64,000 nt of DNA, taken from the NCBI RefSeq assembly GCF_023028225.1, contig NZ_CP095482.1, forward strand, positions 620,001-684,000. Direction: 5' to 3'. The stretch's first letter is position 1, and the number at the start of each line of letters is the position of its first letter. The position numbers and the translations under genes are program-made. Origin of the DNA: Halorientalis litorea (GTDB lineage Archaea; Halobacteriota; Halobacteria; Halobacteriales; Haloarculaceae). Shown here one piece after another: positions 1 to 64,000 of the stretch. The notes beneath the pieces were generated by a model. It was not told where the DNA came from. It did not search any database and was given only the letters and a program-made list of their open reading frames with translations.

Positions 1-843
1 GTAGACGCCGACGACGAAGGTCAGCGGGAGGAACACGGTTGCGATGACCGTCAGCACCTTCATCACCTCGTTCGTGGACTGAGAGACGGTGTTGAGGTAG
101 ATGTCCCGCGTCCCCACGGTGAGGTCGCGGTACGTCTCGGTGAGGTCGACGATTTGGACGAGATGGTCGTACAAGTTCCTGAAGTACTTCTCGCTGGCTG
201 GCTGGACGTACTCCGGGTCGCCGCGGGCGAGGATATCGACCGCACCCCGACAGGGCCAGACGAGTTTGCGGAACGCGAGCAGGTCACGCCGGAGCGAGTT
301 GATGGCGTCGAGCGTCTCGATGTCCGTCGAGACGGTCACCGCTTCCTCGATGCGTTCTATCTGGTCTTCGAGTCGGTCGAGCAGGTCGAAGTACTCGTCG
401 ACGACCACGTCCATGACGCGGTACGCGGTGAAGTCGGGGCCACGCTGGAGCAGTCGCTCGTCGCCGGAGACCACGGCCCGCCAGACGCGCTCGACGGGTG
501 TGTCGGGAACCGTCGTCATCGTCAGCACCCAGTCGTCCCCGAAGCAGATACCGACCGTCTCGTCGATGACCTCCTCGGCGAATATCTGGTCACCACCCGC
601 GAGTTCGGCAGTCTTGATGAGCGTGAAGGTGTGGTCGGCGTACTCTTCGGTTTTCGGTCGGACGCCGTCGCGGACGTTCTCGACGACCAGCTGGTGGATG
701 TCGAAGGCGTCGGCAACGGTGCGCAAGTCCGCGGCGGAGGCGTCGCTGGCCCGCACCCACGTCGTCCCGGCGGCGTCGCGGGCCGTCGCGATATCGTCGT
801 ACTCGGTGACGCCGTCGGCACCGTAGGCGACGGCCGAAATCAC
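1..843 (-). CDS. corA: CorA-type Mg2+/Co2+ channel, 3' end cut by window edge
   Basis: Inner-membrane divalent cation channel of the CorA family. The visible 281 residues give the N-terminal cytoplasmic domain and the long stalk helix (D-I-Y-L-N-T-V-S-Q-S-T-N-E-V-M-K), then the start of the first membrane helix (LTVIATVFLPLTFVVGVY). That is the sequence that normally precedes the Gly-Met-Asn signature, so the signature and second helix lie beyond position 1. The start is taken as GTG at 843 because it overlaps the stop of the upstream small gene (GTGA), which implies translational coupling. The family call is firm; ion preference cannot be told from sequence. Confidence 0.93.
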   Translation of the reverse strand, partial: MISAVAYGADGVTEYDDIATARDAAGTTWVRASDASAADLRTVADAFDIHQLVVENVRDGVRPKTEEYADHTFTLIKTAELAGGDQIFAEEVIDETVGICFGDDWVLTMTTVPDTPVERVWRAVVSGDERLLQRGPDFTAYRVMDVVVDEYFDLLDRLEDQIERIEEAVTVSTDIETLDAINSLRRDLLAFRKLVWPCRGAVDILARGDPEYVQPASEKYFRNLYDHLVQIVDLTETYRDLTVGTRDIYLNTVSQSTNEVMKVLTVIATVFLPLTFVVGVY

Positions 844-1010
844 GTCGGGTCACCGTCGTGAGAGACACGGCCGGTGGCGACGAGCAACAGGCCGACCATG
901 ACCGCCGTCACCGAGAACGCCCGACCGGGGTAGGAGACGGCAGTACCGACCACGTAGCCGACGAGTCCCGCGACCAGTGTGACGACACCGGCAACCAGTT
1001 CGCGGTTCAT
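840..1010 (-). CDS. Small two-helix membrane protein coupled to corA
   Basis: A 56-residue protein starting MNRELVAGVV, with two hydrophobic helices separated by a short Tyr-Pro-Gly-Arg turn and an acidic tail ending HDGDPT. Its TGA overlaps the GTG start of corA, so the two are very likely co-translated; it could modulate or stabilise the channel (inference from context only). I recognise no family. An upstream in-frame start at 1073 would add a Cys- and Gly-rich stretch that does not look coding, so the ATG at 1010 is preferred. Confidence 0.7.
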   Translation of the reverse strand: MNRELVAGVVTLVAGLVGYVVGTAVSYPGRAFSVTAVMVGLLLVATGRVSHDGDPT

Positions 1011-1221
1011 ACCCGTCACGCACCCGCCAGACGCAAAAACGTTCGCCGCACCGGCAATCCGAGGGCCGCACACCCGACCGGGCCGCCCGGGTCGCGACTC
1101 GACTGCCTGCCGTCCCGGAGAACGGCCGGGACTGGAGTGCCTATCGCCAATTCATTTCTTCTATTCTGTGGTTAATTTAATTAGATTCAATTATAGTATC
1201 GAGCGCATGACTGAATACAAA

Positions 1222-1250
1222 TCAGCATTATAGCCGATATAAGACCCAGT
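1222..1250 (+). promoter_or_regulatory. AT-rich promoter of the PH-like/coiled-coil gene
   Basis: The stretch from about 1160 to 1250 is far more AT-rich than its surroundings. It has TATA-like sequence (CATTATA at about 1227-1233, GATATAAG nearer the start) a short distance before the ATG at 1251, consistent with a leaderless or nearly leaderless transcript. The rest of 1011-1160, between the divergent genes, shows nothing else I can name. Confidence 0.5.
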
Positions 1251-2621
1251 ATGCTCGCCTCCTACGACGACGATGCAATCGCCGACGAAGAGTTGCTGAC
1301 GGGAACGGGCAGTGGCGGCCTGTTCACCAGCGGGTACCTGCGTGACCGTCCACTCATCGAGTATCTCGACGAGGAGGAGCGGGTTGCCTTCCTATTGTCG
1401 AACAAAAAGAAGGGGGTCAGACGAGAGACGGAGGACAGGGCGACGGTGTACGCGCCGGGCGACGGGTACCAGGCCATCGCGGCCGTCACCGACACGCGTG
1501 TCCTGTTCGTCGTGGGAGGGAGTGGCACTGGCGGGGACGAGGTGTTCTCGGTCACCTATGCCGAGATGGAGGACGTAAAGAGCGACAGCGGGATGTTGAC
1601 CAAACACCTCGACGTGTGGTCGACGGAGGGCGTCCGCTGGCGATTCTACGTCCGGGCGACAGTCGACATCGAACCGGCCACCGAGTATCTGGAACGCGCG
1701 GCGGTCGTCTGGTCGCGCGCCGAGCGACAACTGGGGTACGCTCGCAAGTGGTTCGTGGACGCGAACGAGGCCATCGACGCCAACGACCACGAGCGCGCAC
1801 GGGAGGCACTCGACCAAGCGGAGACACACGTCGACGAGGCACGGAACGTGGCTGCCCAACTCACGACGGAGCGGGACGACGCCATCTGGGAGCGAGTTCG
1901 GGCCGCGCGTGAACGGCTGGATGCCACCTCGTTGGAGGCAAACCGCGCTCGGGGCCAGCATCTCACACGGAAGGCAGAGCGACAGTGGCGGCGAGAGCAG
2001 TACAACCAAGCCTACGAGAGTTACCTCGCGGCGCGCGACCAGTACGAGAGCGCGCTGGAGGCCGCCCCCGACCACGCGTTCGCCGACGCGGCCGAAATCG
2101 AAGCCGACATCGAGGACATCACCGACAAACTCGACCAACTCGCCGAGTCGCCCCTCCGGCGGGCCGAGCAGGCGTACGAGCGAGCCACCGCTGTCGAGGA
2201 CCCGACGCTCGCCGCCGACCTCTTGGAGGAGGCACTGGAGAAGTACCAGACCACACTCGTCCTCGATTGGGGGGCCGAGGAGACGCGCTTCGTCGGCGAC
2301 CGGGAGGACATCCGGTCGACCATCGCCCGCATCGTCAACGAAATAGAGATGACTCGGCGAACGCTGGCAGAGCGGGCCCGGGAGCGGGGTGACGCACACC
2401 GGGAGGCCAGCCGTTGTGGCGACGCCCGCGAGGCGTACGCGGCCGCAATCGACCATCTTCAAGCCGTCGTGGCCGTCGCGCGCGAACTCAGACCCGACTC
2501 GGTGGCAGAGTTACAGGCAGACATCGAGGCACTACGCGGCGAAATCGAGCACGTCGACCGACGCATCGACGAGAGCGGTTTCGAGTTCGTCGGCGACGTC
2601 GAGTCGGACGCCGACGACTGA
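1251..2621 (+). CDS. PH-like domain plus long coiled-coil protein
   Basis: A 456-residue soluble protein. About residues 55-140 resemble bacterial PH/YokE-type domains: a run of strands with the pattern 'ity-ATDTRVLFVVGG...VTYAEMEDVKSD...' and a conserved Trp before the end. From about residue 150 it is almost entirely charged helix (Glu, Arg, Ala, Gln), with repeated units of about 40 residues that could form a coiled coil or TPR-like array. No catalytic motif or signal peptide is visible. The next gene in the same direction is a DNA methyltransferase 51 bases away, but that gene has its own TATA-like element, so co-function is only a possibility. Exact role unknown. Confidence 0.75.
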   Translation: MLASYDDDAIADEELLTGTGSGGLFTSGYLRDRPLIEYLDEEERVAFLLSNKKKGVRRETEDRATVYAPGDGYQAIAAVTDTRVLFVVGGSGTGGDEVFSVTYAEMEDVKSDSGMLTKHLDVWSTEGVRWRFYVRATVDIEPATEYLERAAVVWSRAERQLGYARKWFVDANEAIDANDHERAREALDQAETHVDEARNVAAQLTTERDDAIWERVRAARERLDATSLEANRARGQHLTRKAERQWRREQYNQAYESYLAARDQYESALEAAPDHAFADAAEIEADIEDITDKLDQLAESPLRRAEQAYERATAVEDPTLAADLLEEALEKYQTTLVLDWGAEETRFVGDREDIRSTIARIVNEIEMTRRTLAERARERGDAHREASRCGDAREAYAAAIDHLQAVVAVARELRPDSVAELQADIEALRGEIEHVDRRIDESGFEFVGDVESDADD

Positions 2622-2631
2622 CGCGGGTCGA

Positions 2632-2646
2632 CGGGTTATTTTACCG
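2632..2646 (+). promoter_or_regulatory. TATA-like element before methyltransferase gene
   Basis: GGGTTATTTTACC lies about 30-40 bases before the ATG at 2673, in an otherwise GC-rich gap. It suggests an independent archaeal promoter for the methyltransferase. Confidence 0.5.
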
Positions 2647-2672
2647 CGGGATATCTACGTCGCACCAGCCGA

Positions 2673-4799
2673 ATGTGTCCCGCCCTCGACATCGACGGCG
2701 CGCTCGTGGAACACTACGCCGATGCCGCCCACGACGCTCTCGCCTCCGACGAGACGGTCGCGGCGGCCCGCGACTCGTGGGCGTCGTTCGTCCGGACGAG
2801 CCACGGTGACGTGTTCGATTCCCTCGAAGGTTCCAACACGGTCGACCGGCTGTTCGTGGAATCACTGTCGGCCGATTTCCTCTTCGACGGACTGCTCGAC
2901 GCACTGGAGGCCGCCACGGGGGCGACCATCACCAACCGGGACCCGCGCGCGAACACCGATACCCTCGACGTGGCGTTCGGGGACCTCCACGACCGGATAC
3001 TCGCTCCCGAGGACGGACGGGAGCGTGTCCGTGCAGCCGTCTCTCCGGCCGACCTCCGGTCGCTGACGCCCGGCGACCTCCGAGCCCTCTACGAACGGGC
3101 CGTCGACCCCGCGCGGCGGCTGGCACTCGGCGAGTACTACACGCCGCGTGCCGTCGCCGACCTGACGGTGGCGGCCGTCGACCCGGCGGCCGACGCGACG
3201 GTCCTCGACCCGGGGTGTGGGGCCGGTGTGTTCCTGACTGCGGCCCTCGACGCCCGGCGTGACTCACTCCCCGAGGACCCGAGAGAGCGAGTGCGGGCGG
3301 CGACGGAGCGTATCGCCGGTATCGACGTGAACCCCGTCGCGGTCAAGAGCACGAAACTCGCCTACGGGTGTGCCCTGTTCGACTCGCTGACCAGCGTCGA
3401 CACGGTGGCACTGCCAGTCTACTTGGCCGACGCGCTCGGACTGACCAGCGAGAGCGAGATACGGGTGGACGGCGAACCGGTCGACATGGAGTTCGATACC
3501 CTCGTGGGAAATCCACCGTGGGTTCCGTGGGAGCGGCTGTCGGACCGCCACAAGCGGCGATGGCGCGACCGGTACGTCGACGAGTTGGGACTGCAACCGC
3601 ACGAGGGGGCGACGGCACGGCTGGGGCACAGCAACGACGACGTGGCCGTCCCGTACGCGTGGACCTGCATCCACCGGTATCTCCGGCCGGGCGGCCGGGC
3701 AGGGTTCGTCCTCAAGCGCGACGCCATGCGCGGCCCGGCGGGTGCCGTCCTGCGGCAGTTACGGGTCGGTGACCGGTCGCTCGCGCTCACGGGCGTCCAC
3801 GATTTCGCGGCACTCGACCCGTTCGGCGTGGGCGCGAACGCCGCCGTCTACGCGTTCCGTGCCGACCGTGACCCGTCGTTTCCCGTAGGGACGACAGTCT
3901 GGACCCCCGGAGTGGGGACCCCGAACTACGAGTCCGGGACGGCATTCCGGGCGAGTGCGTCGGCGACCGAGACGGAACTCGTACCGACGGACCCCGACGA
4001 CCCGACGACCGCGTGGGTTCGGGCCGACGCCGAACGCGCCGCGATGGGCGAGTGCGCCCACGACATCAGACACGGGCTGAAAGACGACGCCACGGCGGTG
4101 TTCGGCATCGACCGGGGGACCCTCCCGCGAGTGGACGAGGAACTGGTGTACCCGTACCTGCAGTCCCGGCACATCCGGCGGTGGGGAACGAGCGGACACG
4201 ACCTGCGGTTGGTGCCTCAGCGACGGGCGGGCGAGGACAACGAGGCGACGCTCCGGGAGACGTATCCCGCGACGTACGACTACCTGCGGGACCACCGCGA
4301 GGCACTGCTGGACCGGCAGTCGTCGTGGCTTGACCGTGGCCCCTTCTACTCGGTGTTCGGTCTGGGTGAGTACACGTGGGCACCCTACCGCGTCGTCTGG
4401 TGTCGCCTCGGGTTCAAGCCCGAGTTCGCCGTCGTGACGACGCGCTCGGACCCGGACGTGGGCGAGAAGCAGGTCGTTCCGGGCGACCACTACATGTTCG
4501 TCGCGACGGACTCGCGGGAGACGGCACACTTCCTCTGTGCCCTGCTCAACGCCGCACCGTACCGCCGGACGCTCCGCGGGCGGGCAAGCGACGGGAAGGC
4601 CAGCCTCTCGAAGGCCGTCGTCTCGGAACTCGCCTTACCCGCGTGGCCCGACACGGAGACGAGTCGGCAGTTGGCGGACTACTCCATGCGAGCCCACGAA
4701 CTCGTCGCGGCCGACGGCACCGAACGGGACACGGCGACACTCGACGCCATCGAGGCGGCAATCGACGGTCTCGTCGAAGACTGGCTGGCGGAGACGTAG
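2673..4799 (+). CDS. Orphan N6-adenine DNA methyltransferase (Eco57I/TaqI-like)
   Basis: A 708-residue DNA methyltransferase that should transfer a methyl group from S-adenosylmethionine to the N6 amino group of adenine at a specific site. Seen: EYYTPRAVADL at 154-164, motif I DPGCGAGVF at 179-187, GIDVNPVAV (motif II) at about 216-224, and catalytic motif IV NPPW at 280-283. The C-terminal half, with 'YLQSRHIRRWG', 'YTWAPYRVVW' and 'HFLCALLNA', resembles TaqI-type target-recognition domains. No PD-(D/E)xK nuclease motif is visible in the first 150 residues and no restriction or specificity gene lies beside it. It therefore looks like an orphan methylase, or the methylating half of a phage-defence system whose partner is elsewhere. 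Target sequence unknown. Confidence 0.87.
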   Translation: MCPALDIDGALVEHYADAAHDALASDETVAAARDSWASFVRTSHGDVFDSLEGSNTVDRLFVESLSADFLFDGLLDALEAATGATITNRDPRANTDTLDVAFGDLHDRILAPEDGRERVRAAVSPADLRSLTPGDLRALYERAVDPARRLALGEYYTPRAVADLTVAAVDPAADATVLDPGCGAGVFLTAALDARRDSLPEDPRERVRAATERIAGIDVNPVAVKSTKLAYGCALFDSLTSVDTVALPVYLADALGLTSESEIRVDGEPVDMEFDTLVGNPPWVPWERLSDRHKRRWRDRYVDELGLQPHEGATARLGHSNDDVAVPYAWTCIHRYLRPGGRAGFVLKRDAMRGPAGAVLRQLRVGDRSLALTGVHDFAALDPFGVGANAAVYAFRADRDPSFPVGTTVWTPGVGTPNYESGTAFRASASATETELVPTDPDDPTTAWVRADAERAAMGECAHDIRHGLKDDATAVFGIDRGTLPRVDEELVYPYLQSRHIRRWGTSGHDLRLVPQRRAGEDNEATLRETYPATYDYLRDHREALLDRQSSWLDRGPFYSVFGLGEYTWAPYRVVWCRLGFKPEFAVVTTRSDPDVGEKQVVPGDHYMFVATDSRETAHFLCALLNAAPYRRTLRGRASDGKASLSKAVVSELALPAWPDTETSRQLADYSMRAHELVAADGTERDTATLDAIEAAIDGLVEDWLAET

Positions 4800-4876
4800 A
4801 CGAACCGGCGGGGTGTCGGGACTCGGCGATGCCCGGAATGAAAGGGTCTTTGCGGTAGCCGGGCCACGGTCCGGTG

Positions 4877-5935
4877 ATGGCATCCGAGGACCTCCGGGAC
4901 GCGTTGGCGCGCGTCGGTGCGCGGTTCGACCTCGGCGAGTACGAGACCGAGGCGTACCTGACCGTCCTCGAACACGGGCGTCTCACGGCGTCGGAACTGG
5001 CTGACCTGACCGACATCCCACAGCCGCGGGTCTACGACACGGTTCGGAGCCTCGCCGCCGACGGCCTCGTCGAGGTGCGCGAGTCCCGCCCGATGGAGGT
5101 GCTCGCAGTCGACCCCGAGGACGCCTTCGGGAGCGTCCGCACCTCGCTCGACGAACTCGTCGCGGACCTCCGCGCGACGTACACGACACCGGCCCGCGAC
5201 GCCGAAGCGGTCTCGGTCGTCACGTCGCGGTCGACCGTCCTCCGATACCTCGGCGACGTCATCGAGTCCGCCGAGTACGAACTGGTCTGTTCGCTGTCAC
5301 CCGACCTCGTGGCCCGGTTCGAGGACCGACTGCGGGCCGACCGGGCGGCCGGCGTGACGACCGAACTCCTCCTCTCGCCAGCCCGAGACGTGCCCGACGC
5401 CGCGGAGTTCGACTACGGGAGCGTCGCCACCCACGTCCGGGCACGGCGGGGCGTCACCACGCCCGTCGTCGCCGTCGCGGACGGGGCGTACTCCGTGTTC
5501 GCCACGCGGGAGGCACTCCGGGAGGACGGCGACAGTTACGGCGTCGTGTTCAACCGCTCGGAACTGGGCTTTCTCGTCTCGGGCTTTCTCAACACGGTGG
5601 TCTGGTCGAGTGCGGAGCCGCTGGCGACGACCGACACGCCTCCAACGTTCCCCCGGCGGTACGCGACAATCCGCCGGTGTATCGACGACTTGCGTGACGC
5701 GGACGGGCCGTTCTACGCGACCATCCGTGGCCGGGACGTGGCGTCGGGCGACCCTCGAACCCTCTCGGGTGTGGTGGCGGACGTGTCGGTCGACCCGAAC
5801 CGCGAGACGGCCGCGCTCACCGTCGACACCGACGACGGGCGCGTGACCGTCGGTGGGCAGGTCGCCGCACTGGAGGACGTGGAGGCCCACGAGATACTGG
5901 TCGGGACCGACGGCCCCCCGTCGTTCGACGCCTAA
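4877..5935 (+). CDS. TrmB-family transcription regulator
   Basis: A 352-residue regulator. Residues 1-75 form the TrmB winged helix-turn-helix (YETEAYLTVLEHGRLTASEL, then IPQPRVYDTVRSL), and the remainder is the PLD-like/sugar-sensing C-terminal region of archaeal TrmB proteins. Members usually bind a sugar and repress or activate transport and glycolytic genes. GTG at 4874 and ATG at 4877 are adjacent possible starts; ATG is chosen. It follows the methyltransferase by 77 bases, and no sugar transporter lies nearby, so its target cannot be read from context. Confidence 0.88.
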   Translation: MASEDLRDALARVGARFDLGEYETEAYLTVLEHGRLTASELADLTDIPQPRVYDTVRSLAADGLVEVRESRPMEVLAVDPEDAFGSVRTSLDELVADLRATYTTPARDAEAVSVVTSRSTVLRYLGDVIESAEYELVCSLSPDLVARFEDRLRADRAAGVTTELLLSPARDVPDAAEFDYGSVATHVRARRGVTTPVVAVADGAYSVFATREALREDGDSYGVVFNRSELGFLVSGFLNTVVWSSAEPLATTDTPPTFPRRYATIRRCIDDLRDADGPFYATIRGRDVASGDPRTLSGVVADVSVDPNRETAALTVDTDDGRVTVGGQVAALEDVEAHEILVGTDGPPSFDA

Positions 5936-5949
5936 CCCCCCGCCACAGG

Positions 5950-5958
5950 TATATATAC
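5950..5958 (+). promoter_or_regulatory. Strong TATA box
   Basis: TATATATAC-type sequence centred 27 bases before the ATG at 5981, the classic spacing for a leaderless haloarchaeal transcript. Confidence 0.8.
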
Positions 5959-5980
5959 GCCCGGATACGAGGGAACGACC

Positions 5981-6334
5981 ATGGCAGGCTACGAGATACG
6001 TCGGACTATCGAGGCGGTGTCGACCGGGTCGGCGTCCACGGAGGGCGTGGCGAAGACGGACGCCGAAGCGGCCGTCGCGGGCGCGCTCCGGGAGACGAGT
6101 GGCGAAGACTTGCGGTCGGTATCGGCCGAGGCCGTCGAGGTGTACGAGTACCCGAACGGCCCGTTCGACCCGTACCGGGTGACGGTCCGCGCCACTGTCG
6201 CCGTCGTCGTCGACGAAGACGGGGAGCAGGCGGCACTGGCGGCGGGCGGCGAGCGTATCGACGCCGTCGTCGCGGCGGCCGACTTGGACGACTGGGAGTA
6301 CGTCGGCGGGACCGAACTCGAAGCCCCGGTCTGA
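5981..6334 (+). CDS. Small acidic conserved-type protein, function unknown
   Basis: A 117-residue acidic protein (MAGYEIRRTIEAVSTGSAST...). The strand-helix pattern includes a central 'VEVYEYPNGPFDPYRVTVRATVAVVV' segment. No membrane helix, cysteine pair or catalytic motif is seen. A consensus TATA box at -27 supports expression from its own promoter. I do not recognise a named family. Confidence 0.75.
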   Translation: MAGYEIRRTIEAVSTGSASTEGVAKTDAEAAVAGALRETSGEDLRSVSAEAVEVYEYPNGPFDPYRVTVRATVAVVVDEDGEQAALAAGGERIDAVVAAADLDDWEYVGGTELEAPV

Positions 6335-6339
6335 CGGGG

Positions 6340-6582
6340 TTAGAGGTAGTCCTCGTCCGGGCCACCGCCCGCCGGGTCCTCGGCGGTGTCCCACATGTCG
6401 TCCGCGTACTCGTCGGCCATGTCCGGCGTCTCCCGGTCGTCGCCCGTGTCCCGCGTGTAGGCGTCCAGTCCGGCCGACAACAACTCCTCGACTGCCTCCT
6501 CCTCGGTGACGAACTCCTCGTCGACCAATCGCTCGAACTGCGCGTGTACGTCCTGTGGAAGTGAAACTTCGACAGTTGGCAC
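6340..6582 (-). CDS. Small CopG-like/DUF7120-like acidic protein
   Basis: An 80-residue protein. The start is taken as GTG at 6582, giving MPTVEVSLPQDVHAQFERLV, the usual beginning of small haloarchaeal ribbon-helix-helix-like proteins. An ATG at 6612 would add ten residues. The N-terminal half has the strand-helix-helix pattern (VEVSLP, then EEEAVEELLSAGLDAY) and the C-terminal half is a very acidic tail. It may be a DNA-binding or protein-binding regulator. It converges on the preceding gene with 5 bases between the stops. Confidence 0.65.
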   Translation of the reverse strand: MPTVEVSLPQDVHAQFERLVDEEFVTEEEAVEELLSAGLDAYTRDTGDDRETPDMADEYADDMWDTAEDPAGGGPDEDYL

Positions 6583-6666
6583 GGATATACGTACCGAATC
6601 GTTCGGTTTCAATCTTGTGTCGCCACGTTCGTGCGGCGAGTGATGGTAGGGGAGACGGGGAGAGCG

Positions 6667-7503
6667 TCAGTCGTCCGCCGGGGCGGCACCGGTAGACGCC
6701 GTCGTGGTGTCGGCGACAGTCCCCTCGTTGGCGGCCACCCACCGCAGGAGGAGGAACGCGAAGACGTACTTCGCGAGGATGTCGAGGCCGGAGTAGCCCC
6801 ACGACGTTATCGCCACGTCTAGGAGCGCGAACCCTTCGGACCCGAGTGCCCACAGGATGGGGTAGCCGAGCCAGAGGACGACGGTCAGGAGTTTGAGCGT
6901 GTTGAAGATGTCGGCGGTACCGGCGGCCGTGGCGTCGGCCGGCCACTCGACCAGCAACACGTAGAGGACGGCGACGAAGAAGGCGCAACTGATGACGTAG
7001 AACGCCCAGCGAAGCAGGTACGAGGACGTGGTCAGCGCGGCGGCGAGGCCGGTAACACACATCCCGATGTCCATCGTGACGGCCGTCGCGAGTTTCGCCC
7101 GGTCGGTACCAGCCAGCAGGCCCAACGCCACCAGTATCATCGGCGTCGAGAACGTCCACGTGAGATACCGACCCCACGGGGAGAACACTTGCTCGTTCGC
7201 GAGCGCGTGCCCGGCGGGCATCTCGAGGAAGCCGGCGGTCAGTCCCGAGGTGAGTGCCAAGTAACTAGACAGCGATACCAGCGGGACGAGCAGCGTCGCA
7301 ACCCAGACCAACTGCGCGCGCGTCGACTCGATGTTTCGCCCCATGTACACGAACAGGAGTATCGCGAACCCCGCGAGGGCGATGTTCACCCACAGCGACG
7401 ACGCGAGGAGCGGGTCGCCGTTGATAAATTCGAACGCGTCCGCTTGTGTTTGCAGGACAATATCGGGCAGTACACCTGTCGTTGTAGGGACTACGTCGAG
7501 CAT
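6667..7503 (-). CDS. hop: Halorhodopsin, light-driven chloride pump
   Basis: A 278-residue seven-helix retinal protein of the cytoplasmic membrane that pumps chloride inward on absorbing light. The retinal Schiff-base lysine is K245 in helix G (DILAKYVFAF), with its counter-ion Asp at 241. In helix C the sequence GRYLTWTFSTPM gives R112, T115 and S119. Thr in place of the proton-acceptor Asp of bacteriorhodopsin, and Ala in place of its proton donor, define a chloride pump. The protein reads closely like the Natronomonas type, including the MPAGH and CVTGLAAALTTSS segments and the PADD terminus. No bat, brp/blh or carotenoid gene lies next to it, so retinal supply and regulation are encoded elsewhere. 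Confidence 0.97.
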   Translation of the reverse strand: MLDVVPTTTGVLPDIVLQTQADAFEFINGDPLLASSLWVNIALAGFAILLFVYMGRNIESTRAQLVWVATLLVPLVSLSSYLALTSGLTAGFLEMPAGHALANEQVFSPWGRYLTWTFSTPMILVALGLLAGTDRAKLATAVTMDIGMCVTGLAAALTTSSYLLRWAFYVISCAFFVAVLYVLLVEWPADATAAGTADIFNTLKLLTVVLWLGYPILWALGSEGFALLDVAITSWGYSGLDILAKYVFAFLLLRWVAANEGTVADTTTASTGAAPADD

Positions 7504-7581
7504 GAGTTTTGGTACGTTATACGCAACGTCTGCGATTACGACAGGCTAATACATAAACGCACTGTCCAACCCGCAAGGGTG

Positions 7582-7602
7582 CTCCGGCGAGTAACGCCGG
7601 AG
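7582..7602. promoter_or_regulatory. Perfect 8-bp hairpin upstream of dioxygenase gene
   Basis: CTCCGGCG, a 5-base loop (AGTAA), then CGCCGGAG, in the 181-base gap between the divergent hop and glyoxalase-fold genes, 83 bases before the ATG at 7685. It could be a regulator operator or an RNA hairpin in a leader. The AT-rich stretch with GTATAAC at about 7510-7520 is the likely hop promoter on the other strand. Confidence 0.5.
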
Positions 7603-7684
7603 TCAGCCGGTGACACGGATGTCAGCGGGAGCATATGTGTATCCGTCTCGTAGGATGTCCTACGGCAACCGCGCCGATTTCATC

Positions 7685-8629
7685 ATGCCAGAGGCTATTC
7701 CCGGATTGCACCACGTGACGGCGATTGCGAACGACCCACAGGAGAACGTCGCGTTCTACACGGAGGTCCTCGGCCTCCGCTTCGTCAAGCGGACGGTCAA
7801 CTTCGACGACCCGGCGACCTATCACCTCTACTACGGCGACGAGGTGGGGACGCCCGGCACCATCATGACCTTCTTTCCGTTCGAGAACGGCCGGGACGGA
7901 CAGGTCGGGCGCGGACAGACCGGCGAAACCGCGTTCGTCGTCCCCGACGGGTCGCTCGACTACTGGACCGACCGACTGGAGAGCGAGGGACTCGCCGTCG
8001 CCGACCGCGAGACGCGGTTCGGCGAGACGGTCCTCCCGTTCACCGACCGTGACGGCCAACCGCTCGCGCTAGTGACCGGCGAGAGCGACGTCGACCCATA
8101 CGGCGACGGACCGGTCCCCGAGGCGAACGCGATTCGCGGCTTCCACGGCGTGACGCTCGATTCGCTCGACCCGGCCGCGACGGCCGACGTGCTGACGACG
8201 TTCGGCTACGAGCGCGTCGGCACCGAGGGTGACCGGACGCGGTTCACGGCCGGCGACCGGGCGGGCGTCGTGGACGTGTTGGACCGCCCCGACGGCGCGC
8301 GCGGCGTCGAGGGCGTCGGTACCGTCCACCACGTCGCGTTCCGCACCACTGACGCCGAGACGGAGATGGACTGGCGCGAGACGCTACTCGGCGAGGGGCA
8401 CCGCGTCACCGAGCAGAAGGACCGCCAGTACTTCCAGTCCATCTACTTCCGGGAACCCGGCGGCATCCTGTTCGAGATAGCGACGGACCCGCCGGGCTTC
8501 ACCCGCGACGAGAGCGTCGAGACGTTGGGAGCGGACCTGAAACTCCCGCCGTGGCTGGCGGAGGACCGCGAGACCATCGAGTCACGGCTGCCACCACTCG
8601 ACACGCCCGCGACGACGGAGGTGAACTGA
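7685..8629 (+). CDS. Ring-cleaving dioxygenase, MhqO/LinE-like, glyoxalase fold
   Basis: A 314-residue vicinal-oxygen-chelate protein with two glyoxalase-type halves. The first begins IPGLHHVTAIANDPQENVAFY; the second has GFHGVTLDSLDP followed by VHHVAFR and LFEIATDPPGF. The metal ligands expected are His in 'LHHVTA', His in 'VHHVAF' and Glu in 'LFEIA'. Family members open hydroquinone or catechol rings. The start at ATG 7685 gives the standard N-terminus; upstream in-frame codons back to 7610 run through the leader hairpin region and are not used. One base separates it from a hydrolase gene, the same pairing seen in the mhqO/mhqD quinone-detoxification genes of Bacillus and relatives. Confidence 0.85.
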   Translation: MPEAIPGLHHVTAIANDPQENVAFYTEVLGLRFVKRTVNFDDPATYHLYYGDEVGTPGTIMTFFPFENGRDGQVGRGQTGETAFVVPDGSLDYWTDRLESEGLAVADRETRFGETVLPFTDRDGQPLALVTGESDVDPYGDGPVPEANAIRGFHGVTLDSLDPAATADVLTTFGYERVGTEGDRTRFTAGDRAGVVDVLDRPDGARGVEGVGTVHHVAFRTTDAETEMDWRETLLGEGHRVTEQKDRQYFQSIYFREPGGILFEIATDPPGFTRDESVETLGADLKLPPWLAEDRETIESRLPPLDTPATTEVN

Positions 8630-8630
8630 C

Positions 8631-9269
8631 GTGGACGGCCCACACCAAGACGAACCGCTCGTGACCGCCGGGGCGGACGTGGCCGACGCCGCGGCCGCCG
8701 TCGTGATGGTCCACGGGCGGGGCGCGACGGCCCGGAGCATCGTCGAGATGGGCGGGGAGTTCCATCACGAGGGCGTCGCCTACCTCGCACCGCAGGCGGC
8801 CCGCAACGAGTGGTACCCGAACTCCTTCCTCGCCGACGTGGCGACGAACGAGCCGGGCCGAACCTCGGGACTACAGGCCGTCCGCGACGCCGTCGAGACG
8901 GCGACAGACGCGGGGATTCCGCTGGAGCGCGTGCTGGTTCTCGGGTTCTCCCAAGGCGGCTGTCTCGCAAGCGAGTTCGTCGCCCGGAACCCCAGCCGCT
9001 ACGGCGGCCTCGCGGTGTTGAGCGGCGGCCTCATCGGGTCCGAAGTCGACCCAGAGGCGTTCGAGGGGTCCGTCGAGGGCACGCCGGTCTTCCTCGGGTG
9101 TAGCGACGTGGACCCGCACATCCCCGTCGAGCGCGTCCACCTGACCGCCGAGGTGCTCGAGCGACTCGACGGCGACGTGGACGAACGCATCTACGAGGGG
9201 ATGGGTCACGGCGTCAACGAGGACGAACTCGCCGCCGTCGACGAACTGGTCGGCGCGCTCGTGGACTGA
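8631..9269 (+). CDS. Phospholipase/carboxylesterase-family hydrolase, MhqD-like
   Basis: A 212-residue alpha/beta hydrolase. The nucleophile lies in GFSQGG, the oxyanion region in VVMVHGRGA near the N-terminus, the acid probably in SDVDPHIP, and the His in GMGHGV. It begins with GTG directly after the stop of the dioxygenase gene, so the two form one operon. By analogy with MhqD it may hydrolyse ring-cleavage or thiol-quinone products, though acyl-protein thioesterase-like activity is equally compatible with sequence. Confidence 0.83.
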   Translation: MDGPHQDEPLVTAGADVADAAAAVVMVHGRGATARSIVEMGGEFHHEGVAYLAPQAARNEWYPNSFLADVATNEPGRTSGLQAVRDAVETATDAGIPLERVLVLGFSQGGCLASEFVARNPSRYGGLAVLSGGLIGSEVDPEAFEGSVEGTPVFLGCSDVDPHIPVERVHLTAEVLERLDGDVDERIYEGMGHGVNEDELAAVDELVGALVD

Positions 9270-10205
9270 TTACTGTTCGATAGCCGGTGAGAGGTCCACC
9301 TCGACGCCGGCGAGGTCCTCGCTGACTTCCCAGAGCCGTCGGGCCGTCTCCTCGTCCCGGGCGGCCAGCGACGGGCGGCGTTCCCGACAGTTCGTGAAGT
9401 AGCCGCCGCTGGTGTCGAGTTCGGGGGACGCGCCGAGATAGACGAGCGTCTCCGCGCCGTCCGACACCGTCGTGACGAACGGGCGCGTGAGTGGGTCCGG
9501 CACCGCCGAGAGTGCCCGGGTGAGCGTGGGAATCGGGAACGGCGCGTTGCGGACGAATCCACTGCCGGGAATCGCCCCGGGATGGAAGCAGTTCGCCGTT
9601 ACGTCGCGTCCGGCTGCGTCGAGACGGCGCGCGAGTTCGCGGGTGAACAGGACGTTCGCCAGTTTCGACTGCGCGTACTCGCCCCACCCCTGTCCCGTCT
9701 CCGGCGTGCGGAGTGACTCGAAGTCCATACCCCCCTGCCTGTGGGCGAGCGAAGACGTGGTCACGACCCGAGCCTCAGCGGCGAGCGTCGGGAGGAGGTC
9801 GGCCGTCAGCACGAACGGCGCGAGGTGGTTGACGCCGAACGTGAACGCGATACCGTCCTCGGTGGTGCCGCCGTTCGGGAAGTACCCGCCGGCGTTGTTG
9901 GCGAGAACGTCGAGTTCGTCCGTGTGGGCGGTCACTTCCTCGGCGAGTCGGTGGACCGCCGAGCGGTCCGCGAAGTCGGCCGCGAAGAACGTCGCGCCGT
10001 CGGCGTCGGTCGCTTCGAGTTCCGCGACGACGGCCGCGCCCGCGTCCTCGTCGCGCCCGTGTACCAGCACCTCCGCACCGAGGCGACCGAACGCGAGTGC
10101 CGCCGCGCGCCCGATACCGCTTGTCGACCCCGTCACCAGAACTGTCTGTCCGGACAAGTCCACGTCCGCCACGTCCGCCCCAACCTCCGGTCGGTCGTCT
10201 GCCAT
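9270..10205 (-). CDS. Short-chain dehydrogenase/reductase
   Basis: A 311-residue SDR enzyme of the retinol-dehydrogenase/WW-oxidoreductase-like type. It has a nucleotide-binding TGSTSGIG, the NNAGG strand, a catalytic Ser in VVTTSSLAHR and Tyr-x-x-x-Lys in EYAQSK, which all support NAD(P)-dependent oxidoreduction. ATG at 10205 gives an N-terminus about 20 residues before the first strand; the frame stays open to 10355 but that part is less protein-like. Its stop abuts that of the hydrolase gene, so the two transcription units converge with no gap. Substrate unknown. Confidence 0.87.
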   Translation of the reverse strand: MADDRPEVGADVADVDLSGQTVLVTGSTSGIGRAAALAFGRLGAEVLVHGRDEDAGAAVVAELEATDADGATFFAADFADRSAVHRLAEEVTAHTDELDVLANNAGGYFPNGGTTEDGIAFTFGVNHLAPFVLTADLLPTLAAEARVVTTSSLAHRQGGMDFESLRTPETGQGWGEYAQSKLANVLFTRELARRLDAAGRDVTANCFHPGAIPGSGFVRNAPFPIPTLTRALSAVPDPLTRPFVTTVSDGAETLVYLGASPELDTSGGYFTNCRERRPSLAARDEETARRLWEVSEDLAGVEVDLSPAIEQ

Positions 10206-10401
10206 GGAATACTGTACGGGTGCCCCAACAAAGTCCCCTTCGGAGTCCGCAAAATGCCACTCTCGGTCGCGGAACACAGTCCAGTTGGCCTCTAGACCCG
10301 TACCCTCGTCCTCGGTGGGTCGTTGCGGAGGCACGTAGACAGAGCGTGCACCCAAGACGTACGAGCGTCGCCCCCTCGAGGGTGCAGCGGACGTTCGAGG
10401 T

Positions 10402-10488
10402 CAAACTGTTTTAGCAACGCCAAGCGAGGAACTGCCGACGACTGGATTGAAGCGTTCGCCTTCGCATGGAATCAGCTAATCTGAACAC
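10402..10488 (+). mobile_element. Solo right end of an IS6-family element
   Basis: This 87-base stretch is nearly identical to the last part of the IS6 copy at 25387-26056. It encodes the transposase C-terminus (…ADDWIEAFAFAWNQLI) and ends in the same terminal repeat (GATTAGCTGAT… read on the other strand). The first ten codons carry a stop, and no left end is found, so it is a decayed scar. Confidence 0.8.
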
Positions 10489-10895
10489 TACCGGTCGAGC
10501 TATACAGTGGCGGGTTCCCCTCGGGAGTATCACACCTGTCCGATAGTGCTTCGGTGCCGACGAACCGCCGGTACCGTGGCAAAATCGACCGAACCAGTGC
10601 GTTCGTCGTCGCGAATCAGCGGACACAGGTGGCGTTCTACGACAAGACGAGACCCTGTTGCTGGCACCGAGACGACTGTGCCCGGACTGACTTTCACGCT
10701 GTTCTGTCTATCTCAGCAGTTCGACGGGCAGGCATCTCTCTGTCCAGAAACCGGCTACGTATGTGACGGTGACTTCGGCGGTTCTGTGTGAACGGTAAAG
10801 AGTCGGTAAGCAGGGAGTGGATAGCCTGTAGAGCAGCCTCCGGTCGTGCCCGCGTGCACGCGCGCACGCAAAGGGTTCATATGGCTGGAATCCCA
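10489..10895. other. Intergenic, no gene recognised
   Basis: About 400 bases between the IS6 scar and the flavoprotein promoter. Short open frames exist (10507-10791, 10554-10766) but have no recognisable family, no start signals and atypical composition. It includes the alternating purine-pyrimidine run GTGCACGCGCGCACGC near 10855. A segment near 10658-10683 recurs near 13657. Confidence 0.5.
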
Positions 10896-10905
10896 TTATA
10901 AATTG
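10896..10905 (+). promoter_or_regulatory. TATA box that decides the flavoprotein start
   Basis: ATTATAAATT is centred about 28 bases before ATG 10929. With the alternative GTG at 10905 the box would overlap the start codon, so ATG 10929 is the better leaderless start. Confidence 0.75.
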
Positions 10906-10928
10906 TGAACTGGCACGACGACGACGCG

Positions 10929-12698
10929 ATGGAGACGAGCGTTCCCGAGTACGACGAAGTCGACGTCTCGGTGCTCGTAGTCGGTGCAGGTGCCGCTGGT
11001 GCCCGGACGGCCATCGAACTGGCCGAACGTGGCGTCGAAGACGTTCTCGTCCTCGGTAAGCGGAACCACGGCGATGCACACACGACGTGGGCCCGCGGCG
11101 GTATCAACGGTGCCCTCGGCACCCACGACCAGGAGGACGACTGGACGATTCACGCCGCAGACACCCTCAACGAGGGACACTTCGTCAACGACCCCGGCAA
11201 GGTCGAGACTGTCGCCAAGCAGATGCCGGAGCGACTCCGTGAACTCGACGAGTGGGGTATGGACTACTCCCGGACCGACGACGGCGAAATAGACCAGCGG
11301 TTCTTCGGCGCGCAGTCATACCGCCGAACCGCCTTCGCCGGCGACCACACCGGAGAGTCCCTGCTGAACACGCTGGTCGACCGTGCACAGTCGTTCGATG
11401 TCCCGTACCGAGAGAACGTGATGATAACGAAGCTCGTCTCGGACGGCGAGCAGACGTACGGTGCCGTCGGCTTCGATATGGACAGCGGCGAGTACGTCCT
11501 GTTCAACACCGGAACTGTCGTGCTCGCTGCAGGCGGGTACGCGGCCGTCTACAACCGCCATACCTCGCGCGACGACGAGAACAACGGCGACGGGGCAGCA
11601 CTGGCGTACGACGCTGGTGCGACGCTGATGGACATGGAGTTCGTCCAGTTCCACCCCACCGGGATGGCAGTCGACGAGTCCGACCCCGAGTGGGAACCGT
11701 GGAGCGGGCGGCTCGTTACGGAAGCCGTTCGCGGTGAGGGCGGTCGGTTGTTCAACACTGACGGCGAACGGTTCATGGAGCGGTACTCGCCCGACCAGAT
11801 GGAACTCGATGCCCGCGACGTGGTTGCCCGTGCTATCGCGCAGGAAGTCGCCGAGGGACGAGGCACTGAGAACGGTGGCGTCTACCTCGACATCTCCCAC
11901 CGCGACGACGAGTTCATCAAAGAGCGGCTACCGCGGATGTACGAGCGGTTCCAAGACCTCGGGGTCGACATGGCGGCGGAACCAGTCGAGGTGGCTCCGA
12001 CCTCTCACTACGGAATGGGCGGCGTCGTCGTCGACGACCACGGCGAAACCGGCGTCGACGGACTGTTCGCCATCGGCGAGACGATGGCCGGTGTCCACGG
12101 TGCGAACCGACTCGGTGGCAACTCGCTTGCCGAAACTATCGCGTACGGTGTCGTCGCCGGCGAACGCATCGCCGACCGAGTCGACGGAGCCGGTACGATT
12201 CCGGACGACTTGACCGAGCGGGTCGCCGAACCACACATCGCCGGACTCGCCGGCCTCGCCGGTAGCGACGGGACGTACGACGTGGATACCGTCTTCGAGG
12301 AACTGCAGGACATCATGTGGGAGCATGCGGGCCTCCTCCGTGACGAGGAGTCGCTTACCGCCGGACTCGACGCGCTCCAGCGTGTCCGCGAGAAGGCTGA
12401 CGACTTAGACGTTGGACCGCTTACCAGCCGGTCGTTCGAGTACGCCGTCGACATCGGCTTCATGTTGACGACTGCCGAGGCCATTCTCCAAGGGGCACGT
12501 GAGCGAACCGAGTCACGCGGTGCCCACTACCGGACGGACCACCCAGATACCGACGAGACGTGGCGTCGTAACATCCAGTACGAGCAGGCTGACCTCGGCG
12601 GAATGACTACCAGCACAGCTCCCGTCGACAGCCCCAGTGAAGCCGTGCAGGACGCACTGGACGAAGGCCACGAACTCGACTACCACCAACTGGAGTAA
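10929..12698 (+). CDS. Solitary SdhA/FrdA-type FAD flavoprotein
   Basis: A 589-residue member of the succinate dehydrogenase/fumarate reductase flavoprotein family. FAD is bound by VVGAGAAGA (residues 17-25). H51 in DAHTTWARGG sits where SdhA carries its covalent FAD-linked histidine, whereas L-aspartate oxidases have Ser there. Other family motifs are FVQFHPTGMA, GEGGRLFNTDGERFMERY, SHYGMGGV and GANRLGGNSLAE. No iron-sulfur subunit or membrane anchor is encoded nearby, so it is not the sdhCDBA operon. It may be a soluble fumarate reductase-like enzyme, an alternative subunit for another complex, or use an unidentified partner. Confidence 0.85.
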   Translation: METSVPEYDEVDVSVLVVGAGAAGARTAIELAERGVEDVLVLGKRNHGDAHTTWARGGINGALGTHDQEDDWTIHAADTLNEGHFVNDPGKVETVAKQMPERLRELDEWGMDYSRTDDGEIDQRFFGAQSYRRTAFAGDHTGESLLNTLVDRAQSFDVPYRENVMITKLVSDGEQTYGAVGFDMDSGEYVLFNTGTVVLAAGGYAAVYNRHTSRDDENNGDGAALAYDAGATLMDMEFVQFHPTGMAVDESDPEWEPWSGRLVTEAVRGEGGRLFNTDGERFMERYSPDQMELDARDVVARAIAQEVAEGRGTENGGVYLDISHRDDEFIKERLPRMYERFQDLGVDMAAEPVEVAPTSHYGMGGVVVDDHGETGVDGLFAIGETMAGVHGANRLGGNSLAETIAYGVVAGERIADRVDGAGTIPDDLTERVAEPHIAGLAGLAGSDGTYDVDTVFEELQDIMWEHAGLLRDEESLTAGLDALQRVREKADDLDVGPLTSRSFEYAVDIGFMLTTAEAILQGARERTESRGAHYRTDHPDTDETWRRNIQYEQADLGGMTTSTAPVDSPSEAVQDALDEGHELDYHQLE

Positions 12699-13122
12699 CG
12701 ACGTGCAGGTTGTGACCGGCGCAGCCATCGTTCCCTCGTTCCAACGTAGCGGCGGGCCGACTGCGGACATCAAAAACCCGACCCGTCCCCGTGCTGAGTA
12801 CGTACGTTTCGACGCCGGGGCCGACTGTATCACATCGTCTGTCAGTTCTGTGGCCCCTCGTCGAGTATCGTCACTGCCACGACGTACTCACCGCGGTGAG
12901 ACACCCCAGTCGGGAGTGATGTCGAGGATACCCTGTCGTGACCGGTACCGGCCGACGCCACGCCGACGGCTGTAACCGTCGAGGTGTACACCGGCCACCC
13001 GGAGGTCACTGTGACGGCAAACGCGGCCCGAAGCGATACCGAACAGCGCGAACTGCTTCCAGTGGATTCACAGAAGCACGCTGGTCCGCACCACTTTAGT
13101 CCGTCTAACGCCTGACAAACGT
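12699..13122. other. Intergenic, no gene recognised
   Basis: 424 bases downstream of the flavoprotein gene with no frame that reads as a known protein. Composition is high in GC but without codon-position bias, suggesting decayed sequence. CTTTAG near 13095 may be the TATA element of the next small gene. Confidence 0.4.
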
Positions 13123-13296
13123 GTGAACCAGACGGCTATCCTTCACACGACGGCTGCCTTCCTCGCCGGGGGCTCGTTCTTCTTAGACGGTAATGTCCTC
13201 ACCATCGGCCTCCTCGCGCTCGCAGGGGTCCTCTTCGTCGCCGGCATCGTGATTGCGCGGCGCGGGGACGATTCGGAGGCCGCCGACGACGTGTGA
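13123..13296 (+). CDS. Small membrane protein, 57 residues
   Basis: GTG start; reads MNQTAILHTTAAFLAGG... with two hydrophobic helices (about 10-20 and 26-45), then ARRGDD and an acidic tail. The composition (membrane core plus acidic C-terminus) is that of many short haloarchaeal membrane proteins. A TATA-like CTTTAG lies about 30 bases upstream. Function unknown. Confidence 0.6.
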   Translation: MNQTAILHTTAAFLAGGSFFLDGNVLTIGLLALAGVLFVAGIVIARRGDDSEAADDV

Positions 13297-13346
13297 GTAC
13301 CCGACTCAAATACGGCGAAGAGCCTCCGTCCAAGCCGACTGACGCA

Positions 13347-13391
13347 TTGACATCCTCCTCCGCCTGAAGGCGGAGGAATCCCGACCGCAGT
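13347..13391 (-). mobile_element. Solo right end of an IS200/IS605-type element
   Basis: Read on the minus strand this is a hairpin, CCTCCGCC-TTCA-GGCGGAGG, followed by AGGATGTCAA. The same arrangement (hairpin then AGGATGTCAA) ends the element at 19865-20383. The frame upstream on the minus strand stays open (about 13390-13560), possibly the decayed tail of the lost tnpB. No left end is seen. Confidence 0.65.
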
Positions 13392-13564
13392 TGGGATAGT
13401 AATCCCGTCAGTTTTGACGGTGAACACTTCGTTTCCGTCGCCAGCACCGAACGGGAACTCCTCTCTTATTTCGAGCACCTTCTGCTTCCCACGCAGGACA
13501 ACGTTTCCAGGGGAGAAACACGACGCCGGTATTGACATTCGAGGGGGTTTTGAGATATACACGC

Positions 13565-13645
13565 ATGTCGAAGCTACAGATCGGCGGAACCATCGCAGTG
13601 TTCGCGGCAGTTGCCGGCCTGATCGGAGCAAAGCTCCGCGACTGA
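13565..13645 (+). CDS. Possible 26-residue single-helix peptide
   Basis: ATG-initiated frame MSKLQIGGTIAVFAAVAGLI... ending in K-L-R-D: one hydrophobic helix flanked by lysines and charged ends, like known tiny membrane proteins. It begins just after the IS200/IS605 scar. GATATA lies too close to the ATG for a leaderless promoter, so expression is uncertain. Confidence 0.3.
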   Translation: MSKLQIGGTIAVFAAVAGLIGAKLRD

Positions 13646-13765
13646 CTGGTTGTCGGGTTGCTGGACCGAGACGACTGTGCCGGGGTATCGCGCTTACTAT
13701 CGCCTCGATATTCGCCTTAGATTCGCAATCGCCGGCGTGAGTAGATCCGCTACTCGCCGTCTCTG

Positions 13766-14080
13766 TCAGTCTCGACGGTCGCCGTTGTCGGACGTGCCAG
13801 TCTCGGACAGTTCGTCGTCCGTTTCTTCGACGCTCTGCAAGAGCAGATCCGTCCCGGCCGCAGCGACCATACCGACGCCGACCGCGCGCAACTGCCGGAG
13901 ATACGCTGGCTTCGCTTCGAGACCGGAGGCGTTGTCGAAATTCTTTCCAATTATCTCTTTGACGAACCTAACGCTCACCTGTGGAAAGAGTGCAGTCACC
14001 AGTCCTTGCAAGAGCACGAATGCCGCGCCAAGTGTGCGACTCTTTTTCGTGTGCGCGCTCGTTCTCGTGTCGAGACACAC
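13766..14080 (-). CDS. Small membrane protein downstream of RNase H-like gene
   Basis: The frame encodes '...SRTLGAAFVLLQGLVTALFPQVSVRFVKEIIGKNF... AYLRQLRAVGVGMVAAAGTDLLLQSVEE' plus a very acidic tail: two membrane helices in the arrangement of a common haloarchaeal small membrane family. The start is unclear. GTG at 14080 gives about 104 residues and GTG at 14017 gives 83; either overlaps the end of the RNase H-like gene in another frame. Probably the last gene of a three-gene minus-strand operon. Confidence 0.55.
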   Translation of the reverse strand: MCLDTRTSAHTKKSRTLGAAFVLLQGLVTALFPQVSVRFVKEIIGKNFDNASGLEAKPAYLRQLRAVGVGMVAAAGTDLLLQSVEETDDELSETGTSDNGDRRD

Positions 14081-14459
14081 AGCGATACGTGACCCGCGGG
14101 ACCGGCGCGAGAGCGTTGCGGACGCGCTCGGCACGTCGTTGAGATATCCTGTCGTCGACAGTGGATTCACCGCAGGGAGCAACAGTATCGATGACGGCAG
14201 CGGCATCGCCGCGCACGTGAACGTCGCTGACTCGTAGGTGGTCAGTCAACGCTGCGACCGTCTGCGCACCGGCAACGAGTGCCCGAAGTTCGACGTGGGT
14301 ACTCGACACGAACGCCGACAGCTCTCGGGAGCCCTCGGCGAGTGGCTGCCTTTCTTCTACTACGTAGCCGATTGCGGCCCCGCGCGGGTTGGCGTTGTGC
14401 GGCCCGTACCGAACGCTTCCGTCGAACCGGAGCACGAGCGATGAACCGAGGGTGGTCAC
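13968..14459 (-). CDS. RNase H-like protein with variant last catalytic residue
   Basis: A 163-residue protein with the archaeal RNase HI order of motifs: D13 in RFDGS, E57 in STHVELRAL, D85 in VRGDAAAVI, then SRHENERAHEKE, where the usual final Asp is His (H137). RNase HI removes RNA from RNA-DNA hybrids; the altered final residue may lower or change activity, or the end of the gene may be frameshifted. GTG start at 14459 overlaps the stop of the upstream gene (GTGA), giving translational coupling. Confidence 0.65.
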   Translation of the reverse strand: MTTLGSSLVLRFDGSVRYGPHNANPRGAAIGYVVEERQPLAEGSRELSAFVSSTHVELRALVAGAQTVAALTDHLRVSDVHVRGDAAAVIDTVAPCGESTVDDRISQRRAERVRNALAPVPRVTYRCVSRHENERAHEKESHTWRGIRALARTGDCTLSTGER

Positions 14460-14692
14460 CGTTCACCTCCCCACTGCAGCGACCGCTCGTTCGGTTCTTT
14501 GACCAGTGGTGCCTCCTGTCCGAGCAGTACTTCGTCGACAAGCTCCCGGGACCGCTCGTACCGGTCAGTGGTATCCGTTCCGTCGAGCGTCTGCTGTCCC
14601 ACACACTCATGATAGCCTGCAAGAGATCCAACCTGTTCCCGATGCCAGCCACCCCGATACACCGCGAACCTGCAGGACGGTGTTGCGGACAC
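14456..14692 (-). CDS. Small conserved-type protein coupled to RNase H-like gene
   Basis: A 78-residue reading from GTG 14692 (SATPSCRFAVYRGGWHREQVG...) ending NERSLQWGGER. The same frame is open upstream to about 14838 and reads as plausible protein there (RSEANQAFEGVEQWKQARKA...), but no ATG or GTG is present in that part. The gene may therefore be 5'-truncated or use an unusual start. It ends in a 4-base overlap with the RNase H-like gene, so it is the operon leader. Family not recognised; a nucleic-acid role is inferred only from the neighbour. Confidence 0.55.
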   Translation of the reverse strand: MSATPSCRFAVYRGGWHREQVGSLAGYHECVGQQTLDGTDTTDRYERSRELVDEVLLGQEAPLVKEPNERSLQWGGER

Positions 14693-14900
14693 AGCGTACG
14701 ACTCGGGGCAGAGCCAAGGGGCATTCGACGCCTTTCTCGCCTGCTTCCACTGCTCGACGCCCTCGAAGGCTTGGTTGGCCTCGCTCCGGGTTCTTCCGAC
14801 AAGCCCCGTGCTCGGCTGGGTTCAGTCGCACACGTAGGGTGAGTGCCTTGAGACCGAAATCGCAGGTCGTATGTCTCACTATCTACCTGACTTACACAGG

Positions 14901-15677
14901 ATGACTCACGTGAGCGTTGTCGGCTGCGGGAACATGGGCGGGGCGTTGGTAAGTGGCCTCTCCCGAACCGGAGCATACGACGTGACGGCGATCGACCTCG
15001 ACCCGGACGCGCTCGAGGCGGTCGCCGACGACGCGGACAGAACTACCGACGACATCGCCGTGGCCAGAGAGGCGGACATCGTCGTGCTAGCGGTGAAACC
15101 GACGGTAGTCGACGCGGTTCTAGCCGACCTCGACCTCCGTACGGACCAGTCGTTGGTCACCATCGCCGCGGGTGTCTCACGGAAGCACGTCGCAGCGCGG
15201 ACAGACGCGACGGTGGTCCGAATCATGCCGAACCTCGCGGCGGAGACAGGCGATATGGCCGCCGCCGCCACCGAGACGGGCATCACCGACGAGGTTCGCG
15301 AGATGCTCGACGCGGTCGGTGAGTTCGCCGAAATCGACGAGGAATATATGGATATCTCGACGGCAGTCAACGGGAGCGGACCAGCCTTCGCATTCTACCT
15401 CATCGACGCGATGAAGCAGGCCGGTATCGACGGGGGGTTAGAGCCAGAACAGGCCGAAACACTGGCCGCACAGACGTTCAAGGGGGCAGCCGAGACAGTG
15501 CTCCGGGACGAGCGCAACGTCTCCGAACTCATCGATGCGGTGTGTTCGCCGAACGGGACGACCATCGAAGGGATGGAGGTTTTGTGGGATAGTGACGCCG
15601 ACACGGCGGTCGCTGAAGCCGTGACGGCCGCAGAGAGACGGTCCGCCGAACTGGCCGACCAGTTCAACGATGAGTGA
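14901..15677 (+). CDS. proC: Pyrroline-5-carboxylate reductase
   Basis: A 258-residue enzyme catalysing the last step of proline synthesis, NAD(P)H reduction of pyrroline-5-carboxylate. The N-terminal Rossmann motif [23 protein letters not shown] and the family signature around [15 protein letters not shown], followed by [10 protein letters not shown], are all intact. ATG 14901 gives the normal start; 30 upstream bases are open but unnecessary. It overlaps proB by 8 bases and leads the proCBA operon. Confidence 0.96.
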
Positions 15678-16521
15678 CCACTCCCCCGCCGGGACTGTCG
15701 CCGGCGAGACGGTGCAACGAGCGCGCGAGCAGGCCGCTACGGCAGACCGCGTCATCGTCAAGGCGGGTACGAACTCGCTGACCGACGAAGCCTCCCGGCT
15801 CAACCGGGTGAAACTCGACAAACTGGTCGGTGATATCATGGACCTCCGGGAACGGGGCAAGGAGGTCATTCTGGTTTCGTCCGGTGCTATCGGGGCCGGA
15901 AAGGGGATGCTCGACGGCGAGGAGACCGAGACACTCGAAGAGAGTCAAGCACTCTCGACCGTGGGCCAGAGCCACCTGATGCGCCACTACACCCAGAGTT
16001 TCGACCGGTACGACCAGACGGTCGCTCAGATTCTCCTGACCGAACACGACCTAACCAACCCCGAGCGGTTCACCAACGTTCACAACACCATCGAGACTCT
16101 GTCCGATTGGGGTATCGTCCCGATCATCAACGAGAACGACGCAATCGCGACTGAGGAGATTCAGATCGGCGACAACGACATGCTGTCGGCGTCGGTCGCT
16201 ATCGGAATGGATGTCGACCTGCTCGTGATTCTGACCGACGTTGACGGGGTGTACACTGGCAATCCCAAGGACGACCCCGACGCGGAACTTATCGAAGCCG
16301 TCGAAGCCAACTACGACGCCGTCCAGTCGCTTATCGACGAAAGTACCGTCGCCGAGTTCGGTGGCATCAAGACGAAGGTCGAAGGGGCCCGTGACGTTAG
16401 TGAGCACGGAATGCCCGCGATTATCGCGGGGTCACAGGAACGGGACGTGCTGGAACGAATTGCCACTGGCAAATCAACGGGGACGGTCTTCGTCCCGATA
16501 AACGGAGACACAGATGACTGA
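15670..16521 (+). CDS. proB: Glutamate 5-kinase
   Basis: A 283-residue amino-acid kinase: ATP-dependent phosphorylation of glutamate, the first step of proline synthesis. Visible motifs: [38 protein letters not shown] and [16 protein letters not shown]. It lacks the C-terminal PUA domain of bacterial ProB, as do other archaeal forms of this length. It overlaps proC and proA by 8 bases each, so expression should be tightly coupled. Confidence 0.96.
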
Positions 16522-17845
16522 GTACGACACCGAAACCCAAGTCACAGACGCACAGCAGGCGGCACTACGGCTCGCAAACGTCGACGAGGAGACGCGTAAC
16601 GCAGCACTTGCGTCCATCGCCGACGCAGTCAGAGACAACACCGAGACGATTCTCGACGCGAACGCCTCCGATGTCGCGGAAGCCGAAGCCATGTTGGACC
16701 GCGGCGAGTACACTCAGGCCCTCGTCGACCGGCTGAAACTCGACGACGCGAAACTCGAAGGTATCGCCGAGATGATAGAGAGTGTCACCGGACAGTCAGA
16801 CCCGCTCGGGAGGACCTTGGAGGCCCGAGAACTCGACGCGGACCTCGAGCTCTACAAGGTCGCAGTCCCCATCGGCGTCGTCGGGACCATCTTCGAATCG
16901 AGGCCGGACGCGCTCGTCCAGATTGCCGGACTGGCACTCAAATCAGGCAACGCTGTCATCCTCAAGGGCGGCAGTGAGGCCAGTGAGTCCAACCGCGTGC
17001 TGTATGAACTCATTCGGGATGCCACGTCAGACCTACCCGACGGCTGGATTCAACTGATCGAAGCCCACGAGGAAGTTGACCGCCTGCTGGAGATGGACGA
17101 CTCGGTCGATCTCCTCATGCCACGTGGCTCCTCGGAGTTCGTCTCGTACATTCAGAACAACACGCAGATTCCAGTCCTCGGCCACACGGAGGGTGTCTGT
17201 CACGTCTACGTAGACACGGCAGCCGACCTCGAAATGGCCGAAGACATCGCCTTCGACGCCAAGGTGCAGTACCCGGCGGTGTGTAACGCCGTCGAGACAC
17301 TGCTGGTTGATGCCGATGTCGCCGAAGCGTTCCTCCCCGACATCGTCGAGCGATACGAGGACGCGGGTGTCGACCTCCGCGGCGACGCGGCGACCCGCGA
17401 GATTGTCGATGTCGGCGTGGCGACCGACGACGACTGGGAGACCGAGTACGGCGACCTAGAGCTCTCTATTCGGGTCGTCGACGATGTCTACGAGGCGGTG
17501 ACACACATCAACGCTCACGGCTCGAAACACACCGAATCCATAATCACCGACGACACCGACCACGCAGAGACGTTCATGACCAGTATCGACGCCGCGAGCG
17601 TCTTCCACAACGCGTCGACACGCTTCGCCGACGGTTATCGCTACGGTCTCGGTGCCGAAGTCGGCATCTCGACCGGGAAGATACACGCCCGCGGCCCGGT
17701 CGGCTTGGCGGGGCTGACGACTTACAAGTACTACCTCGAGGGCGACGGACAACTGGTGGCGACCTACGCCGGCGAAGATGCTACACCGTTCACACACGAC
17801 GCGCTCGATGGAGAGTGGACGCCCGGCCGTCTCTCCGGCGAGTGA
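16514..17845 (+). CDS. proA: Gamma-glutamyl phosphate reductase
   Basis: A 443-residue aldehyde-dehydrogenase-superfamily enzyme that reduces glutamyl phosphate to glutamate semialdehyde. Seen: the NADPH-binding segment [12 protein letters not shown], the conserved [10 protein letters not shown], the catalytic Cys in YPAVCNAVE, and the C-terminal [17 protein letters not shown]. It completes the proCBA operon. Proline may serve both as a building block and a stress solute, although haloarchaea rely mainly on potassium. Confidence 0.96.
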
Positions 17846-17889
17846 GCGCGATACTGTCGGGCCGCTCAGTCGACCGGGGCAGTCGAGCC

Positions 17890-18141
17890 CCGTCGACAGG
17901 CAGCCACTCGTCGCGGTGCGTGACCGGCAGAACGACGCCGACCATACGCGGACGCTGATTCACGAGTCCGCTCACGTCCGCTCCACGTCTACTTCGACGA
18001 GGGCACCGGACAGTCACATGTGAAGTCGAGGCGAAGGGTACCGCGACCGGCCGGTACTGCGGAGCCGACACGAGTGGACCGGCGTTCTACTCGGCCGCGT
18101 GGGAGTCGCACGAGTACCAGACCGTTCGCGAGTGGCGGACG
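17890..18141 (+). pseudogene. Remnant of ArdC-like/M78 metallopeptidase protein
   Basis: Three consecutive reading frames together spell the C-terminal part of a haloarchaeal ArdC-like protein with a zinc-peptidase domain: VRDRQNDADHTRTLIHESAH (HExxH intact), then a shift to HVYFDEGTGQSHV, then a shift to VEAKGTATGRYCGADTSGP and AFYSAAWESH. At least two frameshifts and loss of the N-terminus make it non-functional. Such genes are usually carried on plasmids and integrated elements, so this marks an old insertion between proA and the P450 gene. Confidence 0.7.
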
Positions 18142-19479
18142 TCAGCCGCCTCTCGGGGACCGCTCGCACACGTGTGCATCGACGGAGCCCTCGGGCCTGA
18201 GGGTTACACCGGGTTGGAACGACAGGGAGTCGGGGACGGTTTCGACATCGTACTGTTGCAGAACGTGTGCGAGCGCGAATTGCGCTTCGGTGAGCGCGAT
18301 TTGGCGCCCGATGCACACCCGCGGACCGGCACCGAACGGGAAGTACGACTCGTCGGCTCGACTCGCGGTTTCGCCCCAGCGGTCCGGATCGAACGTCTTG
18401 GGTGCGTCCCACACACGGCCGTCGCGATGGTGAGCGTACGTGCACAGGAGCAACGGTTCGTCGGCGGGGATGTCGACGCCAGCAACAGTCGTCGGTTCGC
18501 GGGCCACCCGCGTGATATTCCACGCTGCGGGGGTGAGTCGGAGCGTCTCCCGAACGACCTTCTCAGTGTAGGTCAACTCAGAGAGCGTCTCCCAGCTCGG
18601 GGGGTCGCCGTGCAGGGTCTGTCGAGCCTCTTCGGTGACACGCCGACGCGCCTCGGGATGGGCCGACAGCCAGTGGAACGCGTACGTGACTGTGAGTGCT
18701 GTGGTCTCCTGCCCGGCGGTCATAAACAGCACGGCCTCGTCGATCAACTCGTTCTCCGAGAGTTCGACTTCCGGGTCACGTTTGGCCTCCATGAGTGCCG
18801 TAATCATGTCTTGTGGCGGGTCCTCGGCGTCGATGTGGTCGTCGACGAATCCCTGTGCGACCGTATCGAGCGTCTCGTTTGCCGCCTCGAACGCCGCCGA
18901 GGGGCCGGGCTGGAGTCGGTCGGGTAACAGGAAGTCCGTGACTTCGGGTTCGAACTCGTCGGCGACCGCTGATAAGGCCTCCTCGACTGTCCGACTCTGT
19001 TCGCGCGTCGTGTCTTGGCTGAACAGTGTCCGGGTGATCACCCGCATCGTCATGGTCGACAGCTCCGACACCAGATCTATCCGTCCGTCCGCCGGCCACC
19101 CAGCGAGCATCGCTCCGACGGTGTCGGCCGCAATTTCGGCGTACTCGGACAGCCGGGGCCCGACGAACTCGGGGTCCAGCACCGACCGCTGTTGCTCCCA
19201 GAGCGTGCCGGCACTGGTGAGCAGCCCCTGTCGGCGTTGCTGATCCGCTCCAGTCCCCGGGCGTGCGAACCGGTCGCGATCCGAGAGAATGTCGTGGACA
19301 AGCGACGCGTCGAGTACGACCGACACTGACTGCCCACCCGGCGGATCGAGTCTAACCAGTGGATACTGCCCACCGTATGCCTCCTGCACGCCGGAGAGAT
19401 ACCGGAGCGGGTCCTGTGCCAATTTCGTGACGCTCCCGACGACAGGGAGCCCCGGGGGACTGTGCGCTTGCTTGCTCAC
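18142..19479 (-). CDS. Cytochrome P450
   Basis: A 445-residue soluble P450. It has a Pro-rich N-terminus (SPPGLPVVGSV), the oxygen-binding I-helix motif AGQETTALT, the K-helix ExxR in VRETLRLTP, and the heme-binding FPFGAGPRVCIG with cysteine ligand C389. It should bind heme and oxidise a hydrophobic substrate with an electron-transfer partner that is not encoded here. There is no membrane anchor. Similar genes occur widely in Halobacteria; the substrate is unknown and the neighbours do not reveal it. Confidence 0.93.
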   Translation of the reverse strand: MSKQAHSPPGLPVVGSVTKLAQDPLRYLSGVQEAYGGQYPLVRLDPPGGQSVSVVLDASLVHDILSDRDRFARPGTGADQQRRQGLLTSAGTLWEQQRSVLDPEFVGPRLSEYAEIAADTVGAMLAGWPADGRIDLVSELSTMTMRVITRTLFSQDTTREQSRTVEEALSAVADEFEPEVTDFLLPDRLQPGPSAAFEAANETLDTVAQGFVDDHIDAEDPPQDMITALMEAKRDPEVELSENELIDEAVLFMTAGQETTALTVTYAFHWLSAHPEARRRVTEEARQTLHGDPPSWETLSELTYTEKVVRETLRLTPAAWNITRVAREPTTVAGVDIPADEPLLLCTYAHHRDGRVWDAPKTFDPDRWGETASRADESYFPFGAGPRVCIGRQIALTEAQFALAHVLQQYDVETVPDSLSFQPGVTLRPEGSVDAHVCERSPRGG

Positions 19480-19724
19480 ACCTGTCCTTTGACGAAATCC
19501 TCAAAAATCTTCGCCCGCAGGCGGCGAGACAGACGACGCACCCGTTCCCGTTACGGACGTGACTGCAGGCAGCGGCAGGAGAGGCTCAGTCAATACGCGA
19601 GTCGAGTAGCGAATCGAAAACAGTTCACTGTCGACAGCCACTGCGCATGACTCGACTACATCTGATTCATCGGCTCTGGTGAATCGCTGGACAGCGTCGG
19701 TTTCGACAGTTAGAACTAGTGGAA

Positions 19725-19770
19725 TGAAGCGGGAAACTGTCGATGCCTATGTCGAAAATTTCCCGCTTCA
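19725..19770. repeat. Perfect 12-bp inverted repeat
   Basis: TGAAGCGGGAAA at 19725-19736 and its exact complement TTTCCCGCTTCA at 19759-19770, separated by 22 bases. It lies at the upstream edge of the transposase fragment. The second arm reads as ENFPLHE in the decayed transposase, so the repeat may be partly chance or a protein-binding site of the old IS. The preceding 19480-19720 shows nothing else. Confidence 0.5.
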
Positions 19771-19771
19771 C

Positions 19772-20429
19772 GAGTAGGGCCGTTCAGTTAGCTAAAAATG
19801 CTGTTGGTGAGCGAGGCGACGCCGTGCGTGCGCGAACTTGGTACGGTGAATTTCGTGAACTTATAGGCTGAGCAGGCGCAATACCACGGCCTTCAGGCCG
19901 TGGATATGCGCCGTCAACTTGGGAGAACATCCGCGTTCGACGCCTTCTCTTGAGTTTCAGAATACCGGCGTTTAACTGACAGGCCGCCGTACTATAGGGT
20001 AGGAATCGGTCGGAACGGAGCGGATTCCGAACCGTCCTACGGAGGCGGCCTGTCCGCCCTCGTAACGAGGCAGTATCCGGAAGAGCAGGCGGTGAACGCC
20101 ACATCTTCGAAGGGCGTGCCAACGTGCTGACTGCTCAAAGCACGCGATACGATACCCCCGAGTCCGCTGACGCCTGCTGGCGTCCCCGTGGCCAAAACAA
20201 CACCGGGACGCCCTACACGGTCGAGGATAGGGGTAACGGCGGTTTGGCACCGCCAGCAGCCCACCAGTCCGATGTTGTGGGACTACCCGTCCCCGAAAGG
20301 TCTGGTAGTCCGGTGATTGGACTGCGAACCTGAAACTCCCACCGCTCGGGATTCCTCCGCGTTCACGCGGAGGAGGATGTCAACTTGATGTGTGCCGTTC
20401 ACAACATCAAGCAGTCGCTGAAACCATGA
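19772..20429 (+). pseudogene. C-terminal fragment of a DDE transposase, split by an insertion
   Basis: The left part reads KNAVGERGDAVRARTWYGEF then R-E-L up to 19864. The right part from 20384 reads L-M-C-A-V-H-N-I-K-Q-S-L-K-P then stop at 20427-20429. Joined, they give an uninterrupted 'REL-I-LMCAVHNIKQ' typical of the C-terminus of haloarchaeal IS4/IS5-like transposases. Upstream, a further frameshift and stops separate a possible continuation (RETVDAYVENFPLHE). The catalytic part of the gene is gone. Confidence 0.7.
19865..20383 (+). mobile_element. Internally deleted IS200/IS605-type element
   Basis: A 519-base insertion lying exactly between TTAT (19861-19864) and CTTGATG in the transposase fragment; insertion just 3' of a TTAT/TTAC tetranucleotide is the known behaviour of IS200/IS605 elements. 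The left end carries the hairpin CCACGGCC-TTCA-GGCCGTGG (about 19883-19902). The right end carries CCTCCGCG-TTCA-CGCGGAGG (20354-20373) then AGGATGTCAA. The interior encodes no full tnpA or tnpB; it may contain tnpB tail and guide-RNA scaffold sequence. Confidence 0.72.
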
Positions 20430-20570
20430 AATCAAGCTACGTCTGGCGATTCACCACGGCCGTACAGATGAAGCGGGTTTCAGACAGACCCTTGAGTCGT
20501 TGAAGGCCGAAATGCAGCATGAGACAACGTGGGCGAGTTCGGTACCTGCTCGGGCCGGCAGTCCCAAAGA
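20430..20570. other. Short gap with coding-like fragment
   Basis: Between the transposase remnant and the exporter promoter, one plus-strand frame reads EIKLRLAIHHGRTDEAGFRQ and continues TLESLKAEMQHE with no recognisable start. It looks like a fragment of a truncated gene. Confidence 0.3.
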
Positions 20571-20580
20571 GATATACTCC
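20571..20580 (+). promoter_or_regulatory. TATA box of the ABC exporter operon
   Basis: GATATACTCC centred 28 bases before GTG 20604. It identifies that GTG, not earlier in-frame codons at 20529, as the leaderless start. Confidence 0.75.
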
Positions 20581-20603
20581 CGTCAGAACGCATAGATGAC
20601 ACA

Positions 20604-21356
20604 GTGACGCAATCTCGCAACGCGGACGGAGACGCCGCAGCGCGGGCGGTCCCCGTCGTCGCCCTCGACTCCGTCGTCCGGGAGTACACCCGCGGGTCCG
20701 GTGGCGGTCCGTTCAGTCGGTCCGACGCCCCCGTGGTGCGTGCCGTCGACGACGTCTCGCTGTTCGTCGGGCAAGGCGAGTTCGTCGGCCTCGCCGGGCC
20801 GAGCGGGAGCGGGAAGACGACACTCCTCCACATCGTGGCCGCGCTCGACGCACCGACAGCAGGCCGTGTCGAACTGGCCGGTGAAGACGTGACGGACCTG
20901 AACGAACGCGAACGCGCCCGCGTCCGCCGGGACCGGGTCGGCATCGTGTTCCAGCGGTTCCATCTACTGCCGGCCCTCCCGGCAGTCTCGAACGTCGCCC
21001 TGCCGCTGGTCGAACTCGGCTGGTCGAAGGCGAAACGTCGGAGCCGTGCGCACGACCTCCTCGACAAGGTCGGCCTCCCCGACCGGGCCGACCACCGCCC
21101 CGGCGCGCTCAGCGGCGGCGAACAGCAACGCGTCGCCATCGCTCGCGCGCTCGCGACGGAGCCGGACCTCGTCGTCGCGGACGAACCGACCGGCGAACTC
21201 GACTCGAAGACGAGCGAGCGCGTGCTGAACGTGCTGGCGGAGGTCGCCGAGGAACGGACGGTCATCGTCGCGTCCCACGACCAGCAAGCACTCGACAGGA
21301 CCTCCAGACAGATACAGCTCCACGACGGGCAGTTGATTCACGATTCGCATGCGTAG
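20604..21356 (+). CDS. MacB/LolD-type ABC exporter ATPase
   Basis: A 250-residue ATPase: Walker A GPSGSGKT (65-72), Q-loop VFQRFHLLP, signature LSGGEQQRV (169-177), Walker B VVADEP (190-195) and H-loop ASHD. Its close match to the LolD/MacB subgroup, together with two FtsX-like permeases directly downstream (8-base overlap with the first), indicates a mechanotransmission-type transporter for lipoproteins, peptides or drugs, not a solute importer. No substrate-binding protein is encoded. The 40-residue N-terminal extension is variable. Confidence 0.92.
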   Translation: MTQSRNADGDAAARAVPVVALDSVVREYTRGSGGGPFSRSDAPVVRAVDDVSLFVGQGEFVGLAGPSGSGKTTLLHIVAALDAPTAGRVELAGEDVTDLNERERARVRRDRVGIVFQRFHLLPALPAVSNVALPLVELGWSKAKRRSRAHDLLDKVGLPDRADHRPGALSGGEQQRVAIARALATEPDLVVADEPTGELDSKTSERVLNVLAEVAEERTVIVASHDQQALDRTSRQIQLHDGQLIHDSHA

Positions 21357-22584
21357 CGGCATCACACGATTGATCGCGGTCTTCGGGCTGGCACTCCGAC
21401 GGCTGCGTGGACGGCTCGCGACCGCCCCCGGCCGCCTCCTCCTGAGCGTCCTCGGCGTCGCGCTGGCGGTGGGGCTGATGATAACCGTCACCGGCGTCTC
21501 GCTCGGGTTGGCCTCCGAATCGGTGGTCCAGAGCGAGGGCGTCGACTACTGGGTCGTCCCCGAACAGAGCACCGTCTCGACGGTGGCCGTCTCGACGGGG
21601 AGCGTCCAACTCGGCGACGCCCACTCGACGACGGCCCGCATCCGAGCCGACGACCGGGTCCAGTACGCGACGCCGGTGTTACTCGAACTGTTCCCCGCCA
21701 CCGACCGAACCACCGACGAACGCGAGTACGTCATGGCCGTCGGCATCGTCCCGGAAGCCGGCGGCGGCCAGTTCTCGGGGATGCCGACGGGCAGCCTCTC
21801 ACCCGGGGACCCCTACTACGCGAACGGGAGTTACAACGGGTCCTGGACGGGCGACGCCGTGCTGAACGACGCCGCAGCGAGCGTCCTGAACGCGTCCGTC
21901 GGCGACGACGTTCGGACACCTCGGACGGGGCCGAACCAGACGCTGACCGTGCGCAACGTCACGGCCGGCGGCATCGGGTTCGGCCCGAGTACCGCACCCG
22001 TGGTGTTGCTCCACCTGAGCGAACTCCAGACGCTGACCGGCGGGGCCGAGGGTGACCACGCCGACCAGATACTGGTGACCACGAACGACCCGAGCGTTCG
22101 GTCGACGATTGCCGGCCTCTACCCACGGACCACCGTCGTCACGCGGAACGGCCTGTCGGCACAGAATGCCTCGCTGTCGAACCTCCCGCTGGCCGTCGCC
22201 GCGGCCGCGCTCCTCATCGGGTCGATGGTCGGCGTCCTCTTCGTCGCGACGCTGATGGGGCTCGAAGTGAGCGCGAGCGAGCAACAACTCGCCGTCCTCG
22301 GCGCGCTCGGCTACCCGGCACGCCGCCGGATGACCCTCGTCGCCGTCGAGTCCGTCACCACGTCGTTGCTCGGCGGCGTCGTCGGGAGTGGCCTCGGCGT
22401 CCTCGGCATCGTCGGCCTGAACGCCCTCGTCGCCCCGCGTCTCGGACTGGAGACCGTCGCGCGCTTCGACCCGCTCTTGCTCGGGTACGCTCTCGGCGTG
22501 ACGCTCCTCATCGGCGTGCTGGGGATGGTCTACCCCGTCGTCCTGAGCCGACGGACGGACATCCTGGAGGTGCTGGCACGATGA
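21349..22584 (+). CDS. FtsX/MacB-like ABC permease 1
   Basis: A 411-residue membrane protein: one N-terminal helix (LLLSVLGVALAVGLMITVTG), an extracellular domain of about 200 residues with several Asn-x-Ser/Thr sites, then three C-terminal helices in FtsX arrangement ending YPVVLSRRTDILEVLAR. It pairs with the second permease to form the membrane part of the exporter. It starts within the end of the ATPase gene and overlaps the next gene by 4 bases (ATGATG region). Confidence 0.88.
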   Translation: MRSGITRLIAVFGLALRRLRGRLATAPGRLLLSVLGVALAVGLMITVTGVSLGLASESVVQSEGVDYWVVPEQSTVSTVAVSTGSVQLGDAHSTTARIRADDRVQYATPVLLELFPATDRTTDEREYVMAVGIVPEAGGGQFSGMPTGSLSPGDPYYANGSYNGSWTGDAVLNDAAASVLNASVGDDVRTPRTGPNQTLTVRNVTAGGIGFGPSTAPVVLLHLSELQTLTGGAEGDHADQILVTTNDPSVRSTIAGLYPRTTVVTRNGLSAQNASLSNLPLAVAAAALLIGSMVGVLFVATLMGLEVSASEQQLAVLGALGYPARRRMTLVAVESVTTSLLGGVVGSGLGVLGIVGLNALVAPRLGLETVARFDPLLLGYALGVTLLIGVLGMVYPVVLSRRTDILEVLAR

Positions 22585-23807
22585 TGGGACGGCTCCGGGC
22601 GGTTGTCGGCATCGCCGTCGCCCAGTTGCGATACGACCGACGACGGACGATTATCGCCGCCATCGGCATCGCCGTCGCCGTGCTGGGGACGATTCTGCTG
22701 TTGAGCGTCGGCGTGGGCGTCATCGACTTCGGCCAGGCGAAGTTCGACTCCGCCGGGCGTGACCTGTGGATCACTGGCGGCACCATCGAGTTCCAACCGG
22801 GGTCCGTCGGCGGCGTCCGGAGCGGTATCGTCGACTCGCACGACGTGGCGGTCGGGCTCGAAAGCCGAGACGATGTCGCCACGGCCGTTCCGCTCATGTT
22901 CCAGACGGTGTACGCCAGCCCGAACCAGTCGTCGTTCGAAACCGTCGCAGGCGTCGGCGGCCCCGCACGCGGGGGCTCGGTCAGTATCGTCGCCGGTCGG
23001 GAGGTGAACCGGTCCCACCACTACGCAGGCGGAAGCTACGACGGGCCGATGACACACGAAATCGCCATCGATAGGCGCACCGCCACCCTCTTCAACGTCT
23101 CCGTCGGCGACACCCTCCACGTCGGCGGGACGATAGCCACCGCCCGCCAACACGAGTTCACCGTCGTCGGCATCACGAACACGTACTCGGAGTTCGTGGG
23201 CGCGCCGACGCTGACGATGCCCCACAGCGAACTCCAGACAGTGACCGGCAAGACGGCCAGCGACCGCGCGACGTTCATCTCGGTTCGCCTCGCCGACGGC
23301 GTCGACCCGGAGCAGACGGCGGCCGAACTCGAACGCGTCTACCCCGACTACGAGGTCCGGACCAACCGCGAGCAACTGCGGACCATCCTGCAAGACAAAG
23401 CCGTCGTCATCGCCAGCGGTATTAGTCTCATCGCCCTAGCGATTATTGCCGGGGTTGCATTGACGTTGAATCTCTTGTTATCGATGATCTTCCAGCAGAA
23501 ACAAGAGTTTGCGGCTGCCCAAGCCACCGGTGTTATGCCCAGCACACTCGTTGGTGTCGTTGTCGTTCGCTCGTTTTTGATTGCCCTATTCGGCGGTCTC
23601 GTCGGGGCGATTCTCTCTGTACCGGGAATCTACGCCGCCAACGCCGCTGCGAATGCTGTGACTGGATTCGAAGGCTTGGCTGTCCTTTCACCATCGTTAA
23701 TAGCTTTCGGGTTCAGTATCGCCATAGTAATCGGCTTGCTCGCAGGTATCGGCCCTGCGGTGTATCTCTACCGGAGTTCGACGTTAAGCCAATTGACAGC
23801 TGGATGA
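22581..23807 (+). CDS. FtsX/MacB-like ABC permease 2, mosaic gene
   Basis: A 408-residue permease with the same architecture as its neighbour: an N-terminal helix (TIIAAIGIAVAVLGTILLLS), a large outer domain and three C-terminal helices, ending RSSTLSQLTAG. Codon use changes inside the gene. Up to about 23415 nearly all third positions are G or C, while the last ~390 bases, covering the final helices, use many A/T-ending codons (ATT, TTG, GTT). This suggests that the 3' end was replaced by recombination together with the lower-GC island that follows. The reading frame is intact. Confidence 0.87.
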   Translation: MMGRLRAVVGIAVAQLRYDRRRTIIAAIGIAVAVLGTILLLSVGVGVIDFGQAKFDSAGRDLWITGGTIEFQPGSVGGVRSGIVDSHDVAVGLESRDDVATAVPLMFQTVYASPNQSSFETVAGVGGPARGGSVSIVAGREVNRSHHYAGGSYDGPMTHEIAIDRRTATLFNVSVGDTLHVGGTIATARQHEFTVVGITNTYSEFVGAPTLTMPHSELQTVTGKTASDRATFISVRLADGVDPEQTAAELERVYPDYEVRTNREQLRTILQDKAVVIASGISLIALAIIAGVALTLNLLLSMIFQQKQEFAAAQATGVMPSTLVGVVVVRSFLIALFGGLVGAILSVPGIYAANAAANAVTGFEGLAVLSPSLIAFGFSIAIVIGLLAGIGPAVYLYRSSTLSQLTAG

Positions 23808-23879
23808 GTGAATGACTCCACCCTACTCGCTCGCCACAGGAGTGGCTCGCTTCTTGAGGGGATGGACTTAGCCTGCAAG

Positions 23880-24915
23880 AGTTGAATTGGCTCCAGTCGT
23901 GGGCCCCGTCGTGATGACGCGCACCGGCTTCAACTCGCACCCGAAATTCGTCGTTGATTAGACTATCCACGAGCGGCGTGGCGATTGCGTCGGGGTCCGG
24001 GCTAACGGCGAAGCCATTGTCACCGTCGTCAACGGCCGCGGTCGGCCCGTTATCTAGGTCATCAACAACGATGCTGGGGACGCCACAGGCGTTGGCTTCG
24101 AGAATGGTATTCGGGAACCATTCGCGAATCAAGTGGAGTGCGAACACCGTCGCAGCCTTGAGATAGCCAACGATATCCTCGTTAACCTCAACGAACGCCC
24201 GGAACCCGACGTCCTTGAGTCACCGGTCGGCCACGAGTCGTTCGAGATGTTCCCGCTCGGGGCCATCGCCAACGATGCACATCTTGACTGGCCTACCAAT
24301 CTGCTTTTTTGCCGTAGTGACGGTCTTAAGAAACCACACCACGTTATTATTTTCGGACAGGCGGCCGACGTAGATCACGTCCCAGTTGCGGTCCGCCACG
24401 AGATGTCAGAGAATCACTGGTAATCGCTGGCGTTTTCGACGGTGTCCATCCAGCTTGTCCGACCCACATCCACGCGGTTGTCACGGATGAACGGCAAAAT
24501 CGGAATGATAGTGTCAGGCGTGCTTATTGTCATTTTTCTATATTTTGCCGAACACCCCCTTCCAGCCAAGGTACTTATACCAGCAGTTGTTCCAAACCTC
24601 CGACCAGGTGACGATCAGCGACGTGTCGGTCGTGAGTCCGTGGAATTTGCTGATGAACACGGGGTAATAGGGGGGGGAACAGCTTGCAGTCAACGACGTG
24701 GTAGTCCTCGCTGAGGAGGTGCGGTGTGAGGTGATTCGCAATTTGAGGACCGGCAGGATGGCACGCCAGCCGCCAGTGTAGAGTTCGTACGGATCGCACA
24801 CGCCTTGAATATCCTGCCCTTGCGTTCCGGACAAGCCCATCTCAATGGTGCATCCCGAGGGTGGCCTCTCTCAGAGATAGACTGGGTTGTACAAATAAGC
24901 GATTTCGATAGTCGT
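23880..24915 (-). pseudogene. Decayed GT4 glycosyltransferase, paralogue of 43501-44646
   Basis: Minus-strand fragments match the intact glycosyltransferase at 43501-44646 in order: IEIAYLYNPVYL (N-terminus), DIQGVCDPYELYTGG, SLIVTWSEVWNNCWYKYLG, then EWFPNTILEANACGVPSIVV (donor-binding region) and GARHHDGAHDWSQ (C-terminus). Several frameshifts and stops, and a deletion near the N-terminus, prevent translation as one protein. Confidence 0.8.
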
Positions 24916-24984
24916 GTGTTCCGATTCCATCGGGTGGGATCTATTTGTGTGGACTTGTTGGCAGGGTGTCGGTGGCGGATGTAT

Positions 24985-25345
24985 CTGCCGGCGTTGGTTT
25001 AGGATGGGGTGTCACCGTCGCAGACCCGCTCGTAGACGGTCCCGACACAATCAGCGACATCAGTCCAGTCGCGATTCTCTACGACTGCCCGCGCCGCCCG
25101 GGACATAGACGCCAAGCACTCCGGGTCGGCGGCCACGTCTCGATACATGCGGCCAGTAAATCCGGGGTCGGTTTACAGATGGGCCCGCTTTCTCCGTCCT
25201 CGGTGACGTCGGGAATGCCGACGATGGGCGTCACAACCACTGCGTGCCCGCGGCAAGTGATTCGATAAAGACGGATCCGAATCCCTCGTAGTTTGAAGTA
25301 AAAAGGTCCCATCAACTGACGAACACATCCGGAGGAGTTCATTGT
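24985..25345 (-). pseudogene. C-terminal remnant of a second GT4 glycosyltransferase
   Basis: On the minus strand, mixed frames give the GT4 donor-site region (GFGSVFIESLAAG..., then VVTPIVGIPDVTEDGESG and ICKPTPDLLAACIE) and the usual C-terminal helix ending near RLRAGLRR. The N-terminal half is absent, and the IS6 element begins about 40 bases beyond the break, so IS-mediated deletion is likely. Confidence 0.75.
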
Positions 25346-25386
25346 CGGGCACGTACCTAAGGAGCTAGACGCCATCTGCAGCGGCG

Positions 25387-26056
25387 GTGTTCAGATAAGC
25401 TTGAGAAGTGAGGCGGGAACGGTTTTTAGTGCTCTATGCCAAAAAACGAGCACCTCAACGGCTGTTTAGACCAGGAGCGAGAAGCGGCACCGCGACTGCT
25501 GATGAAACTCAGTATTCAGCTACATTTGGCTGGACGTTCGCTTGCGAATACTGTTTCGTTTCTTGAGGTATTTGGTGTCCAACGCGCTCGCTCTACCGTA
25601 CACAACTGGGTCCACAAGGCCGATCTACAGCCCCAAGACGGACGCGATCCGGATCACGTCGCGGTCGACGAGGCCGTGATCCAACTTGACGACGAACGCT
25701 ACTGGCTGTACGCCGCCGTCGATCCTGACACGAACGAATTACTCCACACAAAGCTTGAACCGACCAGAACGAACGCTCTCGCTCATGCGTTTTTCGCCGA
25801 ACTCCGCGAGAAACACGCCGTTGATGACGCCGTGGTTCTCGTTGACGGCACCGCCTCACTGAAAGACGCTTGCCAGCGACACGGCCTCGATTTCAGATAC
25901 GAACGCCACGGAATCGGAACAGCGTCAAACGTGTCTTTCGTGAAGTAAAACGGCGCACGTCTTCGTTCTCAAACTGTTTCAGCAACGCCGAGCGAGAAAC
26001 TGCCGACGACTGGATCGAAGCATTCGCCTTCGCATGGAATCAGCTAATCTGAACAC
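25387..26056 (+). mobile_element. IS6-family insertion sequence, 670 bp
   Basis: Bounded by 14-base terminal repeats matching at 13 positions: GTGTTCAGATAAGC at 25387-25400 and the complement of GTGTTCAGATTAGC at 26043-26056. It holds one transposase gene. The flanking 8 bases do not match each other (CGGCG-side versus TACCAAAG), so no target duplication remains, which points to deletion or recombination after insertion. Confidence 0.85.
25436..26052 (+). pseudogene. IS6 transposase with a single-base deletion
   Basis: The first frame (25436-25948) encodes the helix-turn-helix region, the first catalytic Asp (VAVDEAVIQ) and the second (VVLVDGTAS). At 25911-25914 one base is missing from an A-run (GGAATCGG where GGAAATCGG would keep the frame HGNRNSV). 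The remaining third catalytic residue (RVFREVKRR) and C-terminus are in the +1-shifted frame ending at 26052. The copy is probably inactive unless ribosomes shift frame. Confidence 0.85.
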
Positions 26057-26128
26057 TACCAAAGCGAGTGCACGAATGCTTTTGAATGTGGATCGTATAG
26101 CCTCTTTAGACTGAGTGACTCTCGCCAT

Positions 26129-26575
26129 ATGAAAAATATTCGACTGTTATTGACACGCGTATTTGCGGTTGCACTTGTTATTTCGGCAGCATCATTCATA
26201 TTAATCATTGCATTTCCAGCCCCGAACGATGCAGGCCGGGAATACACTAAATTCTATGTGGTCGGACCAGAAGGAGATGCATCAGATTATCCCACAGAGG
26301 TTTCTCCCGGAAGTACAACATCATTGGCGATCGGCATTTCAAACTACGAGACAGAGAGTCACTCTTACACACTCACAGCCGCGTGGAACGATACTGTCAT
26401 TGAAACCCAGACAGTTCGAGTAGAATATAACGATGAGATTCGAAAGAACATCACAATTCAGGCACCGACCCAGCCAGGAATGTATCGTCTTAATTTAAAT
26501 TTGTATAAAAGCGAGGTCGATGTAGGACATGAACCGTACCGGGATCTACGCCTGCTTGTGAGTGTGAGGGAATAA
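26129..26575 (+). CDS. Short DUF1616-like membrane-anchored protein
   Basis: A 148-residue protein with one N-terminal membrane helix (VFAVALVISAASFILIIAF) followed by an extracellular beta-sandwich-like region: FYVVGPEGDASDYPTEV, SLAIGISNYE, PTQPGMYRLNLNLYK. That is the C-terminal pattern of haloarchaeal DUF1616 proteins, which are common in cell-surface glycan clusters; the multi-helix N-terminal half usual for that family is absent. Low-GC codon use matches the island. A decayed relative lies at 55541-55738. Function unknown. Confidence 0.72.
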   Translation: MKNIRLLLTRVFAVALVISAASFILIIAFPAPNDAGREYTKFYVVGPEGDASDYPTEVSPGSTTSLAIGISNYETESHSYTLTAAWNDTVIETQTVRVEYNDEIRKNITIQAPTQPGMYRLNLNLYKSEVDVGHEPYRDLRLLVSVRE

Positions 26576-26635
26576 TGAGTCAAAAGCCAGTCTCAAGTCA
26601 TCCGTAGATATCTCTGTTGGACTTCAAGAACGATA

Positions 26636-26644
26636 CTTTTTAAT
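26636..26644 (+). promoter_or_regulatory. TATA-like element before dehydrogenase gene
   Basis: CTTTTTAAT about 28 bases before ATG 26668; probable start of the transcript running through the next several glycan genes. Confidence 0.6.
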
Positions 26645-26667
26645 CTGCATGTATTATCGGACACCAC

Positions 26668-27738
26668 ATGGTTCTCCGGACGGCAGTAATTGGTGCCGGT
26701 GTCGTCGCGACGAATGGTCATTTGCCCAACTTGAACCGGAATCCTCGCGTTGATTTGGTCGCTGTGTGTGATATGAATCAGTCACGGGCAGATTCAGCGG
26801 CACGCGAACATGAAATTCGCGCTTATTATGATGTTGAGGAACTCCTCGAGAACGAACACCTTGATTGGGTGCATATATGTACGCCCGTCCAGACTCACGT
26901 AGAGATAGCCACAACTGTAATAAATGCTGGAATTCCTGTTCTCATTCAAAAACCAATAACTCTAACTGTCGATGAACTAGATCAGCTGGCGGCCCTATCT
27001 GAGGAAAATGATGTTTTGCTGACTCCAGTCCACAACCAGGTATTCAATCCGACGGTTAGGGAGGTTAGTGAACGCATTTCAGATGGTGAAATTGGTGAAA
27101 TCCGTGGTATAGATACTATTTATACTGCAGAAGGTGTACCGGATGAAACTCCTCGAGGCGATTGGGTATTTGATCTTCCAGGAGGCGAGTTAGAAGAGGG
27201 TCTTCCCCACCCATTGTACCTAACATTGCTATTCGGCGGGTTTCCCCGAGACGAGAAATCCATTGGTGTGGTTAAACGGGCCGTTCGTGAATACCCCGCA
27301 GGAATTGAATACGATGGAGCCCAGGTCCAATATATAACTGAAGGCAATTCTCTTTGTAGTATTAAAGTCTTGGCTGAAACACCAGAAAACCAGCGGGTTT
27401 TCGTTCACGGCACAAAAAAATCTCTTTTAATTGATATTCTTTCGATGACTGTCATTGAAAGAAGTACCAACAGTGCCGGCCGCGATCCAAAAAACCTCGC
27501 GTTTAATGCAGTAAATGACTCAACGCGCATCATTGGTAGTCTTGCAAAGAATGCTATGAATTTTGGAAAGGAAATTTACGATAATAAGTTTGATTCGCAC
27601 CGCGAAGACGCGATGGGAGCCCACTATTACCTGTTCAATGAAACAGCAAAGGCTATCGAAGAGGGCAAAGGTTCTCCCGTCTCAATTGAACAGGCAAGAT
27701 GGACGATACGGCTTATGGAACAAATTCGTGATGCCTGA
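26668..27738 (+). CDS. Gfo/Idh/MocA-family sugar dehydrogenase
   Basis: A 356-residue NAD(P)-dependent oxidoreductase. The Rossmann motif VIGAGVVATNGH is at 7-18. The family Lys-Pro lies in VLIQKPITLT, where most members have EKP. The C-terminal alpha/beta domain has HNQVFNPTVREV. Relatives oxidise nucleotide-activated or free sugars, so it probably prepares an activated sugar for the glycosyltransferases that follow, 12 bases downstream. Gene symbol not assigned because substrate specificity is not readable. Confidence 0.87.
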   Translation: MVLRTAVIGAGVVATNGHLPNLNRNPRVDLVAVCDMNQSRADSAAREHEIRAYYDVEELLENEHLDWVHICTPVQTHVEIATTVINAGIPVLIQKPITLTVDELDQLAALSEENDVLLTPVHNQVFNPTVREVSERISDGEIGEIRGIDTIYTAEGVPDETPRGDWVFDLPGGELEEGLPHPLYLTLLFGGFPRDEKSIGVVKRAVREYPAGIEYDGAQVQYITEGNSLCSIKVLAETPENQRVFVHGTKKSLLIDILSMTVIERSTNSAGRDPKNLAFNAVNDSTRIIGSLAKNAMNFGKEIYDNKFDSHREDAMGAHYYLFNETAKAIEEGKGSPVSIEQARWTIRLMEQIRDA

Positions 27739-27750
27739 TTTCTGCTCAGA

Positions 27751-28845
27751 ATGACGGTTGGAATATATATTGGGTCAGCTCACGATACGACGTCACAATA
27801 CATAGAAAAACAGCTCATATCGTGGGGTGAACACCTACAAGACTTTGAGGTTGATGTGTTCGGGAGTGCTAACCTTCCAGAATCAGCCACAGAGTACTTC
27901 ACGCAATACAAAACCAGTACTCAAGAGTACAGAACTCCGTACTTGAAAGTTTTAGCGACGTATCGCGAGTGTCTAGAGTATATAAAAAATCAAAACCCGG
28001 ACGCACTCATCCAACTTCGGAATTTCACGACACACGGAGCTGGCGTTTCATTAGCGGGTCAACGAGTTGATCTTCCTATTCTCACCCGGTATACAGGCGA
28101 TCATTTCAACGCCTACAAAGGAGCGAAGTTCGTCCTTCGACCACATGTATATTTTCTCCACAACTATATCGGTCGAATCCCCATTCGGCTATCAGATCAC
28201 ACTATCGCACTCGGTCCCTTTGGAAAATCCGAATTACGACGGCACGGACAACCAGAGGAAAATATCACTATTTTACCTCCGTCTCCTGATACAGAAGGGC
28301 GATTTAGTCCTCCTGATAATAAACAAAACTATAAGCAAAAACTTGATTTTCCAACTAACAGAACTATTATTCTATATGTTGGTAAGTTCATCAAACGAAA
28401 AGGAATGCCGTTCTTTGAAGAAGTAGTTGATCAAGTAACAGCAAATCGTAATGTACAGTTTGTTATAGTTGGACAGGGTTCGTACGCAGATCACTTTCGG
28501 GAAAAATACGATGATGATACGGTTCGCGTTGAAGGATATGTGGATTACCGCCGAATTGATCAATATTATAAAGCAGCAGACATATATATTCATCCATCAC
28601 CGTTTGAAGGAATTCCTCTCGTAGTTCTTGAGGCGTTAAGTTGTGGGGTCCCAGTTGTTGCTCGAGATGCTGGAGATGTTGAATTTGTGACTGGAACTAC
28701 CTACGATGACGTTGACAGCATGGCTGAGGCAATTATTAACGAAACGCCCACAAATAGATGGGAGAACAAACAGTACTTTTCGTCAGAATACCAGAAAGAA
28801 ACTCTTCAAACACTTGTCACCGACCTTCTGGATAGATCGAATTGA
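27751..28845 (+). CDS. GT4 glycosyltransferase
   Basis: A 364-residue GT-B enzyme. The C-terminal donor domain has ILYVGKFIKRKGM, FVIVGQGSYADHF, and the E-x7-E motif in SPFEGIPLVVLEALSCGVPVV. The N-terminal acceptor domain is divergent and has no signal peptide or membrane helix. It would add a sugar from a nucleotide donor to a lipid-linked or surface glycan on the cytoplasmic face. It is the second gene of the operon starting at 26668. Confidence 0.88.
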   Translation: MTVGIYIGSAHDTTSQYIEKQLISWGEHLQDFEVDVFGSANLPESATEYFTQYKTSTQEYRTPYLKVLATYRECLEYIKNQNPDALIQLRNFTTHGAGVSLAGQRVDLPILTRYTGDHFNAYKGAKFVLRPHVYFLHNYIGRIPIRLSDHTIALGPFGKSELRRHGQPEENITILPPSPDTEGRFSPPDNKQNYKQKLDFPTNRTIILYVGKFIKRKGMPFFEEVVDQVTANRNVQFVIVGQGSYADHFREKYDDDTVRVEGYVDYRRIDQYYKAADIYIHPSPFEGIPLVVLEALSCGVPVVARDAGDVEFVTGTTYDDVDSMAEAIINETPTNRWENKQYFSSEYQKETLQTLVTDLLDRSN

Positions 28846-28891
28846 TATCGCAACGTACAATGGCCCAAATTAACAAGACAGGTATAAGCAG

Positions 28892-29794
28892 ATGAGTATC
28901 CTCGAAAATATACGTTATTTGTTATCAAACCCGATTGTTGCTGCACGCGAGATCAACAGACTCTATCATCAACGATTATTTTTCAAAGATTTCAACACGA
29001 GTGGCGTGGACGTATTCGATGAAGATTGGGATAATCTCTTAATTCTTGACTCGTGTCGCTACGATATATTTTCCGAAATGAACACTCTCCCCGGCAAGTT
29101 ATCAAAGAAGCAGTCACGGGGGACAGGGACGAAAGAATTTCTTCATGGGAATTTCAAGAACCGTGACCTCCGTGATACAGTGTACATTACCGCAAATCCG
29201 CAGCTGTATTATAACGAAGACGAAATAAACGCTAAACTACATGATGTATTGAACATCTGGCAAGATATTGGGTGGGATGAAAAGGTTGGAACGGTTCGGC
29301 CAGAAACGCTGACAGAGTACGCTTTAGAATACTCAGAGCAATACAATAATAAGCGACTCGTGGTGCATTACATGCAGCCTCATCGACCGTTTCTGGGTCC
29401 GACTGCCGAGAAACATTCGGATTTGGGTTCGCTCTTCGGTGCTGAAGATGCTGCAAAGCCAAACGTCCCTCAAGATGTATACTGGCAGGCGTTTGAAGAG
29501 AATCTTGAACTGACCCTCCCACACGTTCAGGAAATAATGGAGGAGCTTGATGGAAAGACAGTTGTAACGGCGGATCACGGCCAAGTCATTGGAGAACATC
29601 TATCTCCGCTTCCAGTTCGTGACTACGGTCACTGGAGCGGGAACTACATCGACGAACTTGTATCTGTCCCGTGGCTAGAATATGAGTCTGGCCCACGTCG
29701 TCGCATCATTGCCGAAGACCCCGAAACAGAAACCGACGATGTTGATCAAGAGATAGTCGAATCGAGGCTCCGACAACTCGGTTATGCGGAGTAG
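28892..29794 (+). CDS. Alkaline-phosphatase-superfamily protein A (short type)
   Basis: A 300-residue protein. NLLILDSCRYDIF near residue 50 matches the first metal-binding strand of sulfatase/phosphodiesterase folds. The C-terminal TVVTADHGQVIGE carries the Asp-His metal ligands, followed by a conserved His-Trp in DYGHWSG. It is much shorter than true sulfatases and lacks the C/S-x-P-x-R nucleophile motif, so its nucleophile may be unusual or absent. It is paralogous to 31449-32408 and ends in the shared tail SRLRQLGYAE. Probable role: transfer or hydrolysis of a phosphate- or sulfate-linked group on the glycan (inference). Confidence 0.78.
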   Translation: MSILENIRYLLSNPIVAAREINRLYHQRLFFKDFNTSGVDVFDEDWDNLLILDSCRYDIFSEMNTLPGKLSKKQSRGTGTKEFLHGNFKNRDLRDTVYITANPQLYYNEDEINAKLHDVLNIWQDIGWDEKVGTVRPETLTEYALEYSEQYNNKRLVVHYMQPHRPFLGPTAEKHSDLGSLFGAEDAAKPNVPQDVYWQAFEENLELTLPHVQEIMEELDGKTVVTADHGQVIGEHLSPLPVRDYGHWSGNYIDELVSVPWLEYESGPRRRIIAEDPETETDDVDQEIVESRLRQLGYAE

Positions 29795-29816
29795 TTTGAA
29801 TTGATTCACATTACAG

Positions 29817-31352
29817 ATGGATGACGACACCGACACGTTCAAACAGCTTGTCCAAGGTACCGCGTTTGTTTTCGTCGGTAATATTGTCGGCCTCGGTGCA
29901 ACGTTTTTGACTCGTATCATCGCAGCGAATCAGCTTGCTCCCAGCGGGTACGGACTTGTCGTACTCGGTGCTTCAATCATCAATATCGTCTCAATCGGTG
30001 TCCTACTCGGACTTCCAGCAGCACTGGGACAGCGACTGCCACGCGTTGACGACAAACCGGGGCTTTTTCGAGACACCCTGCTTATTGCGATGCCGCTCGC
30101 GACGGCAACCGCACTGGTCCTCGGGTTGTACGCCGACACTGTGTCTGCATTATTAAACGAACCGGGGTTTACGCCTGTGCTGGTCGTGTTCGCGGTCTCG
30201 TTACCGTTTTTTGTGCTTATGAAACTGGTTGTGGCAGGTTTCCGAGGGCTCGAATCGGCACTCGGCCGAGTCGTTGTACAAAACCTCGGTCACCAAGGGC
30301 TGAAAGCGGTCGGTGTGATTGGCTTTGCACTCTTGGGCCTTGGCCCGCTCGTCATCGCGATTGGCTGGGCTGGGGCGTTTGTCCTCGCCGGGCTGAGCGG
30401 TCTCGTCTACCTACATATCCGGACTAATCTTGTGGCGGGCGCACGCTGGCGAGTTCGCCCGGACCCGGTGCGAACCCGATCGATTCTTTCGTTTTCGTTA
30501 CCGCTTGTCCTCTCCAGCGGCGTTGTGTTGATGTTACAGTACGGCGATAATTTCCTCCTCGCCTACTTCAGAAATAGCAACGCGGTCGGAATCTACGACG
30601 CTGCGTACACGCTTGGACGGACGCTGCTGATTTTTCTGGCTACGTTCAAATTCCTCTTTGTCCCGATGATCTCGAGGTTACACGAGGCCGAGGACAGATC
30701 AGAGATGGGGCAGCTGTATCGACTCGTCACGAAGTGGGTCGTGTTTGTAACCTTCCCTGTGTTTTTTGTGTTCGTTTTGTTCCCCACCACGTCACTCGAA
30801 TTGCTGTTCCGGACCGAGTACACTGTCGGTAGCACTGCTTTAGTCGTCCTCAGCATTGGATTTTTTGTTCATATTTTAATGGGTCTGAATGCCGGAGCGC
30901 TCGTTGCGATGGGCTACTCAAAGGCCATTCTCTACGGAAATATCATGTCTTTCGGTTCCAACGTGGCTTTGAACCTGGTCCTCATTCCCGAATTTGGGTT
31001 GGTTGGTGCTGCGCTCGCTTCTGCCGGTTCCTACACCGTGATGAACGGATTTTATCAGTATAATCTCGTCCGTTTCGGACGGATCAACCCCTTTCCGAAG
31101 TCAGTCCTGTTGCCGCTGGGTTCGAGTTTCGTGCTCTTCGGCATCCCGTCGGTGATGTACGGGTCGGTAATCTCATCGACCTTGCCGCGGTTTTTCGGAT
31201 TCATATCTTTCTTTGGTGTCTTGTATCTCGGCCTCATCGTCACCTTCGGGTTCGACGCTGACGATATCGATTTCATCTTGTCCGCCGTCGATCAGACACC
31301 TATCCCGACGGCACCCGTTCGCTCCATACTCGAAGCCCTGAACCGGAAGTAG
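29817..31352 (+). CDS. Polysaccharide/oligosaccharide flippase (MOP superfamily)
   Basis: A 511-residue integral membrane protein with about 12-14 hydrophobic helices and an N-terminal AFVFVGNIVGLGATFLTRII followed by ANQLAPSGYGLVVLGA, the usual start of Wzx/AglR-type flippases. It would move a lipid-linked oligosaccharide across the membrane. It follows protein A by 22 bases in the same operon. Third-position GC is somewhat higher than in the genes before it. It could serve N-glycan or exopolysaccharide export; nothing in the sequence decides which. Confidence 0.9.
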   Translation: MDDDTDTFKQLVQGTAFVFVGNIVGLGATFLTRIIAANQLAPSGYGLVVLGASIINIVSIGVLLGLPAALGQRLPRVDDKPGLFRDTLLIAMPLATATALVLGLYADTVSALLNEPGFTPVLVVFAVSLPFFVLMKLVVAGFRGLESALGRVVVQNLGHQGLKAVGVIGFALLGLGPLVIAIGWAGAFVLAGLSGLVYLHIRTNLVAGARWRVRPDPVRTRSILSFSLPLVLSSGVVLMLQYGDNFLLAYFRNSNAVGIYDAAYTLGRTLLIFLATFKFLFVPMISRLHEAEDRSEMGQLYRLVTKWVVFVTFPVFFVFVLFPTTSLELLFRTEYTVGSTALVVLSIGFFVHILMGLNAGALVAMGYSKAILYGNIMSFGSNVALNLVLIPEFGLVGAALASAGSYTVMNGFYQYNLVRFGRINPFPKSVLLPLGSSFVLFGIPSVMYGSVISSTLPRFFGFISFFGVLYLGLIVTFGFDADDIDFILSAVDQTPIPTAPVRSILEALNRK

Positions 31353-31414
31353 CTGGTCTCTTGACGCCGTACCCGGCTCTACTGCCTGCTTCTACAGCGC
31401 GGTCGTGAAGACAC

Positions 31415-31427
31415 AATATATATATTA
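31415..31427 (+). promoter_or_regulatory. TATA box before phosphatase-superfamily protein B
   Basis: AATATATATATTA centred about 28 bases before ATG 31449; a clear leaderless-type promoter. Confidence 0.78.
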
Positions 31428-31448
31428 TCAAACTGGATATCCACTGGT

Positions 31449-32408
31449 ATGCGATTCCGAACACTGGTCCGCGTAGCCCGCCAGCACTGGAACGACCCTG
31501 GCTGGTGGCTGGAGAAAGATTTCATGCAGGAGATCATCATGCCATCTGTTTTTTCTCTGCTTGTGGGTGACGGTGTTGATGTTGTCGAAGAAGACTGGGA
31601 CAATCTGATCATTCTGGATGCGTGCCGATTCGACATGTTCGAAGAACTCAATACGATACCGGGGACGCTGAGTCAGAAGCGATCCTGGAACTCCGCAACC
31701 GCCCAGTTTCTGCGTCAGAACTTCCAAGAGGGCGAGTTTCACGACACTGTCTACGTGACTGCGAACCCGAAAGTGAGCATGGCTCTCGATCTCGACGCCA
31801 AGTTTCATGATGTTGTCCAGGTCTGGCGCGATGGGTGGGACGAAAAGTTGAACACGGTTACGCCGCAGGTTATGACTGAACGGACCCGAGACGTCGCAGA
31901 ATCGTACCCGAACAAACGGATCATCTCGCACTTTGTCCAGCCGCATTTCCCGTTTATCGGGCAAAAAGCCAGAGAATGGTTCGGCTCCCAGGGCGGCTTC
32001 GAATACAGTCGAACGCAGCTTCTGAACGGAACCGGCTCCCGGGACAGTGCGAATATTTGGGAGCTTGCCCGCGAGGGAACGGTTGACAAGGACCGTGTGT
32101 TCGAAGCATACAGGGAAAACCTCGAGACAGCTCTCCCACACGTACAATCGCTGGTAGACGACCTACGCGGGAAGTCTGTCGTGACATCTGACCACGGCAA
32201 TATGGTCGGCGAATTCGCCTGGCCGTTTCCGATCCGAATTTACGGCCATCCACCGCACATCCTCAGGGATGAACTGGTGACTGTACCGTGGCTCGAAATC
32301 GATTCCGAGACACGTAAATCAATTACGGCTGAGACCCCAACCGACGACGTTGATACCGAAGAGTCGGTCGCTGCTGACCGATTGCAAAATCTCGGATATA
32401 TAGACTGA
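31449..32408 (+). CDS. Alkaline-phosphatase-superfamily protein B (short type)
   Basis: A 319-residue paralogue of 28892-29794. Shared segments: EEDWDNLIILDACRFDMF, the 'NTIPGTLSQKRSW' region, DTVYVTANPKVS, ISHFVQPHFPFIG, and metal-binding VVTSDHGNMVGE followed by YGHPPHI. The N-terminal 40 residues are amphipathic and lack a clear signal peptide, suggesting action in the cytoplasm or at the inner face. The C-terminus ADRLQNLGYID repeats the tail seen in protein A and in the small protein at 43253. Likely to act on a phosphorylated or sulfated glycan intermediate. Confidence 0.78.
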   Translation: MRFRTLVRVARQHWNDPGWWLEKDFMQEIIMPSVFSLLVGDGVDVVEEDWDNLIILDACRFDMFEELNTIPGTLSQKRSWNSATAQFLRQNFQEGEFHDTVYVTANPKVSMALDLDAKFHDVVQVWRDGWDEKLNTVTPQVMTERTRDVAESYPNKRIISHFVQPHFPFIGQKAREWFGSQGGFEYSRTQLLNGTGSRDSANIWELAREGTVDKDRVFEAYRENLETALPHVQSLVDDLRGKSVVTSDHGNMVGEFAWPFPIRIYGHPPHILRDELVTVPWLEIDSETRKSITAETPTDDVDTEESVAADRLQNLGYID

Positions 32409-32445
32409 TTTTGACTTTTTGATTGTTTATATAATTCCACTACAA

Positions 32446-33609
32446 ATGAGGGTATTGAATATTACCGGCTCGGTCTCGCCGGATAATGTCGACGCGTCTA
32501 TCAACCGTTTCGACCAGTATTTTCGTGACCATGCGGTCACCACGATGATCTTTGGCGAGCACGACCGACGAGTTGCTCGACATTTCGAGCGTCAGGAGAT
32601 GGACTTCGTGTTCTTGGGGGAAGGTATGCTAACGCCCCAACTCAAGGCTCTTAGATATATTTTCGCCAACCGCAACGAATTTGATGTCGCACACGTTTAC
32701 GGGTCACCGCAAGTCTTCGGGACGCTTCCGACTGCAATCTCGAACGTGGTCGACATACCGATGATTATCAGATTCAATGGGTACAAGAATCCAGATTCGG
32801 AACTGAAACGACGACTGACACGCTTTTTAGAGTTCTATCTGTTAAAACGGAGCGACGCTAGCGTTTTCATCTCGAATGAACAAAAACGGGAAGTCCTGCA
32901 GTCTCTGAGCATCGACTCCCCGGAGTCCGTCCGAGTGATTCCGCCTGGAATCGATCAGAAGTGGTTTGATCCCGCCTCATCGTCCGACGCGAGTTCCGTT
33001 CGTAGTGAGTACGATATCGAGGATAACGATCGCGTTATCGGAGCTGTACTCAACCCCCGCCCAGTCAAGCGACTAGACAGAGCGATGGATATACTGAAAG
33101 AAACTCGGCACCGGATGGATGACGACGTCTATCTCGTCGTCATTGGCGATAGTGACTACGTGACTAACGTTCAGCGGTACGCATCTCGTATCGGCGTTGC
33201 GGAGAACGTCATCTGGCCCGGTCGTAAAGCCACTGACGAACTGGCTGCGTGGTATTCTGCATTCGATGTAACGATACTCACCTCCGAGCGCGAGAGTTTT
33301 GGGATGAGTATCTCTGAGTCATATCTCTGTGAGACGCCGTGTGTCGTATACGACGTCGGTGGCATGGTTGATCAAGTCATAGACGGGGAGACCGGATTCC
33401 GAATCGAACCGTACGAGATTGACGTGTTTGCTGACAATCTCATTAGACTCCTAGAAGACAGTGACATGAACGAGGCGTTCGGCAAGAAAGGACAGGAGTA
33501 CGTTCGAGAGAACTTCACATACAGCTCAGTTTCTGAGCAGTATCGAACCTTGGTAACTGCCCTGTCAAACCACTCCGCTCTGGGTTGTCGACATCACGAT
33601 TCGGAATGA
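32446..33609 (+). CDS. GT4 glycosyltransferase
   Basis: A 387-residue GT-B enzyme starting MRVLNITGSVSPDNVD. Donor-domain motifs: IGAVLNPRPVKRLD, VIWPGRKATDELA, and E-x7-E in ESFGMSISESYLCETPCVVYD. No membrane helix. ATG 32446 is used; the upstream in-frame TTG at 32419 lies in the AT-rich leader (TTTATATAATT) that probably holds the promoter. It follows protein B by 37 bases and probably acts in the same pathway. Confidence 0.87.
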   Translation: MRVLNITGSVSPDNVDASINRFDQYFRDHAVTTMIFGEHDRRVARHFERQEMDFVFLGEGMLTPQLKALRYIFANRNEFDVAHVYGSPQVFGTLPTAISNVVDIPMIIRFNGYKNPDSELKRRLTRFLEFYLLKRSDASVFISNEQKREVLQSLSIDSPESVRVIPPGIDQKWFDPASSSDASSVRSEYDIEDNDRVIGAVLNPRPVKRLDRAMDILKETRHRMDDDVYLVVIGDSDYVTNVQRYASRIGVAENVIWPGRKATDELAAWYSAFDVTILTSERESFGMSISESYLCETPCVVYDVGGMVDQVIDGETGFRIEPYEIDVFADNLIRLLEDSDMNEAFGKKGQEYVRENFTYSSVSEQYRTLVTALSNHSALGCRHHDSE

Positions 33610-33683
33610 CAGAATCTGGACCAACCAAGACTCATTTATGTATAGTTCGTAAATCTTTGTACATCCGTTGGTTTCTTATCGCA

Positions 33684-34523
33684 CTACATCAGTCCCCTCA
33701 CTCTACCGAGAGAGTTTTTCAGGAGATATGAAACCACTACCCTTCCACTCGGTGTCGAGTAGACGTTCCCAAGTGATTCCGGATCAGCTGGTTCAAAATC
33801 CGGATCACTGATATTCCGGATTCCGTCAGTTAACATATCTTCGGAGGCATCATACAGTCGTAACTTGACCTCTTGCCACGTTCTAGCGTCCGATAAGTCG
33901 ACTGTTTTCATCGTCACGATCTGACCACCATCTAGTTTTTCCGTTATCCGCTGAAGTACAAACCCTCCATGGGATTTGTCGTTCATAAACTCCCAGAATC
34001 CCGGTGGTTTCCCGCGGTATTCACGCAGGTCACCCCCATGAAAACTCAGGGCACCATGTTCAGGTGCTTCAAGAATACGCCCCTTCAGAAACCCGAATCC
34101 GAACCTCACGACAACGTCGGTCTCTTCTGCGAGCATGTCCACGACCTCGTCTGGCAATTCTTTCCCGAACCCGTCGGTGTCTACTGGCTCCGTTTCCACG
34201 ACCGACGTCTGGTCGATTCCGTCCACTTCTGAGAGAGGGATGTCGCGTTTGTGTTTCTCGATATACTCTGGCGGGTGGCCCAACGCGTTGGCTAGTTTCC
34301 TAGTTCCGACAACGAGGGTCCAGAGACCGTTGTCCAACACCTCCGAAAGTACTTTTCCACTAGACCGTGATTCACTCTGGCCTTTGAACGTGTTGACAAC
34401 GATAACACTGATTTCGGCATCGGTATGGGTTAGCATATGGTCCAATGTGCGGGCGACCCATCGCTGGACGTGGCGTCCATCGCAGAGGAGTCCGACCTGC
34501 AGTGGCGTACTGTCATCGGTCAT
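33684..34523 (-). CDS. Formyltransferase-family protein
   Basis: A 279-residue protein with the formyltransferase fold. The active-site region reads LSFHGGDLREYRGKPPGFWEF; the family pattern is I-N-x-H...YRG, so His is kept while the usual Asn is Ser. The later conserved Asp is present in EKLDGGQIV. Relatives move a formyl group from 10-formyl-tetrahydrofolate to an amino sugar. It overlaps the deacetylase gene (ATG 34523 within that gene's last codons) and is last in a three-gene minus-strand operon, suggesting N-formylation of an amino sugar of the local glycan. Confidence 0.8.
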   Translation of the reverse strand: MTDDSTPLQVGLLCDGRHVQRWVARTLDHMLTHTDAEISVIVVNTFKGQSESRSSGKVLSEVLDNGLWTLVVGTRKLANALGHPPEYIEKHKRDIPLSEVDGIDQTSVVETEPVDTDGFGKELPDEVVDMLAEETDVVVRFGFGFLKGRILEAPEHGALSFHGGDLREYRGKPPGFWEFMNDKSHGGFVLQRITEKLDGGQIVTMKTVDLSDARTWQEVKLRLYDASEDMLTDGIRNISDPDFEPADPESLGNVYSTPSGRVVVSYLLKNSLGRVRGLM

Positions 34524-35463
34524 CAACGATCTCTCTCCCCAATTCACGCATCGTTTTGAGCGTTATGTCCTCGTCACTCCGAGCGTTCCCGAGTTCCGAG
34601 AGAAACGAGCAGAGAGGCTGCCACTGCTGTTCGTTCGAGAGATTATGGAGATGGCTCCAGTAGTGGATGTACGTCTCTCTTTCAATCGCTCGCTGGAGGC
34701 CGTCTCTGAGATACCTGTGATGAATCGCTTGTCGCGCTCTCACGGGCATCAACCGAAACACTGGATGGGGCTTGGTCTGTCCGTTCTGTAGATACGTGGC
34801 TGTCAAAGAAGGATACGGTGGGCAGCGAGTTTTGACTACCCCGTTGCTCGTGTCAGGAGAGCCTACCGGATGGTCCCTCGTGAGTATCCACACGAATGAT
34901 TGGAAATTGTTCGTCGGTTTCTCCACGTCCAGGAACGGAACACGAACTGTGTGAATGTCGTTTTCTCGTATCTTTTGTTCCGGCGGAAGCTGATGTCTCG
35001 GGGGCACCAAGGTCTCCGGCCTGTTGAGGCCAGCAGCCGCGTGTACCTCCTTAACTCGCTTCAGTTCCCAGTCGATTACGGCGTCACTGATTTCATCGAA
35101 AAGAACGTGTGAGTAGGTGTGGGTGCATATTTCGTGTTCCACCTCGGCGTCCTGTATCAACTTGACGATGTCGGGAGCGTAAAATAATGGGTCGGTATCC
35201 ATATCCGTTCCCGGATCCGCAGCGAACCATTCTGCACCGAGTGGGCTATCGTGGTCACCGGAACACTCCGGCAGCAAGAGATGACCCACGATATTGAAGC
35301 TAATCGGTACACGATAGACATCACACGCCTTCAACAACCGCTTAAGATACTTGGTCTCTTCTTTTCTGCCGGTACTCAATTTGTCGTACTTCGAGCTCTT
35401 CGTTAGGTCGTGAAAACCCCACCCAAATTCAATCTCAAGGCTCAGTGTTACGTTCCCGGTCAT
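34513..35463 (-). CDS. Polysaccharide deacetylase-like (NodB fold)
   Basis: A 316-residue protein starting MTGNVTLSLEIEFGWGFHD. The zinc-binding second NodB motif is clear (EICTHTYSH). The usual first motif T-F-D-D is replaced by L-E-I-E, so the catalytic base may differ. Later segments PPRHQLPP and YIHYWSHLHNL fit the remaining motifs. It may remove formyl or acetyl groups from an amino sugar, as ArnD does for a formylated lipid-linked sugar. The ATG at 35463 shares a base with the stop of the FkbM gene (TAATG), giving coupling; upstream codons to 35595 are inside that gene and not used. Confidence 0.78.
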   Translation of the reverse strand: MTGNVTLSLEIEFGWGFHDLTKSSKYDKLSTGRKEETKYLKRLLKACDVYRVPISFNIVGHLLLPECSGDHDSPLGAEWFAADPGTDMDTDPLFYAPDIVKLIQDAEVEHEICTHTYSHVLFDEISDAVIDWELKRVKEVHAAAGLNRPETLVPPRHQLPPEQKIRENDIHTVRVPFLDVEKPTNNFQSFVWILTRDHPVGSPDTSNGVVKTRCPPYPSLTATYLQNGQTKPHPVFRLMPVRARQAIHHRYLRDGLQRAIERETYIHYWSHLHNLSNEQQWQPLCSFLSELGNARSDEDITLKTMRELGREIVDDR

Positions 35464-36251
35464 TAGTCCGCTGTGGATTCGGGCTTGAGCCTTCCAAAGA
35501 GTACCTCGCCGGAGCGTCTGGTAGCGAATCCGCGTTGCTGAAGAATTTGTTCGATTTCTTCGAACGTCGCTTCTCCTTCGCGTTCGAAGGAACAATCCAC
35601 TGCTATCTTTTTCACCTCTGTCTCTTCGATCCCGGATAAAACCTCTGGTTCTGCCCCCTCAGCGTCGATCTTGAGAAAGTCGATTGTGTCGATTCCACGT
35701 TCGGCGGCCAAGTCATCGATCGTTCTCGCTTTGACCTCGATTGAGCGTCCGGTGCCCCCATCGTCGGCTGACAGGACTGAGTGGTCAGTCGGATCGTGTC
35801 CCAGTTGTAATTCGATATCTGTCTCGTCCTTCCATGCTACGGACCTGACGATTTCTTCGTTTCCTTCATTGAGGTTGTATTCTAGTGCCTTCTTGTTCTT
35901 TGGATCGGGTTCAATACAGACGACGTGTTTACAATTCTTCGCCGCAGGTCGCGAGAAACCCCCTACAAACGCGCCGATGTCGAAGACGATATCGTTCGGT
36001 TCGACTTCAGCGAACCCTTCAAGAGTATACTTGTCGAAGATTTTCCCGTCCACCAACTCTGGCCAACTGGCCCGTTTCGGAGAAGGAGTGAGATACTCCC
36101 CCCCTTTAATATCCACTACCAGCCACAATCCGTCGTGTGGGACCACGATGCTAGTCTCTTTGTTCGGTGAAACCACTCCGTATATGGACCGAACGACCCA
36201 AAATACCCCGTCCGGAAGGGTATCTTCAACAGCCGACTTGATACGAGTCAT
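35463..36251 (-). CDS. FkbM-family methyltransferase
   Basis: A 262-residue SAM-dependent methyltransferase. SAM site: DIVFDIGAFVGGFSRPAA, followed by VVCIEPDPKN and, further on, IDFLKIDAEGAEPEVL, the FkbM hallmark. These enzymes usually O-methylate sugars. First gene of the operon with the deacetylase and formyltransferase. CTTATAAG and GAGTATC lie just upstream at about 36259-36275 on the minus strand and probably form the promoter. Confidence 0.88.
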   Translation of the reverse strand: MTRIKSAVEDTLPDGVFWVVRSIYGVVSPNKETSIVVPHDGLWLVVDIKGGEYLTPSPKRASWPELVDGKIFDKYTLEGFAEVEPNDIVFDIGAFVGGFSRPAAKNCKHVVCIEPDPKNKKALEYNLNEGNEEIVRSVAWKDETDIELQLGHDPTDHSVLSADDGGTGRSIEVKARTIDDLAAERGIDTIDFLKIDAEGAEPEVLSGIEETEVKKIAVDCSFEREGEATFEEIEQILQQRGFATRRSGEVLFGRLKPESTAD

Positions 36252-36479
36252 GCGTCTTCTTATAAGATACTCTGCCGAAGAGTGTTTTACACTTTCGTAT
36301 CAGGATATAACGTGTCTCCGAGAGGGACTGGATTCTGGATCTCCGATGATTCTTCGCTCCTACCAAAGCTCTGACCACCAACTATAAGAAAGTATCTGAA
36401 CGTGTCATAGCAGTACTTCCGAGATTCAGCGGTACAGTTCGTGATATCGGCTCAATTTTCGGGAAGCACATTGTCTGCA

Positions 36480-37056
36480 AGTGGAATATTCGGAGTCAGT
36501 GGCCACCGAAGCCAACGATTAGATCAATCGAAACGCGACTCCAATGACTGGCGTAATATTGTCCATTCAAAACATCGGCCCGAAACTGGGACGACGCTGA
36601 AGAACGGAAAAGAAGGCGAGCGAACGGTTGCATTGGCTCTTCATGTCTGCGAAGTCCTTGACAGCTGGATAAACCACAAGCACTCGGATACCACCGACGA
36701 GCATGGGCGCGAGCCTCTGATTACCAGCGAGCAGGGCCGGCTGGCGATTAGGACGATGCGAGAGACGGCCTATACAGTCACTCGTCCCTGTCTACTACGG
36801 AGAGCACTGCCCCCACGATAGACGGGAGAGCGATTGCAAAGCAACGGTGTACGGCTATCGGAGCAAGTGCCCGTCGAGCGTCAGCCCCCATTCCATCCGG
36901 AGAGGGTCAATCACTCACATCCCGAACGAAGATGTCTCCGAGGATGTCGTCTCGGACCGCATGAAAGTATCGCCGGACATCCTCGACAAGCACTACGACA
37001 AGCGGGACGAGTAGGTAAAGGTCGAACAGCGACGAGATTACATCAACAGCATCTAA
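36480..37056 (+). pseudogene. Decayed tyrosine recombinase/integrase
   Basis: Mixed plus-strand frames spell the C-terminal half of a haloarchaeal XerC/D-type integrase: RPETGTTLKNGKEGERTVAL, REPLITSEQGRL, YGYRSKCPSSVSPHS-type segment, then VSEDVVSDRMKVSPDILDKH with catalytic-region Tyr in HYDKRDE, a stop, and KVEQRRDYINSI. Frameshifts and one in-frame stop inactivate it. It lies inside the glycan island and may be the relic of the element that brought it. 36252-36479 contains nothing further that I recognise. Confidence 0.78.
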
Positions 37057-37094
37057 ACAAACAAATAACCTCTTTGTGGAGAGGTTCTCGGAAC

Positions 37095-37110
37095 TTTTTT
37101 ATTTATTATA
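37095..37110 (+). promoter_or_regulatory. AT-rich promoter of sulfotransferase-like gene
   Basis: TTTTTTATTTATTATA, 15-30 bases before ATG 37125, with T-rich sequence upstream. Confidence 0.6.
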
Positions 37111-37124
37111 ACACACCATCTAGT

Positions 37125-38456
37125 ATGCGCCAACATTATTTGCGAGTTGCTTTTTTTGGGTTGTTGGCTATTTCGATTATTATGCTGGGAATAAGTTATG
37201 TAACAGCAGAGCCACCCGTCCAATATCAATCAGATATTTCTGGATCGGAAGTAGCACCATCCAATAATAATTGGACCGTTTTTACCTCACATGGCTTCAC
37301 TCAGACTACGAATAGTTCGCTAACCGCTATTGGGGACGATGGGCGGGTGCAATATTTCAATAACACCTATCACACCTACATGGATGTTGATCCTAGTCCA
37401 GAAGGAAAGTACACTGTCCAGTACGTCGCAGTCGAGCAGCTGCCTGCAGAAGAGTGTGGAGGTGCCCGAATATGTTATAAAAACATCATTGAACGAGTGA
37501 ACATTACTACTGACGAAACTACCCGCCTGTATGAGGAGGTTCGGCCGGGACCGACACAACACGATCCTCGTTGGCACGATGTTGACCGGGTGAACGAGAC
37601 TCATTATTTGGTCGGTGACATTCAACACGATGCTGTTACCCTCATGAACATTTCAAATCAGATGATAGTGTGGGAATGGCGGGCGCAGAGTCACTATTCG
37701 ACACGATCTGGTGGCGACTTCCCAGAGACATGGACGCATTTGAATGATGTGGAGGTTCTTCCTGATGGTCGCTTCATGGCGAGTATGCGAAATCAGGATG
37801 AAGTCGTGTTCCTGACCCGTAGCGGTGGTGTTCAGGAAAAATGGACTTTGGGGGAAGATGGTAATCACTCAATTTTGTATGAACAGCACAACCCAGACTA
37901 CATCCCTCGCTCGGAGGGGGGACCAGCTGTAATCGTCTCGGATAGTGAAAATGACCGTGTTATTGAATATGAGCGGCAGAACGGCCAGTGGGAGCAAACA
38001 TGGGTATGGCAAGACGAACAAATGAATTGGCCGCGAGATGCGGATCGATTACCGAACGGCCATACTTTGATCACGGATACAAGTGGTGGGCGTATTCTGG
38101 AGGTTAACGCTTCTGGAGATATTGTTTGGAGCGTGTCAGTGAAAAGTCCCTATGAGGCGGAAAGGTTAGGGACGGGTGATGAAAGCCAAAACGGGCCAGC
38201 GGCTTCAAGCACTAGATTAGAGTCCAAAACTGTTGAAAGAACAGCAAAACAAGGCTTGTGGCCGCAATTCCGAGCGCAATTCACTGACTGGCTTCCAGCA
38301 AAGCTCATTCATGGAATTGCTTTTGTCACTCCCTATTGGATGGGTTTTGAACAAGTCGGACTCGTGGCGTTAGCTTTTGTTACACTTGTTAGTTGGATAT
38401 TCCTTGAGATATGGTGGTCTGGTTGGAAATTCCGGAATCCGGTGGTCCGACAATAA
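37125..38456 (+). CDS. Arylsulfotransferase (ASST)-like membrane protein
   Basis: A 443-residue protein: an N-terminal signal-anchor helix (VAFFGLLAISIIMLGISYV), a beta-propeller outside the cell with repeats such as THLNDVEVLPDGRFMASMRN, DRVIEYERQNGQWEQTWVW and DADRLPNGHTLITDTSGGRI, and one or two C-terminal helices (LVALAFVTLVSWIFLEIWW). This is the arrangement of archaeal arylsulfotransferase-like proteins, which may move sulfate onto surface glycans. The catalytic histidines of bacterial ASST cannot be assigned with certainty. The ATG at 37125 is chosen because the upstream open frame to 36834 runs through the integrase remnant. Confidence 0.78.
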   Translation: MRQHYLRVAFFGLLAISIIMLGISYVTAEPPVQYQSDISGSEVAPSNNNWTVFTSHGFTQTTNSSLTAIGDDGRVQYFNNTYHTYMDVDPSPEGKYTVQYVAVEQLPAEECGGARICYKNIIERVNITTDETTRLYEEVRPGPTQHDPRWHDVDRVNETHYLVGDIQHDAVTLMNISNQMIVWEWRAQSHYSTRSGGDFPETWTHLNDVEVLPDGRFMASMRNQDEVVFLTRSGGVQEKWTLGEDGNHSILYEQHNPDYIPRSEGGPAVIVSDSENDRVIEYERQNGQWEQTWVWQDEQMNWPRDADRLPNGHTLITDTSGGRILEVNASGDIVWSVSVKSPYEAERLGTGDESQNGPAASSTRLESKTVERTAKQGLWPQFRAQFTDWLPAKLIHGIAFVTPYWMGFEQVGLVALAFVTLVSWIFLEIWWSGWKFRNPVVRQ

Positions 38457-38504
38457 GAGGATAGTTCAGCCTAATAATCACTACGGACCGCTCTTCTTCA
38501 ACAT

Positions 38505-40775
38505 TCACTCGCCTCTCACGTCATTGAATAGTATCACTACGCTTCCGGCGTCGTAGATGCGTTGGTGCTCATTCGCTCGGATGAACGAGATTGGTTCGGT
38601 GTTCTTTTGAGTGTACGTTGAGAATCCGGTTTTGAAATTGAGTACTTTTCCAGTACGAGTCGAAAACTCGTTGAGGTAGATATACGATGGGGAAATGAAC
38701 GATCGACTTTCGATTTCACTCACCGTGACGCCGGGCGGTTTGGACGTATCGTACCCCGTATAAAAGTATTGACTCGATATGCCACGGCCGCCGGTATATA
38801 TCAGATTTGTGCGCTTGTGTTCTATCAACCACTTGGTGGATTGCACCTCGATTTCGGACTCGTATCTGCCAAAGAAGTTGTACAATTGTCTATCACTCCC
38901 CTCATTCAGGATGCGATCCTGTTCAAGCGACGCCTGTGGTGAACGACCGTGTGTCACTGTCGCGGAAATAAATCCTGTATTCAATAGGAGGGTCACGAAC
39001 AAGATGACACTAAAGACGTAGATCCCGCCGCTCTCGGAGTTGAACGTCACTTTCGAGATCAAAACGCTGGTGAGCACAGCGAACGAGGCGACAAAGAAGA
39101 GGCCGATCATGTAGATCCGGGAAATTCCGAAGACACTCGTCGGTGCGAAAGCGGACACGAAAAGCAACATTCCCCCGACACCGAGTGACATGTGGAGCGC
39201 ATCCGTCTCAATCGAGGGCAGCAAATTCAAGAGTCGGTTTGCGGTGCCTGGAAGCCATTTCGAAATTCTGCTTCGCCGCAGTATCTCCAGACAGACCATA
39301 CTGACACCAATCCCTGCCAGTAGCGTAATTAAGATATATTCGTACTGAATAAGTTGGTAAGTCAGACTAGGTAAAGAAGCTGAGATGGCGTGCCCGGCTG
39401 ACGACGTGGCTGTGAAGAACTCTTGGAGTTCAACGATCACCGCAATCGGAATTCCCCAGATTGCTCGCAGCGGTCGACTTGAAGCTACGAGGTTGTACCA
39501 GAGGTTTAATACGACGATTGAGAATACGACAAGTGAAGTACTGGGTTGCCGCCTATTTGGGAACAGACCATCTCCAACGAAACCATCGATAATTCGGAAT
39601 ATAAACACGATGATGAGGATGAACAGAAAGATGGGTGCAACACCGTAGTGAGAGACGGTCGCACCGAATACTGCCGCCACTAAAACCACACTACATAGAC
39701 GGTCCGGGAGTTCATCATCGAGCAACGCAACTAGAAAGATACCGACGAACAAGATTGCTGAACCAGTCCGGATGATGTGTCCAAGCTTAGTAAAAAATGG
39801 GAACGAAAACACGTAAAGGAGCGTCGCCATCATTCCGCCCTTTACGCTCAGCCAACGCGTGTTAACCTTGTTCAGCGCGACCACAACCAGCGAGAAATAG
39901 AGCGGAAAGACGAGTTTGTACACCCACATGAGTGGCACGTCACCGAGGATCGAGACGACGGGTTGTGTAATGACAATTTGCAACATTCCATTTTTATTCA
40001 ACATTAAATCCGGATTCCAGAACTCGTGGCTAATCACGAGATTCGCGACGTAGTACTCAGTCGGATTGATCAGAGCTGGAAGTGCTATGTGATTCTGTAA
40101 CAACAGCGCAATTGCGACACACCAAACTGTGAAATTCGGGAATTTGGGTTCACTCTGCTGGAACCCGATCACGACTGTAAGAAGGCCGATAATGAGATAT
40201 AATCCCAGCAGAAGACGATTATCAGCATACCACCGGAGCAGTAACCCACCGAAGACCGCGATCGCGGGCAGTGATAACAAAAATAGCGGATACGGTGTGT
40301 AGAGGCGAGCCAAATCATTCCAGGTCGGAAGTTCTGGTTCAGCATCTGAATATCGAAACCCGACGGTTAGAATCCCGGTGACTGTCAGGAATACTGTTAG
40401 CAATATCTCTTCAGTGAATGGGGGAGTACTGATGATTATTGTTGTGAGATAGACGGTATTCACCGTGGCCCCGACAAGCATGATGACGACGAGGCTCAAA
40501 GCAACTGCATATAATAAATCACTCACTCGATTAAGCGTACTACCGCCGAGTCCGAGTACAAGTGTTCCGGGAACCAACAGCAGGTAACTAATTACAATCA
40601 ATGGCCGTAACAGCGGGAGATTCAGAACCACAACAGCGACCACCATCAGATGCACGGCGACAATAGTTGTTGTCAGCTTTGTATTGTTACTTGACGAGGA
40701 TAGCCAGCCTACAATAGACTGTCCAGCGGTCGAATCAAGAAATCGCCGCTTGCACCACCCTTCAAATGTGTTCAT
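38505..40775 (-). CDS. Large multi-helix membrane protein, DUF2206-like
   Basis: A 756-residue membrane protein with about 15-18 hydrophobic helices and a final soluble domain of about 130 residues rich in Tyr and Ser (EIEVQSTKWLIEHKRTN... YTGYDTSKPPGVTVSEIE). The layout (many helices, Asp/Glu near the first loop, C-terminal extracytoplasmic domain) matches DUF2206 proteins of archaeal glycan clusters, thought to be related to GT-C glycosyltransferases or polymerases. It may act on the flipped lipid-linked oligosaccharide outside the membrane. Its ATG overlaps the stop of the upstream glycosyltransferase gene. Confidence 0.75.
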   Translation of the reverse strand: MNTFEGWCKRRFLDSTAGQSIVGWLSSSSNNTKLTTTIVAVHLMVVAVVVLNLPLLRPLIVISYLLLVPGTLVLGLGGSTLNRVSDLLYAVALSLVVIMLVGATVNTVYLTTIIISTPPFTEEILLTVFLTVTGILTVGFRYSDAEPELPTWNDLARLYTPYPLFLLSLPAIAVFGGLLLRWYADNRLLLGLYLIIGLLTVVIGFQQSEPKFPNFTVWCVAIALLLQNHIALPALINPTEYYVANLVISHEFWNPDLMLNKNGMLQIVITQPVVSILGDVPLMWVYKLVFPLYFSLVVVALNKVNTRWLSVKGGMMATLLYVFSFPFFTKLGHIIRTGSAILFVGIFLVALLDDELPDRLCSVVLVAAVFGATVSHYGVAPIFLFILIIVFIFRIIDGFVGDGLFPNRRQPSTSLVVFSIVVLNLWYNLVASSRPLRAIWGIPIAVIVELQEFFTATSSAGHAISASLPSLTYQLIQYEYILITLLAGIGVSMVCLEILRRSRISKWLPGTANRLLNLLPSIETDALHMSLGVGGMLLFVSAFAPTSVFGISRIYMIGLFFVASFAVLTSVLISKVTFNSESGGIYVFSVILFVTLLLNTGFISATVTHGRSPQASLEQDRILNEGSDRQLYNFFGRYESEIEVQSTKWLIEHKRTNLIYTGGRGISSQYFYTGYDTSKPPGVTVSEIESRSFISPSYIYLNEFSTRTGKVLNFKTGFSTYTQKNTEPISFIRANEHQRIYDAGSVVILFNDVRGE

Positions 40776-41911
40776 TACTGATATGAAGCACTCACTGTTA
40801 GAAGTTCAGTCATCCTATTACCAAACTGTTCGTAATTCTCAGGTTCGACCAATTCTCCGTCTTGCACGATATCACGAACCCCCGGTACATTGAAACCAAT
40901 CACCGTCGCTCCATATTCTTGTGCTTCCCCCGGTGGTAGGTTTCTGCCTTCTCGCGTTGAGCAAGTGGCATATACATCACAGATTTCGTATAGTGCGACG
41001 AGGTGCTCGTCCGAGACAAACCCAGTGAATATAACGTTTTCTCCAGCCCGTTGTTGAAGTTTCTCAAAGTACTCGTCAACAGTCGGTTTCCCCGCAATCA
41101 CGAGTTTCGCCTTTGGGACTTCTTTTCGTACTGATTCAAATGTTTCAATCAGCTCCAGAACGTTTTTCGTTGCAGTCAGTCGACCGACAAACAAAACGAC
41201 CGGGTCCGTCAGTTCAATGCCGTATTCTTTTTTTACGCCTTCGACATCCGGTTCAACACCATCGAAACGTTCGCTTTCCGTATTATTCTGGATTACAAGA
41301 CTGTCAACTCCTGATTTTTGTCGCAGGATCTCGCGCGATGATTGGCTAATTGAACAGGCGACATCAGCCTGCTTGACTAACCAACTTTCCTCTTCAAAAT
41401 ATTCTAAGACTCGCATGAATGCCTGCTGCTGAATATCTGGCATAGCTTCCGGTTCTGGAACGTGATAATGCCAGGTGATATAGGGGATGTCAGATTGCCT
41501 GCTAGCAGCCCATGCAAGAAAATGTAGAGGATATCTGTGGCTAATCAAGAGATCGTATGACTGGAGTTTCTTAACTGTTGGAATTGATTTTGGAGCATAG
41601 AGTGGGAGCAATATCTGATGAAGTTTGTTGAGATAAAAATTTGACGGGGTTCCAAGAACCTCTAGAGAGACTCCTTCTGGTGGTTCCATGTCACATTCAA
41701 TAACGAATAGCGTCACCTCAAACCCATTGTTCGTCAACTCTCTAGCCTGTTGCTCGATCTCTCTACTCACCCCTGCTGACCCACGTAGCGCCAGCGATAG
41801 AATCGCTATCTCTTGCTTTTTATTCTCACCTATGATTTCACTGGAAAGTTCGGTAACGGTCGAGCATCCACGGAAACGTTCAATATCATATTTCGCCGCT
41901 GACTCAGTCAT
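40775..41911 (-). CDS. GT4 glycosyltransferase
   Basis: A 378-residue GT-B enzyme. The N-terminal domain has EIAILSLALRGSAGVSREIE; donor-domain motifs are VLFVGRLTATKNVLELIE, KLVIAGKPTVDEYFE, NVIFTGFVSDEHL and the E-rich STREGRNLPPGEAQEYGATVIG. The first 33 residues (before KKQEIAIL) are an extra acidic stretch, so a later start is possible. It is the first gene of a two-gene operon with the DUF2206-like protein, one base overlapping. The divergent gap 41912-42183 is AT-rich but no single promoter stands out. Confidence 0.87.
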   Translation of the reverse strand: MTESAAKYDIERFRGCSTVTELSSEIIGENKKQEIAILSLALRGSAGVSREIEQQARELTNNGFEVTLFVIECDMEPPEGVSLEVLGTPSNFYLNKLHQILLPLYAPKSIPTVKKLQSYDLLISHRYPLHFLAWAASRQSDIPYITWHYHVPEPEAMPDIQQQAFMRVLEYFEEESWLVKQADVACSISQSSREILRQKSGVDSLVIQNNTESERFDGVEPDVEGVKKEYGIELTDPVVLFVGRLTATKNVLELIETFESVRKEVPKAKLVIAGKPTVDEYFEKLQQRAGENVIFTGFVSDEHLVALYEICDVYATCSTREGRNLPPGEAQEYGATVIGFNVPGVRDIVQDGELVEPENYEQFGNRMTELLTVSASYQ

Positions 41912-42183
41912 GTGTTCTCATTGAATTGGCTATATTCTTAATCCCCAGTCATCCTAGTTCGTGAGTTATATTACACTAATAGGGGTAACGCGTTGCGTCT
42001 AAGCTATGTTGTATCTCTCCCTTTAACAGACCCATGCTTAAATCTACAGGGATCAAAGTGCCCCCTGAACGAATCCACGAACTGCATTGATCGGACTTGC
42101 TGTGATGATTCTGACATTAAAAACCGCACAATTGATACTTGATCAGCAGAAATAATTCGAGTACGACATAGCAACCAAAAATT

Positions 42184-42702
42184 ATGAAAATTATCTCAGC
42201 ACGAGTACTTATTCTGGTCATCCTAGTTTGTTGCCAAGTGTTTTTGTTTTCGCTTTATGCTCAGCAGCCGACAAATGCGGACGCTTGGGTCTTGCCAGGG
42301 CCTGATGAATTTACTGAGGACCCTGTGGAGTATCTTGGTGATCGGGTTGTGCTTGGGGGATACGTTCAGAGTGTTGATCCAACAGCCATTCGTGTCCAAA
42401 CAACCACGGGACCGCATGAGATCGACATAACTGGCAGAGATTGGAGAAATCTGGAGAGGGGAGACAAGATCCGCGTATACGGTGTTTTAGCAAGCGAAAA
42501 TAGTATTCGAGTAATTCACGCCTTTGCAGTCCCAAACGAGAATTTGTGGTACACTTGGGGTATCTCTTTGTTTGCTGGCATTTGGGTTTTTACTAGATTC
42601 ATCCGACATTGGAAAATAAACAGGGAAACTTTACATTTCTGTGAGCGTACTCCGGAACCCGCCTATGCGAATAAAAAAGTTGAGGGCGAGGATAATGCCT
42701 GA
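42184..42702 (+). CDS. Membrane-anchored OB-fold-like protein
   Basis: A 172-residue protein with an N-terminal helix (VLILVILVCCQVFLFSLYA), then a small beta domain (YLGDRVVLGGYVQSVDPTAIRVQTTTGPHEI... DKIRVYGVLA) resembling an OB fold of the DNA/tRNA- or glycan-binding kind, and a second helix (WGISLFAGIWVFTRFI). The domain faces outside if the first helix is a signal anchor. It overlaps the next gene by 8 bases. No catalytic motif. Confidence 0.68.
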   Translation: MKIISARVLILVILVCCQVFLFSLYAQQPTNADAWVLPGPDEFTEDPVEYLGDRVVLGGYVQSVDPTAIRVQTTTGPHEIDITGRDWRNLERGDKIRVYGVLASENSIRVIHAFAVPNENLWYTWGISLFAGIWVFTRFIRHWKINRETLHFCERTPEPAYANKKVEGEDNA

Positions 42703-43195
42703 TTTGTTAGCACATGTACTTATAGCGTATACAGTATGCCGAACTATGTCATTTCATTGGGAGTGGATTACCAAGCAGTACATCACTATCGGGATGATGG
42801 GGGCTTTTATTCCTGATTTGATGAAAGTCAGATTAGTTTTGCCGAGTAGAATTGTTGAGCAGATTGTTGGCTATCCGTTTGGATGGGGGAGTTTACACAC
42901 TGGTGGAGGCGTTATTTTGAGTGTACTCGTCGGGGTGATTCTGCTTTCACCTGAAGAACGCTACCGTAGTGGTCTCCTTTTAGGAGTCGGGTCTGGGACT
43001 CATCTTTTGACTGATAGCCTGCTTCTCACCCCCACAGGACACACTCAACAACTTTTCTGGCCTTTCCTACAATATCGCGTCCCCAGTCCGGGTCTGTATC
43101 TCAGTACACAGGTTTGGCCAGTAGTTGTGACTGGCTGTGTTGCTGCACTTGTTTGGGCTATTCAGAGCACCCGTTATAAAAATGAATGCAACTGA
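42695..43195 (+). CDS. YdjM/LexA-binding-type membrane hydrolase-like protein
   Basis: A 166-residue membrane protein: MPDLLAHVLIAYTV, then AFIPDLMKVRLVL, WGSLHTGGGV and LGVGSGTHLLTDSLLLTP. The spaced His and Asp residues (LLAH, IPD, LHT, HLLTD) are those of the YdjM family, often called membrane-bound metal-dependent hydrolases. A second member lies at 62642-63217. Its pairing here with an OB-like protein inside the glycan island is of unknown meaning. Confidence 0.78.
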   Translation: MPDLLAHVLIAYTVCRTMSFHWEWITKQYITIGMMGAFIPDLMKVRLVLPSRIVEQIVGYPFGWGSLHTGGGVILSVLVGVILLSPEERYRSGLLLGVGSGTHLLTDSLLLTPTGHTQQLFWPFLQYRVPSPGLYLSTQVWPVVVTGCVAALVWAIQSTRYKNECN

Positions 43196-43224
43196 AGATG
43201 GCTGAGAGACTGCATCAATACCAC

Positions 43225-43233
43225 TTTTATATT
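43225..43233 (+). promoter_or_regulatory. TATA box of small-protein/GT4/epimerase/sulfatase operon
   Basis: TTTTATATT centred about 25 bases before ATG 43253. Confidence 0.65.
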
Positions 43234-43252
43234 GTGGGCTTCATCTTGGCAT

Positions 43253-43483
43253 ATGAGCGATACCCCAGATCTTGAATCGGTTGACATACCTTCCGAGTTA
43301 CTGCTAAGAATACAAAACCGTGTTGATTATACCGAATTCGAGGATGCTAACCAGTATATTATATATGTACTTGAAGAAGTGATCCACTCGACTGAGCAGG
43401 AAACAGAACTAAGTCATAATAGTGATGTTGATGAACACCAAGTCGAGGAAAGACTCGAATCTCTCGGCTATCTAAACGAGTAG
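43253..43483 (+). CDS. Small acidic protein with the tail of the phosphatase-family proteins
   Basis: A 76-residue protein. The N-terminal half (SVDIPSELLLRIQNRVDYTEFEDANQYIIYVLEEVI) resembles small ribbon-helix-helix or helical-dimer proteins; the C-terminal half is acidic and ends EERLESLGYLNE. The same [E/D]-x-R-L-x-x-L-G-Y ending closes both short phosphatase-superfamily proteins in this island. It may be an interaction tag or a detached regulatory tail. The start is ATG 43253, supported by the TATA box; it leads an operon of four genes. Confidence 0.7.
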   Translation: MSDTPDLESVDIPSELLLRIQNRVDYTEFEDANQYIIYVLEEVIHSTEQETELSHNSDVDEHQVEERLESLGYLNE

Positions 43484-43500
43484 CTGTATCATATTATAAA

Positions 43501-44646
43501 ATGAAGATCGCGTTCGTTTACGATGCTGTTTACCCTTATGAGAAGGGAGGAGCACAGAAGCGGATATGGGAACTAGCGAGGAGACTCGCGAGTAATCACG
43601 AAGTACACCTCTACGGAATGCACTACTGGGATGGACCGGCAAGAGTTGTGCGAGAGGGAGTGACATTACACGGGGTTTGCGAACCTAAAGAACTCTACGT
43701 TGACGGCCGTCGTTCGATTCCTCAGGCTATATATTTCGCTGCCCATCTCGTGCCTTCGTTATTTAGGGAAGATTTCGACATAATTGACTGTCAAGAATTT
43801 CCATACTTCCCCTGTTTTGTGTCGAAGAGTCATGAACTCTTTAGGGATTCTACGCTCGTCATTACGTGGTATGAAGTTTGGGACGACTACTGGTATGATT
43901 ATTTGGGAAAGAAAGGAATATTCGGACAGATAATTGAGCGGGCGACAATGAAACTGGCAGATACTGTGATTCCAATCTCCGAATATATAGAGGCAGACAT
44001 CCACGATCTCGGACGTTCAGAGGGCCTCAGCGTCGTGGAAAACGGAGTAGATTATGATAGGCTACAATCAGTATCGGAAGCAGCTACCGAATGGGACGTT
44101 ATCTACGTGGGCCGACTTTCTGAACATAAAAATGTGGACTTACTGCTCAATGCAATTGCACAGGCGTCTGGGCGGGTTGATACAGAACTGTCGTGTTGTA
44201 TCATTGGTGATGGCCCAGAACGGGAAAGCCTAGAAGAGTACGCTGCCGAGGTCGGAGTAACAAATCATGTTGAGTTTTTGGGATTTGTTGAGAGTGATGA
44301 CGAGGTCATAGCGAATATTAAGTCAGCGTCTGTATTCATCTTGCCTTCAATCCGTGAAGGCTTCCCAAATACAATTCTCGAGGCTAACGCGTGTGGTGTT
44401 CCGAGTATTGTCGTGGATCATGAAGAGAACGGGTCGACGGCAGTGGTCAAGGATGGAGTCACTGGTTATATCACCGATGTATCTGCGGAGGGAATCACTG
44501 ATTGTTTGGTTGACTGTATAACCGACGAAGAGTTACTTAGTGACCTCTCTCAGGCGGCTAAAGAATTTGGTCGAAAACACGATTGGGATGTGATTGTCGA
44601 CGAACTGGAACGAGTATATTCAAGTGCCCTGCAAGCAGAGCAGTAA
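43501..44646 (+). CDS. GT4 glycosyltransferase, intact paralogue of the pseudogene at 23.9-24.9 kb
   Basis: A 381-residue GT-B enzyme starting MKIAFVYDAVYPYEKGGAQK, a phosphate-loop-like start typical of GT4. Donor motifs: VIYVGRLSEHKNVDLLL, CCIIGDGPERESLE, VEFLGFVESDDEV and E-x7-E in IREGFPNTILEANACGVPS. Cytoplasmic, no membrane helix. It follows the small protein by 17 bases and is followed by an epimerase 7 bases on. Confidence 0.9.
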   Translation: MKIAFVYDAVYPYEKGGAQKRIWELARRLASNHEVHLYGMHYWDGPARVVREGVTLHGVCEPKELYVDGRRSIPQAIYFAAHLVPSLFREDFDIIDCQEFPYFPCFVSKSHELFRDSTLVITWYEVWDDYWYDYLGKKGIFGQIIERATMKLADTVIPISEYIEADIHDLGRSEGLSVVENGVDYDRLQSVSEAATEWDVIYVGRLSEHKNVDLLLNAIAQASGRVDTELSCCIIGDGPERESLEEYAAEVGVTNHVEFLGFVESDDEVIANIKSASVFILPSIREGFPNTILEANACGVPSIVVDHEENGSTAVVKDGVTGYITDVSAEGITDCLVDCITDEELLSDLSQAAKEFGRKHDWDVIVDELERVYSSALQAEQ

Positions 44647-44653
44647 GCAACTG

Positions 44654-45592
44654 ATGTTATCCGATCAAAAGGTTCTGGTTACTGGTGGAGCAGGATTTAT
44701 TGGTTCGTGTCTGGTTCAAACTCTTTCAGAGAGGGGTGCTGATGTTCTTGCCCTCGACAATGAGTTCGCAGGCTCCTCAGCACTTGTACCAGACGGTGTC
44801 CGATTTGAGAACATCGATATACGTGATGAACAAATCCCTGAAATCGTCTCAGATTTTGAACCGGACGCACTTATCCACTTAGCTGCACTCCATTATATTC
44901 CATACTGTAATGCGAACCCCGAGGAAGCGTTTCAAGTAAACGTAATGGGCACCCGAAATGTGTTAGCCGCGGCACGGGAGGTAGACAGTCTGGAGTCCGT
45001 GATTTTCACCTCGTCAGCTGCCGTATATCCACCTCGAAATCAGGCGAATAGCGAAACATCAGCAACCGGCCCGATGGATATCTACGGCGAGACAAAACTA
45101 ATCGGCGAGGATCTGATGCGTCTTTTTAATCAGGAGACGGATGTTAGCACGACGACAGCCCGGTTATTCAACGTATATGGACCGAACGAAACGAATGAAC
45201 ACCTAATCCCGGCGATCGTAAGTCAGGTTCGAAGTGGAAGCCGGAATATCGAGCTCGGGAATCTCACACCCAAACGGGACTTCATTCATGTTTCGGATGT
45301 GGCGAAGGCCCTAATCACATTACTAACACAGTCTGATGACGGCTACTCAACGTATAATGTCGGTACCGGAGTCGAGTATTCAGTGCGGGAAGTCGTTGAA
45401 AAGACAAGCGACGCGCTCGGGGAAGAAATCGAAATTGTCCAAGATGAGGAACGGGTCCGCGACAGTGATCGTCCGCATCTCAAAGCAGCGATTTCGAAAA
45501 TCCAGTCAGATTTCGGATGGGAGCCTGAAGTTGAGTTCGTAACTGGGCTCCGGGACCTGCTTCAGCAAGAAGAAGAGGTACTCGTGACATGA
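44654..45592 (+). CDS. NAD-dependent nucleotide-sugar epimerase/dehydratase
   Basis: A 312-residue extended SDR enzyme. It has VLVTGGAGFIGSCLVQ at the N-terminus, SSAAVYPP carrying the Ser, catalytic YGETK (Tyr-x-x-x-Lys), and RLFNVYGP and VHVSDVAKA-like segments for nucleotide-sugar binding. It probably makes a UDP- or dTDP-sugar donor for the local glycosyltransferases. ATG 44654 is used because upstream codons run into the preceding gene. It overlaps the sulfatase gene by 4 bases (ATGA). Confidence 0.9.
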   Translation: MLSDQKVLVTGGAGFIGSCLVQTLSERGADVLALDNEFAGSSALVPDGVRFENIDIRDEQIPEIVSDFEPDALIHLAALHYIPYCNANPEEAFQVNVMGTRNVLAAAREVDSLESVIFTSSAAVYPPRNQANSETSATGPMDIYGETKLIGEDLMRLFNQETDVSTTTARLFNVYGPNETNEHLIPAIVSQVRSGSRNIELGNLTPKRDFIHVSDVAKALITLLTQSDDGYSTYNVGTGVEYSVREVVEKTSDALGEEIEIVQDEERVRDSDRPHLKAAISKIQSDFGWEPEVEFVTGLRDLLQQEEEVLVT

Positions 45593-46857
45593 CACAGAGG
45601 AATATTGTTCTTGTGACTTACGATAGTCTGCGTGCGGATCACTGCGGATACATGGGCTACGAGCGGAACACTACTCCATACCTAGATCAAATGGCGTCAG
45701 AGGGAGTCGGCTTCCCCAACGCGATCGCGCCAGCGTCGCGCACAAACCCGTCGATGGCTGGAACATTCACAGGCGAGCCGATGGTTGCCAGAGACCGTGT
45801 GGCTGATCCGTCTCATTCTCGTCGGCATCTAGGTCGGCACGGAACTCTTGCAGAAGACCTCACTGAGCAGGGGTACGCTACTGGAGCGTTCAATCCGAAC
45901 GCATACGCGTCCCGGCATTACGGGTTTAACCGCGGGTTTGATCATTTTGAGGATTTCCTGTTTTCGACTGATAAATATCAGAAAGTGTTCCAGAAGCACC
46001 TCTCAGACTCCACAATATATACCCTAGTTCGGAATTTCCGGAATTATCTTCGCCGGGAAGAGGCATTCAAGACCTGGGACCGGTATATCGACGAGATCGA
46101 AGAATGGGTTCATACCCAGTCTGAGCCGTTCTTTCTCTGGATTTTTTCACTTGATACACACTTCCCTCATCTCACCCCCCGGAAATACCGAGAATGGAGT
46201 TCACTGTTCGAGCAGTACTACTACAACTGGCGATGCAATCAGCTAATAGATGAACTGGATCCAAATCTCTCTGACCGGGAAATTCGAAAAATAATCGACA
46301 TCTATGACGACTCTATCCGATTTGGTGATGTCTTGCTGTACGAACTACAGGAGCGGCTAGCCGAGTTTGATCCGGTATATGTCGTCTTTGGCGATCACGG
46401 GGAGGCATTCGGTGAACGGGATATCTATGGACACTTCTATCCCTCATTGTATGAAGAGAACATTCACGTCCCACTAGTTGTCTCGGAGCCAATCGATTCA
46501 GATGAAGATTTTTCCAGACCAATCTCGCTAACCCAGATTCCTAGCATTGTCAACCATTTCACCGAGCGTGACACACAACCGCGTCTTGATACGTGGACCG
46601 TGGCAACCGACTACGATGGTCGAACTGATCGGAACTTAATCGCTGTGCGTACAAAAACGGCTAAGCAGATTGCCTGTTGGCAGAACGGGCAGCAAATCAT
46701 GACTGAAACATACAATTTGGAGGGGAGAATGATCGAGGAGACGCCGGTAGCTGAAGAAAGCGCGCTGCAGGCTTGCTTGCAACCCGTGGTCCAACGACGT
46801 CATAATCATGAAACAGAAGTCCTCTCGATCCAGTCAAGTGTCGCCAGCCTCAATTGA
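45589..46857 (+). CDS. Sulfatase-family protein
   Basis: A 422-residue alkaline-phosphatase-superfamily enzyme of sulfatase length. Metal strand NIVLVTYDSLRADHCGYMGY; nucleophile region ASRTNPSMAGTFTG (Ser or Thr in place of the formylglycine Cys); second metal site VVFGDHGEAFGERD followed by YGHFYPSLYEENIHVPLV, all in family order. No signal peptide, so it may act in the cytoplasm on a precursor, or as a phospho/sulfo-transferase and not a secreted sulfatase. Last gene of the 43253 operon. Confidence 0.86.
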   Translation: MTQRNIVLVTYDSLRADHCGYMGYERNTTPYLDQMASEGVGFPNAIAPASRTNPSMAGTFTGEPMVARDRVADPSHSRRHLGRHGTLAEDLTEQGYATGAFNPNAYASRHYGFNRGFDHFEDFLFSTDKYQKVFQKHLSDSTIYTLVRNFRNYLRREEAFKTWDRYIDEIEEWVHTQSEPFFLWIFSLDTHFPHLTPRKYREWSSLFEQYYYNWRCNQLIDELDPNLSDREIRKIIDIYDDSIRFGDVLLYELQERLAEFDPVYVVFGDHGEAFGERDIYGHFYPSLYEENIHVPLVVSEPIDSDEDFSRPISLTQIPSIVNHFTERDTQPRLDTWTVATDYDGRTDRNLIAVRTKTAKQIACWQNGQQIMTETYNLEGRMIEETPVAEESALQACLQPVVQRRHNHETEVLSIQSSVASLN

Positions 46858-46936
46858 CGGTGTCTAAGGTCCACAAGACGCAGAGTCTGGGTTATTAAAG
46901 AACCAGAGTGTTCTATTTTATCACTATAAGCCACTA

Positions 46937-47158
46937 TCAGTCGTAAGGAGACAGGTATAATTCGGTATGGTGAATAATCGTCCATTCATCAGGATCTGAG
47001 GCACTATCCTGAAAGGTACCCCACATCATAAGCCTGTTTTCATGATATTTTGTAGTCTTCACTGACATACAATACGGAAGACCATCAAAACAGATAGCTC
47101 CGAATTTGCCCCCGCTATAGTGCATCCTATTAACTTTATCGAACCTTTGTTCAAGCAA
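46937..47158 (-). CDS. Possible small hypothetical protein
   Basis: A frame of 73 residues from a TTG start at 47158 (or from an ATG at 47125). It reads as plausible protein in low-GC DNA (KFGAICFDGLPYCMSVKTTK, WTIIHHTELYLSP) with TATATATT about 20 bases upstream of the TTG. There is no family match that I know and no partner gene. The rest of the 417-base gap 46858-47274 holds only the promoter of the next operon. Confidence 0.35.
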   Translation of the reverse strand: MLEQRFDKVNRMHYSGGKFGAICFDGLPYCMSVKTTKYHENRLMMWGTFQDSASDPDEWTIIHHTELYLSPYD

Positions 47159-47246
47159 GTAGCTATATCTTCAATATATAGTTTCTATTTCTATCTAATT
47201 CTGAACTCAAGTATACAGAACACAAATTGTTTAACACCCCAATTGG

Positions 47247-47254
47247 AATATTTT
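47247..47254 (+). promoter_or_regulatory. TATA-like element of the transfer-type operon
   Basis: AATATTTT about 25 bases before ATG 47275, following a long AT-rich stretch. Confidence 0.55.
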
Positions 47255-47274
47255 GGTAACTAGTGTGGGTCGTT

Positions 47275-48930
47275 ATGTCACACCAGACCACTCTCTCCCA
47301 AGCAGGTTACGAGGAAAACGGGAGCGGTAATCTCGGATTGAGTGCCGTATCTGCAATCAGTGGACAGGCCTATATCCCGCGGTGTTACCCTTCACGGTCT
47401 GACGAGCCCCTTCCATGGGAATATGACGCAGAGGTGGTTATGATTTCAGTCAGGGAGGTGCTCCATTGGCAACGTAATGAGCAACAGAGCATTGACTCAC
47501 TCATTCGCGAGGACCAAGTTCCAATAATCACTGAGATCTCACTAGATGAATCACTCGATGCCAGAACGGAAGAGGAACTAATCACAGCAATCGCGCCGCT
47601 ACAGGAGGGATATCTCGTACTCGATGGACCTGGTCTCCGCCTCGACGATCCACTCCAGAAAAAGGTCGATTACTTCGTACAGTATATAAAGCACGTAGGA
47701 CGCGTTCGAGACCTTCTATCAGACCGAGGGATTCAGCTTAATATGGTGCCGCTAGTGAAGACCGTCGAGTTCCACCTTTTAATGTCAACCGTGGCCGGCG
47801 TATCTCTCTCTGATTTTCAGCTCTTAGGGTTCTACGCGCGTTCCTACAATGACAGGCAAAGTCTTGTCTCACATCTAACACTAGTTGACAAGGTGCTTGA
47901 CCCAGAGCAGATTTTGCTCATCGGTCGTGTTGCTCCGTCCGAAATCAAGTACTACCCCAACTCAGTGCAGACGGTGGCTGGGATCAGCAAGCTGAAGAGG
48001 TCCTACCCTGCTGTCATTGAGGATAATGTAGTAGATACAGCTCCGCTTGAGGATGATCTTCAGCAGGGTCTCGCTGCGCGGGCAGAACAGCAATTAACGC
48101 AGCTTTCACAGTTTGGTGGAATACCGCTGGAAAGACTAGCACCAAAGGGTGGCAAAACATCCCATCGCGACTACGGGACAAGCAATGAAACTGATACGAG
48201 CCAGCAATCAGTTACTGCACAGTTCGAGACGCCCTCCGGAAAGAAGGTCCAGATTGATATCTACGGTCACCCCGCTGACCCCGTCCTATGGGACATACAC
48301 TCCCCTATCGAAGGCACCCTCCGTGATGCTGGAGGTGCAATTGAGTCGGTTTCTTATCACCTCGTCAGTGCGGCTGATTACGAAACAATCGGTCTGGCAC
48401 TCGATCAGTGGGATCATCGTTCTGAGTTTGCGGGTCGAGACTTGGAGCCCCCGGAATCGCTAAGGACTGAAGAGGGTCTACCCGATGCGCGACAGTTGCT
48501 GTCTGTTGTTCAGAGCTCTCGACCCGCTGCCGGCTTAGAAGCACTCTACCGTACACAGTATGAACTGTTTGTAAAAGAGACAGTTCCTGAGCGAGTGCTT
48601 ACATCTCAGCATTCGTCGAATAACCAAGATCGCGCCGAGCAGTCACAGTACACTCCAGTTGATGCCTCATCTCTGGACGTGCCAGATACGAAGAGCCTTC
48701 GCCTACCGCTGGTGGTTATCTCTACTGACACGGAGCGAGTTCGAGTAAGTGGTCCTGTCAGCAAGGAGGAGCTGGTTTCGCAAATAGAATCATTGGGGGT
48801 CAGTCTGAGGGGTGACGAGGGCGTGCCTGAGAAGTGTTACAGTTCCGATATTGTCTCGTACATTCGGGGTGACCGGGTGGGTCTTGACCACGAACTATCG
48901 ACGGAGAGTGCCCATGACACCCGAGACTGA
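47275..48930 (+). CDS. Unknown soluble protein, first gene of transfer-type operon
   Basis: A 551-residue acidic protein. Residues about 50-230 alternate strands and helices in the manner of a TIM-type barrel (DAEVVMISVREVLHW, GYLVLDGPGLRL, IQLNMVPLVKTVE, LLGFYARSYND, EQILLIGRVAPSEIKYY). The middle is low-complexity and polar, and the C-terminus has a second beta-rich segment (LPLVVISTDTERVRVSGPVS). No Walker, zinc or membrane motif. Its last 17 bases overlap the next gene, so it is translated with the membrane protein and ATPase. I recognise no family. Confidence 0.8.
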   Translation: MSHQTTLSQAGYEENGSGNLGLSAVSAISGQAYIPRCYPSRSDEPLPWEYDAEVVMISVREVLHWQRNEQQSIDSLIREDQVPIITEISLDESLDARTEEELITAIAPLQEGYLVLDGPGLRLDDPLQKKVDYFVQYIKHVGRVRDLLSDRGIQLNMVPLVKTVEFHLLMSTVAGVSLSDFQLLGFYARSYNDRQSLVSHLTLVDKVLDPEQILLIGRVAPSEIKYYPNSVQTVAGISKLKRSYPAVIEDNVVDTAPLEDDLQQGLAARAEQQLTQLSQFGGIPLERLAPKGGKTSHRDYGTSNETDTSQQSVTAQFETPSGKKVQIDIYGHPADPVLWDIHSPIEGTLRDAGGAIESVSYHLVSAADYETIGLALDQWDHRSEFAGRDLEPPESLRTEEGLPDARQLLSVVQSSRPAAGLEALYRTQYELFVKETVPERVLTSQHSSNNQDRAEQSQYTPVDASSLDVPDTKSLRLPLVVISTDTERVRVSGPVSKEELVSQIESLGVSLRGDEGVPEKCYSSDIVSYIRGDRVGLDHELSTESAHDTRD

Positions 48931-50509
48931 CGGTGATGACTCTACCACCGAAGGGTCGTGGCTATATCGTCCTCGAGAGATGTTATTGTATCAGCCCGAA
49001 CAACACCCAACAGATCCGGACCAATTGAGTAGGGCAGGGTCTGTCCTGCATGGTGATGTTACTGATCCTAAGAAGTCAGTGGAATACGTCAAGCGTCATT
49101 GGCTGGAACGCAACCCGCCTCGGTATTTCATCTTGATCGTCACGGTACTCATCGGGTTACCACTCGTGTATTTTTCTGATCTCGCTTACCGTATCGGGTG
49201 GCAGGTAGGTATCGCGTCAATCGTACCTGACATGGTGCAAGTAGTTGAGAACACCACCTCGGGTTCCGGACTGTTCGTTTTTATCATCGATATAATAATA
49301 GCAGGGCTAGTATCGATGGTCTGTGGCTTCATAGTTTATACCGGCATCTACGCGTACCGGTACAGTCCAGATCACGAGCGTTCGACGGGTGTCGTTCTGT
49401 CGACAACCGGTGATGGAGCCCTGCAGGCAGCGTATTTTTCCGGCGACGCCACTGCTGATGAGGCCTCCTCAAGCCACGAGACCACCACTGACGGCGATGA
49501 TGACAGTGGTACTGATGCTGTCGGCATCTCGGTGGTGAAATCCACCCACAGAGAGGCACTCGATAGCGGGCAGTTCAGCGAGCAAACTGCGTCCTATGCG
49601 TCGATGCTCGGTTGCGACACACAGACAGATTCCAGCTGCGAACCAGTTGTTATCGAGTTCACGATGCGTGAAGATCGTCCACTGGACGGGCTACTGAAGG
49701 GGCCGACCGTAGAGGATGTGGCTCGTACCGACACGGACGTCGGCTTATTGCTGGACGAACTCGGTGCGGAGTTGATTCAAGCCGAGATTCCGGCACTCGT
49801 GCAAGTCACCGTAAGTGGTCGTCGAAAGATGCAGTCACGGCTCGACCAGCGTGTTCGGGCGATCAGAAAGCGACTGGATTGCGGGCTCTTGACACAGTTC
49901 GTTCGTTTCTGGATCGCCAAGACGCCGCCCGAGCGGCGACCCGACAAGGAGCTCACTGAACCGGAACGCCAGCGCGTTCAGCAGTTACGTGCCACGAAGG
50001 GCGATGAATTGTTCGACGTTAACGTTCATTTAGTCGCGATTCCAGACACTGCTGAGTACAGAGACGTTCAGTCGCTCGCTAACTCGGTCGAGTCGCATCT
50101 TGAAACGGTCACGAACAACCGATGTGACATTGACCATCGACAGTTCGAGCCACGAACAGGGTCGTTGCTGCCCGGCATGCAGACGGAGTACGAGCGCGTC
50201 ACCCGACGCTTGGATCGGGGCGCAGTTACGTACACGTCCCCGTCAAGATTCCTCGGACACGGGCGCAGTCGGCGAGTGAACTGTGTCGCCGATAGCGAGC
50301 AAATCTATGCGTACTTGGCTGTCACGGGGAGTGGCCATCACACCACTAGCCGCGCTCACGGGTCGTTTCCGCGTGACCAAGCACCGACTGGACGCCCACC
50401 ACGAGAGCAGTCCGAGCGGTTGCGCGCAGATTCATCATTCGACGACAATGCTAGGCAGGCAACCGACCAGTCCGGCACCCCGAATTCGGACGCGGAGGAG
50501 ACCAGATGA
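48914..50509 (+). CDS. Two-helix membrane protein, possible channel or N-terminal partner of ATPase
   Basis: A 531-residue protein with an acidic N-terminus, two membrane helices (YFILIVTVLIGLPLVYFSDL, and LFVFIIDIIIAGLVSMVCGF plus extension) and a large cytoplasmic region of about 370 residues. That region has strands VVIEFTMREDR, IPALVQVTVSGRR and LFDVNVHLVAIPD and ends in an Arg- and Ser-rich disordered tail. The alternating beta/helix portion ahead of a separately encoded ATPase recalls the N-terminal domains of VirB4/HerA-type proteins, here split into another gene and membrane-anchored (inference). It overlaps the ATPase gene by 4 bases (ATGA). Confidence 0.75.
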   Translation: MTPETDGDDSTTEGSWLYRPREMLLYQPEQHPTDPDQLSRAGSVLHGDVTDPKKSVEYVKRHWLERNPPRYFILIVTVLIGLPLVYFSDLAYRIGWQVGIASIVPDMVQVVENTTSGSGLFVFIIDIIIAGLVSMVCGFIVYTGIYAYRYSPDHERSTGVVLSTTGDGALQAAYFSGDATADEASSSHETTTDGDDDSGTDAVGISVVKSTHREALDSGQFSEQTASYASMLGCDTQTDSSCEPVVIEFTMREDRPLDGLLKGPTVEDVARTDTDVGLLLDELGAELIQAEIPALVQVTVSGRRKMQSRLDQRVRAIRKRLDCGLLTQFVRFWIAKTPPERRPDKELTEPERQRVQQLRATKGDELFDVNVHLVAIPDTAEYRDVQSLANSVESHLETVTNNRCDIDHRQFEPRTGSLLPGMQTEYERVTRRLDRGAVTYTSPSRFLGHGRSRRVNCVADSEQIYAYLAVTGSGHHTTSRAHGSFPRDQAPTGRPPREQSERLRADSSFDDNARQATDQSGTPNSDAEETR

Positions 50510-52998
50510 GCGACCAGCACCGAATGATTCTGGGGCGAGAGGTCACCCGTGACGGCGATGTCGGTGACCCAATCGGGCTACAGAAAGACGTTTGGAACCG
50601 GCATCTCCTGATTAGTGGCCGGACCGGATCCGGGAAGTCCACCATGGCAACAACCGCCATCGCATCGGCACATCCCGCGACGTCCGGTCCGACGGTCGTA
50701 CTCGATCCGAAAGGGGATGGCTGGCTACGCGAGGTTGCCCGTGCCCACTACGCTCGGACTGGCTCGCTCGATGACGTCCTGTATTTCGACGTGTCCAAGT
50801 TCCTGCCCGCCATCTCCTATTTTGATATCAGGCGTGACGTAGCTGCTGGGGTGGACAGACTGCGCGCAGTGCAGGATGTCGCAGACCATTTCATCAGACT
50901 GCTGGACCATACAAAACCGGCTGACTTCGACGCAATTCGGTCGCCAGACGTAATTCGGTATCTCATCATGGCATTATTCGATCCCGTCCACGGTGCAGAC
51001 TCGTACGAGCTGTCAACGTTGGCCGCCGCCGTCTACGCGTACCGGCAGACCCAGACGACGCCAGATGTCCATCCGGAGTGGAGCGACCGCCTCCTCGACA
51101 GCATTACCCACGGGAATGCCCGAGATATCGATACCATCGCACAGGGGGCGGTCACCCGTATCGAGAAATTCTATGGCGACGGGTATCTGCGTCCGCTGTT
51201 CGACCATTCACCGTCCGCGCCTTCAGAGGCGTTCAGTTTCCACGACTGGCTCACTGAGGATGTACTCATCCTGCTTGACCTGAGCGGGCCGTCGACGCGA
51301 GCACGGCGGGTGCTCGCCAATCTCATCCTGTCACTGTTTTGGCGCGCAGTGCGGACCCGTGAGTCAGCCACAAACCCCCCGCAGTCACTTTTATTCATCG
51401 ACGAGGCACCACAGTTACGAATCGATTCACATCTCGAGTCACTTCTCGCACTCGGCCGCAGTCAGAATCTCGGTGTCATCCCGATGGTCCAGTACCCCGC
51501 ACAGTTCGACCGCTCAGGCGACACCGCCGCCACCGAGGATACCATCGCGTATGACGAACTCCTGAACAACATTCACAGCGTTGTCACCGGGGCGGTCCCC
51601 AGCGACGACCAGTTCACGGCGCGACTCTCCGGCAGTCACATGAGCCAAGCCGAAGTCGAAAACCGACTGCGTAACCTGCCCAGCGGGCACTGGCTGTTCG
51701 ACCCGGCCGTCCCCAGAAATGAGACACCCATCCGTTCCCATACCATCGCAGACCCCCCACTCCCACCCGGCCATCCCGACGGCTCGACACCACTTGCCGA
51801 AAGCGAGCAAACCGAGTTCGATACTGCGTTCAGCAACTGCCGCGAGCACACAAGCACCCAACACGGGATTCCGTACGACGACTATACCGCACCGGACGGC
51901 GTCGCCTCCGAGGCCAACCCGGCACCCAATCTCGCAGCTGAGACGTGGACGCAGCTTCGGGACACGAATTTCAACACGTTGCTTCCGCTTGTCGACCTGC
52001 CAGAAGCAGTCGAATACGACCACGACCGAACAGCACTCCGCTGTCGCTCCTGCGGGAGTACCCACGACTGTTCGGATACCGGCCTGCGTGACGCGATCCG
52101 TTGCCATAGTGACCTTGACGCGCTCGACCGCAGTTCAGTAGTACCGGTCGAGCTCGGGTTGTCTATGACCCCCGACGAACTCACAGCCGCGCCAGTCCCG
52201 CCGGTACAGATACTTGCACTCCAACTCCTGTACAATGTCAAGGCCGGCCGGTACGACCCACGAGTACTCGATCCGGTGTTCGACCCGCTACCACGGGTGT
52301 TCGACACACTAAGCATCGACCGGGCACACCTGTCGGAATTGGCCGAAGCCGGCTACCTCAACAATGACGACCAGTTTCGCGAATTCGTCTACTACGACGT
52401 CACCAAAGACGGCCGCGACCTGCTGAACGAGCCGCATCGTCGCGGCATCGATTGGGGACACAAAAAACGCGACCAGACTGAATCACTCCTGCATATCGTG
52501 ATGGTTGACGCACTTGCCCGCTATCTGGAACAGACTGCCATCCCAGACCCAGACTCACCCGTCGAAGACGTCAACAAATACTTCGAACTCAATACGGAGC
52601 AACTGGCGGAATACGGTCTCGAAAGCCAAGCACGGCTCGACGTCGTCGGCCTAGATACCACAGGCCAGATCCATGTCGTGGGTGAAGCGGAACGACTGAA
52701 CAACGACCGAGCGGTCGCACCGATCCATGACTTCGACCAACTCGCGGCAATCGACCCCGAAGAAGCAATCTGGGCTGTCTCAAGCAGCGGGAATGGCCAC
52801 GAAGCAGTTCTCCAACCACTCCAAGACCCGGCAGCTGATATCGCAGGCATCGAGGATGACACGCCGCGCCTCCCCACTTCGTTCACGTCCAGAACCCGAA
52901 TCAGTGACATCAGTGAAATCGATTCTGCCGGACTGACTGCAATCAAGACGCTGAATAGCCTTCGGAAGGAACTATCTAAGCCATCACTCAGTGACTAA
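50506..52998 (+). CDS. VirD4/HerA-type DNA-pumping ATPase with C-terminal nuclease-like domain
   Basis: An 830-residue ATPase. Walker A GRTGSGKST at 38-46; VVLDPKGDG at 64-72, typical of coupling proteins; Walker B LLFIDEAPQ at 295-303; arginine-finger-like AVPSDDQFTARLSG region at about 363-376. A possible zinc ribbon has C513, C516, C522 and C533. After a winged-helix-like stretch (about 565-640) comes a domain with RLDVVGLD at 710-717 and VVGEAE at 724-729, the D...E-x-E/K spacing of PD-(D/E)xK nuclease folds, though the usual Lys is Glu. It would bind and move DNA at the membrane with the two upstream products. Confidence 0.85.
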   Translation: MSDQHRMILGREVTRDGDVGDPIGLQKDVWNRHLLISGRTGSGKSTMATTAIASAHPATSGPTVVLDPKGDGWLREVARAHYARTGSLDDVLYFDVSKFLPAISYFDIRRDVAAGVDRLRAVQDVADHFIRLLDHTKPADFDAIRSPDVIRYLIMALFDPVHGADSYELSTLAAAVYAYRQTQTTPDVHPEWSDRLLDSITHGNARDIDTIAQGAVTRIEKFYGDGYLRPLFDHSPSAPSEAFSFHDWLTEDVLILLDLSGPSTRARRVLANLILSLFWRAVRTRESATNPPQSLLFIDEAPQLRIDSHLESLLALGRSQNLGVIPMVQYPAQFDRSGDTAATEDTIAYDELLNNIHSVVTGAVPSDDQFTARLSGSHMSQAEVENRLRNLPSGHWLFDPAVPRNETPIRSHTIADPPLPPGHPDGSTPLAESEQTEFDTAFSNCREHTSTQHGIPYDDYTAPDGVASEANPAPNLAAETWTQLRDTNFNTLLPLVDLPEAVEYDHDRTALRCRSCGSTHDCSDTGLRDAIRCHSDLDALDRSSVVPVELGLSMTPDELTAAPVPPVQILALQLLYNVKAGRYDPRVLDPVFDPLPRVFDTLSIDRAHLSELAEAGYLNNDDQFREFVYYDVTKDGRDLLNEPHRRGIDWGHKKRDQTESLLHIVMVDALARYLEQTAIPDPDSPVEDVNKYFELNTEQLAEYGLESQARLDVVGLDTTGQIHVVGEAERLNNDRAVAPIHDFDQLAAIDPEEAIWAVSSSGNGHEAVLQPLQDPAADIAGIEDDTPRLPTSFTSRTRISDISEIDSAGLTAIKTLNSLRKELSKPSLSD

Positions 52999-53316
52999 GC
53001 ACCGGACGAGCCAGCAGTACCGCGCCTTTTCAAGCAGCCACAATCGACACGCCCTCGTTGTTGATGCAATACTGTCTGCTCCCAAAGCAAGGGCATCCTA
53101 TCAGCCGTAGCACTGCAATTTCCTCCTGAACCAGAGCGTAGCAACCGCAGCACTACCCGACCGATAAGGACAGCAAAATCGTCAGATTCAGCAGCACTGC
53201 CCCGACTATCCAGTAATGCACAACCAACCTACTGTCCGGACGTTACGTGTTGGTAACCACCCTAAATCGAAACGTGTCTGAGACTCACTCGCTAAGGATG
53301 TCCCGTTTTAGAAGAT

Positions 53317-53403
53317 ATGATTGATCTACCCTCGGCAGGCTTTGTAGTTGTTCTGACTTTGTCAGTGTTCTCTCCCGTGATAGTTGTCACGTTCAGGTAT
53401 TAA
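53317..53403 (+). CDS. Possible 28-residue hydrophobic peptide
   Basis: ATG frame reading M-I-D-L-P-S-A-G followed by FVVVLTLSVFSPVIVVTF and R-Y: a single membrane helix. No convincing promoter spacing. Reported only as a candidate. Confidence 0.25.
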   Translation: MIDLPSAGFVVVLTLSVFSPVIVVTFRY

Positions 53404-53775
53404 ACACGCACCCCGATACAGATCGTGTCTATCTATAATTTCAAGTTGGAGTAAACACGACACAGCAGAGCGGAGTGACGACCTCTCCACCTTATAAACG
53501 CTTGTACGTAGATGCGGCCGCGTGAGTGACGCTGTCAGTCAGTTAACTTTCTCAGCAGACCTTTTCCGAACACAAATATCGGAATCGCCCTTCGTATGCA
53601 GTTGTGATGATAACACGAGTTCTCTGCTAAACTATCGGACGTGAGCCTACCCAGTGATACAACGATTCCGCATCGCTCAGTATATTTCGATGCTCGCTCA
53701 ACCGGTTCGAGTATGTCTGGACACTAGTTTCGGAGAGTAACTCGATCGTGTTATTGTCAATATGGAGTCTGAGCG

Positions 53776-54015
53776 GTGTCTATATTAGAAATGCTGTTAG
53801 AGTCACCAAGGAGTATCAAGGTGAGTCAGACTAGTGGTACAGTCGATGTGTTCCTGTGGTCCACGGATGGAGTCGTAGGTGGTGACAGGGATTCATCGGG
53901 CGTATTGATAAGAGGAGATGAAATAGAAGAGTATGTCTTCTCAGGTACATTCATGATATCCGTAGCTCTACTCAACCATTCCCCTCTATCGGTTATCGGT
54001 TGTGTATACAATTAA
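53776..54015 (+). CDS. Possible small hypothetical protein
   Basis: A 79-residue frame from GTG 53776 (or 74 from ATG 53791). It has strand-like segments TSGTVDVFLWSTDG and EEYVFSGTFMISVALLNHS. No family or promoter. It lies at the GC boundary just before the glycosyltransferase gene on the other strand. Confidence 0.3.
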   Translation: MSILEMLLESPRSIKVSQTSGTVDVFLWSTDGVVGGDRDSSGVLIRGDEIEEYVFSGTFMISVALLNHSPLSVIGCVYN

Positions 54016-54084
54016 AAGAAATAATATAATTACAACAACTCACGATATCGAGGGTCTCAGTCTCACCGAAGAACCAGTCGATAC

Positions 54085-55320
54085 TTAACGACTCTGCCCA
54101 GCGATAGCACTCATGAAGAACGCAGAAAACACGATCTGAATGCCGAGGACGATAACGGTGGCACCGAAGATATCAGGGAGCACAGACGACAGCGCGCCGT
54201 ACCCTTCGGTGCTCCACTGTAGGACCCTCAGGGCGACGTACCCGAGGCCGCTGACCAGCATGACACCGCCCAACATCGCGCCCCGTTCGAGCGTCAGTCT
54301 GTCGGTTATCCACTCGGTTACCGCGTCTTCCTGTCGGCGGATGGGGTCACTCGCGAGCGTCGAGAAAACGCCGAAGCTACCGACTTGGAAGGCTACGAGC
54401 AGCGAAAGGTTCCCCGCGATCATCGTTCGGATGCCGAACGACGCTTGGCCGATGGAGATGTCGAACAGCGCGAGTAGACACAGGGTGGTTCCGACGACGC
54501 CTAGCCCCAGTGCCGGAACGCTGAACAGGTAGCCCGGCGCGTTCAGCAGCATGAACCGAACGTGGCGCCACCCGTCGCGGAAACTGTCCAGCGTCTCCTC
54601 ACCCTCGCGCTCGTGGTAGACGATGGGCACCTCCTCGATGGTCAGGTCGCGCGAGCCCGCTTCCATGATCATCTCGCTGGCGAACTCCATCCCGTCCGTC
54701 GAGAGGTCCATCTCCGCGAGGGCGTCCCGGTGGAACACCCGGAACCCGCTGTGGGCGTCGCTGACGCCGGCGTCGTAGAACGCGTTGAGGAACTTCGTCA
54801 ACAGCGGATTGCCGACGTACTGGTGGAGCGTGGGCATCGCACCGGCCCGTATCTCGCCGTCGAGACGGCTCCCCATGACCATGTCGGCGTCGCCCTCGCG
54901 AACCGGTTCCAGCAGGCGCGGAATCTGCTCGAAGTCGTAGGTCGTGTCGGCGTCGCCCATCGCGATGTACTCGCCGCGGGCCCGCTCGAACGCGTAGCGG
55001 TAGGCGTAGCCGTACCCGGACCCGTCGGGTTCGACGACGACCGCACCCATCTCGCGCGCGATGTCGGGTGTCCGGTCGGTCGAACTGTCGCTGACGACGA
55101 TTTCGCTCGGGACGCCGAGTTCGACGACTGCGGATTTGATGCGGTCGATACACTCCGCGACCCCGTCTTCCTCGTTGAGCGTCGGCATGACGACGCTCAA
55201 CGTCGGTGTCTGCTCGCTGTCCGCGCCGAGCAACAAACCCTCCGTACCCGATTCGGTCGTCGAACCGGCCTGCTCGGATTCGGCCCCGGCGGCTTCGACA
55301 GACTCCTTGTCCGTCGACAT
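54085..55320 (-). CDS. GT2 glycosyltransferase, dolichyl-phosphate hexose synthase-like
   Basis: A 411-residue protein: a low-complexity acidic N-terminus of 38 residues, then a GT-A domain with LSVVMPTLNEEDGV, VVSDSSTDRTPDI, the metal-binding DADTTYDFEQIP (in place of DxD) and MGSRLDGEIRAG, followed by four C-terminal membrane helices from about residue 265. This architecture is that of polyprenyl-phosphate sugar synthases, which load glucose or mannose on dolichyl phosphate. It is GC-rich core DNA bordering the glycan island and may supply lipid-linked sugar to it. Confidence 0.87.
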   Translation of the reverse strand: MSTDKESVEAAGAESEQAGSTTESGTEGLLLGADSEQTPTLSVVMPTLNEEDGVAECIDRIKSAVVELGVPSEIVVSDSSTDRTPDIAREMGAVVVEPDGSGYGYAYRYAFERARGEYIAMGDADTTYDFEQIPRLLEPVREGDADMVMGSRLDGEIRAGAMPTLHQYVGNPLLTKFLNAFYDAGVSDAHSGFRVFHRDALAEMDLSTDGMEFASEMIMEAGSRDLTIEEVPIVYHEREGEETLDSFRDGWRHVRFMLLNAPGYLFSVPALGLGVVGTTLCLLALFDISIGQASFGIRTMIAGNLSLLVAFQVGSFGVFSTLASDPIRRQEDAVTEWITDRLTLERGAMLGGVMLVSGLGYVALRVLQWSTEGYGALSSVLPDIFGATVIVLGIQIVFSAFFMSAIAGQSR

Positions 55321-55540
55321 TCTCAGCGGACGCTCTGTGCTGTGTGGACTGCCAGGTTGGTTACCGGGAGATTCCGACTGGTAGCAGCAATGGGACGGTT
55401 GCTGTCGGACTCGTGGCGACGATGTGCCCGTTCTGTTTCGGGCAGTAGAAACCTCCTACTCATCGTATTAATTGGGTCTCTGCGTCATCAAATAAGTTAT
55501 CGTTGACTAACAACACGAAAGCGGCGGCGAGCGGAGACGG

Positions 55541-55738
55541 CTATCCAGCGGTGACGTTGACCCAGAGGTGGTTCTCTTGGTAGGCGTTTTCGACGGGGGT
55601 GGCCCCGGTACAGGAGGTACATGAGTCGCAGGCGCGTCCCCGTCATCGTCGGGGTGACGGCGTACGGGCGTTGCCACGACGCGTTCGGCTGGACCGTGCC
55701 GGTCTCGAAGCGGTCCGTTCCCTTCTCTCTTCACCTCG
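55541..55738 (-). pseudogene. C-terminal remnant of a DUF1616 protein
   Basis: On the minus strand, one frame reads RFETGTVQPNASWQRPYAV then PTMTGTRLRLMYLLYRG, and after a one-base shift the next frame reads VENAYQENHLWVNVTAG and stop. This is the conserved end of haloarchaeal DUF1616 proteins. The N-terminal part is missing. 55321-55540 contains nothing else that I recognise. Confidence 0.7.
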
Positions 55739-55803
55739 GGGAAATATCACGTGCCCCTAACCGGACCAACAGGTTCAATGTGGCTCCTCGTTGGAGTCCA
55801 CAC

Positions 55804-57231
55804 ATGGACGCGACGCGCCGGTACTGGCAGACGGCACTCGTCGGACTGGTGCTGGCCGGCGGGGCAGTCGTCTTCGACCGCCCGCTCCTTCTCGGCGGAG
55901 CGGCCACAGTCGCCGGGTACCTCCTCACGACCCAGTACGACTTCGCCCGGTCGCTCGGCCATCTCGACGACGCCCTGTCCGTCACCCAGCGCGTGACGCC
56001 GGGACAGACCGGCGTCGAAGAACCGGCCCAAGTGACCCTCGACGTGACGGCGACGGCCCCAGTCGACGCCGACGTGACCGCATCGCTGTCCGTCCCGGCA
56101 GGGGTCCGCGTCGAGGACGGCCAGTCGGCGGTCACGCTCGGTGTCGGTGACACGCAAGCGAGTGCGACGGTCACGGTGACCGCACCCGTCGCCGGCACGC
56201 ACGAGTTCGACACCCCGCCCGTCACGGTCACCGAGTCGGCGGGGCGGTTCACCGAAACGCTCCGGCGAGGCGATTCCGCGACGCTGTTCGCACGGCCGCC
56301 GACGCCACAGGACGTCTACGTGGGCCAGGGAGAGAACGAGGTGGCGACCGGGTTCGGCGACCACACGAGCAGTATCGGCGGTGCCGGCCTGGAACCCGAG
56401 GAGTTGCGGGAGTACCAGCCGGGCGACGCCGCCCGCCGCATCGACTGGAAGGCGACGGCCCGCCTCGACGACGCCCACGTCCGCGAGTTCGAGGTCGACA
56501 CCGACCGGACCACCGTCCTCGTCTTCGACCACCGCGAGTCGATGGCCACGGGAGTCCCCGGTCGGACGAAGGTCGCCTACGCCCGCGAGGTCGCGCTCGC
56601 CGTCCTCGACAGCACTAGTGCGGCCAGTGACCCCGTCGGACTCTACACCGTCGGTGACGAGGGCATCACGGCCACCGTCTCACCGGCGGCGACGAACGAC
56701 CACTACGAGCGTGTGCGGCGGACGCTCGTCGACGCCACGCCGACCGACAGCAGCGGGCGGACGGAGACGGGAACGCACGCGGCGGGGACCGGGACGGACC
56801 TGTCACAGGCACTGACCGGCGAGAGCGAGTTCACACGGACGCTTCGCCCGTTCTTCGAGTCCGGTGTGACGTACGTCGACCGCGTTACCGAGGACCCGCT
56901 GTTCGCGACGGTCCAGTCACGGGTCAGACCCCAACAGGGGACCGTCTGGACGATGCTGTTCACCGACGACACGAACCGTGCCGAGGTGTTGGAGGCGGTC
57001 CGTCTGGCGCGGCAGGGCGGGAACCACGTCGTCGTCTTCCTCACTCCCGGCGTCCTCTTCGGGCCGGGCGCGCTCTCGGACGTGGGGACGGCATACGACG
57101 ACTACCGGTCGTTCGAGTCGTTCCGCGAGCGACTCGACCGCCTCTCCCGCGTGACCGCACTCGAAGTCGGCCCCGGTGACCGCGTCGCGGCGGTGTTGGC
57201 CGAGCGGGCAGAACGGAGGCGGCGAGCGTGA
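55804..57231 (+). CDS. DUF58 (von Willebrand A-like) protein
   Basis: A 475-residue protein with two N-terminal membrane helices (ALVGLVLAGGAVVFDRPLLL, GGAATVAGYLL), an Ig-like extracellular region, the DUF58 signature YQPGDAARRIDWKATAR, and a vWA-like C-terminal fold (TTVLVFDHRESMATG, the MIDAS-like D-x-R-x-S). Such proteins work with MoxR ATPases in assembling metal or protein complexes. The ATG at 55804 is used; 55621-55803 open in frame lies across the DUF1616 remnant. It is the first gene of a three-gene operon, overlapping the next by 4 bases. Confidence 0.87.
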   Translation: MDATRRYWQTALVGLVLAGGAVVFDRPLLLGGAATVAGYLLTTQYDFARSLGHLDDALSVTQRVTPGQTGVEEPAQVTLDVTATAPVDADVTASLSVPAGVRVEDGQSAVTLGVGDTQASATVTVTAPVAGTHEFDTPPVTVTESAGRFTETLRRGDSATLFARPPTPQDVYVGQGENEVATGFGDHTSSIGGAGLEPEELREYQPGDAARRIDWKATARLDDAHVREFEVDTDRTTVLVFDHRESMATGVPGRTKVAYAREVALAVLDSTSAASDPVGLYTVGDEGITATVSPAATNDHYERVRRTLVDATPTDSSGRTETGTHAAGTGTDLSQALTGESEFTRTLRPFFESGVTYVDRVTEDPLFATVQSRVRPQQGTVWTMLFTDDTNRAEVLEAVRLARQGGNHVVVFLTPGVLFGPGALSDVGTAYDDYRSFESFRERLDRLSRVTALEVGPGDRVAAVLAERAERRRRA

Positions 57232-57722
57232 CGGGACCGCTCGACCGGCTGACCCCGCGGGCGACGACCGAGCGACTCCAGTTACTGCGCGTCCCCGAGG
57301 TGGCCGTCGCGGCACTGTGCCCGGTGTGCCTGCTCCTCGTGTCCGGGCCGGCTGGGGCCGTCGTCGGGCTCTTCGGAGCGAGCCTCTGGCTGTTCGCCCC
57401 CGTCACCGGGTTCGCGCTGGCGCAGTTGGGTGTCCTCCTCGCAATCCCGGGGTGGCCCGGCCTCCCGACCGCAGTCGCCGTCGAGGGGGCACTCGCCGCG
57501 CTCTTGCTGGCCGAACTCGTCTACGAATCCCCGGACCAGTGGACCGTCGTCGCCTTCCTCTGTACTGCGGGCGTGGGCGGCCTCGTCACACTCTGGGCCA
57601 CCACCACCGTCGGGACGTGGGTGGTCGCGCTGGGCCTCGTGTTCGTCGCCGCGCTGGCAGCGTACGGCGTCCATCGCTACGAGCTCCTGCAGATGGGTCG
57701 CCTGGCGGAGGTGGAGTCGTGA
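57228..57722 (+). CDS. Four-helix membrane protein in DUF58 operon
   Basis: A 164-residue protein with about five hydrophobic helices (VAALCPVCLLLVSGPAGAVV, LWLFAPVTGFALAQLGVLL, AVAVEGALAALLLAELV, VVAFLCTAGVGGLVTLW, WVVALGLVFVAALAAYGVH) and a short cytosolic tail. Both ends overlap neighbouring genes by 4 bases. Unnamed family regularly found beside DUF58 genes in Halobacteria. Confidence 0.75.
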   Translation: MTGPLDRLTPRATTERLQLLRVPEVAVAALCPVCLLLVSGPAGAVVGLFGASLWLFAPVTGFALAQLGVLLAIPGWPGLPTAVAVEGALAALLLAELVYESPDQWTVVAFLCTAGVGGLVTLWATTTVGTWVVALGLVFVAALAAYGVHRYELLQMGRLAEVES

Positions 57723-58585
57723 GTACCGACAGCGGTGACGGGGAGCCGTCACACACGGCGGACAGCGAGACAGCTACGGAGGAGACGGGGGCAGACGACG
57801 CGTCGCTACGCGCCCGCCTCGAACTCCTCGAAGCGGAGAACGACCGACTCCGCGCCGAGTACGCACGCGCGACGCAGTCGCAGTACCGGCAGACCGCGCT
57901 CGCGCTCTTCGCGCTCGGGGCCGTGGCACTCGTCGGTGCCGTGCTGTTTCCGGCAGTCCGGGAGGTGCTCGTCGCCCTCGGCGGGACGGGCGTGTTCGGG
58001 GCGGTGCTGATACACTACCTGACGCCCGAGCGAGTCGTCACGGCGACGGTCAGCGACGCAGTGTCCCGGGCGACGGCCGACAACTTCGCGGCCATCGTCG
58101 ACGCGCTCGGCCTCACGGAGACGCGCGTCTACGTCCCGCGAACCGACGGGAGTACCGTCCGCTTGTTCGTCCCGGCCACCGCGTCCGCGGACGTGCCCGA
58201 CGCCGAGGCACTGACGACGCCGTTCGTCGTCACGGACGAGGCACGCGGCCTCTCGCTGGTCCCGACCGGCCGTGACCTCGTCGGGGCGTTCGAGCGGTCG
58301 CTGACTGACGCGCTCTCGGACGACCCCGACCGGCTCGGACCACAGTTGACCGACGCGCTCGTCGAACAGTTCGAACTCCTCGACCGCACCGACGTCGACA
58401 GCGAGGCCGGCCGGCTGACTGTCGCCTTCGACACGGCCGTCGAGGGGGACGTGGCGGCCTTCGACCACCCCGTCGTCTCGTTCCTCGCCACGGCCACCGC
58501 ACGGGCAGTCGGCGACCCCGTCACGGTCGAAGTCGAGACGGGCGACGACCGGTTCGAGTATCTCGTGACGCTCCGGTGGGCGTGA
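57719..58585 (+). CDS. Membrane protein with C-terminal acidic beta domain, DUF58 operon
   Basis: A 288-residue protein: acidic N-terminus, a coiled segment (LRARLELLEAENDRLRAEY), two helices (ALALFALGAVALVGAVLF, GGTGVFGAVLIHYL), then a cytoplasmic domain of about 180 residues (TETRVYVPRTDGSTVRLFVP... VVSFLATATARAVGD). GTG start at 57719, coupled to the previous gene. Family of unknown function. Confidence 0.75.
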   Translation: MSTDSGDGEPSHTADSETATEETGADDASLRARLELLEAENDRLRAEYARATQSQYRQTALALFALGAVALVGAVLFPAVREVLVALGGTGVFGAVLIHYLTPERVVTATVSDAVSRATADNFAAIVDALGLTETRVYVPRTDGSTVRLFVPATASADVPDAEALTTPFVVTDEARGLSLVPTGRDLVGAFERSLTDALSDDPDRLGPQLTDALVEQFELLDRTDVDSEAGRLTVAFDTAVEGDVAAFDHPVVSFLATATARAVGDPVTVEVETGDDRFEYLVTLRWA

Positions 58586-58594
58586 GCGTCGGGG

Positions 58595-59083
58595 TCACAG
58601 GAGGAGCGTTCCGGCCCCGTCGTCGAAGGTGTACCTGTCGTCGTTTCGGCCGGTGACGTCCGTCGCCACCTGTGGCTCCCACTTTCGGAGGGTGCCGTCG
58701 GCGGCAACGAGCACACAGTAGGCGTGGGAGTCGGTGATGGCGACGCCCGCGTTCATCCCGGCACGCGCGAAGAGGTTCATCAACTGCATCGACACGTCCT
58801 CACAGTCGTAGTGGTCGCGTCGGTACGGCGTCTCGACCAGTGCGTTGAGGACGTTCGCGTACGTCCTCGCCTCCCCCTCCGACGCCGGAAGCGTGTACTC
58901 GTCGTCCAGTTGTACCCAGTCGACGTCGTCCATCGGGAGCGTCCGCCGGAGCCGCGTCGCCAGCCACGACCCGTCCCGCGTCTCCGTCGACAGTTCGTGC
59001 CGGTCGGTGTCGGTGCTGACCGGTGACGTGTCCGGGAGCGCGAACATCGCGCCGGCGACGCCCATGAACGTCCGTCTGTTCAT
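58595..59083 (-). CDS. Secreted protein with transglutaminase/papain-like Cys and His motifs
   Basis: A 162-residue protein beginning MNRRTFMGVAGAMFAL, a Tat-type signal with twin arginine. The mature part contains HYDCEDVSMQLMNLFARAGM and SHAYCVLV, a Cys...His arrangement as in transglutaminase-like cysteine peptidases; a later Asp could complete it. The start at 59083 is fixed by the signal peptide; upstream frame to 59314 is not protein-like. It converges on the DUF58 operon with 9 bases between the stops. Confidence 0.68.
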   Translation of the reverse strand: MNRRTFMGVAGAMFALPDTSPVSTDTDRHELSTETRDGSWLATRLRRTLPMDDVDWVQLDDEYTLPASEGEARTYANVLNALVETPYRRDHYDCEDVSMQLMNLFARAGMNAGVAITDSHAYCVLVAADGTLRKWEPQVATDVTGRNDDRYTFDDGAGTLLL

Positions 59084-59364
59084 CGTCCGTGCCGTGGCCG
59101 TCGGCGGTGCCAGCCGACGTGACTGCTCGGGGAGCGGTGGGTGGCCCGCAGTCGTTTGGAAAGTGCACGAATCATGGTGCTTCGAGGATGTATACCTACA
59201 CAACGGGCAACACAGGGTAGTTATTCGGGCGTTATCTCTATGCGTGTGACTGTAACACAATGCCAAACGGATTGCGCCCGCGTCGAGGTGGCCCCGCCAG
59301 TCAGTATCCATCACCTAGGGGTGTCGGTACCCACACCCAAGTGGCGGGTCGTCCGGCGTCGCAG

Positions 59365-61545
59365 TCACTCGGTCGCCGTCTGCGTCCCGGTTTCGCCGGC
59401 TGTCCCGGTCGGCTCCGGGCCTCGCTCGTCGCTCGCGTCCCGTGGCTGTGACACGCCGCGGAGGAACGCCGCCGCGTCGGCGACTGCCTGCTCCGCGTCC
59501 GCAACGTCCCCGGCGAAGACCGTCGTCTCGTACGCACTCGTCACGTCACGGAGGCGGGCACGGTGTCGTTCGGAGAGTGCGTCGGCGTGTTCGTCGTAGA
59601 ACTCCCAGTGTGTCGCCGCCGAGTCCTGCCCGCCGGCCAGTGCGACCCGGACGGCCGCGTACGCGAGTTCGACCGTCCGCCGTGTCTCGCCGGCGTCGAG
59701 GTGCGTTCGCGCGCTGTCCAAGAGTCGCTCGCTCGGCGTGGCCGTGGCCGTCGTCGTCGGCTCCGGTTCCGGTTCGGTCGCCGCCGCTCCGGTCGGCTCG
59801 GGCCGGGACACGCCGTCGTCCCGCCGGCGAATCCACCACCCGGCGGCGACGAGCGACCCCGGGCCGACGAGCCCCGCGAGCAGGAGTGGCAACGGGACGC
59901 TGTTGCTGTTGGTCGGTATCGTGGCCTCTGCTCTCGCGGATTGGAGGTTCGTCCCCGTACCGTTGAACCGCGCCACGAGCGTCTCCCCGTCCGACGAGGG
60001 CGGGAGCGACGTGGCGTTGACGGCCACGGTGTAGCCCCCGGTCCGGTTGGTCCGTACCGTCCCGACGCGCTCGTCACCGAGGACCAGCGCGACGCGCTGT
60101 CCGCCGACAGCGGTCCCGTTTGCCGTCGTCAACTGGCCACGGACACCGAGCGTGTCGCCGCCATCGACGGCGAGCGTGAGGTCCGTCGCCCGTTTCCTGA
60201 CAGTGACGTTCGCGGTGCCTCTCGCGGGACCGACCGCCCGGCCACTGACGGCGACGCGGGCAGTCACTTCGCTGGCCCCCACGGTGACCGAGGCCGGGAG
60301 GCGGCCGTCCACGGTGAACTCCCCATCAGGCGTCGTCTGCGTCCGGCCTACGCGGTAGGACCCGACGCTGACGACGACTGGCACCCCCGGGACCGCTCGG
60401 TCCGCGGCCGCCACCTGTCCGCTGACGGTGAACCGGTCGCGATACCGCAGTTCGGTACCGCTCGTCTCGACCGTGACGTTCGGCCGCACCTGTGAGACCG
60501 ACGCCGGAAGGGTAGTGCGCGTCCCGAGGTACGGTGCGGTCGGGCGCGGTCGGTACGCGAGGCCGATACGGTCGCGGTCCGTTGGGAAGAGGACAGGCCG
60601 GTAGGCGACGGTGAACGTGCCGTTCCGGTCCGTCTCGACGCGGGACCGCCGGTCGCCGACCTGAATCGGGACAGTTTGGTTCGAGACAGCGTCCCCGTCG
60701 TCCGTCACCAGACGCGCACGCACTGACAGCGGCGACGTGAACGAGAACCGCTCGTCGACCGACTCGATGACGAAAGTCGTCCGCGTGAACACCGTGGCCC
60801 TGATTTCGGCCTGTCGCTCGGTGACGTTGGTCACGACCGCATCGACTGACCGCGTGGCGCGCGTCATGTTCGCGCCGGTGGTCCGTGCCACGCCGGCGTA
60901 ACTGCGTGTCAAGTTTCGTCCGACAGTACTGACCTCTTCGGCCGCGAGGCCCAGTCGGAGGGCGAGCCGCCGAGCGCGCTCGGCCTCGCCGTTCTCCCGT
61001 GCCCGTGTGTAGTTACGGTACAGCCGGTTGTACCGCCGCGTGGCGTTCACGTACCTGTCCTGGCGCTCGCTCGCCGCTTCGAGTGCCTGTCCCTCCTCGG
61101 TCGTCGAACTGGATTCGCCGTCGCCCGCGCCCCCGTCGTCGGTACCCCCGCCTCCGCCCCCGCTGTCGGTGTCGCCAGCCACGTCGACGTATTTGCCGAG
61201 GAGAGTGGACACGTCGTTGTCGACGACGGAATCGGCCTGTTCGTACTGGCCTCGACTCACCTGCACGCTGCTGTTCCCGAGGCGTCGCGCGATGCTCTGC
61301 CCGAGCCACGACTGGACCCCCGAGACGTTCCCCTCCTCGTCGACAGTCTCCGGGTCGACGTGTTGGACGGTACTGTTGTTGACACCGGTCTGGGTCTGTG
61401 CCAGCGTCAGACGGTCCGTCGCCGCCTCACTGGTGGCTTGGCCGGTCCTTTCCGTGAGAGTGACCGCGCCGCCGATGCCCGACGCGAGGACCACGACCAC
61501 GGCGGCCACGGCGGCCACGCGGAACAAGTGTGAGACGGTCGTCAC
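59365..61545 (-). CDS. Large exported DUF4129-type membrane protein
   Basis: A 726-residue protein with a signal helix (VAAVAAVVVVLASGIGGAV), a long extracellular region with many Asn-x-Ser/Thr sequons and Ig-like strands (residues about 260-560), a membrane helix (VPLPLLLAGLVGPGSLVAAGWWI), and a C-terminal cytoplasmic domain with LLDSARTHLDAGETRRTVELAYAAVRVALAGG and later HRARLRDV that fits DUF4129. Usual partner of MoxR, DUF58 and DUF4350 proteins. GTG start at 61545 overlaps the MoxR stop (GTGA), so it is co-translated. Confidence 0.8.
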   Translation of the reverse strand: MTTVSHLFRVAAVAAVVVVLASGIGGAVTLTERTGQATSEAATDRLTLAQTQTGVNNSTVQHVDPETVDEEGNVSGVQSWLGQSIARRLGNSSVQVSRGQYEQADSVVDNDVSTLLGKYVDVAGDTDSGGGGGGTDDGGAGDGESSSTTEEGQALEAASERQDRYVNATRRYNRLYRNYTRARENGEAERARRLALRLGLAAEEVSTVGRNLTRSYAGVARTTGANMTRATRSVDAVVTNVTERQAEIRATVFTRTTFVIESVDERFSFTSPLSVRARLVTDDGDAVSNQTVPIQVGDRRSRVETDRNGTFTVAYRPVLFPTDRDRIGLAYRPRPTAPYLGTRTTLPASVSQVRPNVTVETSGTELRYRDRFTVSGQVAAADRAVPGVPVVVSVGSYRVGRTQTTPDGEFTVDGRLPASVTVGASEVTARVAVSGRAVGPARGTANVTVRKRATDLTLAVDGGDTLGVRGQLTTANGTAVGGQRVALVLGDERVGTVRTNRTGGYTVAVNATSLPPSSDGETLVARFNGTGTNLQSARAEATIPTNSNSVPLPLLLAGLVGPGSLVAAGWWIRRRDDGVSRPEPTGAAATEPEPEPTTTATATPSERLLDSARTHLDAGETRRTVELAYAAVRVALAGGQDSAATHWEFYDEHADALSERHRARLRDVTSAYETTVFAGDVADAEQAVADAAAFLRGVSQPRDASDERGPEPTGTAGETGTQTATE

Positions 61546-62561
61546 GGTCCGCCGTCGTTCGCGGTATCGACGTTCCCACCGTCGCCGATGGCTTCGGTCG
61601 TGTCGTTCGGTTCGATGTCGACGCTCGGCGGTGCGACCGTGTCCAGTACGTCACGAACGACGTCCCGTGTCTCCGTCCCCCCGAGTTCTGCGTCGGTCGA
61701 GAGCACCAGCCGGTGTGCGAGCAATGGCTCCGCCAAGGCCTTGACATCGTCCGGTCGGACGTACGACCGCTCGTGAATCGCCGCACGGGCTTTCGCGGCG
61801 TTCTGTAGCATTATCGACGCACGCGGAGAGGCCCCGTGTTCGACCCCGGCCGCCTGTCGAGTCGCGTCCACGATGTCGAGAACGTACTCCTTGACGGCGT
61901 CGGCCACGCGTACTGTCGCCACCGACTCGCGCGCGTCACGCAGGTCGTCCGGACCGACGACTGGGTCGACCGCCGACGGGCTGAGTTCCGGGTCGGCGTC
62001 GAACCGGTCGAGTATCTCCATCTCCTGGGCTCTGTCGGGGAGGCCGACGTTCAGTTTGAACATGAAGCGGTCGCGCTGTGCCTCCGGGAGCTCGAAGGTG
62101 CCCTCCATTTCGAGCGGGTTCTGCGTCGCGACGACGAGGAACGGGTCCGGCAGTTCGTAGGTGTCGCCCTCGATGGTGACGTTGCGTTCCTGCATCGCTT
62201 CGAGCAGCGCGCTCTGGGTCTTCGGCGTCGCACGGTTTATTTCGTCGGCGACGACGACGTTCGAGAACACCGGCCCCTTCTGGACGACGAACTCGGCGCT
62301 CTCCTCGCGGTAGACGGTGGTCCCGGTGATGTCCGCGGGGAGCGTGTCCGGGGTCAACTGGATGCGGGTGTACTCCAAGCCGGTCGCGCCGGCGAACAGG
62401 CGCGCGATGGTCGTCTTCGCGACACCCGGGACGCCTTCGACCAGCACGTGTCCGCGAGTCAGGAGAGCCACCGTCAACTGTTCGACGACGTCCTCGTTCC
62501 CGACCAAGACGCCGCCGACTTCGTCCTGTATCTCGCGATAGACCGACGCTGGTCCACTCAT
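61542..62561 (-). CDS. MoxR-family AAA+ ATPase
   Basis: A 339-residue AAA+ ATPase: Walker A GVPGVAKTT (43-51), Walker B VVADEINRATPKTQ, sensor-1 VATQNPLEMEGTFELPEAQRD and sensor-2 SPRASIMLQNAAKA, with a short acidic tail. Acts as a chaperone that helps assemble protein complexes together with DUF58 proteins. ATG 62561 gives the standard start; 78 bases upstream in frame are not used because a TATA element lies there. It is coupled to the DUF4129-type gene. Confidence 0.93.
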   Translation of the reverse strand: MSGPASVYREIQDEVGGVLVGNEDVVEQLTVALLTRGHVLVEGVPGVAKTTIARLFAGATGLEYTRIQLTPDTLPADITGTTVYREESAEFVVQKGPVFSNVVVADEINRATPKTQSALLEAMQERNVTIEGDTYELPDPFLVVATQNPLEMEGTFELPEAQRDRFMFKLNVGLPDRAQEMEILDRFDADPELSPSAVDPVVGPDDLRDARESVATVRVADAVKEYVLDIVDATRQAAGVEHGASPRASIMLQNAAKARAAIHERSYVRPDDVKALAEPLLAHRLVLSTDAELGGTETRDVVRDVLDTVAPPSVDIEPNDTTEAIGDGGNVDTANDGGP

Positions 62562-62582
62562 TGGTCGAGTGTTGTAGGGACG

Positions 62583-62596
62583 GGGTAAAACAACTT
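62583..62596 (-). promoter_or_regulatory. TATA-like element of moxR
   Basis: On the minus strand, AAGTTGTTTTACC lies 23-35 bases before ATG 62561, the right distance for a leaderless promoter. Confidence 0.65.
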
Positions 62597-62641
62597 TCCT
62601 CGCGGCTCGTCCCCCCGCACTCTTTGGGTTGGCCGTCACGG

Positions 62642-63217
62642 TCAGTCAGTCTGTGCCCGAAGGGTGCGTCCGGCCGCGATGACCGCCGACCGCACAGCCG
62701 TCGTGACCGCCCGCAGGCCGGGGCGACCGTCACGCCACCAGACGCCCACTGCGAGGAGTGCCAGCCCGATTTCCAGTCCGAACTGCCAGCCGACTTCGAG
62801 CGTCGCGAGATGTGCGAGGAAGCTCTTGCCGGTCGGATACGATATCGGCGGGACGAGCGGCCACGCGAGAAAGCCCAAATAGTACCAGTCGCCCGCTACC
62901 AGCGGGTAGAGCGCGTCGGCGAACAGGTGTGACGCGTACCCGAAGCCGAACGCCGCACCGACGTGTCTCCGCTCGGTCACCCAGCAGTACGCGACGACGG
63001 CACCGACCAGCAACCCGGCGGTGAACAGCGAGTGGCCGAACGACCGGCCGTTCGGCAGCACTGCGACCCACCACGCCAGCGGCTTGTCGATGAGGTCGGG
63101 CGCGAGCGTCCCGAACCCCACCGCGAGACTCCCCCCAGCGGTCGCACGACGCCCGGTCGCCCGCACGGCGACGGCGTACAGGAGATAGCCGACGCCGGCG
63201 TGTCCCCACGGCCACAT
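62642..63217 (-). CDS. YdjM-type membrane-bound metal-dependent hydrolase-like protein
   Basis: A 191-residue membrane protein starting MWPWGHAGVGYLLYAVAV. Conserved His/Asp groups are WGHAGVGY, GTLAPDLIDKP, FGHSLFTAG and YASHLFADALYPL, the YdjM-family pattern. Five or six helices. It lies between moxR and the DUF4350 gene on the same strand; its function there is unknown. Paralogue of 42695-43195. Confidence 0.82.
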   Translation of the reverse strand: MWPWGHAGVGYLLYAVAVRATGRRATAGGSLAVGFGTLAPDLIDKPLAWWVAVLPNGRSFGHSLFTAGLLVGAVVAYCWVTERRHVGAAFGFGYASHLFADALYPLVAGDWYYLGFLAWPLVPPISYPTGKSFLAHLATLEVGWQFGLEIGLALLAVGVWWRDGRPGLRAVTTAVRSAVIAAGRTLRAQTD

Positions 63218-63262
63218 GCCGTATGCGAGCGCGTGCCCGGACCTATGTCCTTCGGTCGGGGC

Positions 63263-64000
63263 TCAGGACTGGTCGTCACGCTCGACCATCGCCGCCTCGA
63301 CGACCCGCTGGACGCGTTCCTCGTCCCAGTCGGGGTGTCGGTCACGGAGGTGGGCGGCGAGGTCCGTGGCACTCGCTTCGGCGAGCGTCCCGTCGGGGAC
63401 GCCCTCGTCTTCGAGCAGGTTCGCCCGGAGTCGCGACACCCACCCGGCCGGACTCCGCCCCCACGCGACCAGCAACAGGAGTGCCACCCCGCCGACCGTC
63501 ACCTGGAGGAGCGGCGAAGTGCGGAGCGTCAGCAAGCCAGCGACGAGCGGCGGGAGCGTCTCGGCGTGGGAGGTGTCGATGACCACACGCTGGTGGCCGG
63601 CCACGAGATTGCGGAGGAACCGTTCGTTCCCCGGTCGCTCCAGCATCGTGTTGATGAACACGCTCGGGTCCGAGACGGCGACGACGCGGCCGTCACCGAG
63701 GGTCTCGCTGACGGCGACGGGGTACTCCCCGAGTGTCTCGTTGGAGTCCACCGACCCGTTCCCGTTCCGGTCGAGGTACGCGTAGCCGGACGAGGACACC
63801 AGCACCGACGCGTTCGCTGGCCGCACCGCGGTGCCGTAGTTCAGCGTCAGTTCGTCCATCCCGTCGGTGAGCGGTCGGTCCGCCACCTCGCGAGCCACCG
63901 GCATCGCCGGCGACCGGTAGTTGTACCGCTCGTCCCGGAGCGTGGCGTTCTCGAAGCGGGGACTCACGCCGAGTGCCGCGAGCAACCGGTTCCCGGCGGT
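63263..64000 (-). CDS. DUF4350 membrane protein, 5' end cut by window edge
   Basis: The visible 245 residues include an extracellular region with NRLLAALGVSPRFENATL, then VAVSETLGDGRVVAVSDPSVFINTML, a membrane helix (LLQVTVGGVALLLLVAWGRS) and a C-terminal cytoplasmic tail ending ERDDQS. This is the DUF4350 pattern, which accompanies MoxR and DUF58 genes. The frame stays open to the window end, so the start lies beyond 64000. Confidence 0.8.
   Translation of the reverse strand, partial: TAGNRLLAALGVSPRFENATLRDERYNYRSPAMPVAREVADRPLTDGMDELTLNYGTAVRPANASVLVSSSGYAYLDRNGNGSVDSNETLGEYPVAVSETLGDGRVVAVSDPSVFINTMLERPGNERFLRNLVAGHQRVVIDTSHAETLPPLVAGLLTLRTSPLLQVTVGGVALLLLVAWGRSPAGWVSRLRANLLEDEGVPDGTLAEASATDLAAHLRDRHPDWDEERVQRVVEAAMVERDDQS

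What the first reader, a model, noticed from the sequence alone, without database searches (positions are those of the whole stretch)
47275..52998. Three-gene coupled operon: unknown protein, membrane protein, DNA-pumping ATPase
Three large genes with stop-start overlaps (17 and 4 bases) encode an unrecognised soluble protein, a two-helix membrane protein with a large cytoplasmic beta/helix region, and a VirD4/HerA-like ATPase. There is no relaxase, pilin or other secretion gene beside them, so this is not an ordinary conjugation locus. It could be a minimal DNA-export or import machine, or a defence system that pumps and cuts DNA. It is the strongest candidate in the window for an undescribed system.
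Basis: partly seen in the sequence, partly recalled or inferred. Interest (0 to 1): 0.78.

Follow-up and report, generated by a model that had tools for sequence, protein, structure and literature searches.

The report
Membrane-anchored DNA pump with TGT-like protein
In a salt-loving archaeon, three overlapping genes encode a conjugation-type DNA motor that has been split in two, tied to the membrane and cut loose from any conjugation machinery, together with a protein folded like a tRNA-base-swapping enzyme that antiviral systems also use; it is probably a small anti-invader module, but its function is untested.

Summary
In detail: three genes (551, 531 and 830 aa) with 17- and 4-base overlaps. 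The "unrecognised" first protein is not featureless. Its N-terminal half has the TIM-barrel fold of tRNA-guanine transglycosylase (TGT) and belongs to a haloarchaeal TGT-like family (58 of 391 genomes) that includes the TGT of type IV CBASS. Genes 2 and 3 are one VirD4/TrwB-type motor cut in two. Gene 2 carries the N-terminal domain of the usual one-gene protein plus two membrane helices; gene 3 carries the motor and a PD-(D/E)XK-like tail. Split motors form one clade. All seven sampled have a 2-3-helix membrane gene directly upstream, and none lies near a VirB4 gene, whereas 12 of 14 one-gene relatives lie within 70 kb of one. Three split-motor genomes have no detectable VirB4 or TrbL at all. 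So the motor pair recurs and is uncoupled from conjugation; the full trio was seen only here. A same-genus genome has the same flanking genes without the trio, so it is an insertion or replacement. Best explanation (about 45%): a membrane-tethered DNA-capture (anti-invader) module with the TGT-like protein as recognition subunit. Function is inferred, not shown.

The parts
46858..54084 (.). Segment between the sulfatase-like gene (ends 46857) and the glycosyltransferase gene (54085-55320, -) that holds the trio. In a same-genus genome (G412, locus L113) the same two flanking genes, 72-74% identical in DNA, enclose only a 284-aa gene without the trio.
47275..48930 (+). Gene 1 (P0001, 551 aa): TGT-fold N-terminal domain plus an unassigned C-terminal half
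47365..48018 (+). TGT-like (beta/alpha) barrel domain of gene 1 (residues 31-248); D91, R97, D117 and K162, invariant among its closest relatives, are kept, while the nearly invariant Q190 is not
48914..50509 (+). Gene 2 (P0002, 531 aa): membrane subunit carrying the N-terminal domain of the usual one-gene motor
49127..49183 (+). Predicted membrane helix 1 of gene 2 (residues 72-90)
   Evidence: hydropathy
49277..49333 (+). Predicted membrane helix 2 of gene 2 (residues 122-140)
   Evidence: hydropathy
49562..50425 (+). Region of gene 2 (residues 217-504) homologous to the N-terminal domain of the one-gene motors
   Evidence: HMM E 7e-16; hhalign 95.8% probability
50506..52998 (+). Gene 3 (P0003, 830 aa): VirD4/TrwB-type DNA-pumping ATPase
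50617..50640 (+). Walker A of gene 3 (GRTGSGKS, residues 38-45)
52042..52053 (+). CxxC (residues 513-516), invariant in the alignment; possible zinc ribbon
52633..52707 (+). PD-(D/E)XK-like module of gene 3 (RLDVVGLD...GEAERLNND, residues 710-734). The last motif position, Lys in four of the seven split members, is Leu here, so it may be inactive.

Best explanation
The trio is a compact, horizontally inserted module built around a VirD4/TrwB-type DNA motor that evolution has separated from type IV secretion. Shown: the motor is split into a membrane subunit (gene 2: two helices plus the domain that is the N-terminus of the one-gene relatives) and a soluble motor (gene 3); split motors form one clade, always sit next to such a membrane gene, and do not sit near T4SS genes. 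Shown: gene 1 carries a TGT-fold domain of the family whose members accompany CBASS cyclases and other defence genes. Inferred: gene 2 holds a gene 3 ring at the membrane; the TGT-like protein recognises a mark (a modified purine in DNA, or a nucleobase-tagged protein) and licenses the motor; the motor then pulls incoming or plasmid DNA through the ring, stripping it, or cutting it if the C-terminal nuclease-like module is active. The most likely role is defence against invading DNA at the membrane.
For: Motor identity: TrwB_AAD_bind 3e-8, DUF87 9e-7; the only PDB hits of the family profile are the coupling protein TrwB, 1e-8. Split of one gene. One clade, support 100/100. 7/7 split motors have a co-directional 422-531 aa protein with 2-3 membrane helices immediately upstream, against 0/14 one-gene motors. 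Uncoupled from conjugation: 12/14 one-gene motors lie within 70 kb of a VirB4 gene against 0/7 split ones (Fisher p 3e-4); G013, G145 and G063 have no VirB4 (E 1e-20) or TrbL_3 match in the whole genome. TGT fold: top 50 structural matches are all TGTs for two different models (Z 14 and 12-14). TGT-like relatives lie beside PbeA/PbeC, PglZ+BrxL, helicases of the DrmD/BrxH type, CBASS E1-E2/JAB and a CD-NTase plus 2TM effector. Downstream of the closest split pair (G219) lies a large protein with MkoA/DpdJ-like regions. HerA/FtsK and TGT co-occur in published BRC defence loci (PMC12839542). Trio absent from the same site in a same-genus genome.
Against: The full trio is known from one genome, so the link between gene 1 and the motor rests on gene overlap alone. 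No defence activity is tested. The 70-kb threshold was chosen after seeing the distances (at 30 kb p is 0.06), and G219 is a draft assembly in which the T4SS lies on another contig. The nuclease-like motif is degenerate in this copy. Gene 1 lacks the Met-Gly partner that accompanies most TGT-like relatives. Both structure models are of low to middling confidence (mean pLDDT 45 and 67).
Confidence: 0.45

Rival explanations
1. Orphan coupling protein: the trio's motor is a VirD4 that serves conjugation in trans, docking chromosomal or island DNA onto the T4SS encoded by the host's plasmids.
For: The closest solved relative is TrwB; the host carries two VirB4+TrbL operons, on contigs C3 and C4; one-gene relatives are T4SS- or ICE-linked.
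Against: Both plasmid T4SS operons have their own coupling protein, in a separate 100/100 clade. Three of seven split-motor genomes have no detectable VirB4 or TrbL. No relaxase-like gene was recognised among the proteins examined next to the trio, and a TGT domain has no known role in conjugation.
Confidence: 0.25
2. Stand-alone DNA transfer or import machine: the membrane subunit and motor form a minimal pore-motor that moves DNA across the membrane, comparable in logic to CedA/CedB.
For: Two-helix membrane subunit paired with a pumping ATPase in all seven split-motor loci; weak motor match to CedB and CedD models (about 5e-3).
Against: Two helices per subunit make a poor pore by themselves; no pilin or pore gene was recognised beside the seven; the CedB match is far below its cut-off (15.7 against 700 bits).
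Confidence: 0.15
3. Two unrelated things side by side: the split motor pair is a degenerating remnant of an integrated element, and gene 1 is a chance neighbour.
For: The trio was seen once; Lys is lost in the nuclease-like motif and Gln in the TGT domain; no P0001 homologue lies at the other six split-motor loci.
Against: All three frames are intact with 17- and 4-base overlaps, which suits co-translation; Walker motifs and the invariant motor residues are kept.
Confidence: 0.15

Closest known systems
VirD4/TrwB type IV coupling proteins, haloarchaeal T4SS and ICE branch (about 1,180-1,300 aa, one gene)
   Same: Motor, invariant motifs and C-terminal winged/PD-(D/E)XK-like tail; gene 2 holds the region that is their N-terminus
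   Different: Split into two genes, two membrane helices gained, own clade, no T4SS nearby
Cap10-type TGT of type IV CBASS and its haloarchaeal relatives
   Same: TGT barrel; HMM of the family hits gene 1 at 5e-29; top structural matches all TGT
   Different: No CD-NTase, no Met-Gly partner, fused to an extra C-terminal half (longest frame in the family), linked to a motor
BREX-related capture (BRC) systems, with HerA/FtsK and sometimes TGT (PMC12839542)
   Same: A HerA/FtsK-type translocase with a TGT-type protein in one locus
   Different: None of the other BRC parts (PglZ, DUF6079, DUF4007, STAND) is in the trio; the motor here is TrwB-like and membrane-linked
MADS component mad8
   Same: Best PADLOC match of gene 3, 2e-12
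   Different: The haloarchaeal T4SS VirB4 and coupling protein match mad8 as well, so the match reflects the ATPase superfamily

Membership tests
Type IV coupling protein (VirD4/TrwB) | RecA-like motor with coupling-protein DNA-binding region | tested here: met
   TrwB_AAD_bind 3e-8 above its cut-off; profile to TrwB structure 1e-8
Type IV coupling protein (VirD4/TrwB) | N-terminal membrane anchor in the same protein | tested here: not met
   Gene 3 has no membrane segment; the anchor is in gene 2
Type IV coupling protein (VirD4/TrwB) | Encoded with a mating-pair apparatus (VirB4, VirB6/TrbL) | tested here: not met
   None in the window, none on contig C1; absent near all seven split motors
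Type IV coupling protein (VirD4/TrwB) | Encoded with a relaxase | tested here: inconclusive
   None recognised among the proteins examined, but not every window protein was profile-scanned
HerA helicase | Partner NurA nuclease in the operon | tested here: inconclusive
   No NurA-type domain was reported in genes 1 or 2; the wider neighbourhood was not scanned for it
tRNA-guanine transglycosylase fold | TIM barrel with TGT topology | tested here: met
   Top 50 rows all TGT, Z about 14, 3.4-4.2 A over 206-223 residues; sister model Z 12-14; models of low to middling confidence
Catalytic tRNA-guanine transglycosylase | Zinc site (cluster of three Cys and one His) in the C-terminal subdomain | tested here: not met
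   Gene 1 has only two cysteines, far apart
Catalytic tRNA-guanine transglycosylase | Catalytic aspartate pair | tested here: inconclusive
   D91 and D117 are kept, but correspondence to the TGT catalytic residues could not be read from the tools' output; by eye no Asp at the last strand
Type IV CBASS | CD-NTase in the operon | tested here: not met
   Genes 2 and 3 gave no cyclase match
Type IV CBASS | Partner protein with N-terminal glycine | tested here: not met
   Genes 2 and 3 start MTPE and MSDQ
BRC system | PglZ, DUF6079, DUF4007 and STAND NTPase with HerA/FtsK | tested here: inconclusive
   Genes 1-3 gave no such PADLOC match and the neighbours are surface-glycan genes, but not every neighbour was scanned
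Ced DNA-import system | CedB-level match of the motor | tested here: not met
   15.7 bits against a cut-off of 700

The most novel reading that the evidence does not exclude
A previously undescribed class of membrane-anchored defence: a coupling-protein motor freed from conjugation and split into anchor and pump, seen in several haloarchaeal genera, which here recruits a Cap10-like TGT-fold sensor to mark which DNA is caught at the membrane.
Probability: 0.3. Interest if true: 0.8.

Novelty: new variant of a known kind. Interest (0 to 1): 0.52.

Why it matters
If confirmed, it would show a conjugation motor turned into a stand-alone membrane device, and would extend TGT-fold proteins beyond nucleic-acid modification and CBASS to a DNA-pumping system. 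It also gives a clear comparison, T4SS-linked one-gene motors against T4SS-free split motors, in which function can be tested in genetically tractable haloarchaea.

Tried and rejected
Pfam, NCBIfam and PHROGs gave nothing for genes 1 and 2. Gene 1's C-terminal half looked by eye like the DsbA/thioredoxin-like partner of its relatives, but a profile comparison was not clearly better than shuffled sequence (13 of 300 shuffles scored as high), so it is left unassigned. No viral contig and no plasmid for gene 1. Two alignment searches failed for lack of conserved stretches; the third gave five loci. The PDB sequence search with the TGT-like family found no TGT, so the fold rests on predicted structures. 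No flanking repeats that would define an element's ends were found (only short, chance-like repeats). I first read the one-gene motors as solitary; some searches showed that most lie within 70 kb of a T4SS operon.
Full report
Observation. They lie on the right side of a 30-kb low-GC island of surface-glycan genes: glycosyltransferases, an epimerase and sulfatase-like genes. The window is on the 2.8-Mb contig C1 of a haloarchaeal genome.

Insertion. A same-genus genome (G412, L113) has the glycosyltransferase, sulfatase-like, epimerase and second glycosyltransferase genes in the same order. DNA identity of the flanks is 72-74%. Between glycosyltransferase and sulfatase it has only a 284-aa gene, which the window lacks. 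The trio therefore sits in a variable slot, by insertion or replacement. No flanking repeats were found that would define an element.

Gene 3. It carries Walker A and B motifs and matches TrwB_AAD_bind, DUF87 and FtsK. A profile of eight family members hits TrwB, a conjugation coupling protein, and nothing else in the PDB at E 1e-3 or better. At E 1e-60, 142 of 391 sampled Halobacteria genomes have a relative. Most relatives are single genes of about 1,150-1,300 aa. The C-terminal part has an invariant CxxC, a winged-helix-like stretch (by eye) and a module RxDhxGhDxxG...ExER/K that resembles PD-(D/E)XK nucleases; this part is also present in a plasmid T4SS coupling protein (1e-27). Where four of the seven split members (three distinct types) have Lys in the last motif, this copy has Leu, so nuclease activity is doubtful.

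Gene 2. Residues 217-504 are homologous to the N-terminal domain of the one-gene motors (HMM 7e-16; hhalign 95.8% probability). The two hydrophobic helices at 72-90 and 122-140 have no counterpart in the first 450 residues of those motors. Genes 2 and 3 together are thus one motor cut in two, with a membrane anchor gained.

Recurrence of the pair. Seven split motors were examined: the window, G219 (49% identical), G013, G173, G296, G145 and G063 (G296 and G145 nearly identical). They form one clade with full support, separate from both the chromosomal one-gene motors and the plasmid T4SS coupling proteins. All seven have a co-directional protein of 422-531 aa with two or three membrane helices directly upstream; none of 14 one-gene motors has. 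The membrane proteins of the other split loci are too diverged to align with gene 2, except that of G219.

Uncoupling from conjugation. With the VirB4 of the host's own plasmid and the TrbL_3 model I searched all 21 genomes. Of 14 one-gene motors, 12 lie 15-68 kb from a VirB4 gene on the same contig; the two exceptions have it on another contig. None of the seven split motors does (nearest 1.6 Mb, or on another contig, or none in the genome); Fisher p 3e-4 at 70 kb, 0.06 at 30 kb. The 70-kb limit was set after seeing the data. G013, G145 and G063 have no VirB4 or TrbL_3 match in the whole genome. This is the strongest new evidence that the split motor is not a conjugation part.

Gene 1. Pfam and NCBIfam find nothing, but PADLOC's TGT model matches residues 52-238 (1.9e-5). 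A genome search found stand-alone relatives of about 280 aa; a profile of 14 of them hits gene 1 at 5e-29. An AlphaFold2 model of gene 1 has low confidence (mean pLDDT 45), yet all 50 best structural matches are tRNA-guanine transglycosylases (Z about 14 over 206-223 residues). A model of a stand-alone relative (pLDDT 67) gives the same answer, with archaeosine TGT on top (Z 13.8). The TGT-like family occurs in 58 of 391 genomes, and gene 1 has the longest open frame in it. The C-terminal half of gene 1 remains unassigned.

What the TGT-like relatives do. Their loci hold defence genes: PbeA and PbeC, PglZ with BrxL, a helicase of the DrmD/BrxH type, CBASS E1-E2/JAB, and in L045 a CD-NTase with a 2TM effector, which is the layout of type IV CBASS. 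In type IV CBASS the TGT-family protein Cap10 binds the deazaguanylated N-terminus of the CD-NTase (PMC11996544); QueC-family Cap9 modifies an N-terminal glycine (PMC13279940). Consistent with this, in 15 of 19 haloarchaeal TGT-like loci the next gene has a Met-Gly start near the TGT stop codon, against 8% of genes in general. Some of these 19 loci are close relatives of each other. The trio lacks such a partner: genes 2 and 3 start MTPE and MSDQ.

Is the trio a unit? Neither the trio nor a gene 1-gene 2 pair was seen in any other genome sampled. No TGT-like gene lies in the other six split-motor loci. In two other genomes (L158, L163) a TGT-like gene sits beside a VirB4-like and a VirD4-like gene, and published BRC loci combine HerA/FtsK with TGT (PMC12839542), so the pairing of TGT and DNA pump has precedents. 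Gene overlap in an intact three-gene block is the only direct evidence that gene 1 works with the motor.

Mechanism. I favour a membrane-tethered capture module: gene 2 anchors a ring of gene 3, gene 1 supplies recognition, and the motor strips or draws away invading DNA at the membrane, perhaps cutting it. Steps shown: anatomy, homology, split, recurrence of the pair and uncoupling from T4SS. Steps inferred: ring at the membrane, recognition by gene 1, target and outcome. Rivals are an orphan coupling protein acting in trans, a stand-alone transfer or import device, and an accidental neighbourhood.

Novelty. Each fold is known. The split, T4SS-free coupling-protein clade with its own membrane subunit, and its linkage here to a TGT-fold protein, were not described in the papers I could search; that search was limited to open-access text.

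Noticed in passing
L034-L047, L099, L117-L119, L154-L173: A haloarchaeal TGT-like gene is usually followed by a partner starting Met-Gly (15 of 19 in the counted set, background 8%), in many loci with a long acidic disordered linker and a DsbA-like, 'YGDIVHD' or CD-NTase domain. This looks like a broader family of Cap10-type TGT plus N-terminal-glycine partner, possibly deazaguanylated as in type IV CBASS.
   Followed up: partly
L045:4492-8060; L165:6256-8777; L167:6964-9537; L173:2026-4555: Haloarchaeal loci with TGT-like gene, Met-Gly partner and a small protein; in L045 the partner is a CD-NTase and the small protein a 2TM effector by PADLOC, i.e. type IV CBASS. The other three have the same layout but were not scanned.
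   Followed up: partly
L158:8147-17307; L163:972-9976: A TGT-like gene directly beside VirB4-like (1,036/1,082 aa) and VirD4-like (1,316/1,306 aa) genes, with a Met-Gly partner in L158.
   Followed up: no
G000 contigs C3 and C4 (L012, L013): Two plasmid-size contigs of the same genome carry similar T4SS operons (TrbL/VirB6, VirB4 89% identical, coupling protein), on C4 with a downstream gene resembling a primase.
   Followed up: partly
L120 (G000:C4:129828-130457): The only full-length QueC match of the genome is on contig C4, not on the main contig.
   Followed up: no
L077:6519-7901; L079:8139-9521; L080:8211-9593: An ATPase of the archaeal AAA type (460 aa, the L077 copy matches PADLOC PDC-S27, ECK nuclease-like tail) lies just downstream of the split motor in three genomes.
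   Followed up: no
window 25436-25948: Fragment matching an IS240-type DDE transposase in the low-GC island.
   Followed up: no
L010:14754-19998 continuing in L096:1-3040: Near the closest split motor pair (G219): a very large protein with RecB-like nuclease and helicase stretches by eye and MkoA/DpdJ matches, apparently interrupted near its end.
   Followed up: partly
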